Source of the DNA: Clostridiales bacterium
Lineage (GTDB): Bacteria > Bacillota > Clostridia > Christensenellales > JAISNN01
NCBI GenBank assembly: GCA_031276195.1
Contig: JAISNN010000032.1
Span: 1-64,000, forward strand
Reading direction: 5' to 3'
Length of the DNA stretch: 64,000 nucleotides
The stretch's first letter is position 1. Each line of letters opens with the position of its first letter. The position numbers and the translations under genes were made by a program. Below the pieces are notes generated by a model. The model did not search any database. It saw only the letters and a list, made by a program, of their open reading frames with translations, and had not been told where the DNA came from. Below, in pieces: positions 1-64,000 of this stretch.

Positions 1-932
1 CCGATATCTCCTTTATCACCCTTAGGACCTTGCGCGCCCGTGTCTCCTTTATCTCCTTTTGGACCTTGTGCGCCCGTTTCTCCTTTATCACCTTTTGGAC
101 CTTGCGGTCCGATATCTCCGATATCTCCTTTTGGACCTTGCGGTCCGATATCTCCGATATCTCCTTTTGGACCTTGCGGTCCGATATCGCCTTTATCACC
201 CTTAGGACCTTGCGGTCCGATATCTCCCGTATCTCCTTTTGGACCTTGCGGTCCGATATCTCCTTTATCTCCTTTTTGACCTTGCGCGCCCATGTCTCCT
301 TTATCACCTTTTGGACCTTGCGGTCCGATATCTCCTTTATCACCCTTAGGGCAGTTAAGGCACATAGTATATTCATTTAAATTTTCGTAACGGCAGATAT
401 TGTTGCGGCAAACTAAAATTTGTTCATATCGGAATATATTGTTACCATTGTTATTATTATAGCGGCAAGTTAAGATTTTTTCGTGCGTGGAAGAGTCATT
501 GCTGCAAGTTAAGATGTTTTCGTGAGGGGAAGTGTTATCGCGGCAAACTGAGATGTTTTCGTGCGGGGAAGCGTTATCGCGGCAAGTTAAGATTTTTTTA
601 TGTGGGGAAGCGTTATCGCGGCAAGTTAAGATTTTTTCGTGCGGGGAAGCGTTATCGCGGCAAGTTAAGATTTTTTCGTGCGGGGAAGAGTCATTGCGGC
701 AAGTTAAGATTTTTTCGTGAGGGGAAGTGTTATAGCGGCAAGTTAAGATTTTTTCGTGCGGGGAAGCGTTATCGCGGCAAACTGAGATGTTTTCGCGGCG
801 GTTTGAGCCGCGCGTGTTTTGAGCGTATTTTTCCGCAGAATTCCCGAAAACCGAACCTCTTCCGTCCGTAAAAATTGTTTTCGGTTCTTTGCCGATAACG
901 CCGTATTTGAAAAAACTATGAATGCCGCGCAA
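1..932 (-). CDS. Collagen-like (G-X-Y) protein with N-terminal 13-aa Cys repeats, truncated by the left window edge
   Basis: Not in the supplied ORF track because it runs off the edge. The minus-strand frame is open from a TTG (930-932, preceded by GGGAGG) to base 1: LRGIHSFFKYGVIGKEPKTIF...ENISVCR(DNASPHEKILTCR)n...CRNNICRYENLNEYTMCLNCPKGDKGDIGPQGPKGDKGDMGAQG... The TTG start is uncertain; the frame is open to about 1020. Confidence 0.72.
   Translation of the reverse strand, partial: MRGIHSFFKYGVIGKEPKTIFTDGRGSVFGNSAEKYAQNTRGSNRRENISVCRDNASPHEKILTCRYNTSPHEKILTCRNDSSPHEKILTCRDNASPHEKILTCRDNASPHKKILTCRDNASPHENISVCRDNTSPHENILTCSNDSSTHEKILTCRYNNNNGNNIFRYEQILVCRNNICRYENLNEYTMCLNCPKGDKGDIGPQGPKGDKGDMGAQGQKGDKGDIGPQGPKGDTGDIGPQGPKGDKGDIGPQGPKGDIGDIGPQGPKGDIGDIGPQGPKGDKGETGAQGPKGDKGDTGAQGPKGDKGDI
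462..773 (-). repeat. Eight tandem 39-bp units encoding DNASPHEKILTCR-type repeats
   Basis: Unit starts at 462, 501, 540, 579, 618, 657, 696 and 735, with partial units at both flanks; 39 = 13 codons. Confidence 0.95.
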
Positions 933-1041
933 AACGCCGTTACCTCCCGCGAGTTTATCTTTACGAAGGATATTCTCCTGATTTTTGACAGTTTTAAAAA
1001 TGTGCGATAAAGAGCGGTTTTAAATATAAACCCAAATCGAT

Positions 1042-1078
1042 CGCCCCACCCCTTTGATCCCCTCCCGCGGAGGGGAAT
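1042..1078 (+). repeat. Dispersed repeat family A (CGCCCCACCCC..CCCTCCCGCGGAGGGGAAT), copy 1
   Basis: Direct sequence match to copies near 15064, 15245, 18781, 21474, 31643, 34111 and a partial copy at 45664. Confidence 0.9.
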
Positions 1079-1459
1079 ATAATGATAAATTTTTCCGTTT
1101 AACGATAGGTTCTCCTAATTTTAGTATATTAAATCTACGGAATTTAAGTTCAAAACGGAGCGGTACGCGCGCTTAAACGGTCAATCGGCGCGTACGGGGC
1201 GGAAAAATCTAAAAAAATCCGGATAATTATTTGTGAAAATGAGATAACTACTTGTAAAATGTTTAAAAATATGTTATGATTATATGCGGTATATTGAAAA
1301 TAGTATGACGGGGTACGGACATAGACATAAAAACCGGAAACACTAAAAGGCTAAGAATACTAAAAATTTTCTTACGGTGAATGCGGATACAGACATAATA
1401 AGACGTTTAAAAGTATACTAAATATTGAAAACGGCATAACGAATACGGACACAGGCATA

Positions 1460-1690
1460 AAACCGGAAATACTAAAAGATTTAGAATACTAAAAGGCTAA
1501 AAATACTAAAAGGCTAAGAATACTAAAAATTTTCTTACGGCGAATACGGACACAGGCATAAAACCGGGAATACTAAAAGGCTAAGAATACTAAAAGGCTA
1601 AGAATACTAAAAGGCTAAAAATACTAAAAGGCTAAAAATACTAAAAGGCTAAAAATACTAAAAGGCTAAAAATACTAAAAATACTAAAAA
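1460..1690. repeat. Tandem ~17-bp repeat (aatactaaaaggctaaa)
   Basis: Repeated read of actaaaaggct at 17-bp spacing upstream of the GH20 gene. Confidence 0.85.
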
Positions 1691-1735
1691 TTTTCTTTAA
1701 CGACGCGTTGACAACTACCCTTGGAGGCAAAAAAG

Positions 1736-3676
1736 ATGAGCGATCCGAAATCTAAAAGAAAGGTAAAGAATAAAAACTCTTCCGTCCGTTCCGAAGGCGC
1801 GCGCGGCGGTTTTTTCGCCCGTATTTTCAAAAAGAGGGAGACCCCTCCCGTATATGAGCCTCCGCTCGTTCCGAAACCCTACGGCTATCAGCCGTTGGAG
1901 GGCTATTTCGCGATCAACAAAGACACTCTTTTGATCGCGGATCAAAGCCGCAAGAACTACGCGGAGAATTTTCGCGATATGTTCAAGAGGGCGTTGGAAC
2001 ACGAACTTTTTATACACTATAACAAGCCCGGCTACAACAATATTTTGTTCGAGGAAAACCCGTCGATCGATCCCGAAGGCTACGTTATCGAATGCTATCC
2101 CGACAGAATGAAACTTTCCGCCGGCGGCGCGCCCGGTTTTTTCTATGCGATGCAGTCGTTGTCGCAGTTTTTGAGGCTGGACACCCTTCTTTCTAAGGAC
2201 GTGATATATTGTCCTTGTATGGTGATAAGCGACTTCCCGAAGTACCGCTACCGCGGCTTTATGATCGACGTTTCGCGTCATTTCTTTGACAAGACGGAAA
2301 TAAAGAGATACATAGAACTTATGTCCGCCCTGAAATTCAACGTCTTTCATTGGCATCTGTCGGACGATCAAGGGTTCAGATTTGAAATCTCAAACGAAAA
2401 ATATAAATTTATAAACATCACGTCCTCCGAAAGACGGGGCGACTGCGTGGGGCGGCCCGGCTCGCAGTTTCCGTATAACGACAAGGTATACAAGGGCTAC
2501 TATACGAAAGACGACGTAAAAGAAGTCGTCGAATTCGCAAAAAAACGCTTTGTAACCGTCATTCCCGAAATCGACCTTCCCGGGCATACGCAGGCTTTGA
2601 TCGCGGCGTATCCTTGGCTCGGGTGCGATGAATCCGATGAAAACGGAAACTTGAAACCGCGTCCGCGCGTCGGCGTGCGCGTCGAATACGGCGTTAGCGA
2701 GGAGGTCTTGTGCGCGGGCAAGGAAAGCACTTATAAATTTATAGAGGACATTTTGGACGAGGTGTTCGAGGTGTTCGACGGCCCTTATATCCATATCGGC
2801 GGCGACGAAGTTCTCAAAAATCATTGGGAAACTTGCCCGTATTGCAGGCAAAAAGCGGCGGAAATAGGCGGAATCGGCTTGCAGAGTTATTTTTTGAACA
2901 GGGTCGCGGAATATTGCAAGAGCAATGGCAAGCGCGTCATAGGCTATAACGACGGGCTAAACGGCGGCGCCGACCCCGAGATTATTTCGCAATTTTGGGT
3001 CGAGGGCAAAGAGCATAACGAATCTTTGAAAAGTCAGATCCGGAACGGCGGAAGAAAATTTATTCTCTCGTCCGAACGGGCGTTCTATTGCGACTATCCG
3101 TATGCCGTAACCCCCTTGAAAAAGACGTACTTTTATAAACTCCCCGCGGATTTTCAAAGCGCGGACATAAAAAAGAATATGCTGGGAATCGAAGCGCCCC
3201 TCTGGACGGAATACGTTTTGAGCAGAGATAAGGCGGATTTGAACCTTTTCCCGAGAATGATCGCGGTCGCGGAGCAGTGCTGGACAAGACAAACGACGGA
3301 CGAAGCAAGCATAAAGCGCAAAAGAAAACGTAGGAAATATAACGAAGCGCGCTACGCGGGATTTTTGAACAGGGTAAAGGCGTACGAACCGATTTTGGAT
3401 CTTTACCGCGTCAACTACGCAGACTTGAAAATCGCCGACCCGACGGACAAAAAATACTTGAAAGCCGAAAGAGCGAAATGGGCGGGGAGCGATCAATATT
3501 CGGAATTGAAAATGAATAAAAATCTCGCCGAACAAAGAAAAGTCATAAAACGAAACGGCGTGCTGGCCGGCAAAATCGAAGAAAACCAAAACCGCGAAAT
3601 CGCGCTGGACGCAACGTCGTATACGCCGATCGCGTCGATTAAGATCGATTTGCCCTTCGATAAGGATATGGTTTAG
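1736..3676 (+). CDS. GH20 family beta-N-acetylhexosaminidase-like protein
   Basis: YRGFMIDVSRHFFDKTEIKRYIELMSALKFNVFHWHLSDDQGFRFEI and HIGGDEV motifs of GH20; GGAGG at 1722 favours ATG 1736 over the upstream TTG. Confidence 0.9.
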   Translation: MSDPKSKRKVKNKNSSVRSEGARGGFFARIFKKRETPPVYEPPLVPKPYGYQPLEGYFAINKDTLLIADQSRKNYAENFRDMFKRALEHELFIHYNKPGYNNILFEENPSIDPEGYVIECYPDRMKLSAGGAPGFFYAMQSLSQFLRLDTLLSKDVIYCPCMVISDFPKYRYRGFMIDVSRHFFDKTEIKRYIELMSALKFNVFHWHLSDDQGFRFEISNEKYKFINITSSERRGDCVGRPGSQFPYNDKVYKGYYTKDDVKEVVEFAKKRFVTVIPEIDLPGHTQALIAAYPWLGCDESDENGNLKPRPRVGVRVEYGVSEEVLCAGKESTYKFIEDILDEVFEVFDGPYIHIGGDEVLKNHWETCPYCRQKAAEIGGIGLQSYFLNRVAEYCKSNGKRVIGYNDGLNGGADPEIISQFWVEGKEHNESLKSQIRNGGRKFILSSERAFYCDYPYAVTPLKKTYFYKLPADFQSADIKKNMLGIEAPLWTEYVLSRDKADLNLFPRMIAVAEQCWTRQTTDEASIKRKRKRRKYNEARYAGFLNRVKAYEPILDLYRVNYADLKIADPTDKKYLKAERAKWAGSDQYSELKMNKNLAEQRKVIKRNGVLAGKIEENQNREIALDATSYTPIASIKIDLPFDKDMV

Positions 3677-3728
3677 CGCGGAAAAACGGATAAAAAAACA
3701 AAAATTAAAATAACGGGCAGACAAAAAA

Positions 3729-4535
3729 ATGATTGATTTTCACACGCATATATACCCCGATAGTCTCGCTAAGGACGTAATTCAAAAATTAGCCGCCGCC
3801 GCGGGCTTTTCCGTCGGAAAAAAAACGGGGGCGGACGGCACAAAAGCCGGTACTTTGAGATATTTCAAGGAAAACGGAGTGGAAAAATTCGTCGTCTTGA
3901 ATATCGCCACGCGCGAAAAACAACACAAAAACGTCAACGATTTTGCAATCGCGCTGGATAAAGAACCCGAAATAATCTCTTTCGGGTCGGTCTATCCGAC
4001 GGGCGATACCTTCGAACCCGAACTTTTACGCCTAAAAGCGGCGGGAATAAAGGGGATTAAACTGCACCCCGAATATCAAGACTTCGAAATCGACGATCCG
4101 CGCGCGTTCCGCGTCTATGAAATGTGCCGCGACCTGGATTTGATCATATCCTTTCACGCGGGCCGCGATTTGGCGTATATGAATAGGCTGAACTGCCCCG
4201 CCGATAAGGCAAGACGCGTCGCGGATAACTTTCCGAAAAATAAATTTGTGTTCGCGCACTTCGGAGGGTATTTGATTTTCGACGGAGTTTTGGAGCATTT
4301 GGCGGGGAGAAACGTGTATTTCGATACCTCTTTCGTCAGTATGAACGACAAAGAATATATTCCCGTCATCAACGAAATGATCAAAAAACACGGCGCGGAA
4401 AAGTTTCTTTTCGGATCGGATACGCCTTGGATGCATGTCAAAAATTCGATCGGATTTATCGATGCGTTAGACCTGAACGATTATGAAAAAGACTTGATTT
4501 TTGAAAAAAACGCGAAAAATTTGCTTGGAATTTGA
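3729..4535 (+). CDS. Amidohydrolase family protein (TIM-barrel metal-dependent hydrolase)
   Basis: MIDFHTHIYP N-terminus, GIKLHPEYQDF, FAHFGG, FGSDTPW. Confidence 0.85.
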   Translation: MIDFHTHIYPDSLAKDVIQKLAAAAGFSVGKKTGADGTKAGTLRYFKENGVEKFVVLNIATREKQHKNVNDFAIALDKEPEIISFGSVYPTGDTFEPELLRLKAAGIKGIKLHPEYQDFEIDDPRAFRVYEMCRDLDLIISFHAGRDLAYMNRLNCPADKARRVADNFPKNKFVFAHFGGYLIFDGVLEHLAGRNVYFDTSFVSMNDKEYIPVINEMIKKHGAEKFLFGSDTPWMHVKNSIGFIDALDLNDYEKDLIFEKNAKNLLGI

Positions 4536-4774
4536 AAGGCGCGGAATGTAAAAAAACGGTTGTTTTAACGGCGTAAATTCAATTTTGAAGAGAGATTTTT
4601 TTAACGCGTGTTTATGAATAAGAAACGACGGAAAAATATTGTTTCTTATCCGTAAACGCGCGCTTTTAATTCGGAAATTTTAAAAATAAAAGGGTCTTAA
4701 ATTTTCGTGATAAAAAGCGTTGTCTGCCGCTTTATTTATCGCGGATTTTTAGAAATCCAAAAAATAAAAGGGTG

Positions 4775-6124
4775 TTAATTTTTGTTTGAATGTATGGGAG
4801 CGGGGATTCTGCCCCCTCTTTTTATGAATTCTTCGCTGGAAAAAGGCGAAGTTTTCATAATCGGCGCGGTTCCGAAAAGTCCGCCGTATTCGACCGAGCC
4901 GCTCTCCATTCCGTATACGGGTATGATCCTGACCGCCGTAGTCTTGTTGTTGACCACGCCGATCGCGGCTTCGTCCGCTATAATCGCCGCTATCGCGGAT
5001 GCGGGGGTATCGCCCGCAACCGCGATCATATCCAACCCCACGCTGCAAACCGCCGTCATCGCTTCGAGTTTTTCGATCGAGAGCGCGCCGCGTTCGACGG
5101 CTTCGATCATACCGACGTCCTCGCTCACGGGAATAAACGCCCCCGAAAGCCCGCCCGCAAACGAAGCCGCCATTACGCCGCCCTTTTTTACCGCGTCGTT
5201 TAGGAGCGCGAGCGCGGCGGTCGAACCGTGCGCCCCCACCGATTCCAGCCCCATTTCCTCCAAAATACGCGCTACACTGTCGCCCTTTACGGGAGTGGGG
5301 GCGAGAGAAAGGTCCACGATTCCGAAATTCGCGCCCAGCATTTTGACCGCCTCCATAGCGACGAGCTGCCCCGCCCGCGTAATCTTAAAGGCGGTTTTTT
5401 TGATCGTTTCGGATACGACGGAAAAATTTTCGCCCCTGACCTTTTCGAGAGCGGCGAGAACGACGCCCGGACCGCTGATCCCGACGTTTATCACGCAGTC
5501 GTTTTCGCCAGGACCGTTGAACGCGCCCGCCATAAATGGATTGTCCTCGACGGCGTTCGCGAATACGACGAGTTTAGCGCAGCCCGCGCCGTGCTTGTCC
5601 TTTGTCGCTTCGGCGATTTTTTTTATGATACCGCCCATAAGCGCGGCGGCGTCCATATTGATTCCCGCCTTTGTCGACGCGATATTGACGGAGGCGCAAA
5701 CTCTGTCCGTGCGGCTCAAAACTTCGGGCAGGCTTTCGATCAACGCCCTTTCGTATTCCGTAACGCCCTTTTGCACGAGCGCGGAATAGCCGCCGATAAA
5801 GTCTATTCCGATATCTTTCGCCGCTCTGTCCATAGCGTCCGCGACCTCGGAAAAGCCCTTCGACGACGCCGCAATAAGGCTGACGGGGGTTACGCTCACG
5901 CGCTTATTCACGATCGGAATGCCGTAGCGGACGGCGAGCGCGTCGCCCGTTTGTTTGAGGCGGCCGGCCTTTTTTACGATCTTTTCATAGACGGCGGCGG
6001 CGGTCTTTTTTTTGTCGTCGCTTATGCAGTCGAATAGGGAAATGCCCATAGTGATCGTCCTGATGTCGAGATGCAGGCTTTTGACCATATCGATTGTTTG
6101 CAAGATTTCGTTTATGTTGAGCAT
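4775..6124 (-). CDS. PFL family protein (DUF711/UPF0210)
   Basis: [33 protein letters not shown] ... full-length family-like sequence. Confidence 0.88.
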
Positions 6125-6308
6125 AATTTCCTCCGTGTGTTAAGGCGGTTTTGTATTCGCGAATGCGGACATAAAAACCGAACGTAATGATACGTCCTTT
6201 AAAAGTTTTCACGCTTTGCGGATTTTTAATATTATCGAATATTAAATTTTGCGTATAGAGTTGAAACTTTTCACGCTTTATGAGTTTTTAAATTCTCAAA
6301 TACGCCTT

Positions 6309-6578
6309 TTAAATTTTGTGCATAGAGTTGAAAATTTCCTCGTTTTGCATACGTATTTCAACCTTCATTTCCGCGGCGATCTCTTGCAAAAGTTTGTCGG
6401 CATAGGCAAACTCCACGCTTGCATCCGAAAAATCCGCCGTCATAAGCATCGTGAAAAGTTCGCCCATAATGGTTTGAGAGATGTCCTCGATATTGACGTT
6501 TACGTTAAAAAGACAGTTGCTGACCTTTGCTATTATTCCTTTTTTGTCCCGTCCGATGACGGATATTATTGCGCGCAC
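6309..6578 (-). CDS. ACT domain-containing protein (UPF0237-like)
   Basis: MRAIISVIGRDKKGIIAKVSNCLFNVNVNIEDISQTIMGELFTMLM. Confidence 0.88.
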   Translation of the reverse strand: MRAIISVIGRDKKGIIAKVSNCLFNVNVNIEDISQTIMGELFTMLMTADFSDASVEFAYADKLLQEIAAEMKVEIRMQNEEIFNSMHKI

Positions 6579-6594
6579 GGCAAACTCCTTATTT

Positions 6595-6908
6595 AGTGAT
6601 TAGCGGTTAGTAATTAGTGATTAGTAATTATTGATTAGCGGTTATTGATTAGCGGTTAGCGGTTAGTAATTATTGATTAGCGGTTAGCGGTTATTGATTA
6701 GCGGTTAGCGGTTATTGATTAGTGATTAGCGGTTATTGATTAGTGATTAGTAATTATTGATTAGCGGTTAGCGGTTAGTGGTCGGTGGTCGGCGGTTATC
6801 GGCTGTTAGCGGTTAGTGATTAGCGGTTAGTAATTAGTGGTTAGCGGTTAGTGGATTGGCGGTTAGTGATTAGTGATTGGCGGTTAGCGGCTGTTAGCGG
6901 TTATTTAA
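6595..6908. repeat. Degenerate heptanucleotide tandem array (TTAgcgg/TTAgtga/TTAttga/TTAgtaa)
   Basis: ~310 bp read as successive 7-mers beginning TTA, with a few out-of-register variants near 6780-6900. Confidence 0.85.
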
Positions 6909-6930
6909 GGTGATTAGCGGACGATCGATT

Positions 6931-7419
6931 TTAATTTCCGTTATTTTCGTTATGGACGGCGTTGTCGAAGGCGACGACGATTCCGCAAGCGGCGGCGGGA
7001 TTGATTTTGCTTTCGTCGATATAGATCTCGTAGGCGTCGCCCCAAGAAAAGTACCGTTTTTGGACGCTTGTTACGGCGTTTCCGTCCGCGTCGGAAATTC
7101 TGAACGTATAGCCCCAAAAAGAGCCGTCGATTCTGAGGTTTCCGTTTTGCGACGCGATCTCGAAGGTCGGTTTTAGGGTGAATTTTTGTTTAATAAACGC
7201 GATTTCGTTTCCGTCGGCTGAGAGCAGGCGGTATTGAGGCATAAGCGGCCATATTTTTTTTTCGATTGTCAAGACGGTTCGGTCGTCTTTTAGTAGGCGG
7301 AAAGTCTTCGGAAAACTGAAAAAACTGCCGCCCGCGCTGTAAACGACGTTTTGATTTTCATCGAAAAACGTAAATTTTTCGGTCAGAGAGAACACCTTTT
7401 GTTTTAAATAAAGATACAT
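6931..7419 (-). CDS. LURP-one-related/YxjI-like (LOR) family protein
   Basis: MYLYLKQKVFSLTEKFTFFDENQNVVYSAGGSFF...; LOR-like beta-strand pattern. Confidence 0.6.
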   Translation of the reverse strand: MYLYLKQKVFSLTEKFTFFDENQNVVYSAGGSFFSFPKTFRLLKDDRTVLTIEKKIWPLMPQYRLLSADGNEIAFIKQKFTLKPTFEIASQNGNLRIDGSFWGYTFRISDADGNAVTSVQKRYFSWGDAYEIYIDESKINPAAACGIVVAFDNAVHNENNGN

Positions 7420-7556
7420 AGTTCACCTCGTATTGCGTTTCCGGGTGTTTTTTAAGTATAATAGTGAATACGGCTTAAAATATTGCGCTTTCGGCGTTAT
7501 GTATTACGGATTCTAAATTCGAATTCAAAAATTCACGCGTTTTTAGAGGCGTTTTT

Positions 7557-8153
7557 TTACCATTCGCGCCAATCCTCGGTAATATCTTTGCCCTCCGTAT
7601 CGATGCCGGCGAGTTGAACCGCGGAGTCCATATAATCCCAAATCAACTCCCGTTCTTCGGTTTCGATCAGCGAATAATCCGTCGACTCGTTCAGGCGGTT
7701 AAACGCCGACACGGCGTTTTTTACGGCGAGCATAATGGTCTTTTCGCTTCCCAAACCGCGGCAAACCGCGTCCGTAAATTCTTCCAAAATACAGTCCGCC
7801 GCCGCGATATGCCCCTCGTATACGCCGCATTCGCCCTCTCCTTCGCTCAGAAACATTTCGCGCATTTCTTCGGACAGATAGTCCTTTTCTTTTTTATATG
7901 CTTGTAATTTTTGCGCGGTTTCCGACGATAAATCGACGAAAGGTTTGTTTCCGTCCGAGTATCCCTTTTTCCGTTTGGACGAAATCAGCGTTTCGGCGGC
8001 TTTTGCGCAAGCCGCTTCGGTTTCAAACGTTTTCACCTCGAAATGTCCGAAAGTTCCGTTTTTGCCGTAGCGGACGTAATAACTTACGCCGCAATTCGTT
8101 ATGCTCCAAAATTTATCGGAACCGCCGTCTTTGCATATCAAATAAACGTTCAT
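7557..8153 (-). CDS. WGR domain-containing protein
   Basis: KFWSITNCGVSYYVRYGKNGTFGHFEVKTFETEAACAKAAETLISSKRKKGY resembles the WGR domain. Confidence 0.72.
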   Translation of the reverse strand: MNVYLICKDGGSDKFWSITNCGVSYYVRYGKNGTFGHFEVKTFETEAACAKAAETLISSKRKKGYSDGNKPFVDLSSETAQKLQAYKKEKDYLSEEMREMFLSEGEGECGVYEGHIAAADCILEEFTDAVCRGLGSEKTIMLAVKNAVSAFNRLNESTDYSLIETEERELIWDYMDSAVQLAGIDTEGKDITEDWREW

Positions 8154-8431
8154 ACGCGACCTCCGTTTATTCCGTATTGCGTACGGATTAAAAGTTTTAT
8201 TATTATAAATGCTATTTAAAAATCTCCGTTTTTTTTATAAAAAGCGGCATATGCCGTATATAACGGATATAATTTAAACGGCTTTTCCGGAATTCCGCAT
8301 ATAAAACGCGCGGAACCGGTACAAAAAGCGATATGTAAATACAATCGATATATAACGGATATAATTTAAACGGCTTTTCCGAAATTCCGCATAATAAAAC
8401 GCAGACGGAAAAGCCGTATAAACTCTTTTAT

Positions 8432-9445
8432 TTAACCTTTCAAAGCTTGTTCGACGGCCACCGCCAAAGCGACCGTCGCGCCGACCATCGGGTTGTTTCC
8501 CATTCCGATAAGCCCCATCATCTCGACGTGCGCGGGTACGGACGAACTTCCCGCGAACTGCGCGTCGCCGTGCATTCTGCCCATCGTGTCCGTCATACCG
8601 TAACTCGCGGGACCCGCCGCCATATTGTCGGGGTGGAGAGTCCTGCCCGTTCCGCCGCCGCTTGCGACGGAAAAATATTTCTTTTTGTGTTCAACCGCCC
8701 ATTTTTTGTACGTTCCGGCGACGGGGTGCTGAAAGCGCGTGGGGTTGGTCGAATTTCCCGTTATGGAAACGTCGACCTTTTCGTGTTTCATAATCTCGAC
8801 TCCCTCCACTACGTCGTCCGCGCCGTAGACCAAGACCGCCGAGCGTTCTCCGTCGCCGTAAGGGACTTTTTTGACGATTTTCAATTTTCCCGCCGCGTAG
8901 TTCATCTTTGTCTGAACGTAGGTAAATCCGTTCACGCGGCTGATAATATACGCCGCGTCCTTGCCCAAACCGTTCAAAATGATTTTGAGAGGGGTGGTTC
9001 TGACCTTGTTCGCGGTCTTTGCGATTCCGATCGCGCCCTCAGCCGCGGCGAAAGACTCGTGCCCCGCCAAAAAACAAAAACATTTGGTCTTTTCTTGAAG
9101 GAGCATAGAGGCGAGATTTCCGTGTCCCAAGCCCACTTCGCGGCGGTCGGCGACCGAACCCTTTATGCAGAAAGACTGCAAGCCGATACCGATCGCTTCG
9201 GCGGCGTCGGCGGCTATTTTCGCGTTCTTTTTGATCGCGATCGCGACGCCTACGGTGTATGCCCAAACGGCGTTTTCAAAGGCTATCGGCTGAATCCCCT
9301 TGACCGTTTCCTCAACGTTTATGCCGTGATCGGCGCAGATTTTCTTTGCCTCGTCGAGAGACGCGATGTCATACTTTTTGAGGTATTCGTTGATTTTATC
9401 GATCCTTCTGGCATAACTTTCAAATAATAACGGTGAATTGCTCAT
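8432..9445 (-). CDS. GGGtGRT protein
   Basis: Contains VASGGGTGRTLHPDNMAAGPASYGMTDTMGRMHGDAQFAGSSSVPAHVEMMGLIGMGNNPMVGATVALAVAVEQAL. Confidence 0.9.
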   Translation of the reverse strand: MSNSPLLFESYARRIDKINEYLKKYDIASLDEAKKICADHGINVEETVKGIQPIAFENAVWAYTVGVAIAIKKNAKIAADAAEAIGIGLQSFCIKGSVADRREVGLGHGNLASMLLQEKTKCFCFLAGHESFAAAEGAIGIAKTANKVRTTPLKIILNGLGKDAAYIISRVNGFTYVQTKMNYAAGKLKIVKKVPYGDGERSAVLVYGADDVVEGVEIMKHEKVDVSITGNSTNPTRFQHPVAGTYKKWAVEHKKKYFSVASGGGTGRTLHPDNMAAGPASYGMTDTMGRMHGDAQFAGSSSVPAHVEMMGLIGMGNNPMVGATVALAVAVEQALKG

Positions 9446-9459
9446 TTTTTTTATACCCC

Positions 9460-10155
9460 CTATTGATTCCGCGGAATGATTTTCGTTACGGCTTCGTTGA
9501 ATCTGCCGTATGTGCCTTTCGATTTTTTGAGGGCTTCGTTCGCGTCCATACCCTTTGAGTTTATCATCTCCATCATTTTTCCGAGATTGACGAATTCATA
9601 TCCGATAACCTCTCCGTCCTTGTCGAGGGCGAGGGTAGTAACGTAGCCCTCCGCCATTTCGAGATACCGCACGCCCTTATATTCGGTTCCGTACATAGTC
9701 CCGATTTGCGAACGCAAGCCCTTGCCCAAGTCTTCCAAACCCGCGCCGATCGGAAGTCCGTCTTCCGAGAACGCCGACTGCGTACGTCCGTAGACGATTT
9801 GCAAAAAAAGTTCGCGCATAGCGGTGTTGATCGCGTCGCAAACGAGATCGGTGTTGAGGGCTTCCAAAATGGTCTTGCCCGAGAGAATATCCGCCGCCAT
9901 AGCCGCGGAATGAGTCATACCCGAACAGCCGATCGTTTCGATCAAAGCCTCTTTGATAACGCCCTTTTTGACGTTCAGAGTGAGTTTGCACGCGCCCTGC
10001 TGCGGAGCGCACCAGCCCACGCCGTGGGTAAGTCCGCTTATGTCCTTGATTTCCTTCGCCCGAACCCATTTTCCCTCTTCGGGAATGGGAGCGGGTCCGT
10101 GATCGGGACCTTTTTTAACGCAACACATATTTTCGACTTCGTGAGAATATTGCAT
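9460..10155 (-). CDS. Iron-sulfur cluster assembly scaffold-like (NifU-type) protein
   Basis: Conserved Cys motifs (GCSGMTHSAAMAADILSGKT); 15 bp upstream of the GGGtGRT gene on the same strand. Confidence 0.82.
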   Translation of the reverse strand: MQYSHEVENMCCVKKGPDHGPAPIPEEGKWVRAKEIKDISGLTHGVGWCAPQQGACKLTLNVKKGVIKEALIETIGCSGMTHSAAMAADILSGKTILEALNTDLVCDAINTAMRELFLQIVYGRTQSAFSEDGLPIGAGLEDLGKGLRSQIGTMYGTEYKGVRYLEMAEGYVTTLALDKDGEVIGYEFVNLGKMMEMINSKGMDANEALKKSKGTYGRFNEAVTKIIPRNQ

Positions 10156-10411
10156 TAAGATTTGCCTCCTAAATATTAAATTTCATATATATTATAGCAC
10201 AATAAGAAATATTATGGAAATAAAAACGTATGCTTTAAAATAAAAATTTGCCGCTTCCGCGCCGAATATGCCTCCGCGCCTTTGAAAACGCGGTATTTTT
10301 TTAAAAACCTTTGTAAAATATATTGAAATTACGGTAATTATGTGATATAATAGCAACGTATAAATTATGCTTCGGTAAAAAGCATAGATATCAGCGGATC
10401 GGAGGCGGTTT

Positions 10412-10978
10412 ATGAATTGTTTTATTCACGAGGACAGGACGGCGGTCGCGACTTGCGTCAACTGCGGAAAGGGTATGTGTCCGGAGTGCGTCGCGTTTTT
10501 CGAGACGCCGGGAGGGCAGAATTACGGCTATTGCCCCGTCTGCCGGAGGAACGATATAGCCAACGAAAAATTGGCGTTGGAGAGGGTCAGAAACGAACTT
10601 TGGATCAACGCTCACGTCGAAAAAAAGAAGGCGGTAAACAAGGCTTTCACGGTCTTGGCTTTTTGCATAGCGTTTTCGGCGTCTATTCTCGTTATGGAAC
10701 TCGCCGCTAACGTCAATTTGATAAATATTATCGGCATAAACTTTGCGCCCATCGTTTTTCTCGGGGTTTCGGTCAGCATAAATACGCTGCTTTCGTTGAT
10801 TCCGACGCTCGTAGGCGCGGTGATCTTTACGGCGATTATCGCGAGAGCCGTCAGAAAAAGTTACGAAACCACTCAGCAGGGGAACGCGTATGAATTGTCG
10901 CGCTTTGAATTGGACAAATCTTTGGAATCTATCAACGCGGCTTTGGTGAAAAACAGGAGCAACGTCAGAAGATTGTAG
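10412..10978 (+). CDS. Zinc-binding (B-box-like) N-terminus plus membrane protein
   Basis: MNCFIHEDRTAVATCVNCGKGMCPECV...CPVCRR followed by hydrophobic segments; TTGAAA-17-TATAAT upstream. Confidence 0.65.
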   Translation: MNCFIHEDRTAVATCVNCGKGMCPECVAFFETPGGQNYGYCPVCRRNDIANEKLALERVRNELWINAHVEKKKAVNKAFTVLAFCIAFSASILVMELAANVNLINIIGINFAPIVFLGVSVSINTLLSLIPTLVGAVIFTAIIARAVRKSYETTQQGNAYELSRFELDKSLESINAALVKNRSNVRRL

Positions 10979-11059
10979 TTTTTTTTATGAAAACGACAGA
11001 CGGCATAAATAAAGGATTTTGTAAAATGCGGAATTCGGGAAAAAATATAATACTATAAA

Positions 11060-11240
11060 GAATAAATTCCGGAAAAGTGTAATACTATGAAAAAAGGATC
11101 TATAAAAAGCATAATATGCAATATGTAATACTATAAAAAGGGAATCACGGGAGAGTATAATACTACGAAAAAAGGATCTATAAAAAGCATAATATGCAAT
11201 ATATAATACCATAAAATATAATACTATAAAAAAAGAATTC
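11060..11240. repeat. ~95-bp intergenic tandem duplication
   Basis: gtaatactatgaaaaaaggatctataaaaagcataatatgcaatat is repeated with small differences. Confidence 0.8.
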
Positions 11241-11308
11241 CGGATAAAGTGTAATATCAAAATATTAAAAAAAATCGAAACATTCAAAAATTGGAGAATA
11301 TAAAAACT

Positions 11309-12553
11309 ATGTTGGTGTGCTTTAATTGCAAGCAAATAAAAGAGAGCGCGGACGGACATTGCGACGTCTGTAACGGCATCTTAAAAGAAATGAGGGACGA
11401 TCAGAGTATCTGCTATATTTGCGGCGAGGTCGCGGACGATAGCAAAGGGTATGCTTTCTGCGCGAAATGCGGCGGAAAACTCGAAAAACCTCAAAAAATC
11501 GAAACGAAAGTCAATATCGACGCGGACAGAATCGCGAAAGCCAACGCCATAGCCGCGCTCGCGGGGCTGGATTCGCGCAAATCGTCAAAATCTTCATCCG
11601 CGCCCGCGGCGCAAAGCGCGAAAACCGTATATAATAATCCGAATCCGACACCCGTGAAACCCGTATATCCGGAATCCGTGAAAGAACCCGTAAAACCCGT
11701 TGAGAAAATACAGACGGTAAAAACCGTTGAAAAAGCCGAAGCGGCGAAACCTATTTATGAAACTCAAACGGCGAAAACCGTAATAAATCCCGTTCCCGAA
11801 ATCCAAACGGTAAAAACGACGGAAAGTTATATTCCCGAAGTCCGGGAGGTAAAAACGGTTAAGCCTATTCCCGAAGTCCGGGAGGTAAAAACCGTTGAAA
11901 AAGCCGAAGCGGCGAAACCTATTTATGAAACTCAAACGGTAAAAACCGTAATAAATCCCGTTCCCGAAATTCAAACGGTAAAAACGACGGAAAGTTATAT
12001 TCCCGAAGTCCGGGAGGTAAAAACGGTTAAGCCTATTCCCGAAGTCCAAGCGGTAAAAACCGTTGAAAAAGCCGAAGCGGCGAAACCTATTTATGAAACT
12101 CAAACGGTAAAAACCGTAATAAATCCCGTTCCCGAAATCCAAACCGTCAAGACGGTAAAACGGGAAGAGGTGAAAGAAGCGGAAACCGCCGATAAAAACG
12201 CGGAAAAAGAGGGCAAAAAAAGCGAAAAAATCTCCAAAAAAGACGCGAAAATAGCCGAAAAAACCGCAAAGAAAAATGCGAAAATCGAGAAAAAAGTTGC
12301 GAAAGCGGAGGAAAAAGCGGGCAAAGCCGCCGGTAAGGCGAATATCGCCGCGGAAAAAGCGGCAAAAAAGACGAATAAGGCGAACGGCAAGGCGAATAAG
12401 GTCATAGATAAATCGAACAAAAAGGCGAATAAGGCGGCGGCGAAAGCGGAGAAAAAAGCGGACAAAGCGGCGGAAAAGTCGGGCAAGGTCGCGGCGAAAG
12501 CGAATAAGGCGATTGAAAAGGTACACAAAATCGAGAGTAAAATAAAGAAATAA
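11309..12553 (+). CDS. Zinc-ribbon protein with 56-aa repeats and Lys/Ala-rich histone-H1-like tail
   Basis: MLVCFNCKQIKES..CDVC...CYICGEV...CAKCGGKLEKPQK; DNA period 168 bp (11717, 11885, 12053); C-terminal AEKKADKAAEKSGKVAAKANKAIEKV. Confidence 0.75.
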   Translation: MLVCFNCKQIKESADGHCDVCNGILKEMRDDQSICYICGEVADDSKGYAFCAKCGGKLEKPQKIETKVNIDADRIAKANAIAALAGLDSRKSSKSSSAPAAQSAKTVYNNPNPTPVKPVYPESVKEPVKPVEKIQTVKTVEKAEAAKPIYETQTAKTVINPVPEIQTVKTTESYIPEVREVKTVKPIPEVREVKTVEKAEAAKPIYETQTVKTVINPVPEIQTVKTTESYIPEVREVKTVKPIPEVQAVKTVEKAEAAKPIYETQTVKTVINPVPEIQTVKTVKREEVKEAETADKNAEKEGKKSEKISKKDAKIAEKTAKKNAKIEKKVAKAEEKAGKAAGKANIAAEKAAKKTNKANGKANKVIDKSNKKANKAAAKAEKKADKAAEKSGKVAAKANKAIEKVHKIESKIKK

Positions 12554-12721
12554 AACTGTCGGAAAGGCGCGCAAAATAGGGAGCGGAATAAAGAAATAGA
12601 CGTTCTGAAAAGTACGCTAAATCGAGAGTATAAGCGGCAAAAAGCGCGCAAAATAGGGAACGGAATAAAGAAATAGACGTTCTGAAAAGTAAGCGAAATA
12701 GAGAGTAAAATAAATTTTTTT

Positions 12722-12749
12722 AAAAAAGGCAATATTTATTGCCTTTTTT
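12722..12749 (+). terminator. Intrinsic terminator (bidirectional)
   Basis: AAAAAAGGCAATATTTATTGCCTTTTTT. Confidence 0.9.
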
Positions 12750-12949
12750 ATTTGTTTTTATTTTGTTTTATGATATAATAAACATACGGATAGAATAGGG
12801 AATTATTTGCAATCGGTTATTAAAGATGAATAACTTGTTGAAATTTCAAACCGACCGTTTAATTTTATACTAAATATATGTGAATAACAAAAAATCATCG
12901 AACGCCCTTTATACCGATCGGTTTTATGCGAATTGTGAATATGCCGCTT

Positions 12950-13130
12950 TAAATCGCGCGCGGAATGTATAATAATGTATAATATAGATATCACCGATAC
13001 GCAGTTTAATTTTATAATGCCGAACGCTTTAAATCGCGCGGAATGTATAATATAGATATCACCGATACGCAGTTTAATTTTATAATGCCGAACGCTTTAA
13101 ATCGCGCGCGGAATGTATAATATAGATATA
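12950..13130. repeat. ~70-bp intergenic tandem repeat, about 2.5 copies
   Basis: gcgcggaatgtataatatagatatcaccgatacgcagtttaattttataatgccgaacgctttaaat repeated. Confidence 0.85.
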
Positions 13131-13165
13131 CGGGAAATATTCAAAAATTGGAGAATATAAAAATT

Positions 13166-14956
13166 ATGTTGGTATGCTTTAATTGTAAAGAAATCAAAGA
13201 GAGCGGCGTCGGCGGTCGTTGCGGCGTTTGCAACGGCGTTTTGAAGGAAATGAGGGAAGATCAGAGCATATGTTTTATTTGCGGCGAGGTCGCGGACGAC
13301 GGCGCGGGGCGTACTTTTTGCGCGAAATGCGGCGGAAAACTCGAAAAACCGCAAAAAGCCGAAACGAAAATTAATATCGACGCGGACAGAATCGCGAAAG
13401 CCGACGCTATAGCCGCGCTCGCGGGGTTGGATTCGCGTAAAACGTTGAACGCGGCGGCATATCCGGCGAAAGAGAAGCGGACGGCGCGGCCCGTTGAAAA
13501 AATACATACGGCAAAGACGGTTGAAAAAACGGAAACTGTGAAACCCGTTTCCGAAAATAAAACGGCTAAAACGGCGGCGGATTATGCTCCCGAAAATCAA
13601 CCGAAAAAAATTGCTTTTAATCTCGTTCCCGAAAAACAAACGGTAAGGAATACAATAAATTCCGTTTCGGAAAGCCGGGAAGTGAAAGCGGAAAGCGATA
13701 TTTCAGGAAAGCAAGCGGCAAAGAATACGATAAGTTCCGTTTCGGAAAGCCGGGAAGTGAAAGCGGAAAGCGATATTTTAGGAAAACAAACGGCAAGGAA
13801 CGTTATAAATCCCGTTTCGGAAAGCCGTGAAGTAAAAGCGGAAAGCGATATTTTAGGAAAACAAACGGCAAGGAACGTTATAAATCCCGTTTCGGAAAGC
13901 CTGGAAGTAAAAGCGGAAAGCGATATTTCAGGAAAGCAAGCGGCAAGGAATACGATAAGTTCCGATACCGAAAAGCAAGAGGCAAAGACCGAAAGGGATT
14001 CCGTTTCGGAAAAAAAGGCGGCAAAAACGCCCGAAGTGGTTTTGGACGTGCAGAATTTGACGAAAGCGTACGGCGACAGAAAGTCGGTGGACAACGTTTC
14101 GTTTCAGGTTTACGCGGGTGAGATTTTCGGCTTTTTGGGTCCGAACGGCGCGGGTAAGACCACGACGATCAGAATGATTTCGGGGTTGGCGAAGATGACG
14201 GCGGGCGAGATATTCATCGCCGGGCATTCGGTCAAGAAAAATTTCAAAAAAGCCGTTTCGTGTCTGGGCGGAATCATTGAGAATCCCGAAATGTACAGAT
14301 ATATGTCGGGCTACGACAATATGAGATATTACGCCGGTCTGTACGACGGCATCACGGCGGAGGATATCGACGAGGTTGTAAAGTTGGTCAAAATGGAAAA
14401 CCGCATACACGAAAAGGTGAAAAAATATTCGCTCGGTATGCGTCAGAGAGTGGGTATCGCGCAGAGCCTTTTGCATCACCCGCGTATTTTGATTCTCGAC
14501 GAGCCGACGAACGGACTCGATCCCGCGGGAATTCACGAGATGAGAGATTTTTTGAAGATGCTGGCGCACGAAAGAGGCTATTCGGTCTTTATTTCCAGCC
14601 ACATTTTGACGGAAATGCAGTTGCTTTGCGACAGAGTGGGAATTATCGCGAACGGAAAACTTCTCGCGGTCAAGTCTATGGACGAATGGACGGAGGCCCT
14701 CTCCGATACCGTAAACCTAAAAATCACGGTCAGCGACGCGGAAAAAGCGAAAAAGATCATCGCGGAGGAATTCCGGATCGACGCGGCGGCGAATAAAAAT
14801 CTTTTGAATTTCACGATCGGTTCGGAATTGATGCCCGAGATTTCAAAGACGCTGGCGAAGTACGATATAGCGGTTTTGTCGATGTACGCGGGAGAGAAGT
14901 CGTTGGAGGAAACTTTCTTGGAATTGACCAGCGGCGCGGGAACGTCGATTAAGTAA
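13166..14956 (+). CDS. Zinc-ribbon / 25-aa-repeat linker / ABC transporter ATP-binding fusion protein
   Basis: N-terminus near-identical to the 11309 gene; four SVSESREVKAESDISGKQAAKNTIS-like repeats (75 bp); then an ABC domain with GPNGAGKTT, LGMRQRVGIAQSLLHHPRILILDEPTNGLDP. Confidence 0.9.
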   Translation: MLVCFNCKEIKESGVGGRCGVCNGVLKEMREDQSICFICGEVADDGAGRTFCAKCGGKLEKPQKAETKINIDADRIAKADAIAALAGLDSRKTLNAAAYPAKEKRTARPVEKIHTAKTVEKTETVKPVSENKTAKTAADYAPENQPKKIAFNLVPEKQTVRNTINSVSESREVKAESDISGKQAAKNTISSVSESREVKAESDILGKQTARNVINPVSESREVKAESDILGKQTARNVINPVSESLEVKAESDISGKQAARNTISSDTEKQEAKTERDSVSEKKAAKTPEVVLDVQNLTKAYGDRKSVDNVSFQVYAGEIFGFLGPNGAGKTTTIRMISGLAKMTAGEIFIAGHSVKKNFKKAVSCLGGIIENPEMYRYMSGYDNMRYYAGLYDGITAEDIDEVVKLVKMENRIHEKVKKYSLGMRQRVGIAQSLLHHPRILILDEPTNGLDPAGIHEMRDFLKMLAHERGYSVFISSHILTEMQLLCDRVGIIANGKLLAVKSMDEWTEALSDTVNLKITVSDAEKAKKIIAEEFRIDAAANKNLLNFTIGSELMPEISKTLAKYDIAVLSMYAGEKSLEETFLELTSGAGTSIK

Positions 14957-15063
14957 GAGGTTTTTTTAGTGGGAATTGAGGAGAAATAGAACTGCGGAAA
15001 ATAATAGACAAAAGAGAAGTATTGGCGTGTGAAAATAAGAGGAAAAAGAGATAATAATAAGGT

Positions 15064-15098
15064 CGCCCCACCCCTACACCCCTCCCGCGGAGGGGAAT
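15064..15098 (+). repeat. Dispersed repeat family A, copy 2
   Basis: cgccccacccctacacccctcccgcggaggggaat. Confidence 0.9.
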
Positions 15099-15244
15099 TG
15101 AGGAGAAATAGAACTGCGGAAAATAATAGACAAAAGAGAAGTATGGGCGTGTGAAAATAAGAGGAAAAAGCGGAATATAAAGATAAAAAAACAAGATAAA
15201 AAAACGCGGCAAACGAAGCGCGTAAAAAGAGATAATAATAAGGT

Positions 15245-15280
15245 CGCCCCACCCCCTAACCCCCTCCCACGGAGGGGAAT
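15245..15280 (+). repeat. Dispersed repeat family A, copy 3
   Basis: cgccccaccccctaaccccctcccacggaggggaat. Confidence 0.9.
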
Positions 15281-15622
15281 TGAGGAGAAATAGAACTGCG
15301 GAAAATAATAGACAAAAGAGAAATATGGGCGTGTGAAAATAAGAGGAAAAAGCGGAATATAAAGATAAAAAAACGAGAGAAAAAACGCGGCAAACGAAGC
15401 GCGGAAAAAGAGAAAAAAACGAGATAAAAAAACGCGGTATAGAAGCGCGAAAAACGTTATATTAAATGTTACATCATAAGTTATATTATAACATATAATT
15501 TATGTTATAACGGCAAAAGCGGAAATCAAACGGCATACATTAAATACGGCAAAAGCGGAAATTAAGTCAAATATTATAAATTCGGTATGAAATATCATAA
15601 TTCAATACGGTAAGGTAGATAG

Positions 15623-18600
15623 ATGAAAAAGTTTTTCGGAAAAATCGAAACCTATATGCTCAAACTGAGAATCCGTTTTCACAAAAAAAGCGGAAGGCTC
15701 GGGCGCGCGAAGCGTACGGATATGGGGCGGCTGCTTTCGGGCGAATTTTTTAAGTTTGCGAAGGGGGGGACTTTTAAGGTTTCCGTCATAGTTCTCATAT
15801 TGTCTATGATTTTAACCGTGTCGATTTATGACCCGAACGGGGGCATTATGGATTTGGCGAGCCGCTTTATGGGCGGCACGATGGATACGGACGTGTTCGC
15901 CGGGATCGACGGCTTAAACGATGACCTTTTGTCGATCGCGGGAGAGTTGGGCGTGGGTATTCCCGCCGAAGCGATGTCGCTTATGGACGAATATTTCGGC
16001 GACGATGAAAAGGTCAAATATCTTTCCGTTTCGCCGAAAGAATATTACAAAAGTATCAACCCCGCGCGCTTTTTTGAGGACGCTTTGCGTGAAAATTACG
16101 GGTTCAGCGACGAAATGACCGAATTTATATTGGAAAACCGCAATTTTTTGAAGTTGATTTTGACGACGGATACCCTTATGAAAGCCGTTCAGGACTTCGC
16201 CGCCGGGAATTCAAGCCCTCTCGCGAACGATATAGTCAAATTAGCGGAGGATAACGCTTATATAATCGGCGTCGTCGTTTCGGTCGTCAAACTCGCGGAG
16301 ATTTTGTCCGGTACGCCCGCTTTGACGAACGTCGAAGACGTGTTCGAAAAACTTAAAGATCCCGCCGAAAAAGATGAGTATCGATTAGCCGAATTTTACG
16401 GGGAATTTCTCGGCGCGCTGATGAATTATCAGGGCGAAGTAACGCCTTTGAATATAGCGGACGTTATAAAGGAATGCTATGAAAAAACGCGGCTCTATAC
16501 CGCGCATAAAGTGTCCGCCGGAAGGTTTTTCACGGAGGTCGCTCCGAACCCCTTCGATTTCTTGGTTTTTTGCCGCGACATATACGCCAGCGGCATTATC
16601 GGCGCGCTGTTTATGCCCGAAGCGGAGGTGAATTTCGCGTTTGCCGATTTTCTTTTGAACGCGGCGGTTATGGCGGCTTTGCCCTATGAATTTAAAGAGG
16701 GCGAAAAGCCCGACGGCTACGACGGAATGTCGGACGCGGAAAAAGCCGACGTTTTGAAAAACGCGAAATTCGAGTCCGTAAAGGAGTATATATTCGCCTT
16801 TTTGAGCGTGAATTACCCCGGATTTTACGCGTATTTTAAATCGCTCCCTCTCTTCGACCCGAAAACGCTGTCAAGACTTGTCCCGGAAGACTATCTGAGA
16901 GCGGAAATTTTGCAAAAAGCGCCGTATATTTTGGACGTTTACGTCGAAATGATTACGGTTTTGGCGGCGGATTCCGGAGATAACTATAAAGGATTGATGG
17001 ACTTCGCGCTGTATTTCGCGATTATGGGCGACTTGCACGACACTCTGTACGGAAATTATTTCGGCAATATGGTCGGGCTCAGGAATATTATGATCCGCGT
17101 ACACAACCTCCTGGACTACTTTTATAACGACGGAAACTACGGCAAATCATCACGCGACTTCATCCAAGACGAAATAGTCAGTCTGGGGCGGATGTTTGAG
17201 GAATTGCTGAGCATTTTGAACGAAGAGCCGGTTTCGCCCGAAGAACAACTGCAAACCTTGACCGATAAACTCGCGGACTTTAATTGGAGATATCAAGATC
17301 TCGCCTTGTACGTTTGGGCGGGAAGGGGAGAGGTTACTCTCGGGCTGTATTCGGGCGAGTCCGCGGTGCAACCCCCCGAACATTACGAGGAATTCGAGAA
17401 GCAGTGGCAAAGTTTTTCGCGGTCGCTGACGAGCGTCAAGGGCGTTTTGGACAACCCGTCTAAATCGACGGCGGTAAAACTCGAAAACGTCCGCCGCTTG
17501 ATTACGAATATGTATAACAACGCGAACGGCTTTTTCTCGGACGTCGGCAGAATCGCGGGCAAACCGATCGAGGAGAGTATGACGAAGTTTTTCGACGCTT
17601 TTTCGGAACTCCGCACCGCCGTTATAGATAAGGAATTCTTCGAGGAAAATTACGCCGTCGTTCAAGAAAAATTGAAAGAGGCGTTTTCGGCGTATTTCAC
17701 CGTCTTTAAAGATAGGGATTTCGTCGAATTGGGCGGGATATATTGGCTGTTCGAAGGCGAAGAGGCGGAGCGGATGCAAAACCTCTACAACGAACAAAAA
17801 GAGTTTACATACCCCGAATTCCGCGATACCAGCCGCACGTTCACAAGACTCGCCGGGCTGATAAACGACTACGTCGTGAAAGTCTATATGATCGAGGTTA
17901 CGGAAAGCGAGGATCTGAACGACAAGGAATTGTCGGAAATGTACGGTATGATGAGCATATCCGTTATGGGTATGAGCGCGGGAATCACGAAATATTCGAC
18001 CAAAAGCGATATCCAAAAGGATCGGTTCTATTTTGAAAATATGGAACTCTACGGGAAACTCTCGTCGCCCGGCTCTCTCGACAACGGCTACGGCTTTATG
18101 AGTTTCGGACTGAATTTCGCCTATCTTTTCGTCATAGTCGTCATTATAATCATCGCGTCCGGCACCGTCGCCGGCGAATACGAAACGGGTTCGATAAAAC
18201 TGCTCTTGATCCGTCCGTACCGGCGTTGGAAATTTTTGACCGCGAAAATATTGTTCGTCGCGATATGCTTAGCCGTGATGATGGTCTTTACGTACCTCTT
18301 TATGCTCCTTATCGCGTCGGAAGGCTTGCCCTCTTGGGAGGGGTGGCAAGGGCTTAGTTCGCGCGACGTGCTGGTCATCTTCGACGCGAGTTTTCCGATG
18401 GTCTTGAATCCATTCCTCGTCATCACGCTGGAATACGCCTTTTTCTACGTCCATATATTTATGTACGCGCTGATCGGCGTCGTCGTGTCCACAATCGCAA
18501 AATCGAGAGTGGCGTCCGTCGCGGCTTCGGGGGGAGTTTTCTTTGCGGCGAATATACTTTCCGCGATTCTTTCGAGTTATAGCTGGTACCGCTTTATCAT

Positions 18601-18751
18601 ATTCAACAATACAAACCTGTTCGTATATATGTCCGGCGGCTCGTCTCTCGGCGATATGACGATGGGCCTTTCGGCGTTGGTCTACGGCGCGTATTTGGTA
18701 TTGCTCTTGGGAGCGAGTTACTTTATATTCGAGAAGAGAGACGCGGTGTAG
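15623..18751 (+). CDS. ABC-2 type permease with ~700-aa insertion after first TM
   Basis: One N-terminal TM, long soluble region, then GTVAGEYETGSIKLLLIRPYRRWKFLTAKI and a polytopic C-terminus. Confidence 0.8.
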   Translation: MKKFFGKIETYMLKLRIRFHKKSGRLGRAKRTDMGRLLSGEFFKFAKGGTFKVSVIVLILSMILTVSIYDPNGGIMDLASRFMGGTMDTDVFAGIDGLNDDLLSIAGELGVGIPAEAMSLMDEYFGDDEKVKYLSVSPKEYYKSINPARFFEDALRENYGFSDEMTEFILENRNFLKLILTTDTLMKAVQDFAAGNSSPLANDIVKLAEDNAYIIGVVVSVVKLAEILSGTPALTNVEDVFEKLKDPAEKDEYRLAEFYGEFLGALMNYQGEVTPLNIADVIKECYEKTRLYTAHKVSAGRFFTEVAPNPFDFLVFCRDIYASGIIGALFMPEAEVNFAFADFLLNAAVMAALPYEFKEGEKPDGYDGMSDAEKADVLKNAKFESVKEYIFAFLSVNYPGFYAYFKSLPLFDPKTLSRLVPEDYLRAEILQKAPYILDVYVEMITVLAADSGDNYKGLMDFALYFAIMGDLHDTLYGNYFGNMVGLRNIMIRVHNLLDYFYNDGNYGKSSRDFIQDEIVSLGRMFEELLSILNEEPVSPEEQLQTLTDKLADFNWRYQDLALYVWAGRGEVTLGLYSGESAVQPPEHYEEFEKQWQSFSRSLTSVKGVLDNPSKSTAVKLENVRRLITNMYNNANGFFSDVGRIAGKPIEESMTKFFDAFSELRTAVIDKEFFEENYAVVQEKLKEAFSAYFTVFKDRDFVELGGIYWLFEGEEAERMQNLYNEQKEFTYPEFRDTSRTFTRLAGLINDYVVKVYMIEVTESEDLNDKELSEMYGMMSISVMGMSAGITKYSTKSDIQKDRFYFENMELYGKLSSPGSLDNGYGFMSFGLNFAYLFVIVVIIIIASGTVAGEYETGSIKLLLIRPYRRWKFLTAKILFVAICLAVMMVFTYLFMLLIASEGLPSWEGWQGLSSRDVLVIFDASFPMVLNPFLVITLEYAFFYVHIFMYALIGVVVSTIAKSRVASVAASGGVFFAANILSAILSSYSWYRFIIFNNTNLFVYMSGGSSLGDMTMGLSALVYGAYLVLLLGASYFIFEKRDAV

Positions 18752-18780
18752 AGGCGTGAAAAACGGGAGAGGAAATCGGC

Positions 18781-18816
18781 CGCCCCACCCCTTTGATCCC
18801 CCCCGCGGAGGGGAAT
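18781..18816 (+). repeat. Dispersed repeat family A, copy 4
   Basis: cgccccacccctttgatcccccccgcggaggggaat. Confidence 0.9.
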
Positions 18817-18918
18817 TGAGGATAACATTCACCGGCCGCTAATCACACTATTTAATAACAGCGTCCGCCGGCCGCCGGCCGCTAAATACAAGACAAGAAC
18901 AATGGGAGGAAAACCCGA

Positions 18919-21396
18919 ATGGCTTTCTTTAGAAAAATGAAAAATATGTTTAGATTTAAAGAGATGTATAAACTTGTCAAGGGCGAACTTTTTAAGTTTG
19001 TAAAGAGCGCGACTTGTCTTGTTTTGGTCATTTTCGTAATGCTCTTTATAATCGTAACCTCCTTAGTCTACGACCCCGATTCGGAGGGCTTAGGCAATAT
19101 GGCGGATTTTTTGGGCGGTTCGGTATACGCGGACGACTATTTTTCGGACTTAAAGAACGCGTCCTATTCGGAATATATAGACAGATACGAGATCGAAACG
19201 CCCCTCCCCGACGGTGAGATCGAGGCGGAATTTTCTCTCGAATTGAAACAAAAATTTATCACGACCAAGCGTCAAGACTATTACGCGTCCTTAAACCCCG
19301 TCTTGAACGTAGTAAAAGACGTCAGACACCTTTGGGATCCAAAAATCTTTAACTTTATGGCGGAGGATTTTAATTTTTATAATTTGTTTATCGCGTCGGG
19401 CGAAATCTTTTCGGAGAGGAGCGCGGACGTCGAAACTTTGTTTAAAAACAACGGCGCGGATACGATCATAAACATATTGAAAGGCGGCGGCGGCGGTACG
19501 CGCGCGATGCTTTTCGAGAGCGAATCAAGGCTGAAACTTCTCGTGGGCGACGATATTTTCGGGCTTATCAATTCCGACGCCGAAAAAAGACGCTTGGTCG
19601 AAGTCTTGCATGCCGCCTATAAAATCGAGGGCGGCGGAGCGGTCGCCGCGCTGGTTCATTACGTGTCGTATTTTCAAAGCGTTCACGGGCATATAAACTA
19701 TATGGCGAAATCGGTGTTCGGCGGAATCGCGGGCAACTTAGACCGCGCGAAAAGATTCTTTTATTACGTCAAGGACAGCGGCTATACTAAGTCCGTGCCG
19801 GACTTTATCAACGCGCTGATCTTGGATTACGGAGACGCGTACTACGAACTTAACGACGCTATCGGCAAGGCGGAGGACGATTACGTCGCAAACGGAAAAA
19901 AGTATACGGAAGAGAGCATAGAGGAACTGATCGAGGCGTACAAAAAATTTAATTCGCGGTACTATACCGCGCGCGGAATGATCACCGTAGGCTACAATAC
20001 GGGCGTGAATTTCTTGTTTTTTCCCACGACGCCCGAGGAGGGAAATATAATTTCATCCTTTATCGCGCCCGCGCCCGAAGCGTATCAAGCCTTTCAAGCG
20101 CGGCATACGCGCATATCCGAGGAGTTTAAAAACGCCGACGGAATTCTGGACGAAACAAACGTTTCGCCGAAAATCGTTTTCGACACGATCAAGGGCTTTT
20201 ATGAAACGCTGGAATTGGAAGCGTTGGTTTTCACTAAGGAAAGCGTGGATATCTCCGTCAGAATGGAGGACAGTCTCGCCGTCGCGAACGACAGCCTAAG
20301 GATCGTATTCTCAAAGGAAATCTACGACGAAGACTTCGCCTTTATCGACGCGCGGCTCGACGAATTGCTGGTCATTATGTCGAGATTGTCGCGCTTGGAC
20401 AACGTGAGCAAATATTACAAGTCGTTCTATCAAGAGCCGCTCATAACCGCGCTTTCGGAGGGCTACGCGGAGGATTTTTTCGCTCCCGAAGAGTTTTTTA
20501 ATAACGCGCAAAAATTAGTCATCGAAAGCGGCTACATAAACGAATATTTCAAAAAACAAAATTTCTCCCTCATCGTCGAACAAGAAAAATATACGGACGA
20601 CGACGTGAGCAATATATACGGACTTTTTAACTTTCTCGTCATCGGAACGTCGAAATATTCGCTCAGGAGCGACGTCGCGAAAATCGTCTTTATGCTGGAC
20701 AACCGCGAAAGTCTCGGAACGCTGACCACCCCTCTCGCCCTCGACGGCGGTTACGGTTTTCTCTTTTTCTCCTTTTCGATTCTCTATCTTTTCCTCATCA
20801 TCGCGGGAATCGTCATCGGCGCGGGGACGATCGCGGGCGAACATACCGCGGGAACGATAAAACTTTTGTTGATCCGTCCGTATAAGCGATGGAAGTTTTT
20901 GATGTCGAAAATAGTTATGGCGATAATCGTTTTGGCGGCGTTGTTCATAGTTTCATTCCTTTTGCTTTGGCTGATCGGCGGAATCTTTTGGGGCTTCGAG
21001 TCGGAATATAAGGTTCTCGTTATGTTCAACGCGACGAAAGTCATCATTATGAGTCAATTCCAAACCGCCGCGCTGATGGCATTGTTTTTCTTTATCGAAT
21101 GCGTCATCTATATGCTGATCTCCGTTATGGTCTCGACGATATTCAAGTCGAAAAGCGGCGCGGTCGCGATCTCGATGGCGATATACTTCGCCGCGAATAT
21201 CTTGATCTTGACGCTGTCGTCCAAGAGTTGGTTTAAATACGTGCTTTTTAACAACACGAATCTGTTTTTTTATATGTCAACCGGTCCGACGCTGAACGAT
21301 ATGACGTTCGGATTTTCCGTCATCGTGGATCTGATATATATCTTTATCATAATGACTGCGACCTTTTGGGTGTTTACGAAAAAGGACGCGAATTAA
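18919..21396 (+). CDS. ABC-2 type permease, paralogue of the preceding gene
   Basis: GELFKFVKSATCLVLVIFVMLFIIVTSLVYDPDSEG... and GTIAGEHTAGTIKLLLIRPYKRWKFLMSKI. Confidence 0.8.
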   Translation: MAFFRKMKNMFRFKEMYKLVKGELFKFVKSATCLVLVIFVMLFIIVTSLVYDPDSEGLGNMADFLGGSVYADDYFSDLKNASYSEYIDRYEIETPLPDGEIEAEFSLELKQKFITTKRQDYYASLNPVLNVVKDVRHLWDPKIFNFMAEDFNFYNLFIASGEIFSERSADVETLFKNNGADTIINILKGGGGGTRAMLFESESRLKLLVGDDIFGLINSDAEKRRLVEVLHAAYKIEGGGAVAALVHYVSYFQSVHGHINYMAKSVFGGIAGNLDRAKRFFYYVKDSGYTKSVPDFINALILDYGDAYYELNDAIGKAEDDYVANGKKYTEESIEELIEAYKKFNSRYYTARGMITVGYNTGVNFLFFPTTPEEGNIISSFIAPAPEAYQAFQARHTRISEEFKNADGILDETNVSPKIVFDTIKGFYETLELEALVFTKESVDISVRMEDSLAVANDSLRIVFSKEIYDEDFAFIDARLDELLVIMSRLSRLDNVSKYYKSFYQEPLITALSEGYAEDFFAPEEFFNNAQKLVIESGYINEYFKKQNFSLIVEQEKYTDDDVSNIYGLFNFLVIGTSKYSLRSDVAKIVFMLDNRESLGTLTTPLALDGGYGFLFFSFSILYLFLIIAGIVIGAGTIAGEHTAGTIKLLLIRPYKRWKFLMSKIVMAIIVLAALFIVSFLLLWLIGGIFWGFESEYKVLVMFNATKVIIMSQFQTAALMALFFFIECVIYMLISVMVSTIFKSKSGAVAISMAIYFAANILILTLSSKSWFKYVLFNNTNLFFYMSTGPTLNDMTFGFSVIVDLIYIFIIMTATFWVFTKKDAN

Positions 21397-21473
21397 AAAA
21401 AGGTTTGAAAATATACGGACGGAATATAGAGAATTATAGAAAAACCCTTAAAAATGAGAGAAAAAAAATCTGC

Positions 21474-21508
21474 CGCCCCACCCCTACACCCCTCCCACGG
21501 AGGGGAAT
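21474..21508 (+). repeat. Dispersed repeat family A, copy 5
   Basis: cgccccacccctacacccctcccacggaggggaat. Confidence 0.9.
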
Positions 21509-21587
21509 TTCACCGATACTAACCGCCGACCGCTGATACATACCGCCGCATACCGCTAAAATACCGCCGATTACTAAAAGAGGACTT

Positions 21588-22190
21588 ATGAACGTTCTGA
21601 TCGCCGACACGACGAGAGAAACTCTATTGCTTATTTTTTTGAAAGGAAACGAAACGTTCGTCCGAAAAAGCGCGGACGCGAACGGCCGCCATACGGCGCG
21701 GCTTTTTAGCGAAATCGACGCGCTTTTAAAAGAAGCGGGGGCGGACGCGCAAGAGATTGACTTTTTTGCGGGCGCGGTGGGACCGGGATCGTATACGGGG
21801 ATCAGAATCGGCGTTTGCGCGTTGACGGCGATGGCAAAGGCGTTGAAAAAACCGCTCGTTTCGGTCAATTCTCTGGAAGTTTTTGCATATAAAAACCGCG
21901 GTATAGAAGCGCGGATTTTTCTCGTCGACAGCGGACACGACTACTACGCTTTGGAACGGACGGACGGAGGCGGAAAAAAGTATTTTATTTTGAATTACGA
22001 CGAACTGAAAAAATATAAAAACGCCGTGAAAAGAGACGAAAACGACTGCTATGCGGACGAAATTATAGGGCTGGTCAAGGAAAAAATCGCAAACGGAGAA
22101 TACGGCGATACTATGGTTCCGTTTTATATGAAAAAATCTCAGGCGGGACGGGAATACCGTGGCGCGGCAGACCCGGGAATCGTTTTGTGA
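21588..22190 (+). CDS. tsaB: tRNA threonylcarbamoyladenosine biosynthesis protein TsaB
   Basis: MNVLIADTTRETLLL ... GAVGPGSYTGIRIGVCALTAMAKAL. Confidence 0.9.
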   Translation: MNVLIADTTRETLLLIFLKGNETFVRKSADANGRHTARLFSEIDALLKEAGADAQEIDFFAGAVGPGSYTGIRIGVCALTAMAKALKKPLVSVNSLEVFAYKNRGIEARIFLVDSGHDYYALERTDGGGKKYFILNYDELKKYKNAVKRDENDCYADEIIGLVKEKIANGEYGDTMVPFYMKKSQAGREYRGAADPGIVL

Positions 22191-22530
22191 TAAGGAAAGG
22201 GTTTGAGTCAAAAAACGCGGTAAAAACGCGGTAAAAACGCCCGAAACACGCCGTGAAAAATATCCGGAATCCGTCAAAAGAATTGCGGTTTGAAACTGCG
22301 GAAAGGCGGTATAAGAGAGGAATTTTAGAGGCGGAACAAGCGATATAAAAACCGCTATAAGAGGGGATTTAAGGCGGAATAATCCGGAATCCGTCAAAAG
22401 AATTGCGGTTTGAAACTGCGGAAAGGACGGTATAAGAGAGGAATTTTCGAGGCGGAGCAAGCGATATAAAACCGCTATAAGAATGGCAAAATTTTAAGAC
22501 AATATTTACAACGCGGGATTCGTAAAAAAT

Positions 22531-22956
22531 ATGATTAGAAATGCCGGAATAGGCGATATAAAAAAAATCGGCGGAATCGAAAAGGAAAATTTTCACGACG
22601 CGTGGAGCGGAGAAATGATACGCGGTACGCTGGAAAATCCGTCGGGAGAGGCGTTCGTTTTCGAGGAGGACGGGCGCGTCGTTTCGTATGTCTGCCTGCT
22701 CGCGGCGTGCGGCGAGGCGGAGATTTTGAGAATCGGAACCGAAGGAAAAAATAAACGCAAAGGATACGCGGGCGCGCTCGTCGAATATACTTTAAAAAGC
22801 CTTAAAAAACGCGGTATAGACTCGCTTTTTTTGGAGGTTCGTTCCGATAACCTTCCCGCCAAAAAACTGTATGAAAAATACGGTTTCCAAAAAATCGCCG
22901 TCAGAAAAAAATATTACGGCGATACGGACGCGGAAATTTATAAATACGTTTTTTAA
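22531..22956 (+). CDS. rimI: GNAT acetyltransferase, RimI-like
   Basis: GTEGKNKRKGYAGALVEYTLKSLKKRGIDSLFLEVRSDNLPAKKLYEKYGFQ; downstream of tsaB. Confidence 0.8.
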   Translation: MIRNAGIGDIKKIGGIEKENFHDAWSGEMIRGTLENPSGEAFVFEEDGRVVSYVCLLAACGEAEILRIGTEGKNKRKGYAGALVEYTLKSLKKRGIDSLFLEVRSDNLPAKKLYEKYGFQKIAVRKKYYGDTDAEIYKYVF

Positions 22957-23559
22957 GGTTTTTTGAATTTTTATTTTTAAACGCGAAAGAAAACTTTTTC
23001 GTAAAAAGTTTTCTCCCGTACTCTCTTTCAAAAACTTTTAATGATTTTAAGAGGAGCGGAGCATTCGCTAAATAAAAGTAAAATCCGCTTTTCTTTAAAA
23101 AAACTTTCCGCTAATTTTGAGAGGAGCGGAATATCCGTTAATTCAAAATAAATCAAAGAGAAAAAAGAGGCGTTAAATAAGCGTAATAAATCGGAGAAAA
23201 AAAAGGGGATGCGGAGAAATCAAATAAACGTGATATAAAATATAAAAAACAAAACAAGGGACTGCTGAAAAGTCAAATAAACGTGATATAATATAAAAAA
23301 ACAGAACAAGCGGCGCGGAAAAGTCAAACGTAGTAAATATAAAAAAACAAAACAAACGGCGGCGACAAAGCAATGAGCGTGATATAAAATATAAAAAAAA
23401 TAAAACAAGCGGCGCGGAAAAAATAAAAGATTCCGCGCCGTTCGTTTTGAATAGAAACAATGATTGAGTTAAAAAATCGTTGACGGTTCTCGTTTTTTAA
23501 AGGTTTTTCAATGAAAAACGCGTCTAAAAATCTTTCCGCTTTAATCGCGGTTTCGTTTT

Positions 23560-23635
23560 TGGTGGAAACAACAGGGCTCGAACCTGTGACCCCTTGCGTG
23601 TGGAGCAAGTGCTCTCCCGACTGAGCTATGCTTCC
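23560..23635 (-). tRNA. tRNA-Val (CAC)
   Basis: Reverse complement GGAAGCATAGCTCAGTCGGGAGAGCACTTGCTCCACACGCAAGGGGTCACAGGTTCGAGCCCTGTTGTTTCCACCA folds as a cloverleaf; anticodon loop TCCACAC; CCA encoded. Confidence 0.95.
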
Positions 23636-24045
23636 GCGAATGATATCATTATAGCATAAATTTTATTTTAGCGCAATTATTTTAGCGTATTTTTTTAAGA
23701 ATGCGTTTTTTTGTTATTCTTTAAAAAGTATATCGCAATTTAATTTGCAATTTAATTTACAAATTTTTAAAAAATTTTTCAAAAGGCTATTGACAAAAGG
23801 TGAAAAGGGTGGTACAATTTTTATAATTTAGAATAGCGGAGTTGTTTTATTTGTACGTTCGGGCGGCGGTCGGTTGAAATCGGGGGTATGCTTTTATGAA
23901 ACCGGCGCGAATGCTCGATTTAGATTCGCGTATACTTAAATTATACGAAAAAATAATTTTGCGTATAATTTCTTATTCGTAAATTATAATACAAAAAAAA
24001 CAATTCGGATTTTATATCAAAAACTTTACGGAGGAACAAAAAAAT

Positions 24046-24681
24046 ATGAAAAGGTCTACAAAATGCGCTTTATGCGTGCTGCTTTGCGTTTGCGTGGTCT
24101 TTTTCGCTACGGCTTGCGATGTTTTTCAAAAAACGGTGACTCTCAAATTCGCCTTGTCCGAAGATGGTTATCTCACAATTAACGGCGAAAAAACACCTAT
24201 TCCGCTAGGTAACGACGGTCTTCCCGGCGAAGACGGCAAAGACGGCAAAGACGGCAAAGACGGCATAGACGGCACGGTCGGTCCGAAAGGCGACACCGGT
24301 CCGCAAGGTCCGAAGGGTGATACCGGTCCGCAAGGCGAAAAGGGCAGGGACGGCGTCGACGGCGAAAAGGGCGAAAAGGGCGATGACGGTCCGCAAGGTC
24401 CGCAAGGTCCGCAAGGTCAAAAAGGCGACACGGGTCCGCAAGGTCCGAAAGGCGATACCGGCGCACCCGGCGCGCAAGGTCCAAAAGGCGATACAGGCGC
24501 ACCCGGCGCGCAAGGTCCGAAAGGCGACAAGGGCGAGGACGGCGAAAAAGGCGATACGGGAAAAAGCGCGTACGAACTCTATAAGGACTATTACTTCAAC
24601 GAGTTCGGCGAGGAGTATACGGGCGACGAGCAAACTTATATCGAAGATTTGGTTTCCGGCAGACTGAGAACGGCGAATTAA
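24046..24681 (+). CDS. Collagen-like lipoprotein
   Basis: Signal peptide with lipobox (VVFFATAC), then GKDGKDGKDGIDG...GPQGPKGDTG repeats and a conserved C-terminal tail (KSAYELYKDYYFNEF). Confidence 0.9.
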   Translation: MKRSTKCALCVLLCVCVVFFATACDVFQKTVTLKFALSEDGYLTINGEKTPIPLGNDGLPGEDGKDGKDGKDGIDGTVGPKGDTGPQGPKGDTGPQGEKGRDGVDGEKGEKGDDGPQGPQGPQGQKGDTGPQGPKGDTGAPGAQGPKGDTGAPGAQGPKGDKGEDGEKGDTGKSAYELYKDYYFNEFGEEYTGDEQTYIEDLVSGRLRTAN

Positions 24682-24891
24682 GGGCGGTTAAACGGAATTT
24701 GCGGTTTTAATCCGGGCGCGTTATGTAAATTTGCGTGAATAAACCCTTGCGGGGGCAATAAGCGCGAAAACGCCGTTGATCCGGATTGATCTTGACGCGC
24801 CGCGGATTTGCGTAAAATGCGCAAATTTGCGTATTTGAATTTTTCAGCGCGGCGGATTTCGGCGTTTTCCGGAATATTTGGAGGAATGAAG

Positions 24892-26859
24892 ATGAAAATA
24901 TTTTCTAAACGGATTTTATGTGTTTTGCTCGCCCTTACCGTCGTACTCTTTGCGGCAGGCTGCGAGCCGAAGACAAATATGCCCGGAATCAGCATTTCGG
25001 GCGACGGTTATATTGTCGTGGACGGCGTGAGAACCGTCAAGATCAAAGGAGAGGGCGGAAAGGACGGCGTAAACGGAAAGGACGGCGTAAACGGAACCGA
25101 CGGCGTTAGTCCCAAAGGCGAGACGGGCGATCCCGGCGCGAAAGGACCGGACGGCGACCAAGGTCCGAAGGGCGGCGACGGCAAGAACGGAGCAAGTCCT
25201 AAGGGCGATCCGGGCGGTACGGGTATCCCCGGCATCCCCGGCACTAAAGGCGAAACGGGCGATCCCGGCGCGCAAGGTCAGAAAGGTAATGACGGCGCAC
25301 CCGGCGCGAAAGGTCCGAAAGGCGACGACGGCGCACCCGGCGCGCAAGGTCCGCAAGGCGATCGGGGCAATGAGGGCGAGACGGGCGATCCGGGCGAAAC
25401 CGCGTACGAGATATACAGAAAATATAACCCCGACTATACGGCGGGCGAAACGCAATGGTACAAAGACCTAAAGACCGGAATCTTGGCGGTGTATAACTAT
25501 CCGCTCGTCGAAAACGGCACGCTCAAAGACGCTTCAACCGCCGCCGGAACGGTAAGCCCAAGCGGAGAATATCTCAACTTTTCAAACGCGAGACTGAGTT
25601 TCGCGAATTTGACCGTGATTAAAAAATCGGGAGGAGCGGCGCAAACGTTGACGAATACCGCCGTCGTTCCCGTTACTTCCGAATCGAAATGGAGCGTCGA
25701 AATCGAAGGAATCTTGGGGGAAAGCGACGGACAACAGTTTTTGGCAAGTACGTCCTCGAATATCGATAAAAAAATATACGTCGGAAGCAACTATTCAAAA
25801 GGCGCGATATATATCGGCGTCCGCTTGGGCGGTGACAATTATAACTATACATGGCAGCTGCCGAATAAAGAAGTTATGAAGACGAACCAAAAATATGTCG
25901 TCAGTTTCGACGGCGAACAGTTCTATCTCTCGTTAAACGACGGTGAAAAAATGAGAATGAACGGGCTCATGCTCAACGGCGGCAGTCTTTTTAACGCCGG
26001 AGGTGCGCTTTCGTCGAAAGAACTTTTGACGAAAATCGTCGCCGTAACGGGACAAAAATTCTTTAAATTGACCGCCGCGGGCAGCGAGGGTTTTCTTATC
26101 GGCGGAGCGAAAATCAAAACCTTTAAGATCAAAACGTCGCACCTTTTGGAGTATGCCGAATTGAACGGAACGCATCCGCTCGCAAGTAAAAATATATATT
26201 ATCTCGGTTCGTCGATTACGAGAGGGTATGTTACGGATGGTCAGTCGTTTGCCGATCATATAAAAGCAATTACCGGCAACACATTCACAAAGAGTGCGGT
26301 TGATTCAACGACATTGACATTAGGCGCTTGCGCGTATGAATCAATGTATCCGAAAAGAGAATATACGAGAAGACTTGACAGATCGGCGGATGGCGATAAT
26401 CTTCCCGTGATAGCCGACGGGAAACCCGATTTTCTAATCGTACAGTTTAGTACGAACGATTTTAAAAACGGCGCTGCACTCGGGTATGTAACCGATAATT
26501 CAAAGAAAAGCGTAGGTGATATGAATCTAAATACAATCTTGGGATCTATTGAATATATCATAGCATACACAAAACAGCAATCACCCACCACAAGAGTTTT
26601 ATTCGTTGCGGGTCCGGTAAGCGCCGGGAGCGGCTTTTCGGCTGGAGCTAAAAGCACTTATGAGAGTACGTTAAACGTTCTGAAAACTACTTTGGTAGAA
26701 AAGTGGAGTGCCGAAGGGTTCGGTGTAATCGATATACACAACGCCGACTTTATAAATCTCGGATCGGTGACGTATTGGTCGGACGAGATTCACCCGCATT
26801 CAAAGGGCTATTGGGGCGTGTTTGTTCCGAATATGATCGAATATCTTTTGTATTGCTGA
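24892..26859 (+). CDS. Collagen-like lipoprotein fused to SGNH/GDSL hydrolase domain
   Basis: Lipobox VLFAAGC; GxY repeats; C-terminus NIYYLGSSITRGYVTDGQSFADHI ... DEIHPHSKGYWGVF. Start moved from 24808 on RBS and signal peptide. Confidence 0.88.
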   Translation: MKIFSKRILCVLLALTVVLFAAGCEPKTNMPGISISGDGYIVVDGVRTVKIKGEGGKDGVNGKDGVNGTDGVSPKGETGDPGAKGPDGDQGPKGGDGKNGASPKGDPGGTGIPGIPGTKGETGDPGAQGQKGNDGAPGAKGPKGDDGAPGAQGPQGDRGNEGETGDPGETAYEIYRKYNPDYTAGETQWYKDLKTGILAVYNYPLVENGTLKDASTAAGTVSPSGEYLNFSNARLSFANLTVIKKSGGAAQTLTNTAVVPVTSESKWSVEIEGILGESDGQQFLASTSSNIDKKIYVGSNYSKGAIYIGVRLGGDNYNYTWQLPNKEVMKTNQKYVVSFDGEQFYLSLNDGEKMRMNGLMLNGGSLFNAGGALSSKELLTKIVAVTGQKFFKLTAAGSEGFLIGGAKIKTFKIKTSHLLEYAELNGTHPLASKNIYYLGSSITRGYVTDGQSFADHIKAITGNTFTKSAVDSTTLTLGACAYESMYPKREYTRRLDRSADGDNLPVIADGKPDFLIVQFSTNDFKNGAALGYVTDNSKKSVGDMNLNTILGSIEYIIAYTKQQSPTTRVLFVAGPVSAGSGFSAGAKSTYESTLNVLKTTLVEKWSAEGFGVIDIHNADFINLGSVTYWSDEIHPHSKGYWGVFVPNMIEYLLYC

Positions 26860-26889
26860 TAAACGGTTGTAAAATTAAGTCTAATTATA

Positions 26890-26925
26890 AAAAAGATCCG
26901 ACGTTGTTTTATCGGGTCTTTTTTT
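26890..26925 (+). terminator. Intrinsic terminator
   Basis: aaaaaagatccgacgttgttttatcgggtctttttt. Confidence 0.85.
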
Positions 26926-27089
26926 GAGCAGTTTGGGTTAAAGACGTTTTCAATCGGGGAAATACGCGCCGCCGCCGCAAAAATCGTGAAATAAAGGCAA
27001 AAAAAACGAAAAGTTTTAGGAATGTTTGATAACCGACCTTGTTTTGCTTGCTAAAATTTTCGTTTTATATTAGAATTATACGGCGGTAA

Positions 27090-27415
27090 GGATAGACGCA
27101 AAATTAACCGGCATACAAAAAAAGAAACCGGCGTACAAAAAAATATCGGAATGCCGGAAAAAACCGGCGGATATACGAAAAAAAACGCTTAGAATGCCGG
27201 GAAAATTAAAAAACGGTTTGGTATATAAAAATTAACCGGCATACAAAAAAAAGAAACCGGCGGACAAAAAAATATCGGAATGCCGGAAAAAACCGGCGGA
27301 TATACGAAAAAAAACGCTTAGAATGCCGGGAAAATTAAAAAACGGTTTGGTATATAAAAATTAACCGGCATACAAAAAAAGAAACCGGCGGACAAAAAAC
27401 GCTTAGAACGCCGTA
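27090..27415. repeat. ~130-bp tandem repeat upstream of ppdK, about 2.5 copies
   Basis: aaattaaccggcatacaaaaaaagaaaccggcg...atgccgggaaaattaaaaaacggtttggtatata repeated. Confidence 0.88.
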
Positions 27416-27491
27416 AAAGTGAAAAAAACAATTTCAACAAAAAATAATTAACATAAAAAAAATTTTTAAGAAAGTTGCGGGAGGTTTATCA

Positions 27492-30125
27492 ATGGCTGAA
27501 AAAAAATATGTTTATCTTTTTTCCGAAGCGGAGGGGGGCAAAGAGGCTAAGGCTCTTTTCGGAGGAAAAGGCGCGAATCTTGCGGAAATGACGAGGCTGG
27601 GAATGCCCGTGCCTCAGGGTTTCACGATCACGACGGAGGCTTGTACGAAATACTACGCCGACGGCGAAAAAATTTCGGACGGCATAAAGGCGCAAATCTT
27701 TGAGAAACTCGCCGAAGTCGAAAAACAGCAGGGCAAAAAATTCGGAGACAAGGAAAATCCCTATCTCGTTTCCGTCCGTTCGGGGGCGAGAGCGTCGATG
27801 CCGGGCATGATGGACACGATCTTGAACCTCGGACTGAACGACGTTTCGGTCGAGGGGCTGGCGAAACAGACGGGAAATCCGCGTTTCGCGTACGACTGCT
27901 ACAGACGCTTTATCCAGATGTACAGCGACGTCGTTTGCGGAGTCGAAAAATCGCACTTTGAAAAATATATCGACGAATATAAGGCGGAACTTAACATCAA
28001 AAGCGACACGGAATTCACCGCCGAAAATCTCAAAGTCTTGATCGGCAAGTATAAGGCTTTTTATAAAAAAGAAAAGAAATCCGACTTTCCGCAAGACCCG
28101 AAAGAGCAGTTGATCGGGGCGGTCGAGGCGGTTTTCCGTTCGTGGAACAATCCGCGCGCCAACGTTTACCGCAGAATGAACGACATTCCGTCGAGTTGGG
28201 GAACGGCGGTCAACGTCCAATCGATGGTTTTCGGAAATATGGGCGACACCTCCGGCACGGGCGTGGCGTTCACGAGAAACCCTTCGACGGGCGAAAACAA
28301 ACTCTACGGCGAATTTTTGCTCAACGCGCAGGGCGAGGACGTCGTCGCGGGAATCAGAACTCCGCTCAAAATCGAAAAATTGAAGGAAATCAATCCCGAA
28401 GCGTATAACCAATTCGTCGAAATCTCGTCCAAATTGGAAAATCACTATAAAGATATGCAGGATATGGAGTTCACCATAGAAAAGGGCAAACTCTATATGC
28501 TCCAAACCAGAAACGGAAAAAGAGCCGCCGCCGCCGCCGCGAAGATCGCGGTCGATCTCGTGAAAGAGGGCAAAATCACCGAGAAAGACGCTCTCTTGCA
28601 GATCGATTCAAAGCAGTTGGATTCGCTTTTGCATTCCCGTTTCGAGGCGAGCGCGCTCAAAGCCGCAAAGCCGATAGGACACGGGCTTCCGGCGTCGCCG
28701 GGCGCCGCGCAGGGCAAGATCTGTTTCAGTCAGGAGGAGGCTTTGGAAAAAGCCAAAGAAGGCAAGGTCATTTTGGTCAGACTCGAAACCTCACCCGAGG
28801 ACATCGAAGGAATGAACGTCGCCGAGGGACTTTTGACCGCGAGGGGCGGCATGACGTCGCACGCGGCGGTGGTCGCCAGAGGTATGGGGAAATGCTGCGT
28901 CGCGGGCTGCGACGCTCTCGTCATAAACGAAGAGGAAAAAACCCTCAAAATCGGAGACAAAACCTATACGGGCGAGGACAGTCTGTCGCTTGACGGCACG
29001 ACGGGAAACATCTACGCGGGCAATATCCCCGTCGTTCCCCCGATCCTCCCCGACGACTACTATACCATTATGTCGTGGGCGGATAAGTATAAGGCTCTCG
29101 CCGTCAGAACCAACGCCGACACCCCCGCCGACGCAAAACAAGCGGTCGAATTCGGCGCGCAGGGAATCGGTCTTTGCAGAACCGAGCATATGTTTTTCGC
29201 GGAGGACAGAATCGCCGCGGTCAGAGAGATGATTCTCTCGAAAAACGTTACGGACAGAAAAAAGGCTTTGGCAAAAATTCTTCCGATGCAAAGAGAGGAC
29301 TTTATCGGCATATACGAGGCTATGGGCGACCGTCCCGTAACCATAAGATATTTGGATCCCCCCCTGCACGAATTTTTGCCGCATAAAGACGAGGAAATCG
29401 CCGATCTCGCGAAAGAAATGGGCGTTTCGTTCGACGAATTAAAGGCGACGGTCGCGAGTCTTCACGAATTCAACCCGATGATGGGGCACAGAGGCTGCCG
29501 TTTGTCCGTTTCGTTCCCCGAAATCGCCGAAATGCAGACGCGCGCGGTCATAGAGGCGGCGATCGCCGTCGGCAAAAAGGGCATAAAGGTCAAGCCCGAG
29601 ATTATGATTCCGCTTGTGGGCGACGTAAAGGAATTTAAATTCGTAAAGGATATCGTGGACAAAACGGCGGCGGAAGTTTTGAAAGAAAAGAACGTTTCGA
29701 TAGAGTATTCCGTAGGCACGATGATCGAGATTCCGAGAGCCGCGCTTTTGGCGGACGAAATCGCGGCGGAGGCGGCGTTTTTCTCCTTCGGAACGAACGA
29801 TTTGACGCAGATGACCTTCGGATTCAGCCGCGACGACGCCGGGAAATTCCTTGCGGACTACTACGATAAAAAGATTTTCGAGAGCGATCCGTTCGCCAGA
29901 CTCGACCAAAACGGCGTGGGTAAACTCGTCAAAATGGCTTCCGATCTCGGGAAATCGGTCAATCCGAAAATCAAACTCGGAATTTGCGGCGAACACGGCG
30001 GCGATCCGTCGTCCGTGGAGTTTTGCCATAAGATCGGCTTGAATTATGTCTCTTGCTCGCCGTTCAGAGTGCCGATCGCCAGACTTGCCGCCGCGCAAGC
30101 GAATATTAATTTTCCGAGAGGCTGA
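27492..30125 (+). CDS. ppdK: Pyruvate, phosphate dikinase
   Basis: GGKGANLAEMTRLGMPVPQGFTITTEAC ... GGMTSHAAVVARGMGKCCVAGC ... LDPPLHEFLPH. Confidence 0.97.
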   Translation: MAEKKYVYLFSEAEGGKEAKALFGGKGANLAEMTRLGMPVPQGFTITTEACTKYYADGEKISDGIKAQIFEKLAEVEKQQGKKFGDKENPYLVSVRSGARASMPGMMDTILNLGLNDVSVEGLAKQTGNPRFAYDCYRRFIQMYSDVVCGVEKSHFEKYIDEYKAELNIKSDTEFTAENLKVLIGKYKAFYKKEKKSDFPQDPKEQLIGAVEAVFRSWNNPRANVYRRMNDIPSSWGTAVNVQSMVFGNMGDTSGTGVAFTRNPSTGENKLYGEFLLNAQGEDVVAGIRTPLKIEKLKEINPEAYNQFVEISSKLENHYKDMQDMEFTIEKGKLYMLQTRNGKRAAAAAAKIAVDLVKEGKITEKDALLQIDSKQLDSLLHSRFEASALKAAKPIGHGLPASPGAAQGKICFSQEEALEKAKEGKVILVRLETSPEDIEGMNVAEGLLTARGGMTSHAAVVARGMGKCCVAGCDALVINEEEKTLKIGDKTYTGEDSLSLDGTTGNIYAGNIPVVPPILPDDYYTIMSWADKYKALAVRTNADTPADAKQAVEFGAQGIGLCRTEHMFFAEDRIAAVREMILSKNVTDRKKALAKILPMQREDFIGIYEAMGDRPVTIRYLDPPLHEFLPHKDEEIADLAKEMGVSFDELKATVASLHEFNPMMGHRGCRLSVSFPEIAEMQTRAVIEAAIAVGKKGIKVKPEIMIPLVGDVKEFKFVKDIVDKTAAEVLKEKNVSIEYSVGTMIEIPRAALLADEIAAEAAFFSFGTNDLTQMTFGFSRDDAGKFLADYYDKKIFESDPFARLDQNGVGKLVKMASDLGKSVNPKIKLGICGEHGGDPSSVEFCHKIGLNYVSCSPFRVPIARLAAAQANINFPRG

Positions 30126-30369
30126 TTTCCGAAAGGTCAGGACGACGCCTTGATCGGAATATTATCAGATTAAAACGGTATTAGAATCCGCGCGCGTAAA
30201 TTTAAAATAGACTTTTTGACCGGTTTTAATTTATGCGCGTAGGTTATTAATACAAAAATATATGTAAATTTATATCAATTCGCTTGCAAAAATTTTGAGT
30301 ATGTGTTAATATATTCGGGTAAATTTAGCAAAACTATGATAAATTCGATAGAATTTTAAGGAGAAAGAC

Positions 30370-30648
30370 GTGCCTCAGATCAAATCGCAGATAAAAAGAG
30401 TAAAAATTACCGCAATAGAGAACGATAGAAACGCCGCTAAAAGAAGCAGGGTTAAAAATATCGTCAAAAAATATAACGCCGTAATCGACGCGAAAGACGC
30501 CGCCGCCGCCGAAACGCTTTTGAGAGAAGCGGTCGGAGTCATCGAGAGCGCGTATCTCGACGGAATCTATAAGAGAAATACCGCGTCGAGAAAAATTTCC
30601 GCGCTTTCAAAAAAACTCTCGGCGTTGAAAAAAAACGCGGAAGCGTAA
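30370..30648 (+). CDS. rpsT: 30S ribosomal protein S20
   Basis: MPQIKSQIKRVKITAIENDRNAAKRSRVKNIVKKYNA; GTG start with upstream GGAG. Confidence 0.92.
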   Translation: MPQIKSQIKRVKITAIENDRNAAKRSRVKNIVKKYNAVIDAKDAAAAETLLREAVGVIESAYLDGIYKRNTASRKISALSKKLSALKKNAEA

Positions 30649-30810
30649 AATCAAAACCGGTCGGTTTGAATTTCCGCCTTTTAAAAAAAACTTCCGCGGT
30701 AGAAAGCGCGGAGGCGTAAAACTTACCCGTTTGTTTTGAAGGGCGGATTTAAAGGTTCGGCTGGCGCGGTTTAAGAATACGCGCAATAGTTATAGCAAAA
30801 ATAAGGAAGA

Positions 30811-30846
30811 GTCTTGCGTTTTTTACGGGAAACGCAAGGCTTTTTT
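30811..30846 (+). terminator. Intrinsic terminator downstream of rpsT
   Basis: gtcttgcgttttttacgggaaacgcaaggctttttt. Confidence 0.85.
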
Positions 30847-31274
30847 GCGTTGTTTTTTATGGACTTCATTTAAAATAAAGAATGCGGAAGAAAAATTTTT
30901 TTTAAAAAAAGTTTTATTCCGCGCCCTTTTTGAAAAACTTTCCGTGATTTTGCGGCGTTAACGATGCGGTCTAAATATATAGCGGATATATTTTTTGTCA
31001 TACTAATGTTCGATTTAAAAGTTTAACCGCTATATATCACTTTACTTTTTCAAAGAATTATGTTATTCTTAAAGTGCGGAAAACTAAGAACCCGCATATG
31101 TGAATTAAAAGGGATATCGTTATGAAAACTAAGAACCCGCATATGTGAATTAAAAAGGAAGAGTATTCCGCTTTAAGAATATACGATTTTAAAATATATA
31201 ACGGGCGAAAACTAAAAAGAACGTCATACCGCTTTCAAAATACACAATTTCAAAATACGGAGGATTTAAAAAAG

Positions 31275-31604
31275 ATGGGTCTTTTCGGTAAAAAGCCGGG
31301 TGGCGCGGCAATCGATGAATTTTGGTCGTTTTTTAAAAAAATATCTCCCGACATAACGGGCGGTTTCTCCGATAACGCGTCGATTTCACGCGTACTTCAA
31401 GCCGTAGATGCCGCCCTCTCTAAGATCTGTCCGAAATACGCGGGACGGTTTGAATTTGAATTCGGCTTACACCAAAACGGTTCGAAATATGAATTTTATT
31501 TTTTTCATTTGAGAAAACCGACGCTTGCCGCGCTTGCGCGCGCTTTAAAAAGACGTATGCCGGAATCGCTTAAAGCGAAATGGAATTTTATAATCGGGGC
31601 GTGA
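31275..31604 (+). CDS. Hypothetical protein (109 aa)
   Basis: ORF with GGAGG upstream; no family recognised. Confidence 0.6.
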   Translation: MGLFGKKPGGAAIDEFWSFFKKISPDITGGFSDNASISRVLQAVDAALSKICPKYAGRFEFEFGLHQNGSKYEFYFFHLRKPTLAALARALKRRMPESLKAKWNFIIGA

Positions 31605-31642
31605 AAAGCGCGCGGTGATTAATTTTTTTTAAAATAATCGAT

Positions 31643-31676
31643 CGCCCCACCCCTGACCCCTCCCACGGAGGGGAAT
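31643..31676 (+). repeat. Dispersed repeat family A, copy 6
   Basis: cgccccacccctgacccctcccacggaggggaat. Confidence 0.9.
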
Positions 31677-31789
31677 TACGCCCGGATACGACTTGAAATG
31701 ATATAAAAAACTTATATGAAAACATTATGTAAAGAATTCTATATGAAAAATACATAAAGACGCAACCTGAAAAATCGCGAAATAAGCAT

Positions 31790-32045
31790 AGAAATATATA
31801 AAAAACAAGCGAAAAACGTATAAAAAACAAGCGAAAAACGTATAAAAAACAAGCGAAAAACGTATAAAAAACAAGCGAAAAACGTATAAAAAACAAGCGA
31901 AAAACGTATAAAAAAACGGCGGAAAACGTATAAAAAAACGGCGGAAAAGGCATAAAAAACAAGCGAAAAACGTGTAAAAAAACGGCGGAAAAGACATAAA
32001 AACAAGCGTAAAAAAATAAAAAAAACAAGCAAATCACAAAAAAAC
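31790..32045. repeat. 22-bp tandem repeat array
   Basis: aaaaaacaagcgaaaaacgtat and variants repeated about 9-11 times. Confidence 0.92.
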
Positions 32046-32083
32046 ATAAAAAAACCGACGAATAATATTTGGAGATTTGATTT

Positions 32084-33970
32084 ATGAAGCTTGACTACAA
32101 AAAAACGATCAAGGTCGGCACGGCTTTCGCGATTATTATGGTGTTTTGGACGTCCTACGACTATGTTGTGCCGCTCCTGTTAGAAAACGCTTTCGGGCTT
32201 TCCAACAGTATGCGCGGACTGATTATGGGCTTGGACAACCTGCTTTCGCTGTTTATGCTTCCGCTTTTCGGCAGAATTTCCGACAAACTTGTTTCAAAAT
32301 ACGGGAAACGCACCCCCTTTATCGTCGCCGGGACGCTCGTTTCCGCCGCGCTGATGATTTTTGTTCCCGTGTCCGCCGGGCGGCAGTTAAACGACGCGAT
32401 GAATCTCCGCTATGAGATCACGGCGACTTTCGCCGCGGACGGAAGTTATCTCGCCGGCTACGCATACCAAAGCCGCGACGGCGTTCTCGCGCTGAACGGA
32501 AACGGCGTTACGGAATACAAAGGCGCGGACGGGAAGGTCTATACGGGCGCGGACGCGGTGTACTCTATGCTGTATGAAAAGGGAAAGGGGACGGACGGCG
32601 TAAGCGGAAACGCCGACTACTGCGACTATCAATTCCTCAAAGCAAACGGAATCGATTTTGAAAAGTATATGGAAATCGCTCAAAACGGCGCGGCGGGCGC
32701 GAAAACCGCCGACGACGGCAAGACAAAATTTACCTTTTCGGACGATTACATAAAATATGTCAAGACGGGTATCAACAACTACGCGAGCGACGAGGTGTAC
32801 GAGACGATCACCAAACAAAACGTGGGTACGCTCGTCGTATATATGGTGATATTGTTCTTTGTTCTCGTGGCTATGGCGGTGTTCAGAAGTCCCGCAGTCG
32901 CGCTTATGCCCGACGTAACGCCCAAACCCCTCAGAAGCCAGGCGAACGCTATGATCAGTTTGGTAGGCGGCGCGGGAGGGGCGGTCGCTTTCTTGATATA
33001 TACGATCGTTTTGTCCGTCAACCCGACGGCGTATACGCTTGTTTTCGGACTGGTCGCGCTCTCGATGCTGCTGCTGCTTGCCGCGTATTTGAGGTTTGTC
33101 AAGGAAAATAAACTCGTCGCGGAATGCGAGGCTCTCTGCGCCGAATACGGAATCAACGACGGCGGCGAAAACGACGAAGCGGAAAATGCCGCGTTAGGGA
33201 ATCCCGAAAATAAAAAAGAAAACGTCGGATTTAAGAATTCCGAAAGCAAAGCGGCAAGCGCGGAATTAAAGAATTCCGAAAACAAAAAAGAAAATACCGC
33301 GTTAAATAATGCGGAAAATAAAACGGACGCGCCCTCAAAAAGGCTTAAAAAAGCGAAATTTATATCCTTTTTGTTGATTCTCGCTTCGATTTTTATGTGG
33401 TTTTTGGGCTATAACGCCGTGCAGTCAAACCTCTCGATATTCTTGACGAAAACACTCGGGCTGGGCGCGGGGATAGGCGGTTTGGTTTCGGGGCTTTCGA
33501 TGGGAATTTCCGCCGTCGCCTTTATCCCCGTCGGAATGCTCGCCGTCAAAATCGGACGCAGAAAGTCTATTATATGCGGCTTTATACTCGCGGTCGTCTC
33601 ATTTATGATGATCTATTTCTTCGCCGCCAACGCGGGGGGCGCGGTCGCCGTACTGTTCACGGTTTTTTATCTCCTCGCGGGTTTCGGGCTGATCATAGCG
33701 AACGTCAATACCTTTCCTATGGTCGTCGAACTTTCGACAAAAGATAAGGTAGGACGCTATACGGGCTTTTATTATACGGCGACGATGAGCGCGCAGGCGG
33801 TAACACCCTTTATCGCGGGGCTGGTTATGGATGCGGCGGCGGATAAATATTTGTTTTTGTATGCCGCGGCTTGCGTCGTCGCAGCGATCGTCTTGATGTT
33901 CTTTGTCAAACACGGCGACAGCAAGGCGATCCCTCCGAAATCGAAAATCGAAATGATCGGAGGGGATTGA
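32084..33970 (+). CDS. MFS transporter (sugar/SLC45-like) with repetitive Asn/Lys/Glu-rich central loop
   Basis: MVFWTSYDYVVPLLLENAFGLSNSMRGLIMGLDNLLSLFMLPLFGRISDK; central NPENKKENVGFKNSESKAASAELKNSENKKENTALNNAENK. Confidence 0.82.
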   Translation: MKLDYKKTIKVGTAFAIIMVFWTSYDYVVPLLLENAFGLSNSMRGLIMGLDNLLSLFMLPLFGRISDKLVSKYGKRTPFIVAGTLVSAALMIFVPVSAGRQLNDAMNLRYEITATFAADGSYLAGYAYQSRDGVLALNGNGVTEYKGADGKVYTGADAVYSMLYEKGKGTDGVSGNADYCDYQFLKANGIDFEKYMEIAQNGAAGAKTADDGKTKFTFSDDYIKYVKTGINNYASDEVYETITKQNVGTLVVYMVILFFVLVAMAVFRSPAVALMPDVTPKPLRSQANAMISLVGGAGGAVAFLIYTIVLSVNPTAYTLVFGLVALSMLLLLAAYLRFVKENKLVAECEALCAEYGINDGGENDEAENAALGNPENKKENVGFKNSESKAASAELKNSENKKENTALNNAENKTDAPSKRLKKAKFISFLLILASIFMWFLGYNAVQSNLSIFLTKTLGLGAGIGGLVSGLSMGISAVAFIPVGMLAVKIGRRKSIICGFILAVVSFMMIYFFAANAGGAVAVLFTVFYLLAGFGLIIANVNTFPMVVELSTKDKVGRYTGFYYTATMSAQAVTPFIAGLVMDAAADKYLFLYAAACVVAAIVLMFFVKHGDSKAIPPKSKIEMIGGD

Positions 33971-34110
33971 GCAAAGCGGTCGTTATACTAATCCGTTTTC
34001 AAACTTTTAGCGTTAATATCTTAATTTTAACGTTAATATATCGTTAAAACGCGTCGCCTTTGTTTCTTATCCTTAATTGACGTAAAGGGTAAATATCAAA
34101 CCGTACGTTT

Positions 34111-34148
34111 CGCCCCGCCCCTTTGATCCCCCCCCCGCGGAGGGGAAT
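34111..34148 (+). repeat. Dispersed repeat family A, copy 7
   Basis: cgccccgcccctttgatccccccccgcggaggggaat. Confidence 0.9.
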
Positions 34149-34286
34149 AGCGGAAAACAAGTAAAATGCGGCGTGAAAATATCAAATAAAAACCGTCGAA
34201 AAAGCGGAACGCGGTAAAAAAATATCAAATAAAAAAGTCATAAAAAAAGTGAAATACGGCACAAACAAGACTAAGGAGGGAAAGGT

Positions 34287-34967
34287 ATGTTCAAAATATT
34301 AGTCGTCGAGGACGATAAAAACATCCGCAAACTGATCGCGGGCTATTTGAAAAACGAAAATTACTCCGTCGTCGAGGCGGCGGACGGCGAAGAGGCGATG
34401 GAAAAATTTCTCGGCGAATTTTTCGATATGGTGGTTACGGATATTATGATGCCGTATATGAGCGGAACCGAACTTTGCGCGAAAATCAGAAAGAATAATA
34501 AGGACATCCCCATTCTTATGCTGACCGCGAAAGGCGCGTTGGAGGACAAAAAAGAGGGCTTCAAAAGCGGCGCGGACGACTATATGGTCAAGCCTATCGA
34601 TATGGACGAGATGGTTTTGAGGGTGCGCGCCCTTATGCGGCGGAGTAAAAACGCGCTGGACAAGATCATAAAGGTCAATAACGTCGTCATAAACTACGAA
34701 AATCTCACCGTAACGTCGGGAGATAAGGTCATCGAAATGCCGAAAAAAGAATTTCAACTGATGTTTAAATTGGTTTCGACGCCCGACAGAATCTTTACGA
34801 GAATGCAGCTTATGGACGAGATTTGGGGGTATGACAGCGAGAGCGACGACAGAACGGTGGACGTGCATATCAAGAGAATACGCGAAAAATTGGCGGATAT
34901 CGACGACTTTGAAATCGTTACGATCAGAGGATTGGGGTATAAGGGCGCGATCAGACGTAAAAATTAA
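34287..34967 (+). CDS. OmpR/PhoB-type response regulator
   Basis: ILVVEDDKNIRKLI receiver domain and winged-helix DDRTVDVHIKRIREKL. Confidence 0.95.
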   Translation: MFKILVVEDDKNIRKLIAGYLKNENYSVVEAADGEEAMEKFLGEFFDMVVTDIMMPYMSGTELCAKIRKNNKDIPILMLTAKGALEDKKEGFKSGADDYMVKPIDMDEMVLRVRALMRRSKNALDKIIKVNNVVINYENLTVTSGDKVIEMPKKEFQLMFKLVSTPDRIFTRMQLMDEIWGYDSESDDRTVDVHIKRIREKLADIDDFEIVTIRGLGYKGAIRRKN

Positions 34968-35019
34968 CGATAGAATACCCGTTATACCGTTAAACGGCGC
35001 GGTAAAGTGCAAAAATAAA

Positions 35020-35280
35020 AGAAAAAAGGCTTTTCGGCGTTTTGAATTATAAAAAAAACGCGGTGAAAAGCGCGGTAAGAAACGGATACTAAAAGAAAAA
35101 AAGTGCTTTCGGCGTTTTGAATTCAAAAAGAGCCGCGGTGAAAAACGCGGTAAAGTGCAAAAATAAAAGAAAAAAGGCTTTTCGGCGTTTTGAATTATAA
35201 AAAAAACGCGGTGAAAAGCGCGGTAAGAAACGAATACTAAAAGGAAAAAGTTTTTTTCGGCGTTTTGAATTCCGGAAAAC
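35020..35280. repeat. Tandem repeat between response regulator and kinase genes
   Basis: aaaaaggcttttcggcgttttgaattataaaaaaaacgcggtgaaaagcgcggtaagaaac, about 4 imperfect copies. Confidence 0.85.
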
Positions 35281-35292
35281 GGCTTAAACGAA

Positions 35293-36303
35293 ATGAAAAA
35301 ACTCACTGTAAAACTTATATTTTCTTTATTCGTCATATTGTTTGTGGTGTCGCTTTTCGCGGGCTTTTTTCTCCTTATCCGTATGAACAACAGCGACAGC
35401 ATAACCATAAGCCGCGACAATATGTTTTATTTTATCGTCATTATCGCCCTCTTGATCTTAATATTTTTTGCGTTCACGACGGAATTCCTTGTCATCAGAC
35501 GCATAAAAAAATTGACCGCGGCGGCGAAAATCATCGCGAAGGGTACGTTCGACTTCGATATAAACGACTACGCCGACGACGAATTGAGCGAATTGACCGA
35601 AAATTTTAACCTTATGTTGAAAGCCTTGCGGTCGAACGAATATTTGAACAAGGAATTCGTGAACAACGTCTCCCACGAATTCAAAACCCCCATAACGTCC
35701 TTGAAGGGATACGCCCAACTCTTAAAAAAAGACGGACTCAGCGACGCGGAAAGAAAGGAATATTCGGAAATAATCCTGAACGAAGCCGAAAGACTTCATA
35801 AACTCTCTAAGGATTTGCTGCAACTTTCGTCGCTCGAAAGTTCGAATATCGTCAAGCAGACGGACAACGTGCGCCTCGACGAACAGATAAAGCGCGTCAT
35901 ACTCCTTATGCAAAACGAATGGGAAAGAAAAAATATCGAAATGGTCGTCGATTTGGATCCGATCGTATACAGGGGCAACGAGGAACTGCTCTATCTCGTC
36001 TGGCTGAACCTCATCTCGAACGCGATAAAATATACCGACGAAAACGGGCGCATAGAGATCAAACTTTTGGACGGGAAAAACGTTACGTTTATCGTCAAGG
36101 ACAACGGAATCGGAATCAAAAAGGAAAACCAAAGCAAGGTCTTCGAACATTTTTTTATCGGCGACAGATCGCGCGCGGAAGGAAGCAGCGGTCTCGGACT
36201 GCCCATTACGAAAAAAATAATCGATAAATTCAACGGAAATATTTCCTTTAAAAGCGAAGAGGGAAAAGGAACGGAGTTTACCGTTTCGTTGAATAAAAAT
36301 TAA
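35293..36303 (+). CDS. Sensor histidine kinase (HAMP-HisKA-HATPase)
   Basis: NNVSHEFKTPITSLKGYAQLL; DNGIGI; GSSGLGLPI. Confidence 0.95.
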   Translation: MKKLTVKLIFSLFVILFVVSLFAGFFLLIRMNNSDSITISRDNMFYFIVIIALLILIFFAFTTEFLVIRRIKKLTAAAKIIAKGTFDFDINDYADDELSELTENFNLMLKALRSNEYLNKEFVNNVSHEFKTPITSLKGYAQLLKKDGLSDAERKEYSEIILNEAERLHKLSKDLLQLSSLESSNIVKQTDNVRLDEQIKRVILLMQNEWERKNIEMVVDLDPIVYRGNEELLYLVWLNLISNAIKYTDENGRIEIKLLDGKNVTFIVKDNGIGIKKENQSKVFEHFFIGDRSRAEGSSGLGLPITKKIIDKFNGNISFKSEEGKGTEFTVSLNKN

Positions 36304-36609
36304 ACGGCGTTTGCGCGGCCGTAAATTTTTTTTTCGTACCGTTACGGAAAAAATAGAGACGAATTTTAAGAATCGGCGTTAATTCCGTTTTCCGTGAGCG
36401 CGGACGTAAAGAGGCGTACGCGCTTTCGGTCGTTTTTTTGAACGGAAAACGGATATAGACGCGCTTGAAATTGCGTTTTTCTTGAATAAAATCAGACGTA
36501 TATATGCTTATTTTTTATGGTTTTGTTGAATAAAATTAGATATCGATATGAAAAATTATGTTTTTTCGAGAGTTTTTTGCAAGAAAAATAAAAATTTTTC
36601 ATAAAAGGC

Positions 36610-36638
36610 TTGACAAATTCATTTTTGTTGCATATAAT
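36610..36638 (+). promoter_or_regulatory. Sigma-70 promoter TTGACA-17-TATAAT upstream of abi locus
   Basis: TTGACA 36610-36615, TATAAT 36633-36638. Confidence 0.85.
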
Positions 36639-36644
36639 AGTATC

Positions 36645-36700
36645 AACAGACTCCGACACGCCTCTCAACGATGCGTACCACGTCGGGGCATTTTTTTTTA
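36645..36700 (+). ncRNA. Candidate small hairpin RNA preceding abi gene (terminator-ended)
   Basis: Outer stem CTCCGAC (36651-36657)/GTCGGGG (36682-36688), inner ACGC/GCGT, followed by T9 (36691-36699); ends 15 nt before abi ATG. Confidence 0.6.
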
Positions 36701-36714
36701 TAAGGATTTGACAT

Positions 36715-37596
36715 ATGCCGGAACTAAAAGCGCAGCAGCCGCCGATAAACGTAAAAAAACAAATCGCAAATCTACGCGAAAAGGGTTTGACTATTCACGA
36801 TGAAAAGTATGCGGAAGCGTTTTTAGAAAACGTATCGTATTTTCGGCTAATAAAAGCATACAGTTTAGAACTAAAAGTAAGTAAAAACGGAAGATATGAA
36901 GACGGAGTTTGTTTTGACGACATCGTAAACCTTTATTTGTTCAACTGTAGTTTTAGACAAAAACTGTTTGTGCAAATCGAAAGAATCGAAGTCGCATTGC
37001 GATGCCGCGTGTCAAATTATTTTTGTGAAAAATACGGAGTTTTGGGTTATGAAGACGCAAACAATTTCAACGATTTGTCTTTCCACGCAAAGTTTCTTTC
37101 TGAAATTGAAAATGAAATAAAAAGAAATAAAAAAACGCCGTTTGTAAATAATTTCCAAACACACTACGAGGGCGGAAAACTGCCGTTATACGCTTGTATC
37201 GAATTGTTTACTTTCGGGACACTGTCAAAATTTTATAAGAATATGACGCCGATTGATAAAAAAAGCGTCGCGTCGTTATACGGCGTAAAATATTCGTATT
37301 TGGAAAGTTGGATTGAAAGTATGTCGTACGTGAGAAACGTGTGCGCTCATTACGGCAGGCTGTATAATGTGAAGTTGACAAAAATGCCGCATATTTATAA
37401 GCAATATTCCGACCGCGGAATTAATAATTCAGGAGTTTTTGCGACGCTTTTAACTATGAAATATCTTTTGCCGAACGACGAACAATGGGAATCGTTTGTT
37501 TGCGGAATTGAAGCCTTGAAAAATATGTATCCGAATGTAAAATTGGAATCAATGGGTTTTCCGGTCGATTGGAGGGATGTATTATCTCTTTGTTGA
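36715..37596 (+). CDS. Abi_2 (AbiD/AbiF-like) HEPN-family abortive infection protein
   Basis: KKQIANLREKGLTIHDEKYAEAFLENVSYFRLIKAY; C-terminal RNVCAHYGRLYN (Rx4H HEPN motif). Confidence 0.9.
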   Translation: MPELKAQQPPINVKKQIANLREKGLTIHDEKYAEAFLENVSYFRLIKAYSLELKVSKNGRYEDGVCFDDIVNLYLFNCSFRQKLFVQIERIEVALRCRVSNYFCEKYGVLGYEDANNFNDLSFHAKFLSEIENEIKRNKKTPFVNNFQTHYEGGKLPLYACIELFTFGTLSKFYKNMTPIDKKSVASLYGVKYSYLESWIESMSYVRNVCAHYGRLYNVKLTKMPHIYKQYSDRGINNSGVFATLLTMKYLLPNDEQWESFVCGIEALKNMYPNVKLESMGFPVDWRDVLSLC

Positions 37597-37808
37597 AAGA
37601 AAACCGGGCGGGGCGGTTGTGTTTCCCGCATTTTTATGAAAGAGTTTTTTAATTAATTTCAACTTTACACTTCTTTACTCAAACGAAACGGAATTCGGCT
37701 TGACTAAAACGCGGAGGGCGTTATATAATTTTATAGGCGGTGATCGGCATAAAAGAACCGCGTTTTTAAAATCAAGAATCGGTATACGTAATACATAACG
37801 CATAAATG

Positions 37809-37839
37809 AAAGACGGTTAAAAATTTTAACCGTCTTTTT
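37809..37839 (+). terminator. Strong intrinsic terminator between abi and P-type ATPase genes
   Basis: aaagacggttaaaaattttaaccgtcttttt. Confidence 0.9.
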
Positions 37840-37872
37840 CGTTTGATATTTTTTGTTTAAAGGAGAGATACT

Positions 37873-40299
37873 ATGGAAAAATTCCGGCGCGCAAAAACGC
37901 GAAAAATCAAAGCCGAACGCTACGATCCGCTTCCGGACGAAGGACTTACGGAGGCGCAGGTTCTCGAACGCGTTTCAAACGGGTTTGTGAACGGCGTACC
38001 TTCCGTCGGTTCTAAGTCCGTCGGCAGAATTCTTTTTGACAATATTTTCAATTTTTGCAACGGCTTAACCATCGCTCTCGCGCTTTTATTGGTCGCGGTC
38101 GGCGCGGCGGACTACGCCGTCAGTTCGCTTATCATTTTTGTCAGCGTCGGCATAGGCGTTTCGCAAGAAATACGCGCGAAAATCGCGGTCAAAAAACTTT
38201 CGCTCACGGTCGGCGGAGAATGCGGCGCGGTGCGCGGAGGAAAAATCTCAAAAATTCAAACGCGCGATTTAGTTTTGGACGACGTGTACGTCTTGAAAGC
38301 GGGGATGCGCGTCCCCGTCGATTCCGTAATTTTGAGCGGAGAAGCGGAAATCGACGAACAAATCATAACGGGCGAAAGTATTCCCGTCAAAAAAAGAGCG
38401 GGCGATACCGTTTTGGCGGCGTGCGGCGTCGTTGCGGGGGAGACGACGGTTCGCGCGGATAAGGTCGGGGCGGATTGCTATATCGAAAGCGTCGCCCGCG
38501 CCGCGAAAAAAATCAACCGGCCGCACTCTAAACTCTTTACAAAATTGAACGGCATAATAAAAATCATCTCATGCTTTTTGATTCCGTTAGCCGTTATGTC
38601 CTTTATCTCAAACAGCGTAACGGGCGGAAACGGAATACGCCTCACGGTGATAAATACCGCGAGTTCGGTTCTCGGTATGATCCCGGTGGGTATTTTTTTG
38701 CTTGCGTCGACCGCCCTCGCCGTCGGAGTTTTGAAACTCGGAAAGAAAAAAACGCTGGTGCAGGATATATACGGCATAGAAATGCTCGCGGCGGCGGACA
38801 CCCTTCTAATCGACAAAACGGGTACGATGACGGACGGAAATTTGGAGATTGCGGAGGAGAACGCGCTGACCGAAACGGAATATCCGCCCGGTGAAATCGC
38901 CGCCGCGATCGTAAACGCCGCGCGCGACGAAAACCAAACCGCCTTGGCGTTCAAAAGAAAATACGCCGACGGGGGGCGGATAAAAGCCGTCAAGACCGCG
39001 CCGTTTTCGCCCGAAAAAAAATATTCCGCCGTCGAGACCGAAAATTGCTCTTACGTCTTGGGCGCGCCCGATTTCGTTTCATACGGCGACGCGCGCGTGG
39101 ACGGCTTTGCCGAAAAAAGCGCGATGAAATGCGAAAGAACCCTCGCGCTCTGCCGCTTCGACGGGAAAATTGAGGAATTCTCAAAGGAAAAAGCCGTTCC
39201 GATCGCAGTTTTCGCGCTCCGCGACACATTGCGCCCCGACGTTAAGGAGACTTTTGAATGGTTTAAAAACAACGGCGTGGATATAAAAATCGTTTCGGGC
39301 GACAATCCGCTCACCGTGTGCGAAACGGCGAAAAAAAGCGGAATCGAAAACGCCGGGAAATACATAAATTGCGCGGATTTAAGCGACGCGGAGTTGGAGG
39401 CGGCGGCGGATAATACGGTATTCGGGAGAGCCGACCCCGAACGGAAAATGAAACTCGTGAAAATTCTGCAAAAAAAGGGGCGTACCGTATGTATGATGGG
39501 CGACGGCGTGAACGACGTGCGCGCGCTTAAAGAAGCGGATTGTTCCGTCAGTCTCGCCTCGGCAAACGAAACGGCGCGGAACGTTTCGCGGATCGTGCTT
39601 TTAGACGACGATTTCAAAAATATGCCGCGCATAATAGAGGAGGGCGGCAGCGTGGTCGGAAATATGGAAAAGGTCGCGGCGGCCTTGCTTATGAAGACGA
39701 TGTTCGTGATGTTTTACGTATTCGCGTTTTCGATCGCCGGCTTTTTTAACAAATCGGGGTATTTTCCTTTCGACACAAAACGGCTGATGCTTGTGGAACT
39801 TTTCGTGCTGGGATTGCCGCCGTTTGTATTCGCGGTGCAGCCGAATAAGGAGCGGGTCAAGGGCAATTTTCTATGGAATATCGGGAAAAATGCGATTCCC
39901 GCCGCCGCCGCGCTGATAGTATCCGTCGGAATCGTATTTTTGCGTACGTTTTTGACGGGAGATATGCTGTATATAAGAGGTTTGGGAGTCGGCGCGGAGG
40001 ACTATATATCGTCGCTGGCGGCGATAGCGTTGGCGGTCGGCGGCTTTTCCGCGTTTATAATTATTACTCTTCCGCCTAATAAATTCCGCTTGACCGCAAT
40101 CGGACTTATGTTCGCGCTCTTTATATCGGGTTTGTTCGCCGATAAATATCTGTTCGGGGGATTGTTCTTTAATACCGCGCTGCCCGTAGGCGAGGATATC
40201 TTGACGTTATTAATCTCGCTCGCCGTGTGCGTGGGCGTAAATCTTTTTTTGCGCGCGGTTATGGAAAAAATGGAGGCGAAATTTAAGAGGCGGAGTTAA
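37873..40299 (+). CDS. HAD-IC family cation-transporting P-type ATPase
   Basis: ITGESIPV, LLIDKTGTMTDG, MGDGVNDVRALKEAD. Confidence 0.92.
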   Translation: MEKFRRAKTRKIKAERYDPLPDEGLTEAQVLERVSNGFVNGVPSVGSKSVGRILFDNIFNFCNGLTIALALLLVAVGAADYAVSSLIIFVSVGIGVSQEIRAKIAVKKLSLTVGGECGAVRGGKISKIQTRDLVLDDVYVLKAGMRVPVDSVILSGEAEIDEQIITGESIPVKKRAGDTVLAACGVVAGETTVRADKVGADCYIESVARAAKKINRPHSKLFTKLNGIIKIISCFLIPLAVMSFISNSVTGGNGIRLTVINTASSVLGMIPVGIFLLASTALAVGVLKLGKKKTLVQDIYGIEMLAAADTLLIDKTGTMTDGNLEIAEENALTETEYPPGEIAAAIVNAARDENQTALAFKRKYADGGRIKAVKTAPFSPEKKYSAVETENCSYVLGAPDFVSYGDARVDGFAEKSAMKCERTLALCRFDGKIEEFSKEKAVPIAVFALRDTLRPDVKETFEWFKNNGVDIKIVSGDNPLTVCETAKKSGIENAGKYINCADLSDAELEAAADNTVFGRADPERKMKLVKILQKKGRTVCMMGDGVNDVRALKEADCSVSLASANETARNVSRIVLLDDDFKNMPRIIEEGGSVVGNMEKVAAALLMKTMFVMFYVFAFSIAGFFNKSGYFPFDTKRLMLVELFVLGLPPFVFAVQPNKERVKGNFLWNIGKNAIPAAAALIVSVGIVFLRTFLTGDMLYIRGLGVGAEDYISSLAAIALAVGGFSAFIIITLPPNKFRLTAIGLMFALFISGLFADKYLFGGLFFNTALPVGEDILTLLISLAVCVGVNLFLRAVMEKMEAKFKRRS

Positions 40300-40679
40300 T
40301 ACCGTTTTAATACCGTTTGCCGAGAGCGCGGACGTAAATCTTTTTTTGCGCGCCGTTACGGAAAAAACGTTAAATATTAGAGGGTTTTAAATTTTCGCGG
40401 TAAAAAGCGTTAACGGTTGCTTTATTTATTACGAATTTTTAGAACTCCCGAATATTATTAGTATGTTATATCCGTTAGACTTTTAATCCGCGTAGTATAC
40501 GGATTGAAAGTTTAACGGGTATAATTTTATACCGTTAATTTTATTTGATAAAAGCAGCGATATATGATATAATAATTCAATAAACGGCGTCTGCGCGCGC
40601 GGATATGCTGTTTTAAATTCCGCGCGGACGCCGTATAATACCGTAAAACGCGGATTTTTTTAAAAAAGGGGTTTATTTT

Positions 40680-42467
40680 ATGGAAAAGTTATCGTCCGTT
40701 GAGTTAAGGAAGCAATATTTGAATTTTTTTAAAGAGAGGGGGCACGCGGTTTTGGATTCGGCGTCGCTTATCCCCGAGAACGACCCGACGGTTTTGTTTA
40801 CCACCGCGGGAATGCACCCGCTCGTCCCGTATCTTATGGGCGAGAAACACCCGCTCGGAAAGCGTCTGGCAAGCGTTCAAAAGTGCGTCAGGACGAGTGA
40901 TATCGAGGAGGTCGGCGACGCTACTCATTTGACATTTTTTGAAATGCTGGGGAATTGGTCTCTCGGCGACTATTTCAAAAAGGAATCGATCAAATTCAGT
41001 TACGCCTTTTTGACGGAGGTTTTGAAAATCCCGAAAGAGAGGTTCGTCGTATCCGTCTTTAAGGGCGATTCCGACTGCGAAAAGGATATCGAAAGCGCGG
41101 ATTATTGGGTCAAAGAGGGCTTGAAACCGTCGCAAGTCTATTTTTTGCCGAAAAAAAATAATTGGTGGGGGCCTGCGGGATTGACCGGTCCTTGCGGTCC
41201 CGACACCGAAATTTTTATCGATACGGGCAAGGAAAAATGCTCGCCGTCCTGTTCGCCCGCGTGCGATTGCGGAAAATATATCGAGATTTGGAACAACGTC
41301 TTTATGCAATACAATAAAACCGCGGACGGAAAATTCGTTCCGCTTGAAAATAAGAACGTCGACACGGGTATGGGCTTGGAACGCACGGTTTGCATTCTTA
41401 ACGGATTGAAATCCGTCTATGAAACCGACCTTTTTCAAGACGCGATCGCCTTAATCGAGGCGCGTTCGGGCAAGAAATACGGAGAGAATCCCGACGTCGA
41501 TAAAGCCGTTCGGATCATCGCCGATCATACCAGAACCGCCGTGTTTATCTTGGGCGACGAAAACAACGTTACGCCGGGCAACGTCGATCAGGGCTATGTC
41601 ATAAGGCGGCTTTTGAGGCGCGCCATTAGGTATTCGGGGCAGTTGGGGGCGGGAACCGCGCTCTTGACCGAACTCGCCGCGCTCTACGCCGAGAAATACG
41701 AGAACGTGTATTCCGAACTTTTCAAAAACAGAGAACGCATAATTTCCGAGATCGCAAAGGAATCCGAAAAATTCGACAGAACGCTCGCGGGCGGCTTGAA
41801 AGAGTTTGAAAAGGTCGCGGCTGTTTCCGCCGGAACGGGCGTAATCGACGGGGCGGCGGCTTTCCGTCTTCACGACACTTTCGGTTTTCCCGTCGAAATC
41901 ACGGAGGAGTTGGCGCGCGACAGAGGGTTGACCGTCGACCGCGAAGGTTTCGGCGCGGCGTTCGCCGTCCATCAGCAAAAATCGCAGGCGGGCGCGGAAC
42001 AGAAATTTAAGGGCGGTTTGCACGACCATTCGGAGCAGACGACCAAACTTCACACCGCGACGCATCTCTTGCAAGCCGCGCTAAGACGCGTTTTGGGCGA
42101 TACGGTATTCCAAAAGGGGAGCAACATAACGGCGGAAAGGCTTAGATTTGATTTCAGTTTTGACAGACCGATGACGGCGGAGGAGATCGCGGAAGCCGAA
42201 AGATTGGTGAACGAGGTCATCGCTCAAAAAATCGACGTGGTGATGGAAGAGATGACGGTCGAGGAGGCGAGAAGCGGGGGAGCGTTGGGAGTTTTTGAAT
42301 CGAAATACGGCGAAACGGTCAAGGTCTATACGGTCGGGAATTTCAGCAAGGAGATTTGCGGAGGACCGCACGCGAAAAATACGGGGGAATTGGGATCGTT
42401 TAAGATCGAAAAAGAACAGAGTTCGTCGTCGGGAGTCAGGAGAATCAGAGGAACGATAGCGGAGTAG
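40680..42467 (+). CDS. alaS: Alanine--tRNA ligase, short form lacking C-Ala domain
   Basis: MEKLSSVELRKQYLNFFKERGHAVLDSASLIPENDPTVLFTTAGMHPLVPYL ... HTATHLLQAAL ... CGGPHAKNTGELG ... GVRRIRGTIAE then stop. Confidence 0.93.
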   Translation: MEKLSSVELRKQYLNFFKERGHAVLDSASLIPENDPTVLFTTAGMHPLVPYLMGEKHPLGKRLASVQKCVRTSDIEEVGDATHLTFFEMLGNWSLGDYFKKESIKFSYAFLTEVLKIPKERFVVSVFKGDSDCEKDIESADYWVKEGLKPSQVYFLPKKNNWWGPAGLTGPCGPDTEIFIDTGKEKCSPSCSPACDCGKYIEIWNNVFMQYNKTADGKFVPLENKNVDTGMGLERTVCILNGLKSVYETDLFQDAIALIEARSGKKYGENPDVDKAVRIIADHTRTAVFILGDENNVTPGNVDQGYVIRRLLRRAIRYSGQLGAGTALLTELAALYAEKYENVYSELFKNRERIISEIAKESEKFDRTLAGGLKEFEKVAAVSAGTGVIDGAAAFRLHDTFGFPVEITEELARDRGLTVDREGFGAAFAVHQQKSQAGAEQKFKGGLHDHSEQTTKLHTATHLLQAALRRVLGDTVFQKGSNITAERLRFDFSFDRPMTAEEIAEAERLVNEVIAQKIDVVMEEMTVEEARSGGALGVFESKYGETVKVYTVGNFSKEICGGPHAKNTGELGSFKIEKEQSSSSGVRRIRGTIAE

Positions 42468-42474
42468 AAAGGCT

Positions 42475-42760
42475 GCAAAAAAACGCGGTACTATACCGCG
42501 GAAAACGCTATAAAAAAAACGGAAAAAAGTATCGGATTTCAGGCGAAAATACAGCAAAAAAACGCGGTACTATACCGCGGAAAACGCTATGAACAAACGG
42601 AAAAAAGATATCGGATTTCAAGCGGAAATATAGCAAAAAGACGCGGTATATACCGCGGAAAACGCTATAAAAAGACGGAAAAAAGATATCGGATTTCAGG
42701 CGGAAATACAGCAAAAAAGCGCGGTACTATACCGCGGAAAACGCTATAAAAACCGCCGGA
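42475..42760. repeat. ~77-bp tandem repeat, about 4 copies, containing cGCGGTactATACCGCG dyad
   Basis: gcaaaaaaacgcggtactataccgcggaaaacgctataaaaaaaacggaaaaaagtatcggatttcaggcgaaaatac repeated. Confidence 0.9.
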
Positions 42761-42798
42761 TATCAGGCGAAAAAATTCACAAAAAAGAGAATAAAAAA

Positions 42799-43356
42799 AT
42801 GACGGAAAGAGAAAAAATGGTCGGCGGCTTGATGTACGACCCTTCGGACGCGGAGTTGACGGAACTCAGAAAGCGCGCGCGTCTGCTCTGCGAGGCGTAT
42901 AATTCGACTTCGGTTACGGAGGAAGAAAGACGCGGAGAGATCTTGAAAGAACTTTTCGGGGGAATCGGAGGCAATATAAAAATCGAACCCTCTTTTTATT
43001 GCGACTACGGCGGTAATATATACGTCGGAAAGGAATTTTACGCGAATTTTAATTGCGTAATTTTGGACGTCGCGAGAGTGGAGATCGGAGATAACTGTAT
43101 GCTTGCGCCGAACGTCGGAATCTATACGGCGACGCACCCTATCGATCCGATTTTGAGAAACGGCGGGCGCGAATACGCGAAGCCGGTTAAAATCGGGGAT
43201 AATTGCTGGCTGGGCGCGGGCTGTATAATAAATCCCGGCGTAACGATCGGAAACAACGTCGTCATAGCGTCGGGCGCGGTCGTTACGAAAAGTTTTCCGG
43301 ACAACGTCGTCATAGGCGGCGTTCCCGCGAAAATCATAAAGAAAACCGACGGCTGA
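42799..43356 (+). CDS. Maltose/galactoside O-acetyltransferase (left-handed beta-helix)
   Basis: MTEREKMVGGLMYDPSDAELTELRKRARLLCEAYNST ... hexapeptide repeats. Confidence 0.9.
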   Translation: MTEREKMVGGLMYDPSDAELTELRKRARLLCEAYNSTSVTEEERRGEILKELFGGIGGNIKIEPSFYCDYGGNIYVGKEFYANFNCVILDVARVEIGDNCMLAPNVGIYTATHPIDPILRNGGREYAKPVKIGDNCWLGAGCIINPGVTIGNNVVIASGAVVTKSFPDNVVIGGVPAKIIKKTDG

Positions 43357-43716
43357 AAAAGTTAAAATACGGAACGGTAAAATTTACGGACGGTAAAATT
43401 TATAAAAAAACGTAAGTTCATACCGCGTAAAAACGTTATAAAAACAAAAAAAACGTATTTGCATTCCGGATAAAAATATAACGAAAGACGCGGTACTATA
43501 CCGCGTAAAAACGCCTAAAAATTCAAAAATCATAAAAGCGGAAAAACGAAAAATAAACGGCGGTATGAAATTCAAACAAAATAAAAAAAGCGGTTTGTAA
43601 ACGCAAACGTTTAAATTCTAAAAATTCAAAAATGCAAATTATAAGCGCAAGCGTTTAAATTCAAAAATAAAAAAATAAAAAACAAAAAAACACAAAACTT
43701 TCGGCGGAGAAAAAAA

Positions 43717-44889
43717 ATGGATTATCAAGAGCAAGCGATGATTAAACACAAAGAATGGGCGGGCAAAATCGAGGTCGTTTCAAGGGTTCCCGTCAAGACG
43801 AAAGACGACCTCAGCGTCGCCTATACGCCCGGCGTCGCCGAGCCGTGTCTGGCGATCGAAAAGGACGTAAACCTTTCGTATACCTACACGCGCCGCGGCA
43901 ATCTCGTTGCCGTCATAACGGACGGAACGGCGGTTTTGGGGCTGGGCGACATCGGACCCGAAGCGGGAATGCCCGTTATGGAGGGGAAGTGCGTGCTGTT
44001 CAAGGAGTTCGCGGGCGTGGACGCCTTTCCCGTCTGCATAAGGAGCAAGGACGTAAATGAAATCGTAAACACCTGCAAAATGATCGCGGGCAGTTTCGGC
44101 GGAATCAATTTGGAGGACATCTCGTCGCCGCGCTGTTTCGAGATTGAAAAACAACTAAAAGCCGCCTTAGATATACCCGTATTTCACGACGACCAGCACG
44201 GAACCGCCGTCGTTTCTCTCGCCGCGCTCAAAAACGCCGCGAAGTTACGCGGTAAAAAACTTTCCGAATTGAACGTCGTCGTCAGCGGAGCGGGCGCGTC
44301 TGCGATCGCGGTCACAAAACTGCTTTTGGCGGCGGGGGTCGGCGATATCGTGATTTGCGACAGGGCGGGCGCGGTCTATAAGGGGCGCGGCGGTCTGAAC
44401 GCGATCAAGGAGGAGATGGCGGAAATCACGAATAAAAACGGAAAAAAAGGTACGCTTGCCGACGCGGCGAGGGGCGCGGACGTGTTTTTCGGGCTTTCCG
44501 CGCCGAAATTGTTTTCCGCGGAAAACGTGAGGTCGATGAATAAAAATCCGATCATATTCGCGATGGCGAATCCTATGCCCGAGATTCTGCCCGACGAGGC
44601 GAAAGCGGCGGGGGCGTTTGTCGTGGGGACGGGCAGATCGGATTTTCCGAATCAGATAAACAACGTTTTGGCATTCCCGGGGATTTTTCGCGGCGCGCTG
44701 GACGTACGCGCTTCGGACATAAACGACGAAATGAAAATCGCCGCCGCAAACGCGCTCGCGGAACTTATCACGGACGCGGAATTGAATCCCGAATATATAA
44801 TTCCCGCGCCTTTCGATAAACGCGTGGCGGGAGCGGTCGCGAAAAAGGTTATGGAAGCGGCGGTAAGGACGGGAGTGAACAGGATTTAG
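43717..44889 (+). CDS. NAD(P)-dependent malic enzyme
   Basis: DLSVAYTPGVAEPCLAIEKDVNLSYTYTRRGNLVAVITDGTAVLGLGDIGPEAGMPVMEGK. Confidence 0.95.
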   Translation: MDYQEQAMIKHKEWAGKIEVVSRVPVKTKDDLSVAYTPGVAEPCLAIEKDVNLSYTYTRRGNLVAVITDGTAVLGLGDIGPEAGMPVMEGKCVLFKEFAGVDAFPVCIRSKDVNEIVNTCKMIAGSFGGINLEDISSPRCFEIEKQLKAALDIPVFHDDQHGTAVVSLAALKNAAKLRGKKLSELNVVVSGAGASAIAVTKLLLAAGVGDIVICDRAGAVYKGRGGLNAIKEEMAEITNKNGKKGTLADAARGADVFFGLSAPKLFSAENVRSMNKNPIIFAMANPMPEILPDEAKAAGAFVVGTGRSDFPNQINNVLAFPGIFRGALDVRASDINDEMKIAAANALAELITDAELNPEYIIPAPFDKRVAGAVAKKVMEAAVRTGVNRI

Positions 44890-45046
44890 GGCGGCGTTAC
44901 GCGGAATGCCGAAAATCGGTAGCGTAAAATTTTTTTAAAGGTCTTGTTTTTGCGTTATACTTATGATATAATATAATAGCGGCTGAATTTTATAGTAAAA
45001 TCGCTATAAAAGTTTAACCGCCGTATTAAAACGGAGGTCACGGAAT

Positions 45047-45553
45047 ATGGATCAAGAAAAAGAGAACGCTTTAAACGGGATGAAAATTCCTTTGTCGCCG
45101 TTTATGGCCGCGTTGGAAATTATTACGCTTCTTTTAATCGTTTCGTGTGCGACGGTCATTTTTGCGAAATACGAGGGGCTTCCCGAATTTGCCGCATCGC
45201 ATTTCGATATGCTCGGGAGACCGGACGCTTGGACCGATAAGGTTTGGTTGTTGGTCGTGTTGTTTGCGGCGGTCGTCGTTTATGCCGCGGTGAGCGTCGT
45301 CGAATGTTTTCCGCAGATTTTCAATATTCCCGTCAAGACGGACGAAAATAACGGAAAAAGCGTTTTGCGCGTGATCGGAGTCGGCGTCGCATTCGCGAAA
45401 CTGATGATTACGTTGATGTTGCTGTCGGGCGCGGTTTTTACTTGCTTTGAAAACGCGGTTCCGCCCTTTCTTTATATCGGTTATATCGCGGTTTTTTTAG
45501 GCGGATCGGTCTTGTTCGTTGTGAAAATTATGAATGCGGGAAAGGCGGTTTAG
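45047..45553 (+). CDS. DUF1648-like membrane protein
   Basis: LPEFAASHFDMLGRPDAWTDK followed by TM helices. Confidence 0.7.
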   Translation: MDQEKENALNGMKIPLSPFMAALEIITLLLIVSCATVIFAKYEGLPEFAASHFDMLGRPDAWTDKVWLLVVLFAAVVVYAAVSVVECFPQIFNIPVKTDENNGKSVLRVIGVGVAFAKLMITLMLLSGAVFTCFENAVPPFLYIGYIAVFLGGSVLFVVKIMNAGKAV

Positions 45554-45663
45554 GCGGAATGAAAAGAGGGCGTAAAGGCATTTTATTTAATTGCCGATTG
45601 CGCCGCTTGCTTTAACCCGTCGTCATTGACGTAAATTAGTTCATATATCAAACCTACGCTTCC

Positions 45664-45688
45664 TTATCCTCATCTCGCGGAGGGGAAT
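45664..45688 (+). repeat. Partial copy of dispersed repeat family A, copy 8
   Basis: ttatcctcatctcgcggaggggaat. Confidence 0.6.
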
Positions 45689-45931
45689 ATGCGGATTGCG
45701 GATAATGAATTAAAACGATTGAGAAAGACATAAATACTTTTGTCTAATGAAAAAGAATTGAGAAAGATTTAAATATTTTTGAGGGATAAAAAACGAACGA
45801 GATAGTTTGGGAATATTTTTTTATATAAATGAAAAAAACGCTTTAAAAAGATCTAAAAACTTTTCGGCGCGTGAAAAATGCTTAAAAAAGCAAAAAAGGC
45901 ATAAATATTTTTTTTAATACGCAAAAAATGA

Positions 45932-45993
45932 TTGACTTGTTTTGCGATTGGTGGTATATTGTATAGGCACCTGCGTTTAGGTGTAATTTTTTT
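45932..45993 (+). promoter_or_regulatory. rpmG promoter (TTGACT-17-TATATT) and mini hairpin/U-tract leader
   Basis: TTGACT 45932-45937, TATATT 45955-45960, CACCT(68-72)gcgttt AGGTG(79-83) then TTTTTTT. Confidence 0.75.
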
Positions 45994-46009
45994 GGAGGTG
46001 TTTGCCGTA

Positions 46010-46159
46010 ATGCGTACAAAAATTACCTTGGCTTGCACGGAGTGTAAACAGAGAAACTACGACGATATGAAGAACAAAAAGAATACGCCCGACAGGCTCG
46101 AATTGAAAAAGTATTGCAGATTTTGCAAAAAACACACCGTTCACAAAGAGACGAAATAA
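46010..46159 (+). CDS. rpmG: 50S ribosomal protein L33
   Basis: [59 protein letters not shown]. Confidence 0.95.
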
Positions 46160-46555
46160 TTTCACGCGGAAACTTGCGGTTTTCCGAAACGGCGGGGATA
46201 TGGTTTTTTAGGGCTTGTTTTGGATTTTGAATTTCAGAATTTAAAGTTGAAAGAAGTTAAAGGCTTATCGGATTCCTAAAATAATAGGAAAGAAGTTATA
46301 AGCCTTATCGGATTCCGAAACGATAGAGGAAAGTTTTGCGGAACTTATCTTTGACGTTAGGAAAAGACTTTTTTTAAGGCTTTTTGAATTCCGAAAATAA
46401 ATAGGAAAGAAGTTATAAGTCTTAATCGGATTGCCGGATCTTTAAAGGAAAAAGAGTTTTAAATTCCGGATTTTGGTATACAAAAAAGGGTAATCGCGGG
46501 TTTAATTCTAAGGAAATTACGTTTGTTTTAAAACGAAAATAATCGAGGTGGATAT

Positions 46556-47119
46556 ATGGCACAAGAGCCGAAAAAAATTCAAGCCGCCGACGGAGTCGTT
46601 ACGGTCAAAAAGAGCGACCTTGCCAAACTGAAAAAAAACAAGGCCGCCGCGAAACAGTCCGACGGCGCGAAGCAGTCCGACGGCGTGAAACAGGCAGTCG
46701 GAGTCAAGCAGGCGGGCGGGGTCAAGCAGGCGAACGTTTCCTCCGCTCAGACCGCTCTTTCTCCCGCGGCGAAAAGGCGGAACGAAATCATCGAAAGACG
46801 CCAAAAGGCTTTGGCGCAGGCAAAACGCGGACAGCAAAGCGTCAAAAAACAGCCGCGTAAGGACGGCGAAAAACCCGTTACGGGCTTCGCGCGCGTCAAG
46901 AGATGGTTCGTCAATATCGGAAAGTGGATCGCGAGAAAGTTTAAAGAGACGGTTTCCGAACTGAAAAAAGTTACGTGGCCCGAGCCGAAAGAGGCGGTCA
47001 AGCAGACGCTTGTGGTTTTGGCGGTCGTGGCGTGCTTTTTGGTCGTGCTTTTCGTTATGGACTTGGGGCTTTCAAACCTTTTGAAATTGCTTGCGAGCGC
47101 GGCGGAAAAGAGCGTATAA
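46556..47119 (+). CDS. secE: Preprotein translocase subunit SecE with extended basic N-terminus
   Basis: C-terminal FKETVSELKKVTWPEPKEAVKQTLVVLAVVACFLVVLFVMDLGL; between rpmG and nusG. Confidence 0.9.
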   Translation: MAQEPKKIQAADGVVTVKKSDLAKLKKNKAAAKQSDGAKQSDGVKQAVGVKQAGGVKQANVSSAQTALSPAAKRRNEIIERRQKALAQAKRGQQSVKKQPRKDGEKPVTGFARVKRWFVNIGKWIARKFKETVSELKKVTWPEPKEAVKQTLVVLAVVACFLVVLFVMDLGLSNLLKLLASAAEKSV

Positions 47120-47335
47120 GGCGTAGGTTTTGTTTTTTTAACCGCTTTTTTTAAAAATTGCGGAAAGAGAGCGAAAGGACAGTTTTTAAGAATTAGTATA
47201 GGTTTTGTTTTTTTAACCGCTTTTTTTTAAAATTGCGGAAAGAGAACGAAAGGACAGTTTTTAAGAATTAGTATAGGTTTTGTTTTTTTAACCGCTTTTT
47301 TTAAAATTGCGGAAAGAGAGCGAAGGGATAGTTTT
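47120..47335. repeat. ~75-bp tandem repeat, 3 copies, between secE and nusG
   Basis: gtaggttttgtttttttaaccgctttttttaaaattgcggaaagagagcgaaaggacagtttttaagaattagtata repeated. Confidence 0.9.
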
Positions 47336-47452
47336 TTTAACTTGCGTTGGAATCACTTTTTTTGAATTTCGTTGAAAGAGAGCGGACGGAGCCGATTTTA
47401 TGACAAGCGTACAATAAAAAGGCTTTTGGATTTTTGATTGAAGGAGCGGATA

Positions 47453-48427
47453 ATGAGCGAAGAATTGGGATATATTTCCGAAATAAACGGGCTTGAAAAC
47501 GACGCGGAAGCCGCGGACGGAACGAAAGAGGTTTCGGACGCGTTGAAGGACGGCGGACTTTCGGACGGAGCAAGCGCGGATGCGGAAAATTCCGAAGCGG
47601 CGGACGCGGAAATAAAAGCCGAATCAACGGACGAAGCGGACGCGGATATAAATACGGAAAATTCCGTCGAAACGGACGCGGAAATAAAAGCCGAATCAAC
47701 GGACGAAACGGACGCGGATATAAATACGGAAAATTACGACGAAACGGGCGAAACGGACGCGGAAATAAAAGCCGAATCAACGGGCGAAACGGACGCGGAT
47801 ATAAATACGGAAAATTCCGACGAAACGGGCGAAACCGCCGAAAATCCCGACGGAGAGGGCGCGGAAAATTCCGCACATTCTCTCTTTTCCGAGGCGGAGG
47901 GGCAGACCCCGAAATGGTATGTCATTCACACGTATTCGGGCTATGAAAATATGGTCGAGCAGAACCTGAAAAAAATGGTTGAAAACAACAACATTCAGGA
48001 TATGATAACCGATATCGCGATCCCCGTCGAGGACGACATAATCGAAAAGGCGAACGGAAAGAAAAAAATCGTCGAAAGAAAGAAATTCCCGGGATATGTC
48101 TTTATCAAACTCATTCACACCAAGCAGATTTGGTATATGGTAACCAGCACGAGAGGCGTAACGAGTTTCGTGGGCGCGGCGGGAAGGGCGATCGCGCTTA
48201 CCCCCGAGGAAGTCAAAAGAATGGGCTTAGAAAAGGTCGCGACCGCCGAGGAAACCGCAAAATTCGCGGTAGGCGACAACGTCGTCGTCGTTTCGGGGGC
48301 GTTGGAAAAGTTTATCGGCGTGATAAATTCGATCAGCCACGACAAAAAGAAAGTGAGGGTTACGATCTCGATGTTCGGGAGAGAAACCTCCGTGGATTTG
48401 GACTTTACGCAGATCGAAAAACTGTGA
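47453..48427 (+). CDS. nusG: Transcription termination/antitermination protein NusG with N-terminal acidic repeat extension
   Basis: NusG core begins PKWYVIHTYSGYENMVEQNLKKMVE; preceded by about 150 aa with TDAEIKAESTDETDADINTEN repeats; AAGGAG then ATG 47453. Confidence 0.93.
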   Translation: MSEELGYISEINGLENDAEAADGTKEVSDALKDGGLSDGASADAENSEAADAEIKAESTDEADADINTENSVETDAEIKAESTDETDADINTENYDETGETDAEIKAESTGETDADINTENSDETGETAENPDGEGAENSAHSLFSEAEGQTPKWYVIHTYSGYENMVEQNLKKMVENNNIQDMITDIAIPVEDDIIEKANGKKKIVERKKFPGYVFIKLIHTKQIWYMVTSTRGVTSFVGAAGRAIALTPEEVKRMGLEKVATAEETAKFAVGDNVVVVSGALEKFIGVINSISHDKKKVRVTISMFGRETSVDLDFTQIEKL

Positions 48428-48834
48428 TAAACGTCATAAAGACGGAATTAAAAAACGTAATTTTTCGGAATTTTTAAATTTAATATATGGATATATGAGC
48501 GGAATTCGCAATTATTGAGGTTTTTTAATTCCACGCCGCTAAAACGGAATTCCGAAAGTCCGGAAAGGTTTTTAAAAACGGAATTTTTTGAATTTCGGTA
48601 TATAAAAAAATTATATAATTACGATATTTTAATTAAAAACCGAATTTATCTTTCGGTTTCTGATTCAAAATATATATGTGGGAGCGCGTAAATCTAAAAA
48701 TTATATGCGCGCATTACGACCACAAAACGCCGCGAAGCGTAATTTTTCGGGGTTTGTTCTTTGTTTTTAAGGCTTTTATGCCTGAAAAGCGGAAAAAAAC
48801 CGTAAAAAAACGTCCGCGGCGCGGAGGAAATTCT

Positions 48835-49260
48835 ATGGCTAAGAAAATCTCGGCGGTAGTAAAATTGCAGTTGCCCGCGGGCAAAGCAACCCCCGGTCCC
48901 CCCGTCGGTTCGACGCTCGGACCTCACGGAATCAACATTCCGATGTTCACGAAGGAATTTAACGAAAAAACGGCGGACAAAGCCGGATTGATTATTCCCG
49001 TCGTCATCACGATTTATTCCGACCGTTCGTTCTCGCTCGTCTTCAAGACCCCCCCCGCGGCGGTTCTGATCAAGAAAGCCGTCGGCATCGAAACGGGTTC
49101 GGCAAGACCGAACAAGGACAAAGTCGCGAAAATTTCACTCAACGCCGTCAAAGAAATCGCGGCGCAGAAAATGCCCGACCTAAACGCGGCGAGTCTCGAC
49201 GCGGCGGTCAGCATGATCAAAGGCACGGCGCGCAGTATGGGCGTCGTCGTCGAAGAATAA
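48835..49260 (+). CDS. rplK: 50S ribosomal protein L11
   Basis: [38 protein letters not shown]; start 48835 with GGAGG. Confidence 0.97.
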
Positions 49261-49279
49261 TCTTTGGAGGTGTATTATT

Positions 49280-49963
49280 ATGAAAGGAAAAAAATATGTA
49301 GATTCTCTGAAGCTTATCGAAAGCGCGAAGCAGTACGACGCCGCGGAGGCGTTGGAATTGGCGTTAAAGACGGCGAAAGCAAAGTTTGACGAGAGTATCG
49401 AATTGCACGTAAAGTTGGGCGTAGACCCGCGCCACGCCGACCAACAGGTCAGAGGCGTCGTAATCCTTCCGAACGGAACGGGAAAAAAGGTCAGAGTTTT
49501 GGTTATCGCGAAAGGCGCGAAAGCCGACGAAGCCGCCGCCGCCGGAGCGGAGTTTGTGGGAGCGGAGGATATGCTCCAAAAGATTCAGACGGAAAATTGG
49601 TTCGGTTTCGACGTTTGTATAACCACGCCCGATATGATGGGCTTGGTAGGCAGACTCGGAAAGGTTTTGGGACCTAAGGGCTTGATGCCCAACCCGAAGT
49701 CCGGAACGGTTACGATGGATATCGGAAAGGCCGTCGCGGACGTCAAAGCGGGTAAGGTCGAATACAGAGTCGATAAAACCGCGATCGTCCACGTGTCGAT
49801 CGGAAAGGCGTCTTTCGGCAAGGAAAAACTCCTCGAAAATCTCCAAACGCTTATGGACGCGCTGATCAAAGCGAAACCGTCCGCGGCGAAAGGAACATAC
49901 CTCAGAAGCGTCGCCGTCGCCAGCACTATGGGACCCGGGATTAAAGTCGCTTATAGAATGTAG
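49280..49963 (+). CDS. rplA: 50S ribosomal protein L1
   Basis: [59 protein letters not shown]. Confidence 0.97.
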
Positions 49964-50048
49964 TTCTCTTAAATTTATCCGCAACGGCCGCTATACGGCG
50001 GTTTCGGCTAAAAAAAATAAAAAATTAAGCGAAAGCGCGGTTTTTTGT

Positions 50049-50438
50049 TTGACATTTATAAAAAAATGTCGTAAAATAACATAGTTAAAATTTTTCCAAA
50101 GACGGCAAGTGTTTCCGCGGGAACGTATTTTAATACTATCATTATCGTTTTTTTAATCCCAGAAGCGTAAATTCGGAAATTTTGAAAGCGAAACGGCATT
50201 TTAGTATCTAAGTACCGCGCGGAAGCGTAAAGCGTATAATCCGCTTGCTCAGGCGAAATTTGAAGTTTTTGATTTATACCGTCGAGTTTTTCTCCTTTTT
50301 GCGTCCGCGTTAGGGGGGGATAGAGGGGTTGAGGCGAATCCGCCTTTTGTCCTTTAAAAAAAACGTCCGGCGTAACGATTATGATTTCTTATTTTTAACG
50401 CCTTGTCTTGTTTTTGGGATAAGGCGTTATATTTTTTT
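50049..50438 (+). promoter_or_regulatory. rplJL promoter and L10-leader-like 5' region with attenuator-type terminator
   Basis: TTGACA-17-TAAAAT at 50049-50077; terminator hairpin AACGCCTTGTC..GGGATAAGGCGTTATATTTTTTT at 50397-50438; ORF-free to rplJ. Confidence 0.6.
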
Positions 50439-50556
50439 GAGGCTTAATTCTTAAATCGGCGTACAAAGGCGTGAGACGCCGGATCCGCGTAAGCAAAGAA
50501 CGCCGCAAAAAACGTAATGCGTACAAGGTGAAAATTTTGAAAAAGGAGGGTTATTC

Positions 50557-51075
50557 ATGGCAGTATCAAAGGCTACTAAGACCGAACAATTAGACGAAAT
50601 CCGTCAAAAACTCGAAGAATCCGCGTCGTTCGTCCTCATCGACTACGTCGGGATCAACGCGGCGCAGGCGACGGCTTTCAGAAAAAATTTCCGTGAAAAG
50701 GGTGTCCATTATAAGGTTTACAAAAACCGCATACTCAAAATCGCGCTGAACGAAAAGGGTATTACGGATTTTGATAAATTTTTGGAAGGAACTACGGCGG
50801 TCGCGTTCAGTAAAGACCCGACGGGGGCGGCTTCGTCCGTCATCGACGGCTCGAAAGACATTCCGAAAATCAAAATCAAATGCGGAAGTTTGGACGGCGC
50901 GTTCTTGGACGAGGAAGGCGTAAAAGCGCTCGCGTCTATGCCGTCGAAAGAAACGCTGCTCGCAATGTTGCTCGGCGTTATGCAAGGACCGGTCAGAGGT
51001 CTCGCAGTCGGCTTAAACGCGACGATCGCGGGGCTTGCAAGGGCGTTGCAGGCGGTTGCGGACGGCAAAAATTAA
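50557..51075 (+). CDS. rplJ: 50S ribosomal protein L10
   Basis: SASFVLIDYVGINAAQATAFRKNFREKGVHYKVYKNRILKIAL. Confidence 0.95.
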   Translation: MAVSKATKTEQLDEIRQKLEESASFVLIDYVGINAAQATAFRKNFREKGVHYKVYKNRILKIALNEKGITDFDKFLEGTTAVAFSKDPTGAASSVIDGSKDIPKIKIKCGSLDGAFLDEEGVKALASMPSKETLLAMLLGVMQGPVRGLAVGLNATIAGLARALQAVADGKN

Positions 51076-51311
51076 TATAAAATTTTAAAAAAACGGAGCG
51101 GAAACCGCGGCGCGGAATTTTAAAAGAAATATTAAAACGCGTAAAGCGAAAAAAACGCCGAAAAATCAAAATCAAAATTAAAACTAAAAAATCGCGAAGC
51201 GGAATTTTAAAAGAAATATTTAAAAACGCGTAAAGCGAAAAAACACCGAAAAATCAAAATAAAAAATAAAAACTAAAAAATAAAAAAAATTTAATTCGGA
51301 GGAATTTTAAA

Positions 51312-51692
51312 ATGGCAGATATTGCAAAATTGTTGGAAGAGATAAAAAATATGACGGTCATCGACCTCAGCAAACTCGTTAAGGCGATCGAAGAAGAATT
51401 CGGCGTCAGCGCGGCGGCTCCCGCGGCGGTTGCGGTTGCGGCGGCTCCCGGAGCGGCGGCGGCTCCCGCGGCGGAGGAAAAGACGGAATTCGACGTCGTT
51501 TTGAAAGAAGTCGGACCGAATAAGGTTCCCGTCATCAAGGTCGTAAGAGACGCGACGGGTCTGGGTCTCGTGGACGCGAAAGCGCTCGTCGACGGCGCGC
51601 CCAAGACGATCAAAGAGGCTATGGCAAAAGCGGCGGCGGAAGAACTCGTCGCGAAATTCAAAGAAGCGGGCGCAACCGCGGAATTGAAGTAA
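51312..51692 (+). CDS. rplL: 50S ribosomal protein L7/L12
   Basis: [46 protein letters not shown]. Confidence 0.97.
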
Positions 51693-51728
51693 GAATTTTT
51701 ATCCCGGACAAATAAAAAAACAAGACCT

Positions 51729-51769
51729 AAAAACCGTTCCGTAGAAAAACAGAGCGGTTTTTGTCTTTT
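51729..51769 (+). terminator. Intrinsic terminator after rplL
   Basis: aaaaaccgttccgtagaaaaacagagcggtttttgtctttt. Confidence 0.75.
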
Positions 51770-51851
51770 CGCGTTTGATATAATAAATAAGCGTCAAGTT
51801 AATCTGCGATTTAAAAGGAAACCGTTTATATGTTTATCGAATAAAAACAAC

Positions 51852-51880
51852 TTGACAACGTTCGGTAGATCGTTTATAAT
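51852..51880 (+). promoter_or_regulatory. Sigma-70 promoter of R-M island
   Basis: TTGACA-17-TATAAT. Confidence 0.8.
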
Positions 51881-51994
51881 TGAGAATAAGGATAAAAGCG
51901 GTCGGGCGGGTACGGATAAGTAAAAGCGATTCGCGGAGCGGCATAAGCCGCGCGCCGTTATTTTACGGAATTAAGGTTTTCGGGAGGTCTAAGC

Positions 51995-52411
51995 GTGAAA
52001 AAATTAAAATCGATAGATTTATTTGCCGGCATAGGAGGCATTCGCTTAGGCTTCGATCGGGCGTTCGGCGATAAAATAGAAACGGTTTTCGTTTCCGAAT
52101 GGGACGAATACGCTCAAAAGACATATAAGGCGAATTTCGGCGGCGGAGCGATTGCGGGCGATATAACCAAGATAAACGAGGACGACGTCCCCGTCTTCGA
52201 TATTTGTCTCGCGGGTTTTCCGTGCCAAGCGTTCAGTCTCGCGGGGCAACGCAAAGGCTTTTTGGACGACTATAACGGTATGAGCAGAGGGACGCTGTTT
52301 TTCGATGCGGCTCGGATTTGCCGAAAACACAAACCGAAAGTCATTTTTTGCGAAAACGTGAAAGGATTGACCGTTCACGACGGCGGGCGCGGAGGGGATT
52401 TATATGCGTAA
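51995..52411 (+). pseudogene. DNA (cytosine-5) methyltransferase, N-terminal part only (motifs I-VI)
   Basis: SIDLFAGIGGIRLGFDRAF ... AGFPCQAFSLAGQRKGF ... VIFCENVKGLTVHDGGR then GGDLYA stop; no TRD or motifs VIII-X. Confidence 0.82.
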
Positions 52412-53168
52412 AAATTGGACGCGCGATGAGATAATTTTAGCCTTTGACTTGTATTGCCGCCTGCCAAGCAAGGAAGTATTCGTTGGCAATCCAGCCATTC
52501 GCGAGTTATCCGCAATTTTGGGCAGAACCGAAAATTCAATTAAACTGAAATTGCAAAACTTTAAGAGTTATGATCCGTTTTATACGATGAACGGCAGAAT
52601 AGGTCTTAGTCACGGAAGCAAGATGGATGCCGAGGTCGTGCAAGATTTTATATATAATTGGGACGAATTAGTTGTACTCGCGCAAGAAATTCGCGGCAGG
52701 TTTGGGCTACCTAATATTGAAGCGGACAACGATTTACGGTCTTTAAACATACCTGCGGAGTATAGTAAGGAAAGACTTCAAAAAACGCGTGTGAGGCAAT
52801 CGTTTTTTAGAAATGCGGTAATTGCCGCCTACGGCAAAAAATGCTGTATAACGGGCATAGATATGCCAGAACTTTTAATTGCGTCGCATATAAAGCCGTG
52901 GTCGGAGTCAAACGATATTGACGAGAAAGCCAATCCGCAGAACGGATTATTGCTAAACGGTCTTCACGATTTAGCGTTTGACAAAGGTTTAATAACGATA
53001 AGTCTGGATTATAAGGTTGTTTTATCCGCTAAATTATATGATAATCTCAGCGAGCAGACGGCATCGTTTTTCCGTAGGTACGAAAATCAACAAATCGCTT
53101 TGCCTAATCGTTTTTTGCCGGCAAAACGCTTTATCGAATATCATAATGATAGCATTTTTCAAAGATGA
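52404..53168 (+). CDS. HNH endonuclease (HNH_2-like putative restriction endonuclease)
   Basis: YGKKCCITGIDMPELLIASHIKPWSESNDIDEKANPQNGLLLNGLHDLAFDKGLI; start overlaps the methyltransferase fragment by 8 bp. Confidence 0.85.
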   Translation: MRKNWTRDEIILAFDLYCRLPSKEVFVGNPAIRELSAILGRTENSIKLKLQNFKSYDPFYTMNGRIGLSHGSKMDAEVVQDFIYNWDELVVLAQEIRGRFGLPNIEADNDLRSLNIPAEYSKERLQKTRVRQSFFRNAVIAAYGKKCCITGIDMPELLIASHIKPWSESNDIDEKANPQNGLLLNGLHDLAFDKGLITISLDYKVVLSAKLYDNLSEQTASFFRRYENQQIALPNRFLPAKRFIEYHNDSIFQR

Positions 53169-53180
53169 GGGTTAAAACAT

Positions 53181-53465
53181 ATGGGACGCAGAGAGAAAAA
53201 CTTAGCCGTGAACATAATGCAACATTTATCCTGCCGGCAAGAGGACGAGTCTTTAAACGTACCGATAGCCGTCAGCAGAGAAGCAATTGAAAGTTACGGC
53301 GTTAGTTTTGATATCCCGAACGACGATCTCGTGATATCGGCGATCAGACATCTTATCTATATTATCAATCCTTGGAATAGGTTGGATATATGCACGGTTT
53401 TGGCAGAGCAATGCGGGTTTACGAAAGCGGAGGCTAAGCGTTATTTTAATGAAATTTATTTGTAA
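53181..53465 (+). CDS. Hypothetical protein downstream of HNH endonuclease (94 aa)
   Basis: ORF 12 bp after the HNH stop; no family recognised. Confidence 0.6.
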   Translation: MGRREKNLAVNIMQHLSCRQEDESLNVPIAVSREAIESYGVSFDIPNDDLVISAIRHLIYIINPWNRLDICTVLAEQCGFTKAEAKRYFNEIYL

Positions 53466-53538
53466 TACGCTTTATTGTATTTTTTTAAGATACCTTTATT
53501 AAAATAAATAAATTGATAAATGTTTTGCGGCGCTTTGA

Positions 53539-54297
53539 AATTTCGACGTTTTAACGGCGGGGTTTCCTTGTCAGCCGTTCTCGGTAAGAGGAAAGCAACT
53601 CGGATTTAAAGATCCGCGCGGAAACTTATTTTTTGAGATTGCGCGGATAATAGATAAAAAGCGTCCGCAAGCCGTATTCCTTGAAAACGTCGCAAACCTT
53701 ATGCGGCACGACGACGGCAAGACTTTTCTCGCGATATACGGCACGCTTGCGCGGTTGGGCTATTACGTTACGTATAAAGTCCTCGACGCGCAAGAATACG
53801 GGGGCGCGCCGCAAAAGCGCGAGCGGATATTTATCGCCGCGTTTGAGAGTTACGAGGCGTGCGGGCGGTTTAGGTTTCCGGAACCTATGCCGCGGACGCT
53901 GTGTTTGAACGATTGTTTAAAGCGAACGGCAAAGCAAGAGAAGCCGTATTATTATACGTCCGAAAATTACTTATACGGGCAGTTAGAACGGATCGTTACC
54001 GATAGAGAGGCTTTGTATCTTATCACGGACGGCGGCGTTTCGGCAAAGAAATACTATATCGCTTCCGCTTTGAAGGCTAATATGGGAACTTTTCCGGATA
54101 GAATACCCGTTTTGCGCGACGATTACGGAGTAAGGAAACTTACCGAGGACGAATGCCTTGCCTTGCAAGGATTTCCGAAAGATTTTTCGTTTCCTAACGA
54201 TATAACGAGAGAGGCGAAATATAAGCAGGCGGGAAATACGGTTTGCGTACCCGTCGTCGAGCGGATCGCCGAAAAAATAGCGGAGGCGTTGACGTGA
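53539..54297 (+). pseudogene. DNA (cytosine-5) methyltransferase, C-terminal part only (motifs IV-X)
   Basis: Open frame after TGA 53536: NFDVLTAGFPCQPFSVRGKQLGFKDPRGNLFFEIARIIDKKRPQAVFLENVANLMRHDDGKTF ... GAPQKRERIFIAAF ... KQAGNTVCVPVVERIAEKI; no motif I. Confidence 0.82.
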
Positions 54298-54704
54298 GCG
54301 ATATATTCGACAAAGAAAAACGCTCGTACGTAATGAGCAAGGTCAAAAGCAAAAAAAATAAATCCACCGAGTTGAGATTAATAAAACTTTTTAAGGCGGC
54401 GGGAATAACGGGGTGGCGGCGCGGTTATCCCGTAAGGGGTAAGCCCGATTTTGTTTTCTTAAAGGAGCGGACGGCGATTTTTGTAGACGGTTGTTTTTGG
54501 CACGGACACGATTGCCGAAACGTTACGCCGTCCGATAACGCCGAATTTTGGAATAAAAAGCGCGCGGATAACCGTCTGCGCGACGAAAAGGTTACTAAAC
54601 TTTTTGAATCGCGGGGCTGGACGGTTATTCGTATTTGGGAATGCGAACTCAAAAAGGGAAACGCGGCGAAAACCTTAAAAAAAATATCGGACGCCGTTAC
54701 ATAG
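54294..54704 (+). CDS. vsr: Very short patch repair endonuclease
   Basis: RSYVMSKVKSKKNKSTELRLIKLFKAAGITGWRRGYPVRGKPDFVFLKERTAIFVDGCFWHGHDC; GTG start overlaps the upstream stop. Confidence 0.93.
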   Translation: MSDIFDKEKRSYVMSKVKSKKNKSTELRLIKLFKAAGITGWRRGYPVRGKPDFVFLKERTAIFVDGCFWHGHDCRNVTPSDNAEFWNKKRADNRLRDEKVTKLFESRGWTVIRIWECELKKGNAAKTLKKISDAVT

Positions 54705-54706
54705 CG

Positions 54707-54772
54707 ATTACACTTTAAAATTGCGTAAAATGCGGTTGAAAAACTTGCGCGCCGCGTAGTTTAAAGTGTAAT
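54707..54772. repeat. Inverted repeat ATTACACTTTAAA...TTTAAAGTGTAAT downstream of vsr
   Basis: 13-bp perfect arms at 54707-54719 and 54760-54772. Confidence 0.85.
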
Positions 54773-54999
54773 TATTATATAAAGTAATTTAAGTTTTTGT
54801 AAAATTGTCAATCCCTTTTTAATAATTTTTTAAAAAAATTTAATTTTTACATAAAGAATGGAGGTGCTCTTAGACTTTTGGAGGTGCGTGAGGAAACTTT
54901 TCTTAGAAAAGGTGCCTCACGGAGAGAAAATGTTAAAAAATTTATAGCACAAAAAGCCTATCAGATAGGATAAGCACAAAAAGAAGATGAAGTGTTAAG

Positions 55000-55980
55000 T
55001 TATTCGACTACTCCCCAATCTAATAACAGCAGTTCTTTACGTTTTTCTTTTGGCGTGAGCCATTTTCTCAATTTATCACGCGAAGAAAGAACGGAGCTGG
55101 GAATATTATTAGAACGTTTCAAATAACTTTTCATTTGTTTAAACAAATCGGCATAAGAATAAAACTTCAATTTGACATAAAACCGCTCGTTATCGTTACG
55201 GTGGGAACGCTCGACCTTTCCGTTATGCCTCGGTGTCCGCGGGCGGATCAATTTATGTTTAATCTTAAATTTATCACAAGCGATATCGAAGGCATGCTTT
55301 TCTTTTTTCTTCGGAAATAAAGTATATGTAAATTCTTGCCCGTTATCGGTTTGAACGATATCGGGTACATAACCGAAATAAGCGATTGCGCGTTTTAAAA
55401 AATCGACCGAAGAACCAGAATACTGTTCTCGATACGGATATATAAAACGTTCGCGCGTCGCCTCGTCGATAGCCGTATACTGATAAAACCGCATATCGGA
55501 ATATTCCCCGGTGTAACATTCACAAGGAACGACCTTTACGTCTATCTGCATTTTAACGCCGATTTGTTCGGGAGTATCATAAGGTTTAGGAACATATTTT
55601 GGTTTTTTTCGTTTCTTAACGGAATAATATCCGATCCGGCAAAGAAAACGGTAAAGCGTAACCGGATCACGAACATATGAATGTTTAGAGCGAAGTTTGC
55701 CGTATAACTCGTTTAATCCGATATCCGGATTACGCCGAATCAAATTTGATATATTCTTAATCTCGTCGGCGGTTTGAGCGCGCGGATGAGGACTAAGCGG
55801 ACGGGAAGATTTATTAAAAAGTGATTCGATCGTTCCGTCATATTGTCTACGCCAACGATAAATAGATTGAACGGTACAATGATACCTCAAAGCGACATCG
55901 TCAATCCGTGCGTGTTGGCTCAAATTCAAAATTTTCAATTTTTCTTCCGGCGAAAAAGGTTTATTATAATGCCTCGACAT
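55000..55980 (-). mobile_element. DDE (rve) transposase, IS481/IS3-like
   Basis: HTH N-terminus (ALRYHCTVQSIYRWRRQYDG); MQIDVKVVP ... IVQTDNGQEFT ... TPRHNGKVERSHRNDNERF. IS ends not resolved. Confidence 0.88.
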
Positions 55981-56043
55981 AATTTCCTCCTAAAAAAGCG
56001 CGATATTTTCATACCGCGCTTTTTTGCATTTTATATTATAATT

Positions 56044-56667
56044 TTATTTTTTTGAATAATTAAAAATTAATCGCGGCATTTTATCATTCAGCCTCTTAAT
56101 ATCGTCCTCTTCCAAATTAATTAAATTAAAGCCGTTATTCTCATAAAGAGATATTTTATATTCTTTTCTATTTGCGTAATAATCATTGTTTTTTACGCCC
56201 CAAAATTCTATGTATATATCATTATTAGGTAAATAAAAATCTGACAATACATTTTCGTCGGGATTTTTAGGAAGAAATACGCTTTTTTCATAAGCGTGAA
56301 CATAACCGTTATGATAAAGCCAATTATCGATAATAACTTCGGAATATGAACGGACATAATGCCCGTCGTCGCATTGATGAGCGGCTTCCCATTTTTTGCG
56401 CGGATCGTCGTTAGAAAAATCTTCTCGTTTGATAATTACTTGTTTGGTATATTGCTCCGGCTTATATATCCTTTTCTCCGTTTTTTCAATAATAGTTTTT
56501 TCAACTTTTATTTCAGGATTGCATTTATGCCCGTCTTTTGCTTTATACCAAATCTTACAATCAGGGCATTGCACGACCTCGCCGCTGTCCCGCAATTTAA
56601 AGCAATTAACGCAAATAGGATACATTCCGCTTGGATGTCCGCATATTTGACACACTTTTCCCGCCAT
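56044..56667 (-). CDS. Zinc-ribbon protein with PD-(D/E)XK-like nuclease C-terminus
   Basis: CQICGHPSGMYPICVNC, CPDCKIWY; SYSEVIIDNWLYHNGYVHAYEKSVFLP...LSDFYLPNNDIYIEFWGVKNNDYYANRKEYKISLYENNGFNLINLEEDD. Start revised from 56733 to ATG 56667 (GGAG). Confidence 0.62.
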   Translation of the reverse strand: MAGKVCQICGHPSGMYPICVNCFKLRDSGEVVQCPDCKIWYKAKDGHKCNPEIKVEKTIIEKTEKRIYKPEQYTKQVIIKREDFSNDDPRKKWEAAHQCDDGHYVRSYSEVIIDNWLYHNGYVHAYEKSVFLPKNPDENVLSDFYLPNNDIYIEFWGVKNNDYYANRKEYKISLYENNGFNLINLEEDDIKRLNDKMPRLIFNYSKK

Positions 56668-56825
56668 AATTTTACACTCCTTATAAAAGAGCGCGTAAAA
56701 TACAAAAAGTGCGCTCTCTCGCTTTGTTACCACACAAATAAAAAACGCCGCCGCTTTTTACATACGAAAAAGACACACCTTCTGCCGAATTAAAAAGGCG
56801 GCGCGTATATTTTATTTGTGTGGTA
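56668..56825 (-). ncRNA. Structured leader RNA upstream of zinc-ribbon nuclease gene
   Basis: Minus-strand TTGACT (56855-56860)-18-TATACT (56831-56836) directs a start into the inverted repeat 56724-56829; second hairpin GAGCGC/GCGCTC at 56689-56716 then UUUUAU. Confidence 0.5.
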
Positions 56826-56829
56826 ACAA
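56724..56829. repeat. 106-bp inverted repeat (20-bp perfect outer arms)
   Basis: TTGTTACCACACAAATAAAA (56724-56743) versus its reverse complement at 56810-56829, with further GCCGCC/GGCGGC pairing inside. Confidence 0.92.
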
Positions 56830-56933
56830 TAGTATAACATACGGCGAAATTAAAAGTCAATAATATATAATACATTTTGTAATACAAAGTTTTTAAAAAA
56901 CATTTTAAAAAAACGGCTAAGAGTACTACACGC

Positions 56934-56981
56934 GCCCTTGTATTTTAACAAGCGGCGCGCCGGCGGCGCGCCGACAAGGGC
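56934..56981. repeat. Compound hairpin with GGCGCGCC-rich palindrome, candidate replication origin
   Basis: GCCCTTGT...CGGCGCGCCGGCGGCGCGCCG...ACAAGGGC. Confidence 0.7.
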
Positions 56982-57161
56982 AACAACGATTTACACGATA
57001 CCCGAAACGGACAAGGGACGGTTTTGCCGCTAAACCGCTCAGCAAAAACCGCCCCAAAATAGACCGAAATCGGGTCTTAAAAATGACAAATCACACCGTC
57101 AAACGACAGTGCTAAAAAAATTGTTATTTTGTTAAAGGAAAAAATGAAAATCAAACTACCG

Positions 57162-58364
57162 TCAGCAATTGAGTTCGGTCATCGTATCGTATACGGGAAT
57201 GTCCTCGTCCTCAAAAACATCGTCCCACAAAATAAATTTAACGCAAAAATCAAATATCCGCATAGCGATATCGTCGGAACTTAATTCCGTTTCGATCTCG
57301 GTAGGCAAAGAAAAAGAATAAAACAACCGCTCGTCGGTCTTGCCCATATATTTCCATATATATTCCATAGCGGGACGGTAAGCGGAACGGGAACGACCGT
57401 TTATCGGAGCAAAATCGTTCCGTCCGAAAGTATCGTAAAAAAAACTGTTTCGATTCCGCGTTTCCATACGGCGGCTTTCCGGATTATACTCCCTCGTCTC
57501 GCGTATTACGCCTATCATTTGCCCTTCGGGAATAAAAAACAAGCCGTGAAAATGTATGCGGTCGGTCTTTTTTCCGCGCTCTTTGACGACGGCATATTTC
57601 CAACCGCGACGCGTATGTAAATTTGACAGACATTTTTTAAGTTTGCGCTCGAAGTCGTAAACGGAACACTTCTTGTCGTCGCAAGTAAAAGTAACGAAAT
57701 GCGTCCAAGGATTGATATACGCCTTACGACGAAAACGCTTCTTGCGTTCGTATAGATTTTTTTCCTTGCGCTCGATACGCTCCGCAATATACGTATCGTA
57801 AAGAGGATTATCTCCGAAGCGGTCAATCAGAGCGGACTTTATATATTCACATCTTGCCGCGCCTTTCAACTTTTTATTAAAACATTCCAAGTACAAAGCG
57901 TCAAAATGAAAATCAATAACGCCGCGTTGCCGCCAAACTTTACACTCGATACGGTACGCAATATATGCGTCGAGAGTAAAACTATGCTTGCCGAGAACGA
58001 CAGAGAGATACCACTCGGAATATTTGGAAATCAGACCGCCGCGGATATGAAGAAATTGCGCGGTTTGAGAAAGACCTTGCTCCATACTCTCCGAATAGAG
58101 CAAAGAAAAATACGGATCAAATTCAAGACGGCGTGAAACTTTATTTTTAATCGGCAAAGCGATACGATGACGAGCGCCGTCCGCATAGACCTTATATTTT
58201 GTCTTGCCGTTATCGCTTTTCTTTTGTTTGCCGGGAAATTCGGATACGGAAAAAACGGGCTTTTCATTAGTCGCGGTAAGCCCGTATTCAACTTGCTTTT
58301 CCAAAGGTAGCGGACAAGACGCGTCCAACGGAATATCCAAAAAATCAAACTGTTTTAAAAACAT
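57162..58364 (-). CDS. HUH-type rolling-circle replication initiator (phage Rep)
   Basis: HFVTFTCD, DRIHFHGLFFIP (HUH), AMEYIWKYMGK (Tyr motif). Start revised from 58487 to ATG 58364 with AAGGTG RBS. Confidence 0.8.
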   Translation of the reverse strand: MFLKQFDFLDIPLDASCPLPLEKQVEYGLTATNEKPVFSVSEFPGKQKKSDNGKTKYKVYADGARHRIALPIKNKVSRRLEFDPYFSLLYSESMEQGLSQTAQFLHIRGGLISKYSEWYLSVVLGKHSFTLDAYIAYRIECKVWRQRGVIDFHFDALYLECFNKKLKGAARCEYIKSALIDRFGDNPLYDTYIAERIERKEKNLYERKKRFRRKAYINPWTHFVTFTCDDKKCSVYDFERKLKKCLSNLHTRRGWKYAVVKERGKKTDRIHFHGLFFIPEGQMIGVIRETREYNPESRRMETRNRNSFFYDTFGRNDFAPINGRSRSAYRPAMEYIWKYMGKTDERLFYSFSLPTEIETELSSDDIAMRIFDFCVKFILWDDVFEDEDIPVYDTMTELNC

Positions 58365-58650
58365 ACAAACACCTTCGTAACACGTTCGCTTGCGGGTGTA
58401 AACGGGCAAGCGGCTGTATTTTTCGCCCGCGAAAAATCTCCGCCGGCAACTTCTTTTCACTCCGTGAAAAGTATGCCCCGTTGACACGCCGCATTTTTTG
58501 CGCTTTTATATCGTCGCCGAAAGCGACAACGGGAAGATAAACTATCAAACAAGCCGCTTTCGGAACGAATATTGTAGCGCAAAAAAACGCTCTCTCGCCG
58601 CGAGGAAATTATCCGGTTTCCTTTTTGCCTCAGCGATCCGAAAAGATAAA

Positions 58651-58664
58651 CGGTAAGCTTACCG
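58651..58664. repeat. 14-bp perfect palindrome CGGTAAGCTTACCG in the Rep upstream gap
   Basis: Direct read. Confidence 0.85.
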
Positions 58665-58909
58665 CTTTACATATCACTATCGCCGCTTTTTGTAAACTCA
58701 AAGAGTTTATCGGAATTTTGCAACAAAAACTCGAAAAAATCTCCGAAACTGCATTTACCGCTATATCCTTGCAAAGCGATAAAAGAACAAAACCGATCGA
58801 ATTTGTTAGTCAAAAGCGAACGACTAACACGAACCGAAAGCAATTTATCACGGTATAAATCAAAAAACATAACTTTTTTTACCTTTTTTAAAATTTTTCG
58901 CAGAAATCG

Positions 58910-59022
58910 TTGACTTTCTACATTTAAAGGCATATAATACTAATACAAAGTAACCGACGGTAACGGACGGCTTACAGTTTTGGATCCCGGCTTTCGCAAG
59001 ATTGCTGGGAGTCTTTTATTTT
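58910..59022 (+). ncRNA. Promoter plus candidate ~78-nt small RNA with terminator (RNA-2)
   Basis: TTGACT 58910-58915, 17 nt, TATAAT 58933-58938; terminator TCCCGGC..GCTGGGA + gTCTTTTATTTT ending about 59022; opposite to the genes here. Confidence 0.6.
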
Positions 59023-59372
59023 GACGAAAATTTACCAATAAAAAACTTATGCCTACGTTTTATTTTCTTTTTATCTATATCTTTTATATCAATAACTTTA
59101 ACATTATTTACCGAAAGGCGATTAACCCCCGACCAGCGGGAAAAATTAGCGTCATAAAAAGGAATAGGATAAACATAACCTTTTCTAATTTTATTAATCC
59201 GATTATTGTTAAACCCGTCTTTGTCCTCCAAAGAAGTAACGACGTTAACGTTACATTTATCGCCGGAAAGTTCGCGGATATAGACATAATGTCCGCCGCT
59301 TTTATTGATACCTAAATCCTTGTTATCGCAATAACCGATTTTACCGACGAGAGATTTTTTTAATTTGCTCAT
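59016..59372 (-). CDS. Small PemK/MazF-like (SH3-barrel-like) protein
   Basis: GKIGYCDNKDLGINKSGGHYVYIRELSGDKCNVNVVTSLED...IRKGYVYPIPFYDANFSRWSGVNRLS; family call is by pattern only. Confidence 0.42.
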   Translation of the reverse strand: MSKLKKSLVGKIGYCDNKDLGINKSGGHYVYIRELSGDKCNVNVVTSLEDKDGFNNNRINKIRKGYVYPIPFYDANFSRWSGVNRLSVNNVKVIDIKDIDKKKIKRRHKFFIGKFSSK

Positions 59373-59377
59373 AATTT

Positions 59378-61528
59378 TTACTCCTTTTCATTGTCGAGAT
59401 ATTTAAATAACTCGTTTACAAAATAACTGTTTTGACCTTTAAGCTCATCGAAACTCGCTTTTTCGGTTTCGTATTCTTTAACGTCCGCGATACCTACGGC
59501 GGAACGAAAAGTTTTTGTAAAAAAATAATCGCTGAAACAATCGGTAGAAAAACGGCGGGAATAAATTTTCTTATTCATAAGATAATAAGTATGCTTCTCA
59601 ACATTACCGTCAAGCGTACCTTGCTCCACTTCAAGAGCGAGTCGACAAAAACCGAAAGTGTTATATATACGCTTGTAATAAGTATTTAATTTACCCGCAA
59701 TACTTTTTAACATATAAATCAAAAGCGAATTATCGCCGCGCAAATAACGCATTTCGCGATAAAAATTCACGAAACGGGAAAAAATTAAATCATACAATAA
59801 TTCCTCCACAAAAAACAAAGGCAAAGCGAGAATCTGATCGGAGCCGCCGCGGATATGAACGATATTACATAACTCTCTCGCGTCCGCTCCCAAACTTTCG
59901 GGACGCTGTTCGTCAAGCAAAACCTTTACGAAAGGAAAAAAATCGACGGTAGAAGAATGTCTGATCATTTTCAAGAAAAAATTAAAACCGTCGTTCTTTT
60001 GGTTCGCGGTAAGATCGGTCTTCTTTAAACCTTGATTCTCGACTTGATTTCCGCGCTCCTTGCCGGCTTCGGTTATAACCAAAGCCCCGAAATCAAAAGA
60101 ATCACGGTTAAAATTATCCTCGATAACTCTGCGCCCTAAACGGATAGCGTCAAAATCAAGAATATGGGAATGACGGCTATACGCTGCCATAAGACGGGAA
60201 TCCCGTCGAAAAAAATCATCGTTCCATAACGGGAAATTACCGACGTCGGAAATTACAACGTCCTCGCGGATTGAATAATTTGAAACTAAAAGCGAACTTT
60301 CAATCACATAAATAAAATACAACAAAGCATATGTTTCCAAAACATCCCAAAGTCCGCTTATTTCAAGCCCGTTGTTATAATACAAACCATACCTCTTAAA
60401 GTCATAACCGAAACAATCCTCCGATTTACCGCTTCTTTCAAAAATTTCACGCCGCCGGGAAACAAAAGTCCGGCAAGTAGCAAGATTATATACCTCGTGA
60501 GCCGCAAAAGCGGAGCGCAAATCTAATTCAAAAATAATCCACGGAAAATAAGGAAATTTAAGATCGTTTTCAAGCAGTAAGGAAAAAGCCTTATCGCGAA
60601 AAATATATGTCTGTGATAAAGCCATATCGGTCATTAGCGTAGTTTTTTTCTTGCCCATCGTACCGACGATCATATTTACAATCGGAAGTGAATTAATAAA
60701 CCCGCGATCGCGAAGTTCATAACGACGAAGAACGGAATAAGCTATTTTACGGCGGAAATAATCGAATAAGAAAACCGCCGATCCGACCCAAAAATACCAC
60801 GGCACAATGCGTAGCGGAATAGCAAGATCAACTATAAATCTATAAATCTGAGAATAAAAGATACCGAAATCAAAACTAACGACAAAATAAAACAAAAAAG
60901 CAAGAATAGATAAAACAACCGTCATCAAATTTAAATTTATAGCCCAAATAAAAAGCCAAAGCTTAAAATATACCGTGTGGTCACGCAAAAAAGAAAAAAA
61001 GCCGGATAAAAAATTGCGAAAGGGAATATATAAAATACGGGATACGCGCTTAACAAATTTAAGCGGAAAAGTATCTCTGTCATAATTGTTATTTTGCTTT
61101 TTAACGGAATTATATATAACAAAAACAAGAAGTATCAACACGGGTAAAAAAAGCGTTACGACGGTCAAAACTCTGTATAGCAAAAGCCCGACAAAAGCGG
61201 CATAAGCCGAAAAATTTGCTTTGGTAAAAAGTAAAGACCAAAGCGCGGAAAATTTTTCAACAAAACCCGAATAGTCGGACGGAAAAGAAACGGTGATATC
61301 GGACGGCGGCAAAATCGACGGCTGCGCTACCGTGGGAGTTACCTCGAAAGGCAAATAAAACAGTTCGCAAAAATAATAACCGAGCGAATTCAAAAAATCC
61401 TTTAAAGCCAAAAAAGAACGCGACAGCGAATCTTGAAAAAAGAAAATCCCGCACAGCACAAAAATCACGGTCAAAAAACCGCAAATAAAATGCCGAAACT
61501 CAAATAATTTTATTTTTTCAAAACCCAC
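59378..61528 (-). CDS. Zot/pI-like inovirus morphogenesis membrane ATPase
   Basis: Multiple TM helices, deviant P-loop VGTMGKKKTTLMTDMA, FGALVITEAGKERG (Walker-B-like), FVKVLLDEQRPESLGADARELCNIVHI (Zot-like sensor region). Confidence 0.65.
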   Translation of the reverse strand: MGFEKIKLFEFRHFICGFLTVIFVLCGIFFFQDSLSRSFLALKDFLNSLGYYFCELFYLPFEVTPTVAQPSILPPSDITVSFPSDYSGFVEKFSALWSLLFTKANFSAYAAFVGLLLYRVLTVVTLFLPVLILLVFVIYNSVKKQNNNYDRDTFPLKFVKRVSRILYIPFRNFLSGFFSFLRDHTVYFKLWLFIWAINLNLMTVVLSILAFLFYFVVSFDFGIFYSQIYRFIVDLAIPLRIVPWYFWVGSAVFLFDYFRRKIAYSVLRRYELRDRGFINSLPIVNMIVGTMGKKKTTLMTDMALSQTYIFRDKAFSLLLENDLKFPYFPWIIFELDLRSAFAAHEVYNLATCRTFVSRRREIFERSGKSEDCFGYDFKRYGLYYNNGLEISGLWDVLETYALLYFIYVIESSLLVSNYSIREDVVISDVGNFPLWNDDFFRRDSRLMAAYSRHSHILDFDAIRLGRRVIEDNFNRDSFDFGALVITEAGKERGNQVENQGLKKTDLTANQKNDGFNFFLKMIRHSSTVDFFPFVKVLLDEQRPESLGADARELCNIVHIRGGSDQILALPLFFVEELLYDLIFSRFVNFYREMRYLRGDNSLLIYMLKSIAGKLNTYYKRIYNTFGFCRLALEVEQGTLDGNVEKHTYYLMNKKIYSRRFSTDCFSDYFFTKTFRSAVGIADVKEYETEKASFDELKGQNSYFVNELFKYLDNEKE

Positions 61529-61549
61529 CGTCGCACTCCTTTTTGCTTC

Positions 61550-61645
61550 TCAAAAAATTTGCTTATACGTAAAAACAACGTAACCGACGAGTACGCAAAA
61601 TATGAGAAATATAACGAGAGCAATAATATTCTTTACTTTTTTCAT
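61550..61645 (-). CDS. 31-aa single-TM small protein (possible coat/minor virion protein)
   Basis: MKKVKNIIALVIFLIFCVLVGYVVFTYKQIF; directly upstream of the ATPase; weak RBS; below the ORF-track length cut-off. Confidence 0.4.
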   Translation of the reverse strand: MKKVKNIIALVIFLIFCVLVGYVVFTYKQIF

Positions 61646-61673
61646 ATTTTTCAATTTTTTTCATCAAAAACTA

Positions 61674-61791
61674 TTGACTTTCAAAACTTTATACAGTATA
61701 ATAAGCAATAGTTAAACGATTCAATCGTTTATTCCCGCCGATATTGGATTGCGGCATTGCCCCGAACGGATTAGTTTCGGGGATTTTTTTT
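61674..61791 (+). ncRNA. Promoter plus candidate ~80-nt small RNA with terminator (RNA-3)
   Basis: TTGACT 61674-61679, 17 nt, TATAAT 61697-61702; stem AAACGAT-tca-ATCGTTT; terminator CCCCGAA..TTCGGGG then T8. Confidence 0.65.
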
Positions 61792-62214
61792 ACCTCGAAA
61801 TATATCCATTTTCTTACGGTTTTCAAGTGAAGGAATAGAACTTTTAAAAACTTTATTTCTAATCTTCTCTACATCTTGACCCGACACATCCATATTAGGA
61901 TGATTTTCACGAAATTTCTTATTTACACGTATCGGCGCGCCCTCGTCATCTTGTATCTCTACATAATGCTTAAAATACGATTGACCCTGCTGATAATTTT
62001 TTAATCGCGTACGGTTTTTACCGTCGCGCGAAGAAAGCGGAACGACAGCAAGATCGTTTCGTTCATTTGCCTCAATCACCACAACAGGACGTTCCTTTAC
62101 AGAACCCGTACACTTTCCGCTAAAATAATTATCATGAGTTATCAATGTTCTGCCTTGCGGTACTCTACCGTTTACGGTTCTATTCTTATTTAATCGTTTC
62201 CTATTTTTACTCAT
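61771..62214 (-). CDS. PemK/MazF-like protein
   Basis: GRVPQGRTLITHDNYFSGKCTGSVKERPVVVIEANERNDLAVVPLSSRDGKNRTRL. Confidence 0.5.
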   Translation of the reverse strand: MSKNRKRLNKNRTVNGRVPQGRTLITHDNYFSGKCTGSVKERPVVVIEANERNDLAVVPLSSRDGKNRTRLKNYQQGQSYFKHYVEIQDDEGAPIRVNKKFRENHPNMDVSGQDVEKIRNKVFKSSIPSLENRKKMDIFRGKKNPRN

Positions 62215-62253
62215 AATCGTTTACTCCTTATCGTTTTTTAACGGTTTTAATAA

Positions 62254-64000
62254 TTACTTTCTCTTTTTGTATTTTCCTTTAATCCCATCCAAATAGATTT
62301 TATTGACGATCTTATTTTTCCTTCGTCCGGACGGCTTTAACAAACCGAGTCCGCCGAATAATACGGACAAAACGGACGGAACAAGGGTTGCCACGGCATA
62401 CAAAATAAGTATTAAAAGAATAATACCTAAAACCCACTTTAAAATTTCCAATAATTCTTGCCACCAATCACCGACGTCAAAAATACCGGTAGGAGGCGTT
62501 AAACCGGGCAACACGTCTATCGGGTCGGAAACGGCGGGTATAACCCGATAAACGCCGTCGCGCGCAAACGTCAAAGAAATTATATCGAAATTAAAAAAGT
62601 CGGTAGTCTGAACCGTATACGCTTGACCGGACCAATGAGAATCTAACGGACGATAAAACTCATGCTTATAAATATCGAGCGGGAAACCGTCATAAGACGT
62701 TTGAGCAAATCTAAAAAGATAAGTATGCTGTCCCGCCGTATAAGCTTGATTTTGTATCACGGAATAATCGTCTTCCGAGATAAAAAGATTATCCCAATAA
62801 TGATCGTTATTAGGAATAAAATTTGTAACATCCTCAATCATCTTAACGTTTGTAAACGTCGTTCCATAATTTTTACCGTCTTGACCGAAAATAATATTCC
62901 AAATATTTTTAATATTTACCGTCCCGCCGACGGAAAGATATGCGTCGTCAACGGTAAAATCATATAAATTATAGCCCCTTGTCCTACCGGTATCTACGGC
63001 GCTATCCCAATAAACGGATCGGATAAACTGTCCGCCGTCAGAAAAAGCCAAATCATTACCGAAACGATCTTTTAAATATGTATTATACTCCTCGGTCCGC
63101 GCAAAATCGGTCTCTAAAAAATTCTTAATATCCGACGGCTTAACGACTAAATCGGAACTATAAAAGTACCAATACAATTTATCCAAATACGGACCGCCGT
63201 TAACGCCGGGAATACCGATAATGTAAGGATTCCAAGCCCACCACCAAGTGGGAATATTAGTTCCGTCAAAAAGATAATTATAATATAAACTCCGCGCATC
63301 ATCGGAAAGATCCTCGGCGGTAGACAATCCCAGACGGCCCGGGATATAATTATTCAGCGCGCCGCTGGACGAAACCACAATAGGCTTAGTTTTATACTCA
63401 TACCACTCCGCACGAATCCCGTACAAGTCTCCGTAAGTGTTAATATAATAATCGGGTACGGAAAAATATACGGAAGTAAGTTGATCCTCGGCATAATCTC
63501 CGCGCTCCGGATTATCGGTGCGCCAATATGTATCCTTAACTTCAAGAGATACCGTTTCCATATCGGTAACGGAACTTATCAGCGTGCTATCGGCGTATCC
63601 GTCGGCTCCATACCCGGACGCAAAGCCCTTAAAAATATAAGAACCGCCTACGGCGTGATCAACGGATTTATTTTTATTAACACCGTTTGCCGCGGCATTA
63701 TCGTAACGAAATTCAATACCGGATATATCATAACGGCGTTCGCAATTATCCAATACCACGCCGGATAAATTCTGATCGCGAACTGATTCGGTAACTCTTT
63801 TTAAAATCGTTTTACCGTTTACGGCAGCATGATCTATAACGCGATATTTATAAAATAAACCGGCATAATCTCCGGAGGAAACCGAACAAAATTTCAATTG
63901 AAATTTTTCATAAGAATCAGGAATGCCGTTGCCGTCGTAAGACGTTGCAATTTCTATTCTGTCGGTCATAGAAGTTTTATTAAAACTAAAACCTTGCGGA
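62254..64000 (-). CDS. Large secreted/membrane-anchored phage-like protein (pIII/adsorption-like), open at right edge
   Basis: C-terminal ELLEILKWVLGIILLILILYAVATLVPSVLSVLFGG + basic tail GRRKNKIVNKIYLDGIKGKYKKRK; frame remains open 5' of M63969 to the window edge (PQGFSFNKTS-M). Confidence 0.55.
   Translation of the reverse strand, partial: PQGFSFNKTSMTDRIEIATSYDGNGIPDSYEKFQLKFCSVSSGDYAGLFYKYRVIDHAAVNGKTILKRVTESVRDQNLSGVVLDNCERRYDISGIEFRYDNAAANGVNKNKSVDHAVGGSYIFKGFASGYGADGYADSTLISSVTDMETVSLEVKDTYWRTDNPERGDYAEDQLTSVYFSVPDYYINTYGDLYGIRAEWYEYKTKPIVVSSSGALNNYIPGRLGLSTAEDLSDDARSLYYNYLFDGTNIPTWWWAWNPYIIGIPGVNGGPYLDKLYWYFYSSDLVVKPSDIKNFLETDFARTEEYNTYLKDRFGNDLAFSDGGQFIRSVYWDSAVDTGRTRGYNLYDFTVDDAYLSVGGTVNIKNIWNIIFGQDGKNYGTTFTNVKMIEDVTNFIPNNDHYWDNLFISEDDYSVIQNQAYTAGQHTYLFRFAQTSYDGFPLDIYKHEFYRPLDSHWSGQAYTVQTTDFFNFDIISLTFARDGVYRVIPAVSDPIDVLPGLTPPTGIFDVGDWWQELLEILKWVLGIILLILILYAVATLVPSVLSVLFGGLGLLKPSGRRKNKIVNKIYLDGIKGKYKKRK

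What the first reader, a model, noticed from the sequence alone, without database searches (positions are those of the whole stretch)
36603..37600. AbiD/F HEPN toxin gene preceded by its own promoter and a terminator-ended hairpin RNA
Seen directly: TTGACA-17-TATAAT, then about 55 nt folding as CTCCGAC/GTCGGGG with an inner ACGC/GCGT stem, a T9 tract, and 15 nt later the ATG of an Abi_2 protein with RNVCAHYGR (Rx4H HEPN RNase motif). A strong terminator follows the gene, so the unit is self-contained. Established knowledge, from memory: Abi_2/AbiF HEPN proteins have been reported with conserved upstream noncoding RNAs acting as RNA antitoxins and have been linked to Cas13 ancestry. This locus has that layout with a very compact RNA. 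Most of the mRNA would be predicted to stop before abi, so the RNA should be in excess over toxin.
Basis: partly seen in the sequence, partly recalled or inferred. Interest (0 to 1): 0.85.

Follow-up and report, generated by a model that had tools for sequence, protein, structure and literature searches.

The report
AbiF toxin gene with RNA antitoxin
This is a horizontally acquired bacterial gene for a growth-stopping RNA-cutting protein, preceded by a roughly 50-nucleotide RNA hairpin of a known family of RNA antidotes that here also serves as the transcription stop in front of the toxin; the kind of system is already known, but the comparison links it to a 50-nucleotide RNA long ago seen upstream of the Lactococcus phage-resistance gene abiD1.

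Summary
The hairpin at 36652-36688 reaches the curated cut-off of Rfam RF03085 (abiF RNA; 37.1 bits, cut-off 37). It is the only such hit in its genome and the only one over cut-off in 297 genomes of the order. The gene is a PF07751/AbiD-F HEPN protein with both catalytic residues and the fold of PbAbiF (PDB 8VZ6, TM 0.86). Aligned relatives show compensatory changes in 9 of 11 pairs. So this is a new member of a known kind: an AbiF toxin with RNA antitoxin, shown experimentally in C. difficile and a Prevotellaceae bacterium.

What I add: (1) the hairpin doubling as terminator is the rule among relatives (66 of 68), unlike C. difficile with two motifs and a separate terminator. (2) The Lactococcus AbiD1 leader, missed by Rfam, carries the same RNA: the published start falls on the first base of my model hit, and a 50-base terminated transcript was published, so the layout has experimental precedent. 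(3) The gene was acquired horizontally. (4) More distant Abi_2 genes carry another leader hairpin without Rfam match.

The 'strong terminator' after the gene is not supported. Toxicity and rescue at this locus are untested.

The parts
36610..36638 (+). Sigma-A/sigma-70 promoter TTGACA-17-TATAAT driving the RNA and, by read-through, abiF
   Evidence: 12 of 12 consensus positions; exact pattern twice in window, 0.01 expected; a -10 box at this place in 82% of homologous leaders against 7.7% of background
36645..36699 (+). Predicted abiF-type RNA antitoxin, about 50-55 nt, from AACAG to the end of the U-tract
   Evidence: R1 hit 36645-36696 (the window is in the training set); start inferred from the mapped +1 of abiD1, which falls on the homologous first base
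36652..36688 (+). abiF RNA motif RF03085 (hairpin core)
   Evidence: cmscan 37.1 bits, cut-off 37, E 0.0042 for the whole window, model 1-37 of 37
36651..36699 (+). Same hairpin plus CA and T9: predicted intrinsic terminator in front of abiF
   Evidence: T9 at 36691-36699; U-tract directly after the stem in 66 of 68 homologous leaders against 12.7% background
36703..36707 (+). Shine-Dalgarno-like AAGGA, 7 nt before the ATG
   Evidence: sequence
36715..37596 (+). abiF: Abi_2 / AbiD-F family HEPN ribonuclease toxin, 293 aa, R207-N208-x3-H212
   Evidence: PF07751 E 1.6e-50; PADLOC AbiD E 6e-96; 8vz6 by sequence E 1e-32 and by fold TM 0.86
37608..37636 (+). Possible weak terminator after abiF (GCGGG...CCCGC, then T5)
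   Evidence: fold -9.9 kcal/mol, z -0.16; not listed on the + strand by the terminator scan

Best explanation
A self-contained AbiF toxin-antitoxin unit of type III style. One sigma-A promoter makes a roughly 50-nt abiF RNA whose hairpin, followed by T9, stops most transcription. A minority of read-through transcripts encode AbiF, a dimeric HEPN ribonuclease. The RNA, made in excess, binds AbiF and blocks its nuclease; because the same hairpin is the terminator, it also limits toxin mRNA. Phage infection or stress that upsets the RNA:protein balance would free the nuclease and arrest growth (abortive infection). Shown here: sequence anatomy, family membership of RNA and protein, conserved structure, conserved promoter and U-tract, horizontal acquisition. 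Shown in relatives by others: RNA-protein complex, toxicity, neutralisation in cis and trans, short and read-through transcripts. Inferred for this locus: expression, termination efficiency, toxicity, neutralisation and phage defence.
For: RF03085 at cut-off, 26 nt upstream of the ATG, only hit in the genome and only over-cut-off hit in 297 genomes of the order. Abi_2/AbiD protein with catalytic R207/H212 aligned to R210/H215 of PbAbiF; AlphaFold2 model pLDDT 94, matches PbAbiF-ncRNA structure 8vz6 with TM 0.86. Leader RNA conserved upstream of homologues with compensatory changes in 9 of 11 pairs, promoter and U-tract conserved. RCd22 of C. difficile neutralises AbiFCd in cis and in trans and short terminated RNA dominates (PMC12373285). 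AbiD1 of L. lactis, whose leader R1 finds to carry the same RNA, makes a 50-base terminated transcript and rare read-through, and its over-production is bacteriostatic (PMC2661086).
Against: No expression, toxicity or rescue data for this locus. The RF03085 score only just reaches the cut-off. The CA between stem and T9 may weaken termination. In the L. lactis AbiD1 reporter assays removing the terminator did not raise expression, so attenuation may matter little. The gene lies among housekeeping genes, not in a prophage or defence island.
Confidence: 0.87

Rival explanations
1. The hairpin is only a transcriptional attenuator (leaky terminator) of abiF; the RNA has no antitoxin activity in trans.
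For: Hairpin plus T9 directly before the gene; U-tract in 66 of 68 relatives; in C. difficile deletion of RCd22 raises abiF mRNA 17-fold (PMC12373285).
Against: A plain terminator would not keep an 11-nt loop (CUCUNAACNAU), an ACCA bulge and an AACAG start nearly invariant while its stem pairs change. The C. difficile RNA rescues in trans and binds the toxin; PbAbiF was solved with its RNA.
Confidence: 0.07
2. A decayed or inactive immigrant gene with no present function.
For: Patchy presence: no close homologue in five same-genus genomes; foreign composition, GC3 0.395 against 0.59-0.66 for neighbours.
Against: Intact ORF and catalytic residues, consensus promoter, RNA structure intact with family-typical loop and bulge.
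Confidence: 0.04
3. The RNA is a guide or sensor (Cas13-like), directing AbiF to phage RNA rather than only inhibiting it.
For: AbiF is proposed as ancestor of Cas13 (PMC12737573).
Against: The whole RNA is conserved hairpin plus U-tract with no variable spacer-like segment; the variable parts are stem pairs and loop extensions.
Confidence: 0.02

Closest known systems
AbiFCd / RCd22 of Clostridioides difficile phi027 and phiC2 (PMC12373285)
   Same: Abi_2 HEPN toxin (35% identity to the phiC2 protein), RNQCAH-type motif, single sigma-A promoter, RF03085 RNA upstream, terminator before the gene, read-through expression
   Different: RCd22 has two abiF motifs and a separate terminator hairpin, about 100-130 nt; here one motif whose hairpin is itself followed by T9, about 50 nt. 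C. difficile copy is in a prophage lysis module; this one is among housekeeping genes
PbAbiF / AbiFr of a Prevotellaceae bacterium (PDB 8VZ6; Zilberzwige-Tal et al. 2025, known to me through PMC12373285 and PMC12737573)
   Same: Fold (TM 0.86), catalytic R/H pair, RNA hairpin upstream in Bacteroidota homologues also followed by a U-tract
   Different: 27% structural identity; Bacteroidota hairpins have another loop and bulge (CGCUCA) and fall outside R1 or at its edge
AbiD1 of Lactococcus lactis pIL105 (PMC2661086)
   Same: Promoter, about 50-nt RNA starting at the homologous base, hairpin fused to T9, RBS and ATG just after; R1 hit 23.7 bits, E 2.5e-5; 50-base transcript and read-through shown by Northern
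   Different: Protein only 25% identical; stem has one mismatch; RF03085 does not detect it; activated by phage Orf1
Type III toxin-antitoxin systems (ToxIN, AbiQ)
   Same: RNA antitoxin upstream of an RNase toxin, with a terminator between (established knowledge)
   Different: HEPN toxin rather than ToxN fold; a single hairpin rather than repeats of a pseudoknot cut out by the toxin

Membership tests
Rfam RF03085 abiF RNA | Covariance model score at or above the curated cut-off | tested here: met
   37.1 bits, cut-off 37, full length
Rfam RF03085 abiF RNA | Located directly upstream of an abiF/Abi_2 gene | tested here: met
   ends 26 nt before the ATG of a PF07751 gene
Rfam RF03085 abiF RNA | Two-helix hairpin kept by compensatory changes | tested here: met
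   9 of 11 pairs with two-sided changes, score 0.445 against 0.168 +/- 0.019; RNAalifold agrees
AbiD/F (Abi_2, PF07751) HEPN RNase | Abi_2 domain above gathering score | tested here: met
   172.4 bits, cut-off 25.6
AbiD/F (Abi_2, PF07751) HEPN RNase | RxxxxH catalytic motif | tested here: met
   R207-H212, invariant in 26 homologues, aligned to R210/H215 of 8vz6
AbiD/F (Abi_2, PF07751) HEPN RNase | AbiF fold | tested here: met
   8vz6 E 1.9e-14, TM 0.86
Type III (RNA) toxin-antitoxin system | Toxic protein | not testable with these tools
   shown for AbiFCd (PMC12373285) and AbiD1 (PMC2661086), not for this protein
Type III (RNA) toxin-antitoxin system | RNA binds and neutralises the toxin in trans | not testable with these tools
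   shown for RCd22 (PMC12373285)
RCd22-type two-motif arrangement | Two abiF motifs and a separate terminator | tested here: not met
   one motif only, fused to the T-tract; phiC2 has two plus a separate terminator

The most novel reading that the evidence does not exclude
In most of the family the antitoxin hairpin is itself the attenuator of the toxin mRNA, and this includes the classical Lactococcus AbiD1, whose 50-base transcript is an unrecognised abiF-type RNA antitoxin. Phage factors that act on this leader or its gene (such as Orf1) would then trigger abortive infection by upsetting the RNA-toxin balance.
Probability: 0.3. Interest if true: 0.65.

Novelty: new member of a known kind. 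Interest (0 to 1): 0.42.

Why it matters
The locus is a minimal, single-motif AbiF system in which antitoxin and attenuator are one hairpin of about 50 nt, a simple model for the RNA-toxin pairs from which Cas13 is proposed to descend. The comparison shows that Rfam under-detects the family (7 of 20 related loci at cut-off). It also ties the family to AbiD1, for which a phage trigger has long been known but whose short RNA has had no assigned role as antitoxin. That makes the question of what releases an AbiF toxin directly testable in a laboratory Lactococcus system.

Tried and rejected
Chance hairpin or generic terminator: rejected by RF03085 and covariation. Prophage or defence-island context: the genes I could identify around it (two-component system, P-type ATPase, alanyl-tRNA synthetase-like, malic enzyme-like) are not defence or phage genes. 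Strong 3' terminator: not supported. Clean empty site in same-genus genomes: the histidine kinase is kept in all six, but what follows differs and the ATPase is elsewhere or absent, so no insertion boundary could be drawn. Single-protein scans of genome and viral contigs found nothing; the alignment scans did. Sub-threshold RF03085 matches in three other genomes of the order have no recognisable Abi_2 gene beside them and look like chance. RCd22-style tandem motif: not present. Record AF116286 is not held, but its RefSeq copy NC_000906 is. The primary papers on RF03085 (10.1093/nar/gkx699) and PbAbiF are not in the library, so whether they already note the fused terminator or AbiD1 could not be checked.

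Full report
What is there. The coordinates are right. A perfect sigma-A promoter (36610-36638) is followed by an RNA that should begin at AACAG (36645). The hairpin is 36651-36688, T9 is 36691-36699, AAGGA precedes the ATG at 36715, and the ORF runs to 37596. The exact promoter occurs twice in the window against 0.01 expected. The hairpin folds 2.5 to 2.9 standard deviations better than shuffles. The claimed strong terminator after the gene is not supported: -9.9 kcal/mol, z -0.16.

RNA identity. RF03085 matches 36652-36688 end to end at 37.1 bits (cut-off 37). It is the only hit in the 2.27-Mb genome. In 297 genomes of the order it is the only match over cut-off; the three sub-threshold matches elsewhere have no recognisable Abi_2 gene beside them.

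Protein identity. PF07751 E 1.6e-50, PADLOC AbiD E 6e-96, and PbAbiF (8vz6) by sequence at E 1e-32 with R207/H212 on R210/H215. The AlphaFold2 model has mean pLDDT 94 and matches only 8vz6 in the PDB below E 0.001, TM 0.86. R207, N208, C210, A211 and H212 are invariant in 26 homologues.

Homologues. An alignment of four proteins retrieved 80 bacterial and 39 viral loci, with further loci from whole genomes. Nearly all members on the window's side of the family show the same order: -10 box, ACAG, outer stem, GC-rich inner stem, loop, ACCA-like bulge, outer stem, U-tract, start codon. On 25 aligned leaders, 9 of 11 pairs have compensatory changes; the covariation score is 0.445 against 0.168 +/- 0.019 in shuffles and at most 0.123 when partners are slid. 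RNAalifold finds the same helices unaided. On 69 model hits (50 distinct) the result repeats, though that alignment was fitted to the model. Model R1 found 69 matches in 477 kb; the 68 outside the window all lie on the strand of the Abi_2 gene, directly upstream of its start. One caution: A2 and R1 include the window sequence (as L005), so the independent evidence for the window itself is RF03085.

The hairpin is the terminator in most of the family. In 66 of 68 hits at least 5 of 8 bases right after the stem are T, against 12.7% of background stretches. A -10 box of at least 5/6 lies upstream in 82% of 104 leaders against 7.7% of background. C. difficile phiC2 is an exception, with two motifs and a separate terminator. 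So the window is not an unusually compact variant; it has the common form.

AbiD1. The L. lactis AbiD1 work reported one visible transcript of 50 bases from the abiD1 promoter, ending at a terminator just upstream of the gene, with rare read-through (PMC2661086). Over-produced AbiD1 was bacteriostatic. On pIL105 (NC_000906.2, L235) R1 hits 491-544 (23.7 bits, E 2.5e-5; the next best is 7.8 bits in that plasmid piece and 12 bits in the two other pieces searched). Rfam finds no abiF match there. The published 76-nt distance from +1 to AUG puts +1 at base 491, the first base of the hit. The 50-base RNA is therefore, on this evidence, an abiF-type RNA with the window's layout. I did not find this stated in PMC2661086 or in PMC12373285, which mentions only a short terminated transcript; papers outside the library may have noted it. 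A limit: phage Orf1 bound abiD1 transcripts lacking the hairpin, and removing the terminator did not raise the reporter, so the hairpin alone is not the Orf1 target.

Origin. The protein is nested in a clade of mostly Lachnospiraceae and Oscillospiraceae AbiF (39 rows, support 100), sister to a Ruminococcus MAG protein (58% identity). Homologues from its own order lie elsewhere in the tree. GC3 is 0.395 against 0.59-0.66 for four nearby genes. No close homologue was found in five same-genus genomes. Horizontal acquisition is the plain reading.

Mechanism. Established for relatives: RNA-protein complex, HEPN-dependent toxicity, neutralisation in cis and in trans, and excess short RNA (PMC12373285; PMC12737573). 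Inferred here by homology. Where antitoxin and terminator are one hairpin, each termination event yields one antitoxin and each read-through yields one toxin mRNA that still carries the hairpin, so the ratio would be set by terminator strength. That is an inference; the T9 and bulge mutants proposed would test it.

Beyond the finding. The same genome holds two more Abi_2 genes (C61, C40) without RF03085 or an R1 hit. Phage-borne Abi_2 genes of the same outer group (L212-L234) have another leader hairpin (stem, CUCUACGGGG-like loop, stem, then CG) followed by a separate strong terminator. Covariation there is moderate (12 two-sided cells against 6.1 +/- 2.3 in shuffles; RNAalifold). No Rfam family matched the leaders of the loci tested. 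This is a lead, not a result.

Verdict. A well-supported new member of a known system. The interest lies in the family-wide layout and the AbiD1 link, not in the locus as a new kind.

Noticed in passing
L235 (NC_000906.2, pIL105) 491-544: The leader of L. lactis abiD1 carries an abiF-type RNA that Rfam misses; its first base coincides with the published transcription start, and the published 50-base transcript covers it. The RefSeq ORF start (locus 519) lies inside this RNA and looks wrong; the published AUG is at 567.
   Followed up: yes
L212-L234 leaders (about 1090-1160), L123, L131, L132, L160: Phage Abi_2 genes of an outer group have a different conserved leader hairpin (CUCUACGGGG-type loop, CG after the stem) plus a separate terminator whose 3' arm holds the ribosome site. 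No Rfam match; moderate covariation.
   Followed up: partly
L003 (G000:C61) and L004 (G000:C40); L008 in a same-genus genome: Two more Abi_2 genes in the same genome lack the abiF RNA. C40 and L008 share a promoter, a hairpin followed by CGGAAA/CGAAA and a separate terminator, perhaps the same second leader type.
   Followed up: partly
window 37700-37872: The P-type ATPase gene (37873) has its own promoter (TTGACT-18-TATAAT), a leader of about 100 nt and a strong hairpin with T5 (37808-37838, z -5.9) before the start: attenuator or riboswitch-like layout with no Rfam match.
   Followed up: no
window 34998-35272: A 75-bp tandem repeat (3.4 copies) fills the gap between the response regulator and histidine kinase genes.
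   Followed up: no
window 31797-32030: A 22-bp tandem repeat, 10.6 copies, between genes.
   Followed up: no
Rfam RF03085 model: At its cut-off the model recovers 7 of 20 related abiF loci tested; longer loops and the GCAC/GUGU inner stem are missed.
   Followed up: partly
window 51852-51880: A second perfect TTGACA-17-TATAAT promoter, not examined further.
   Followed up: no
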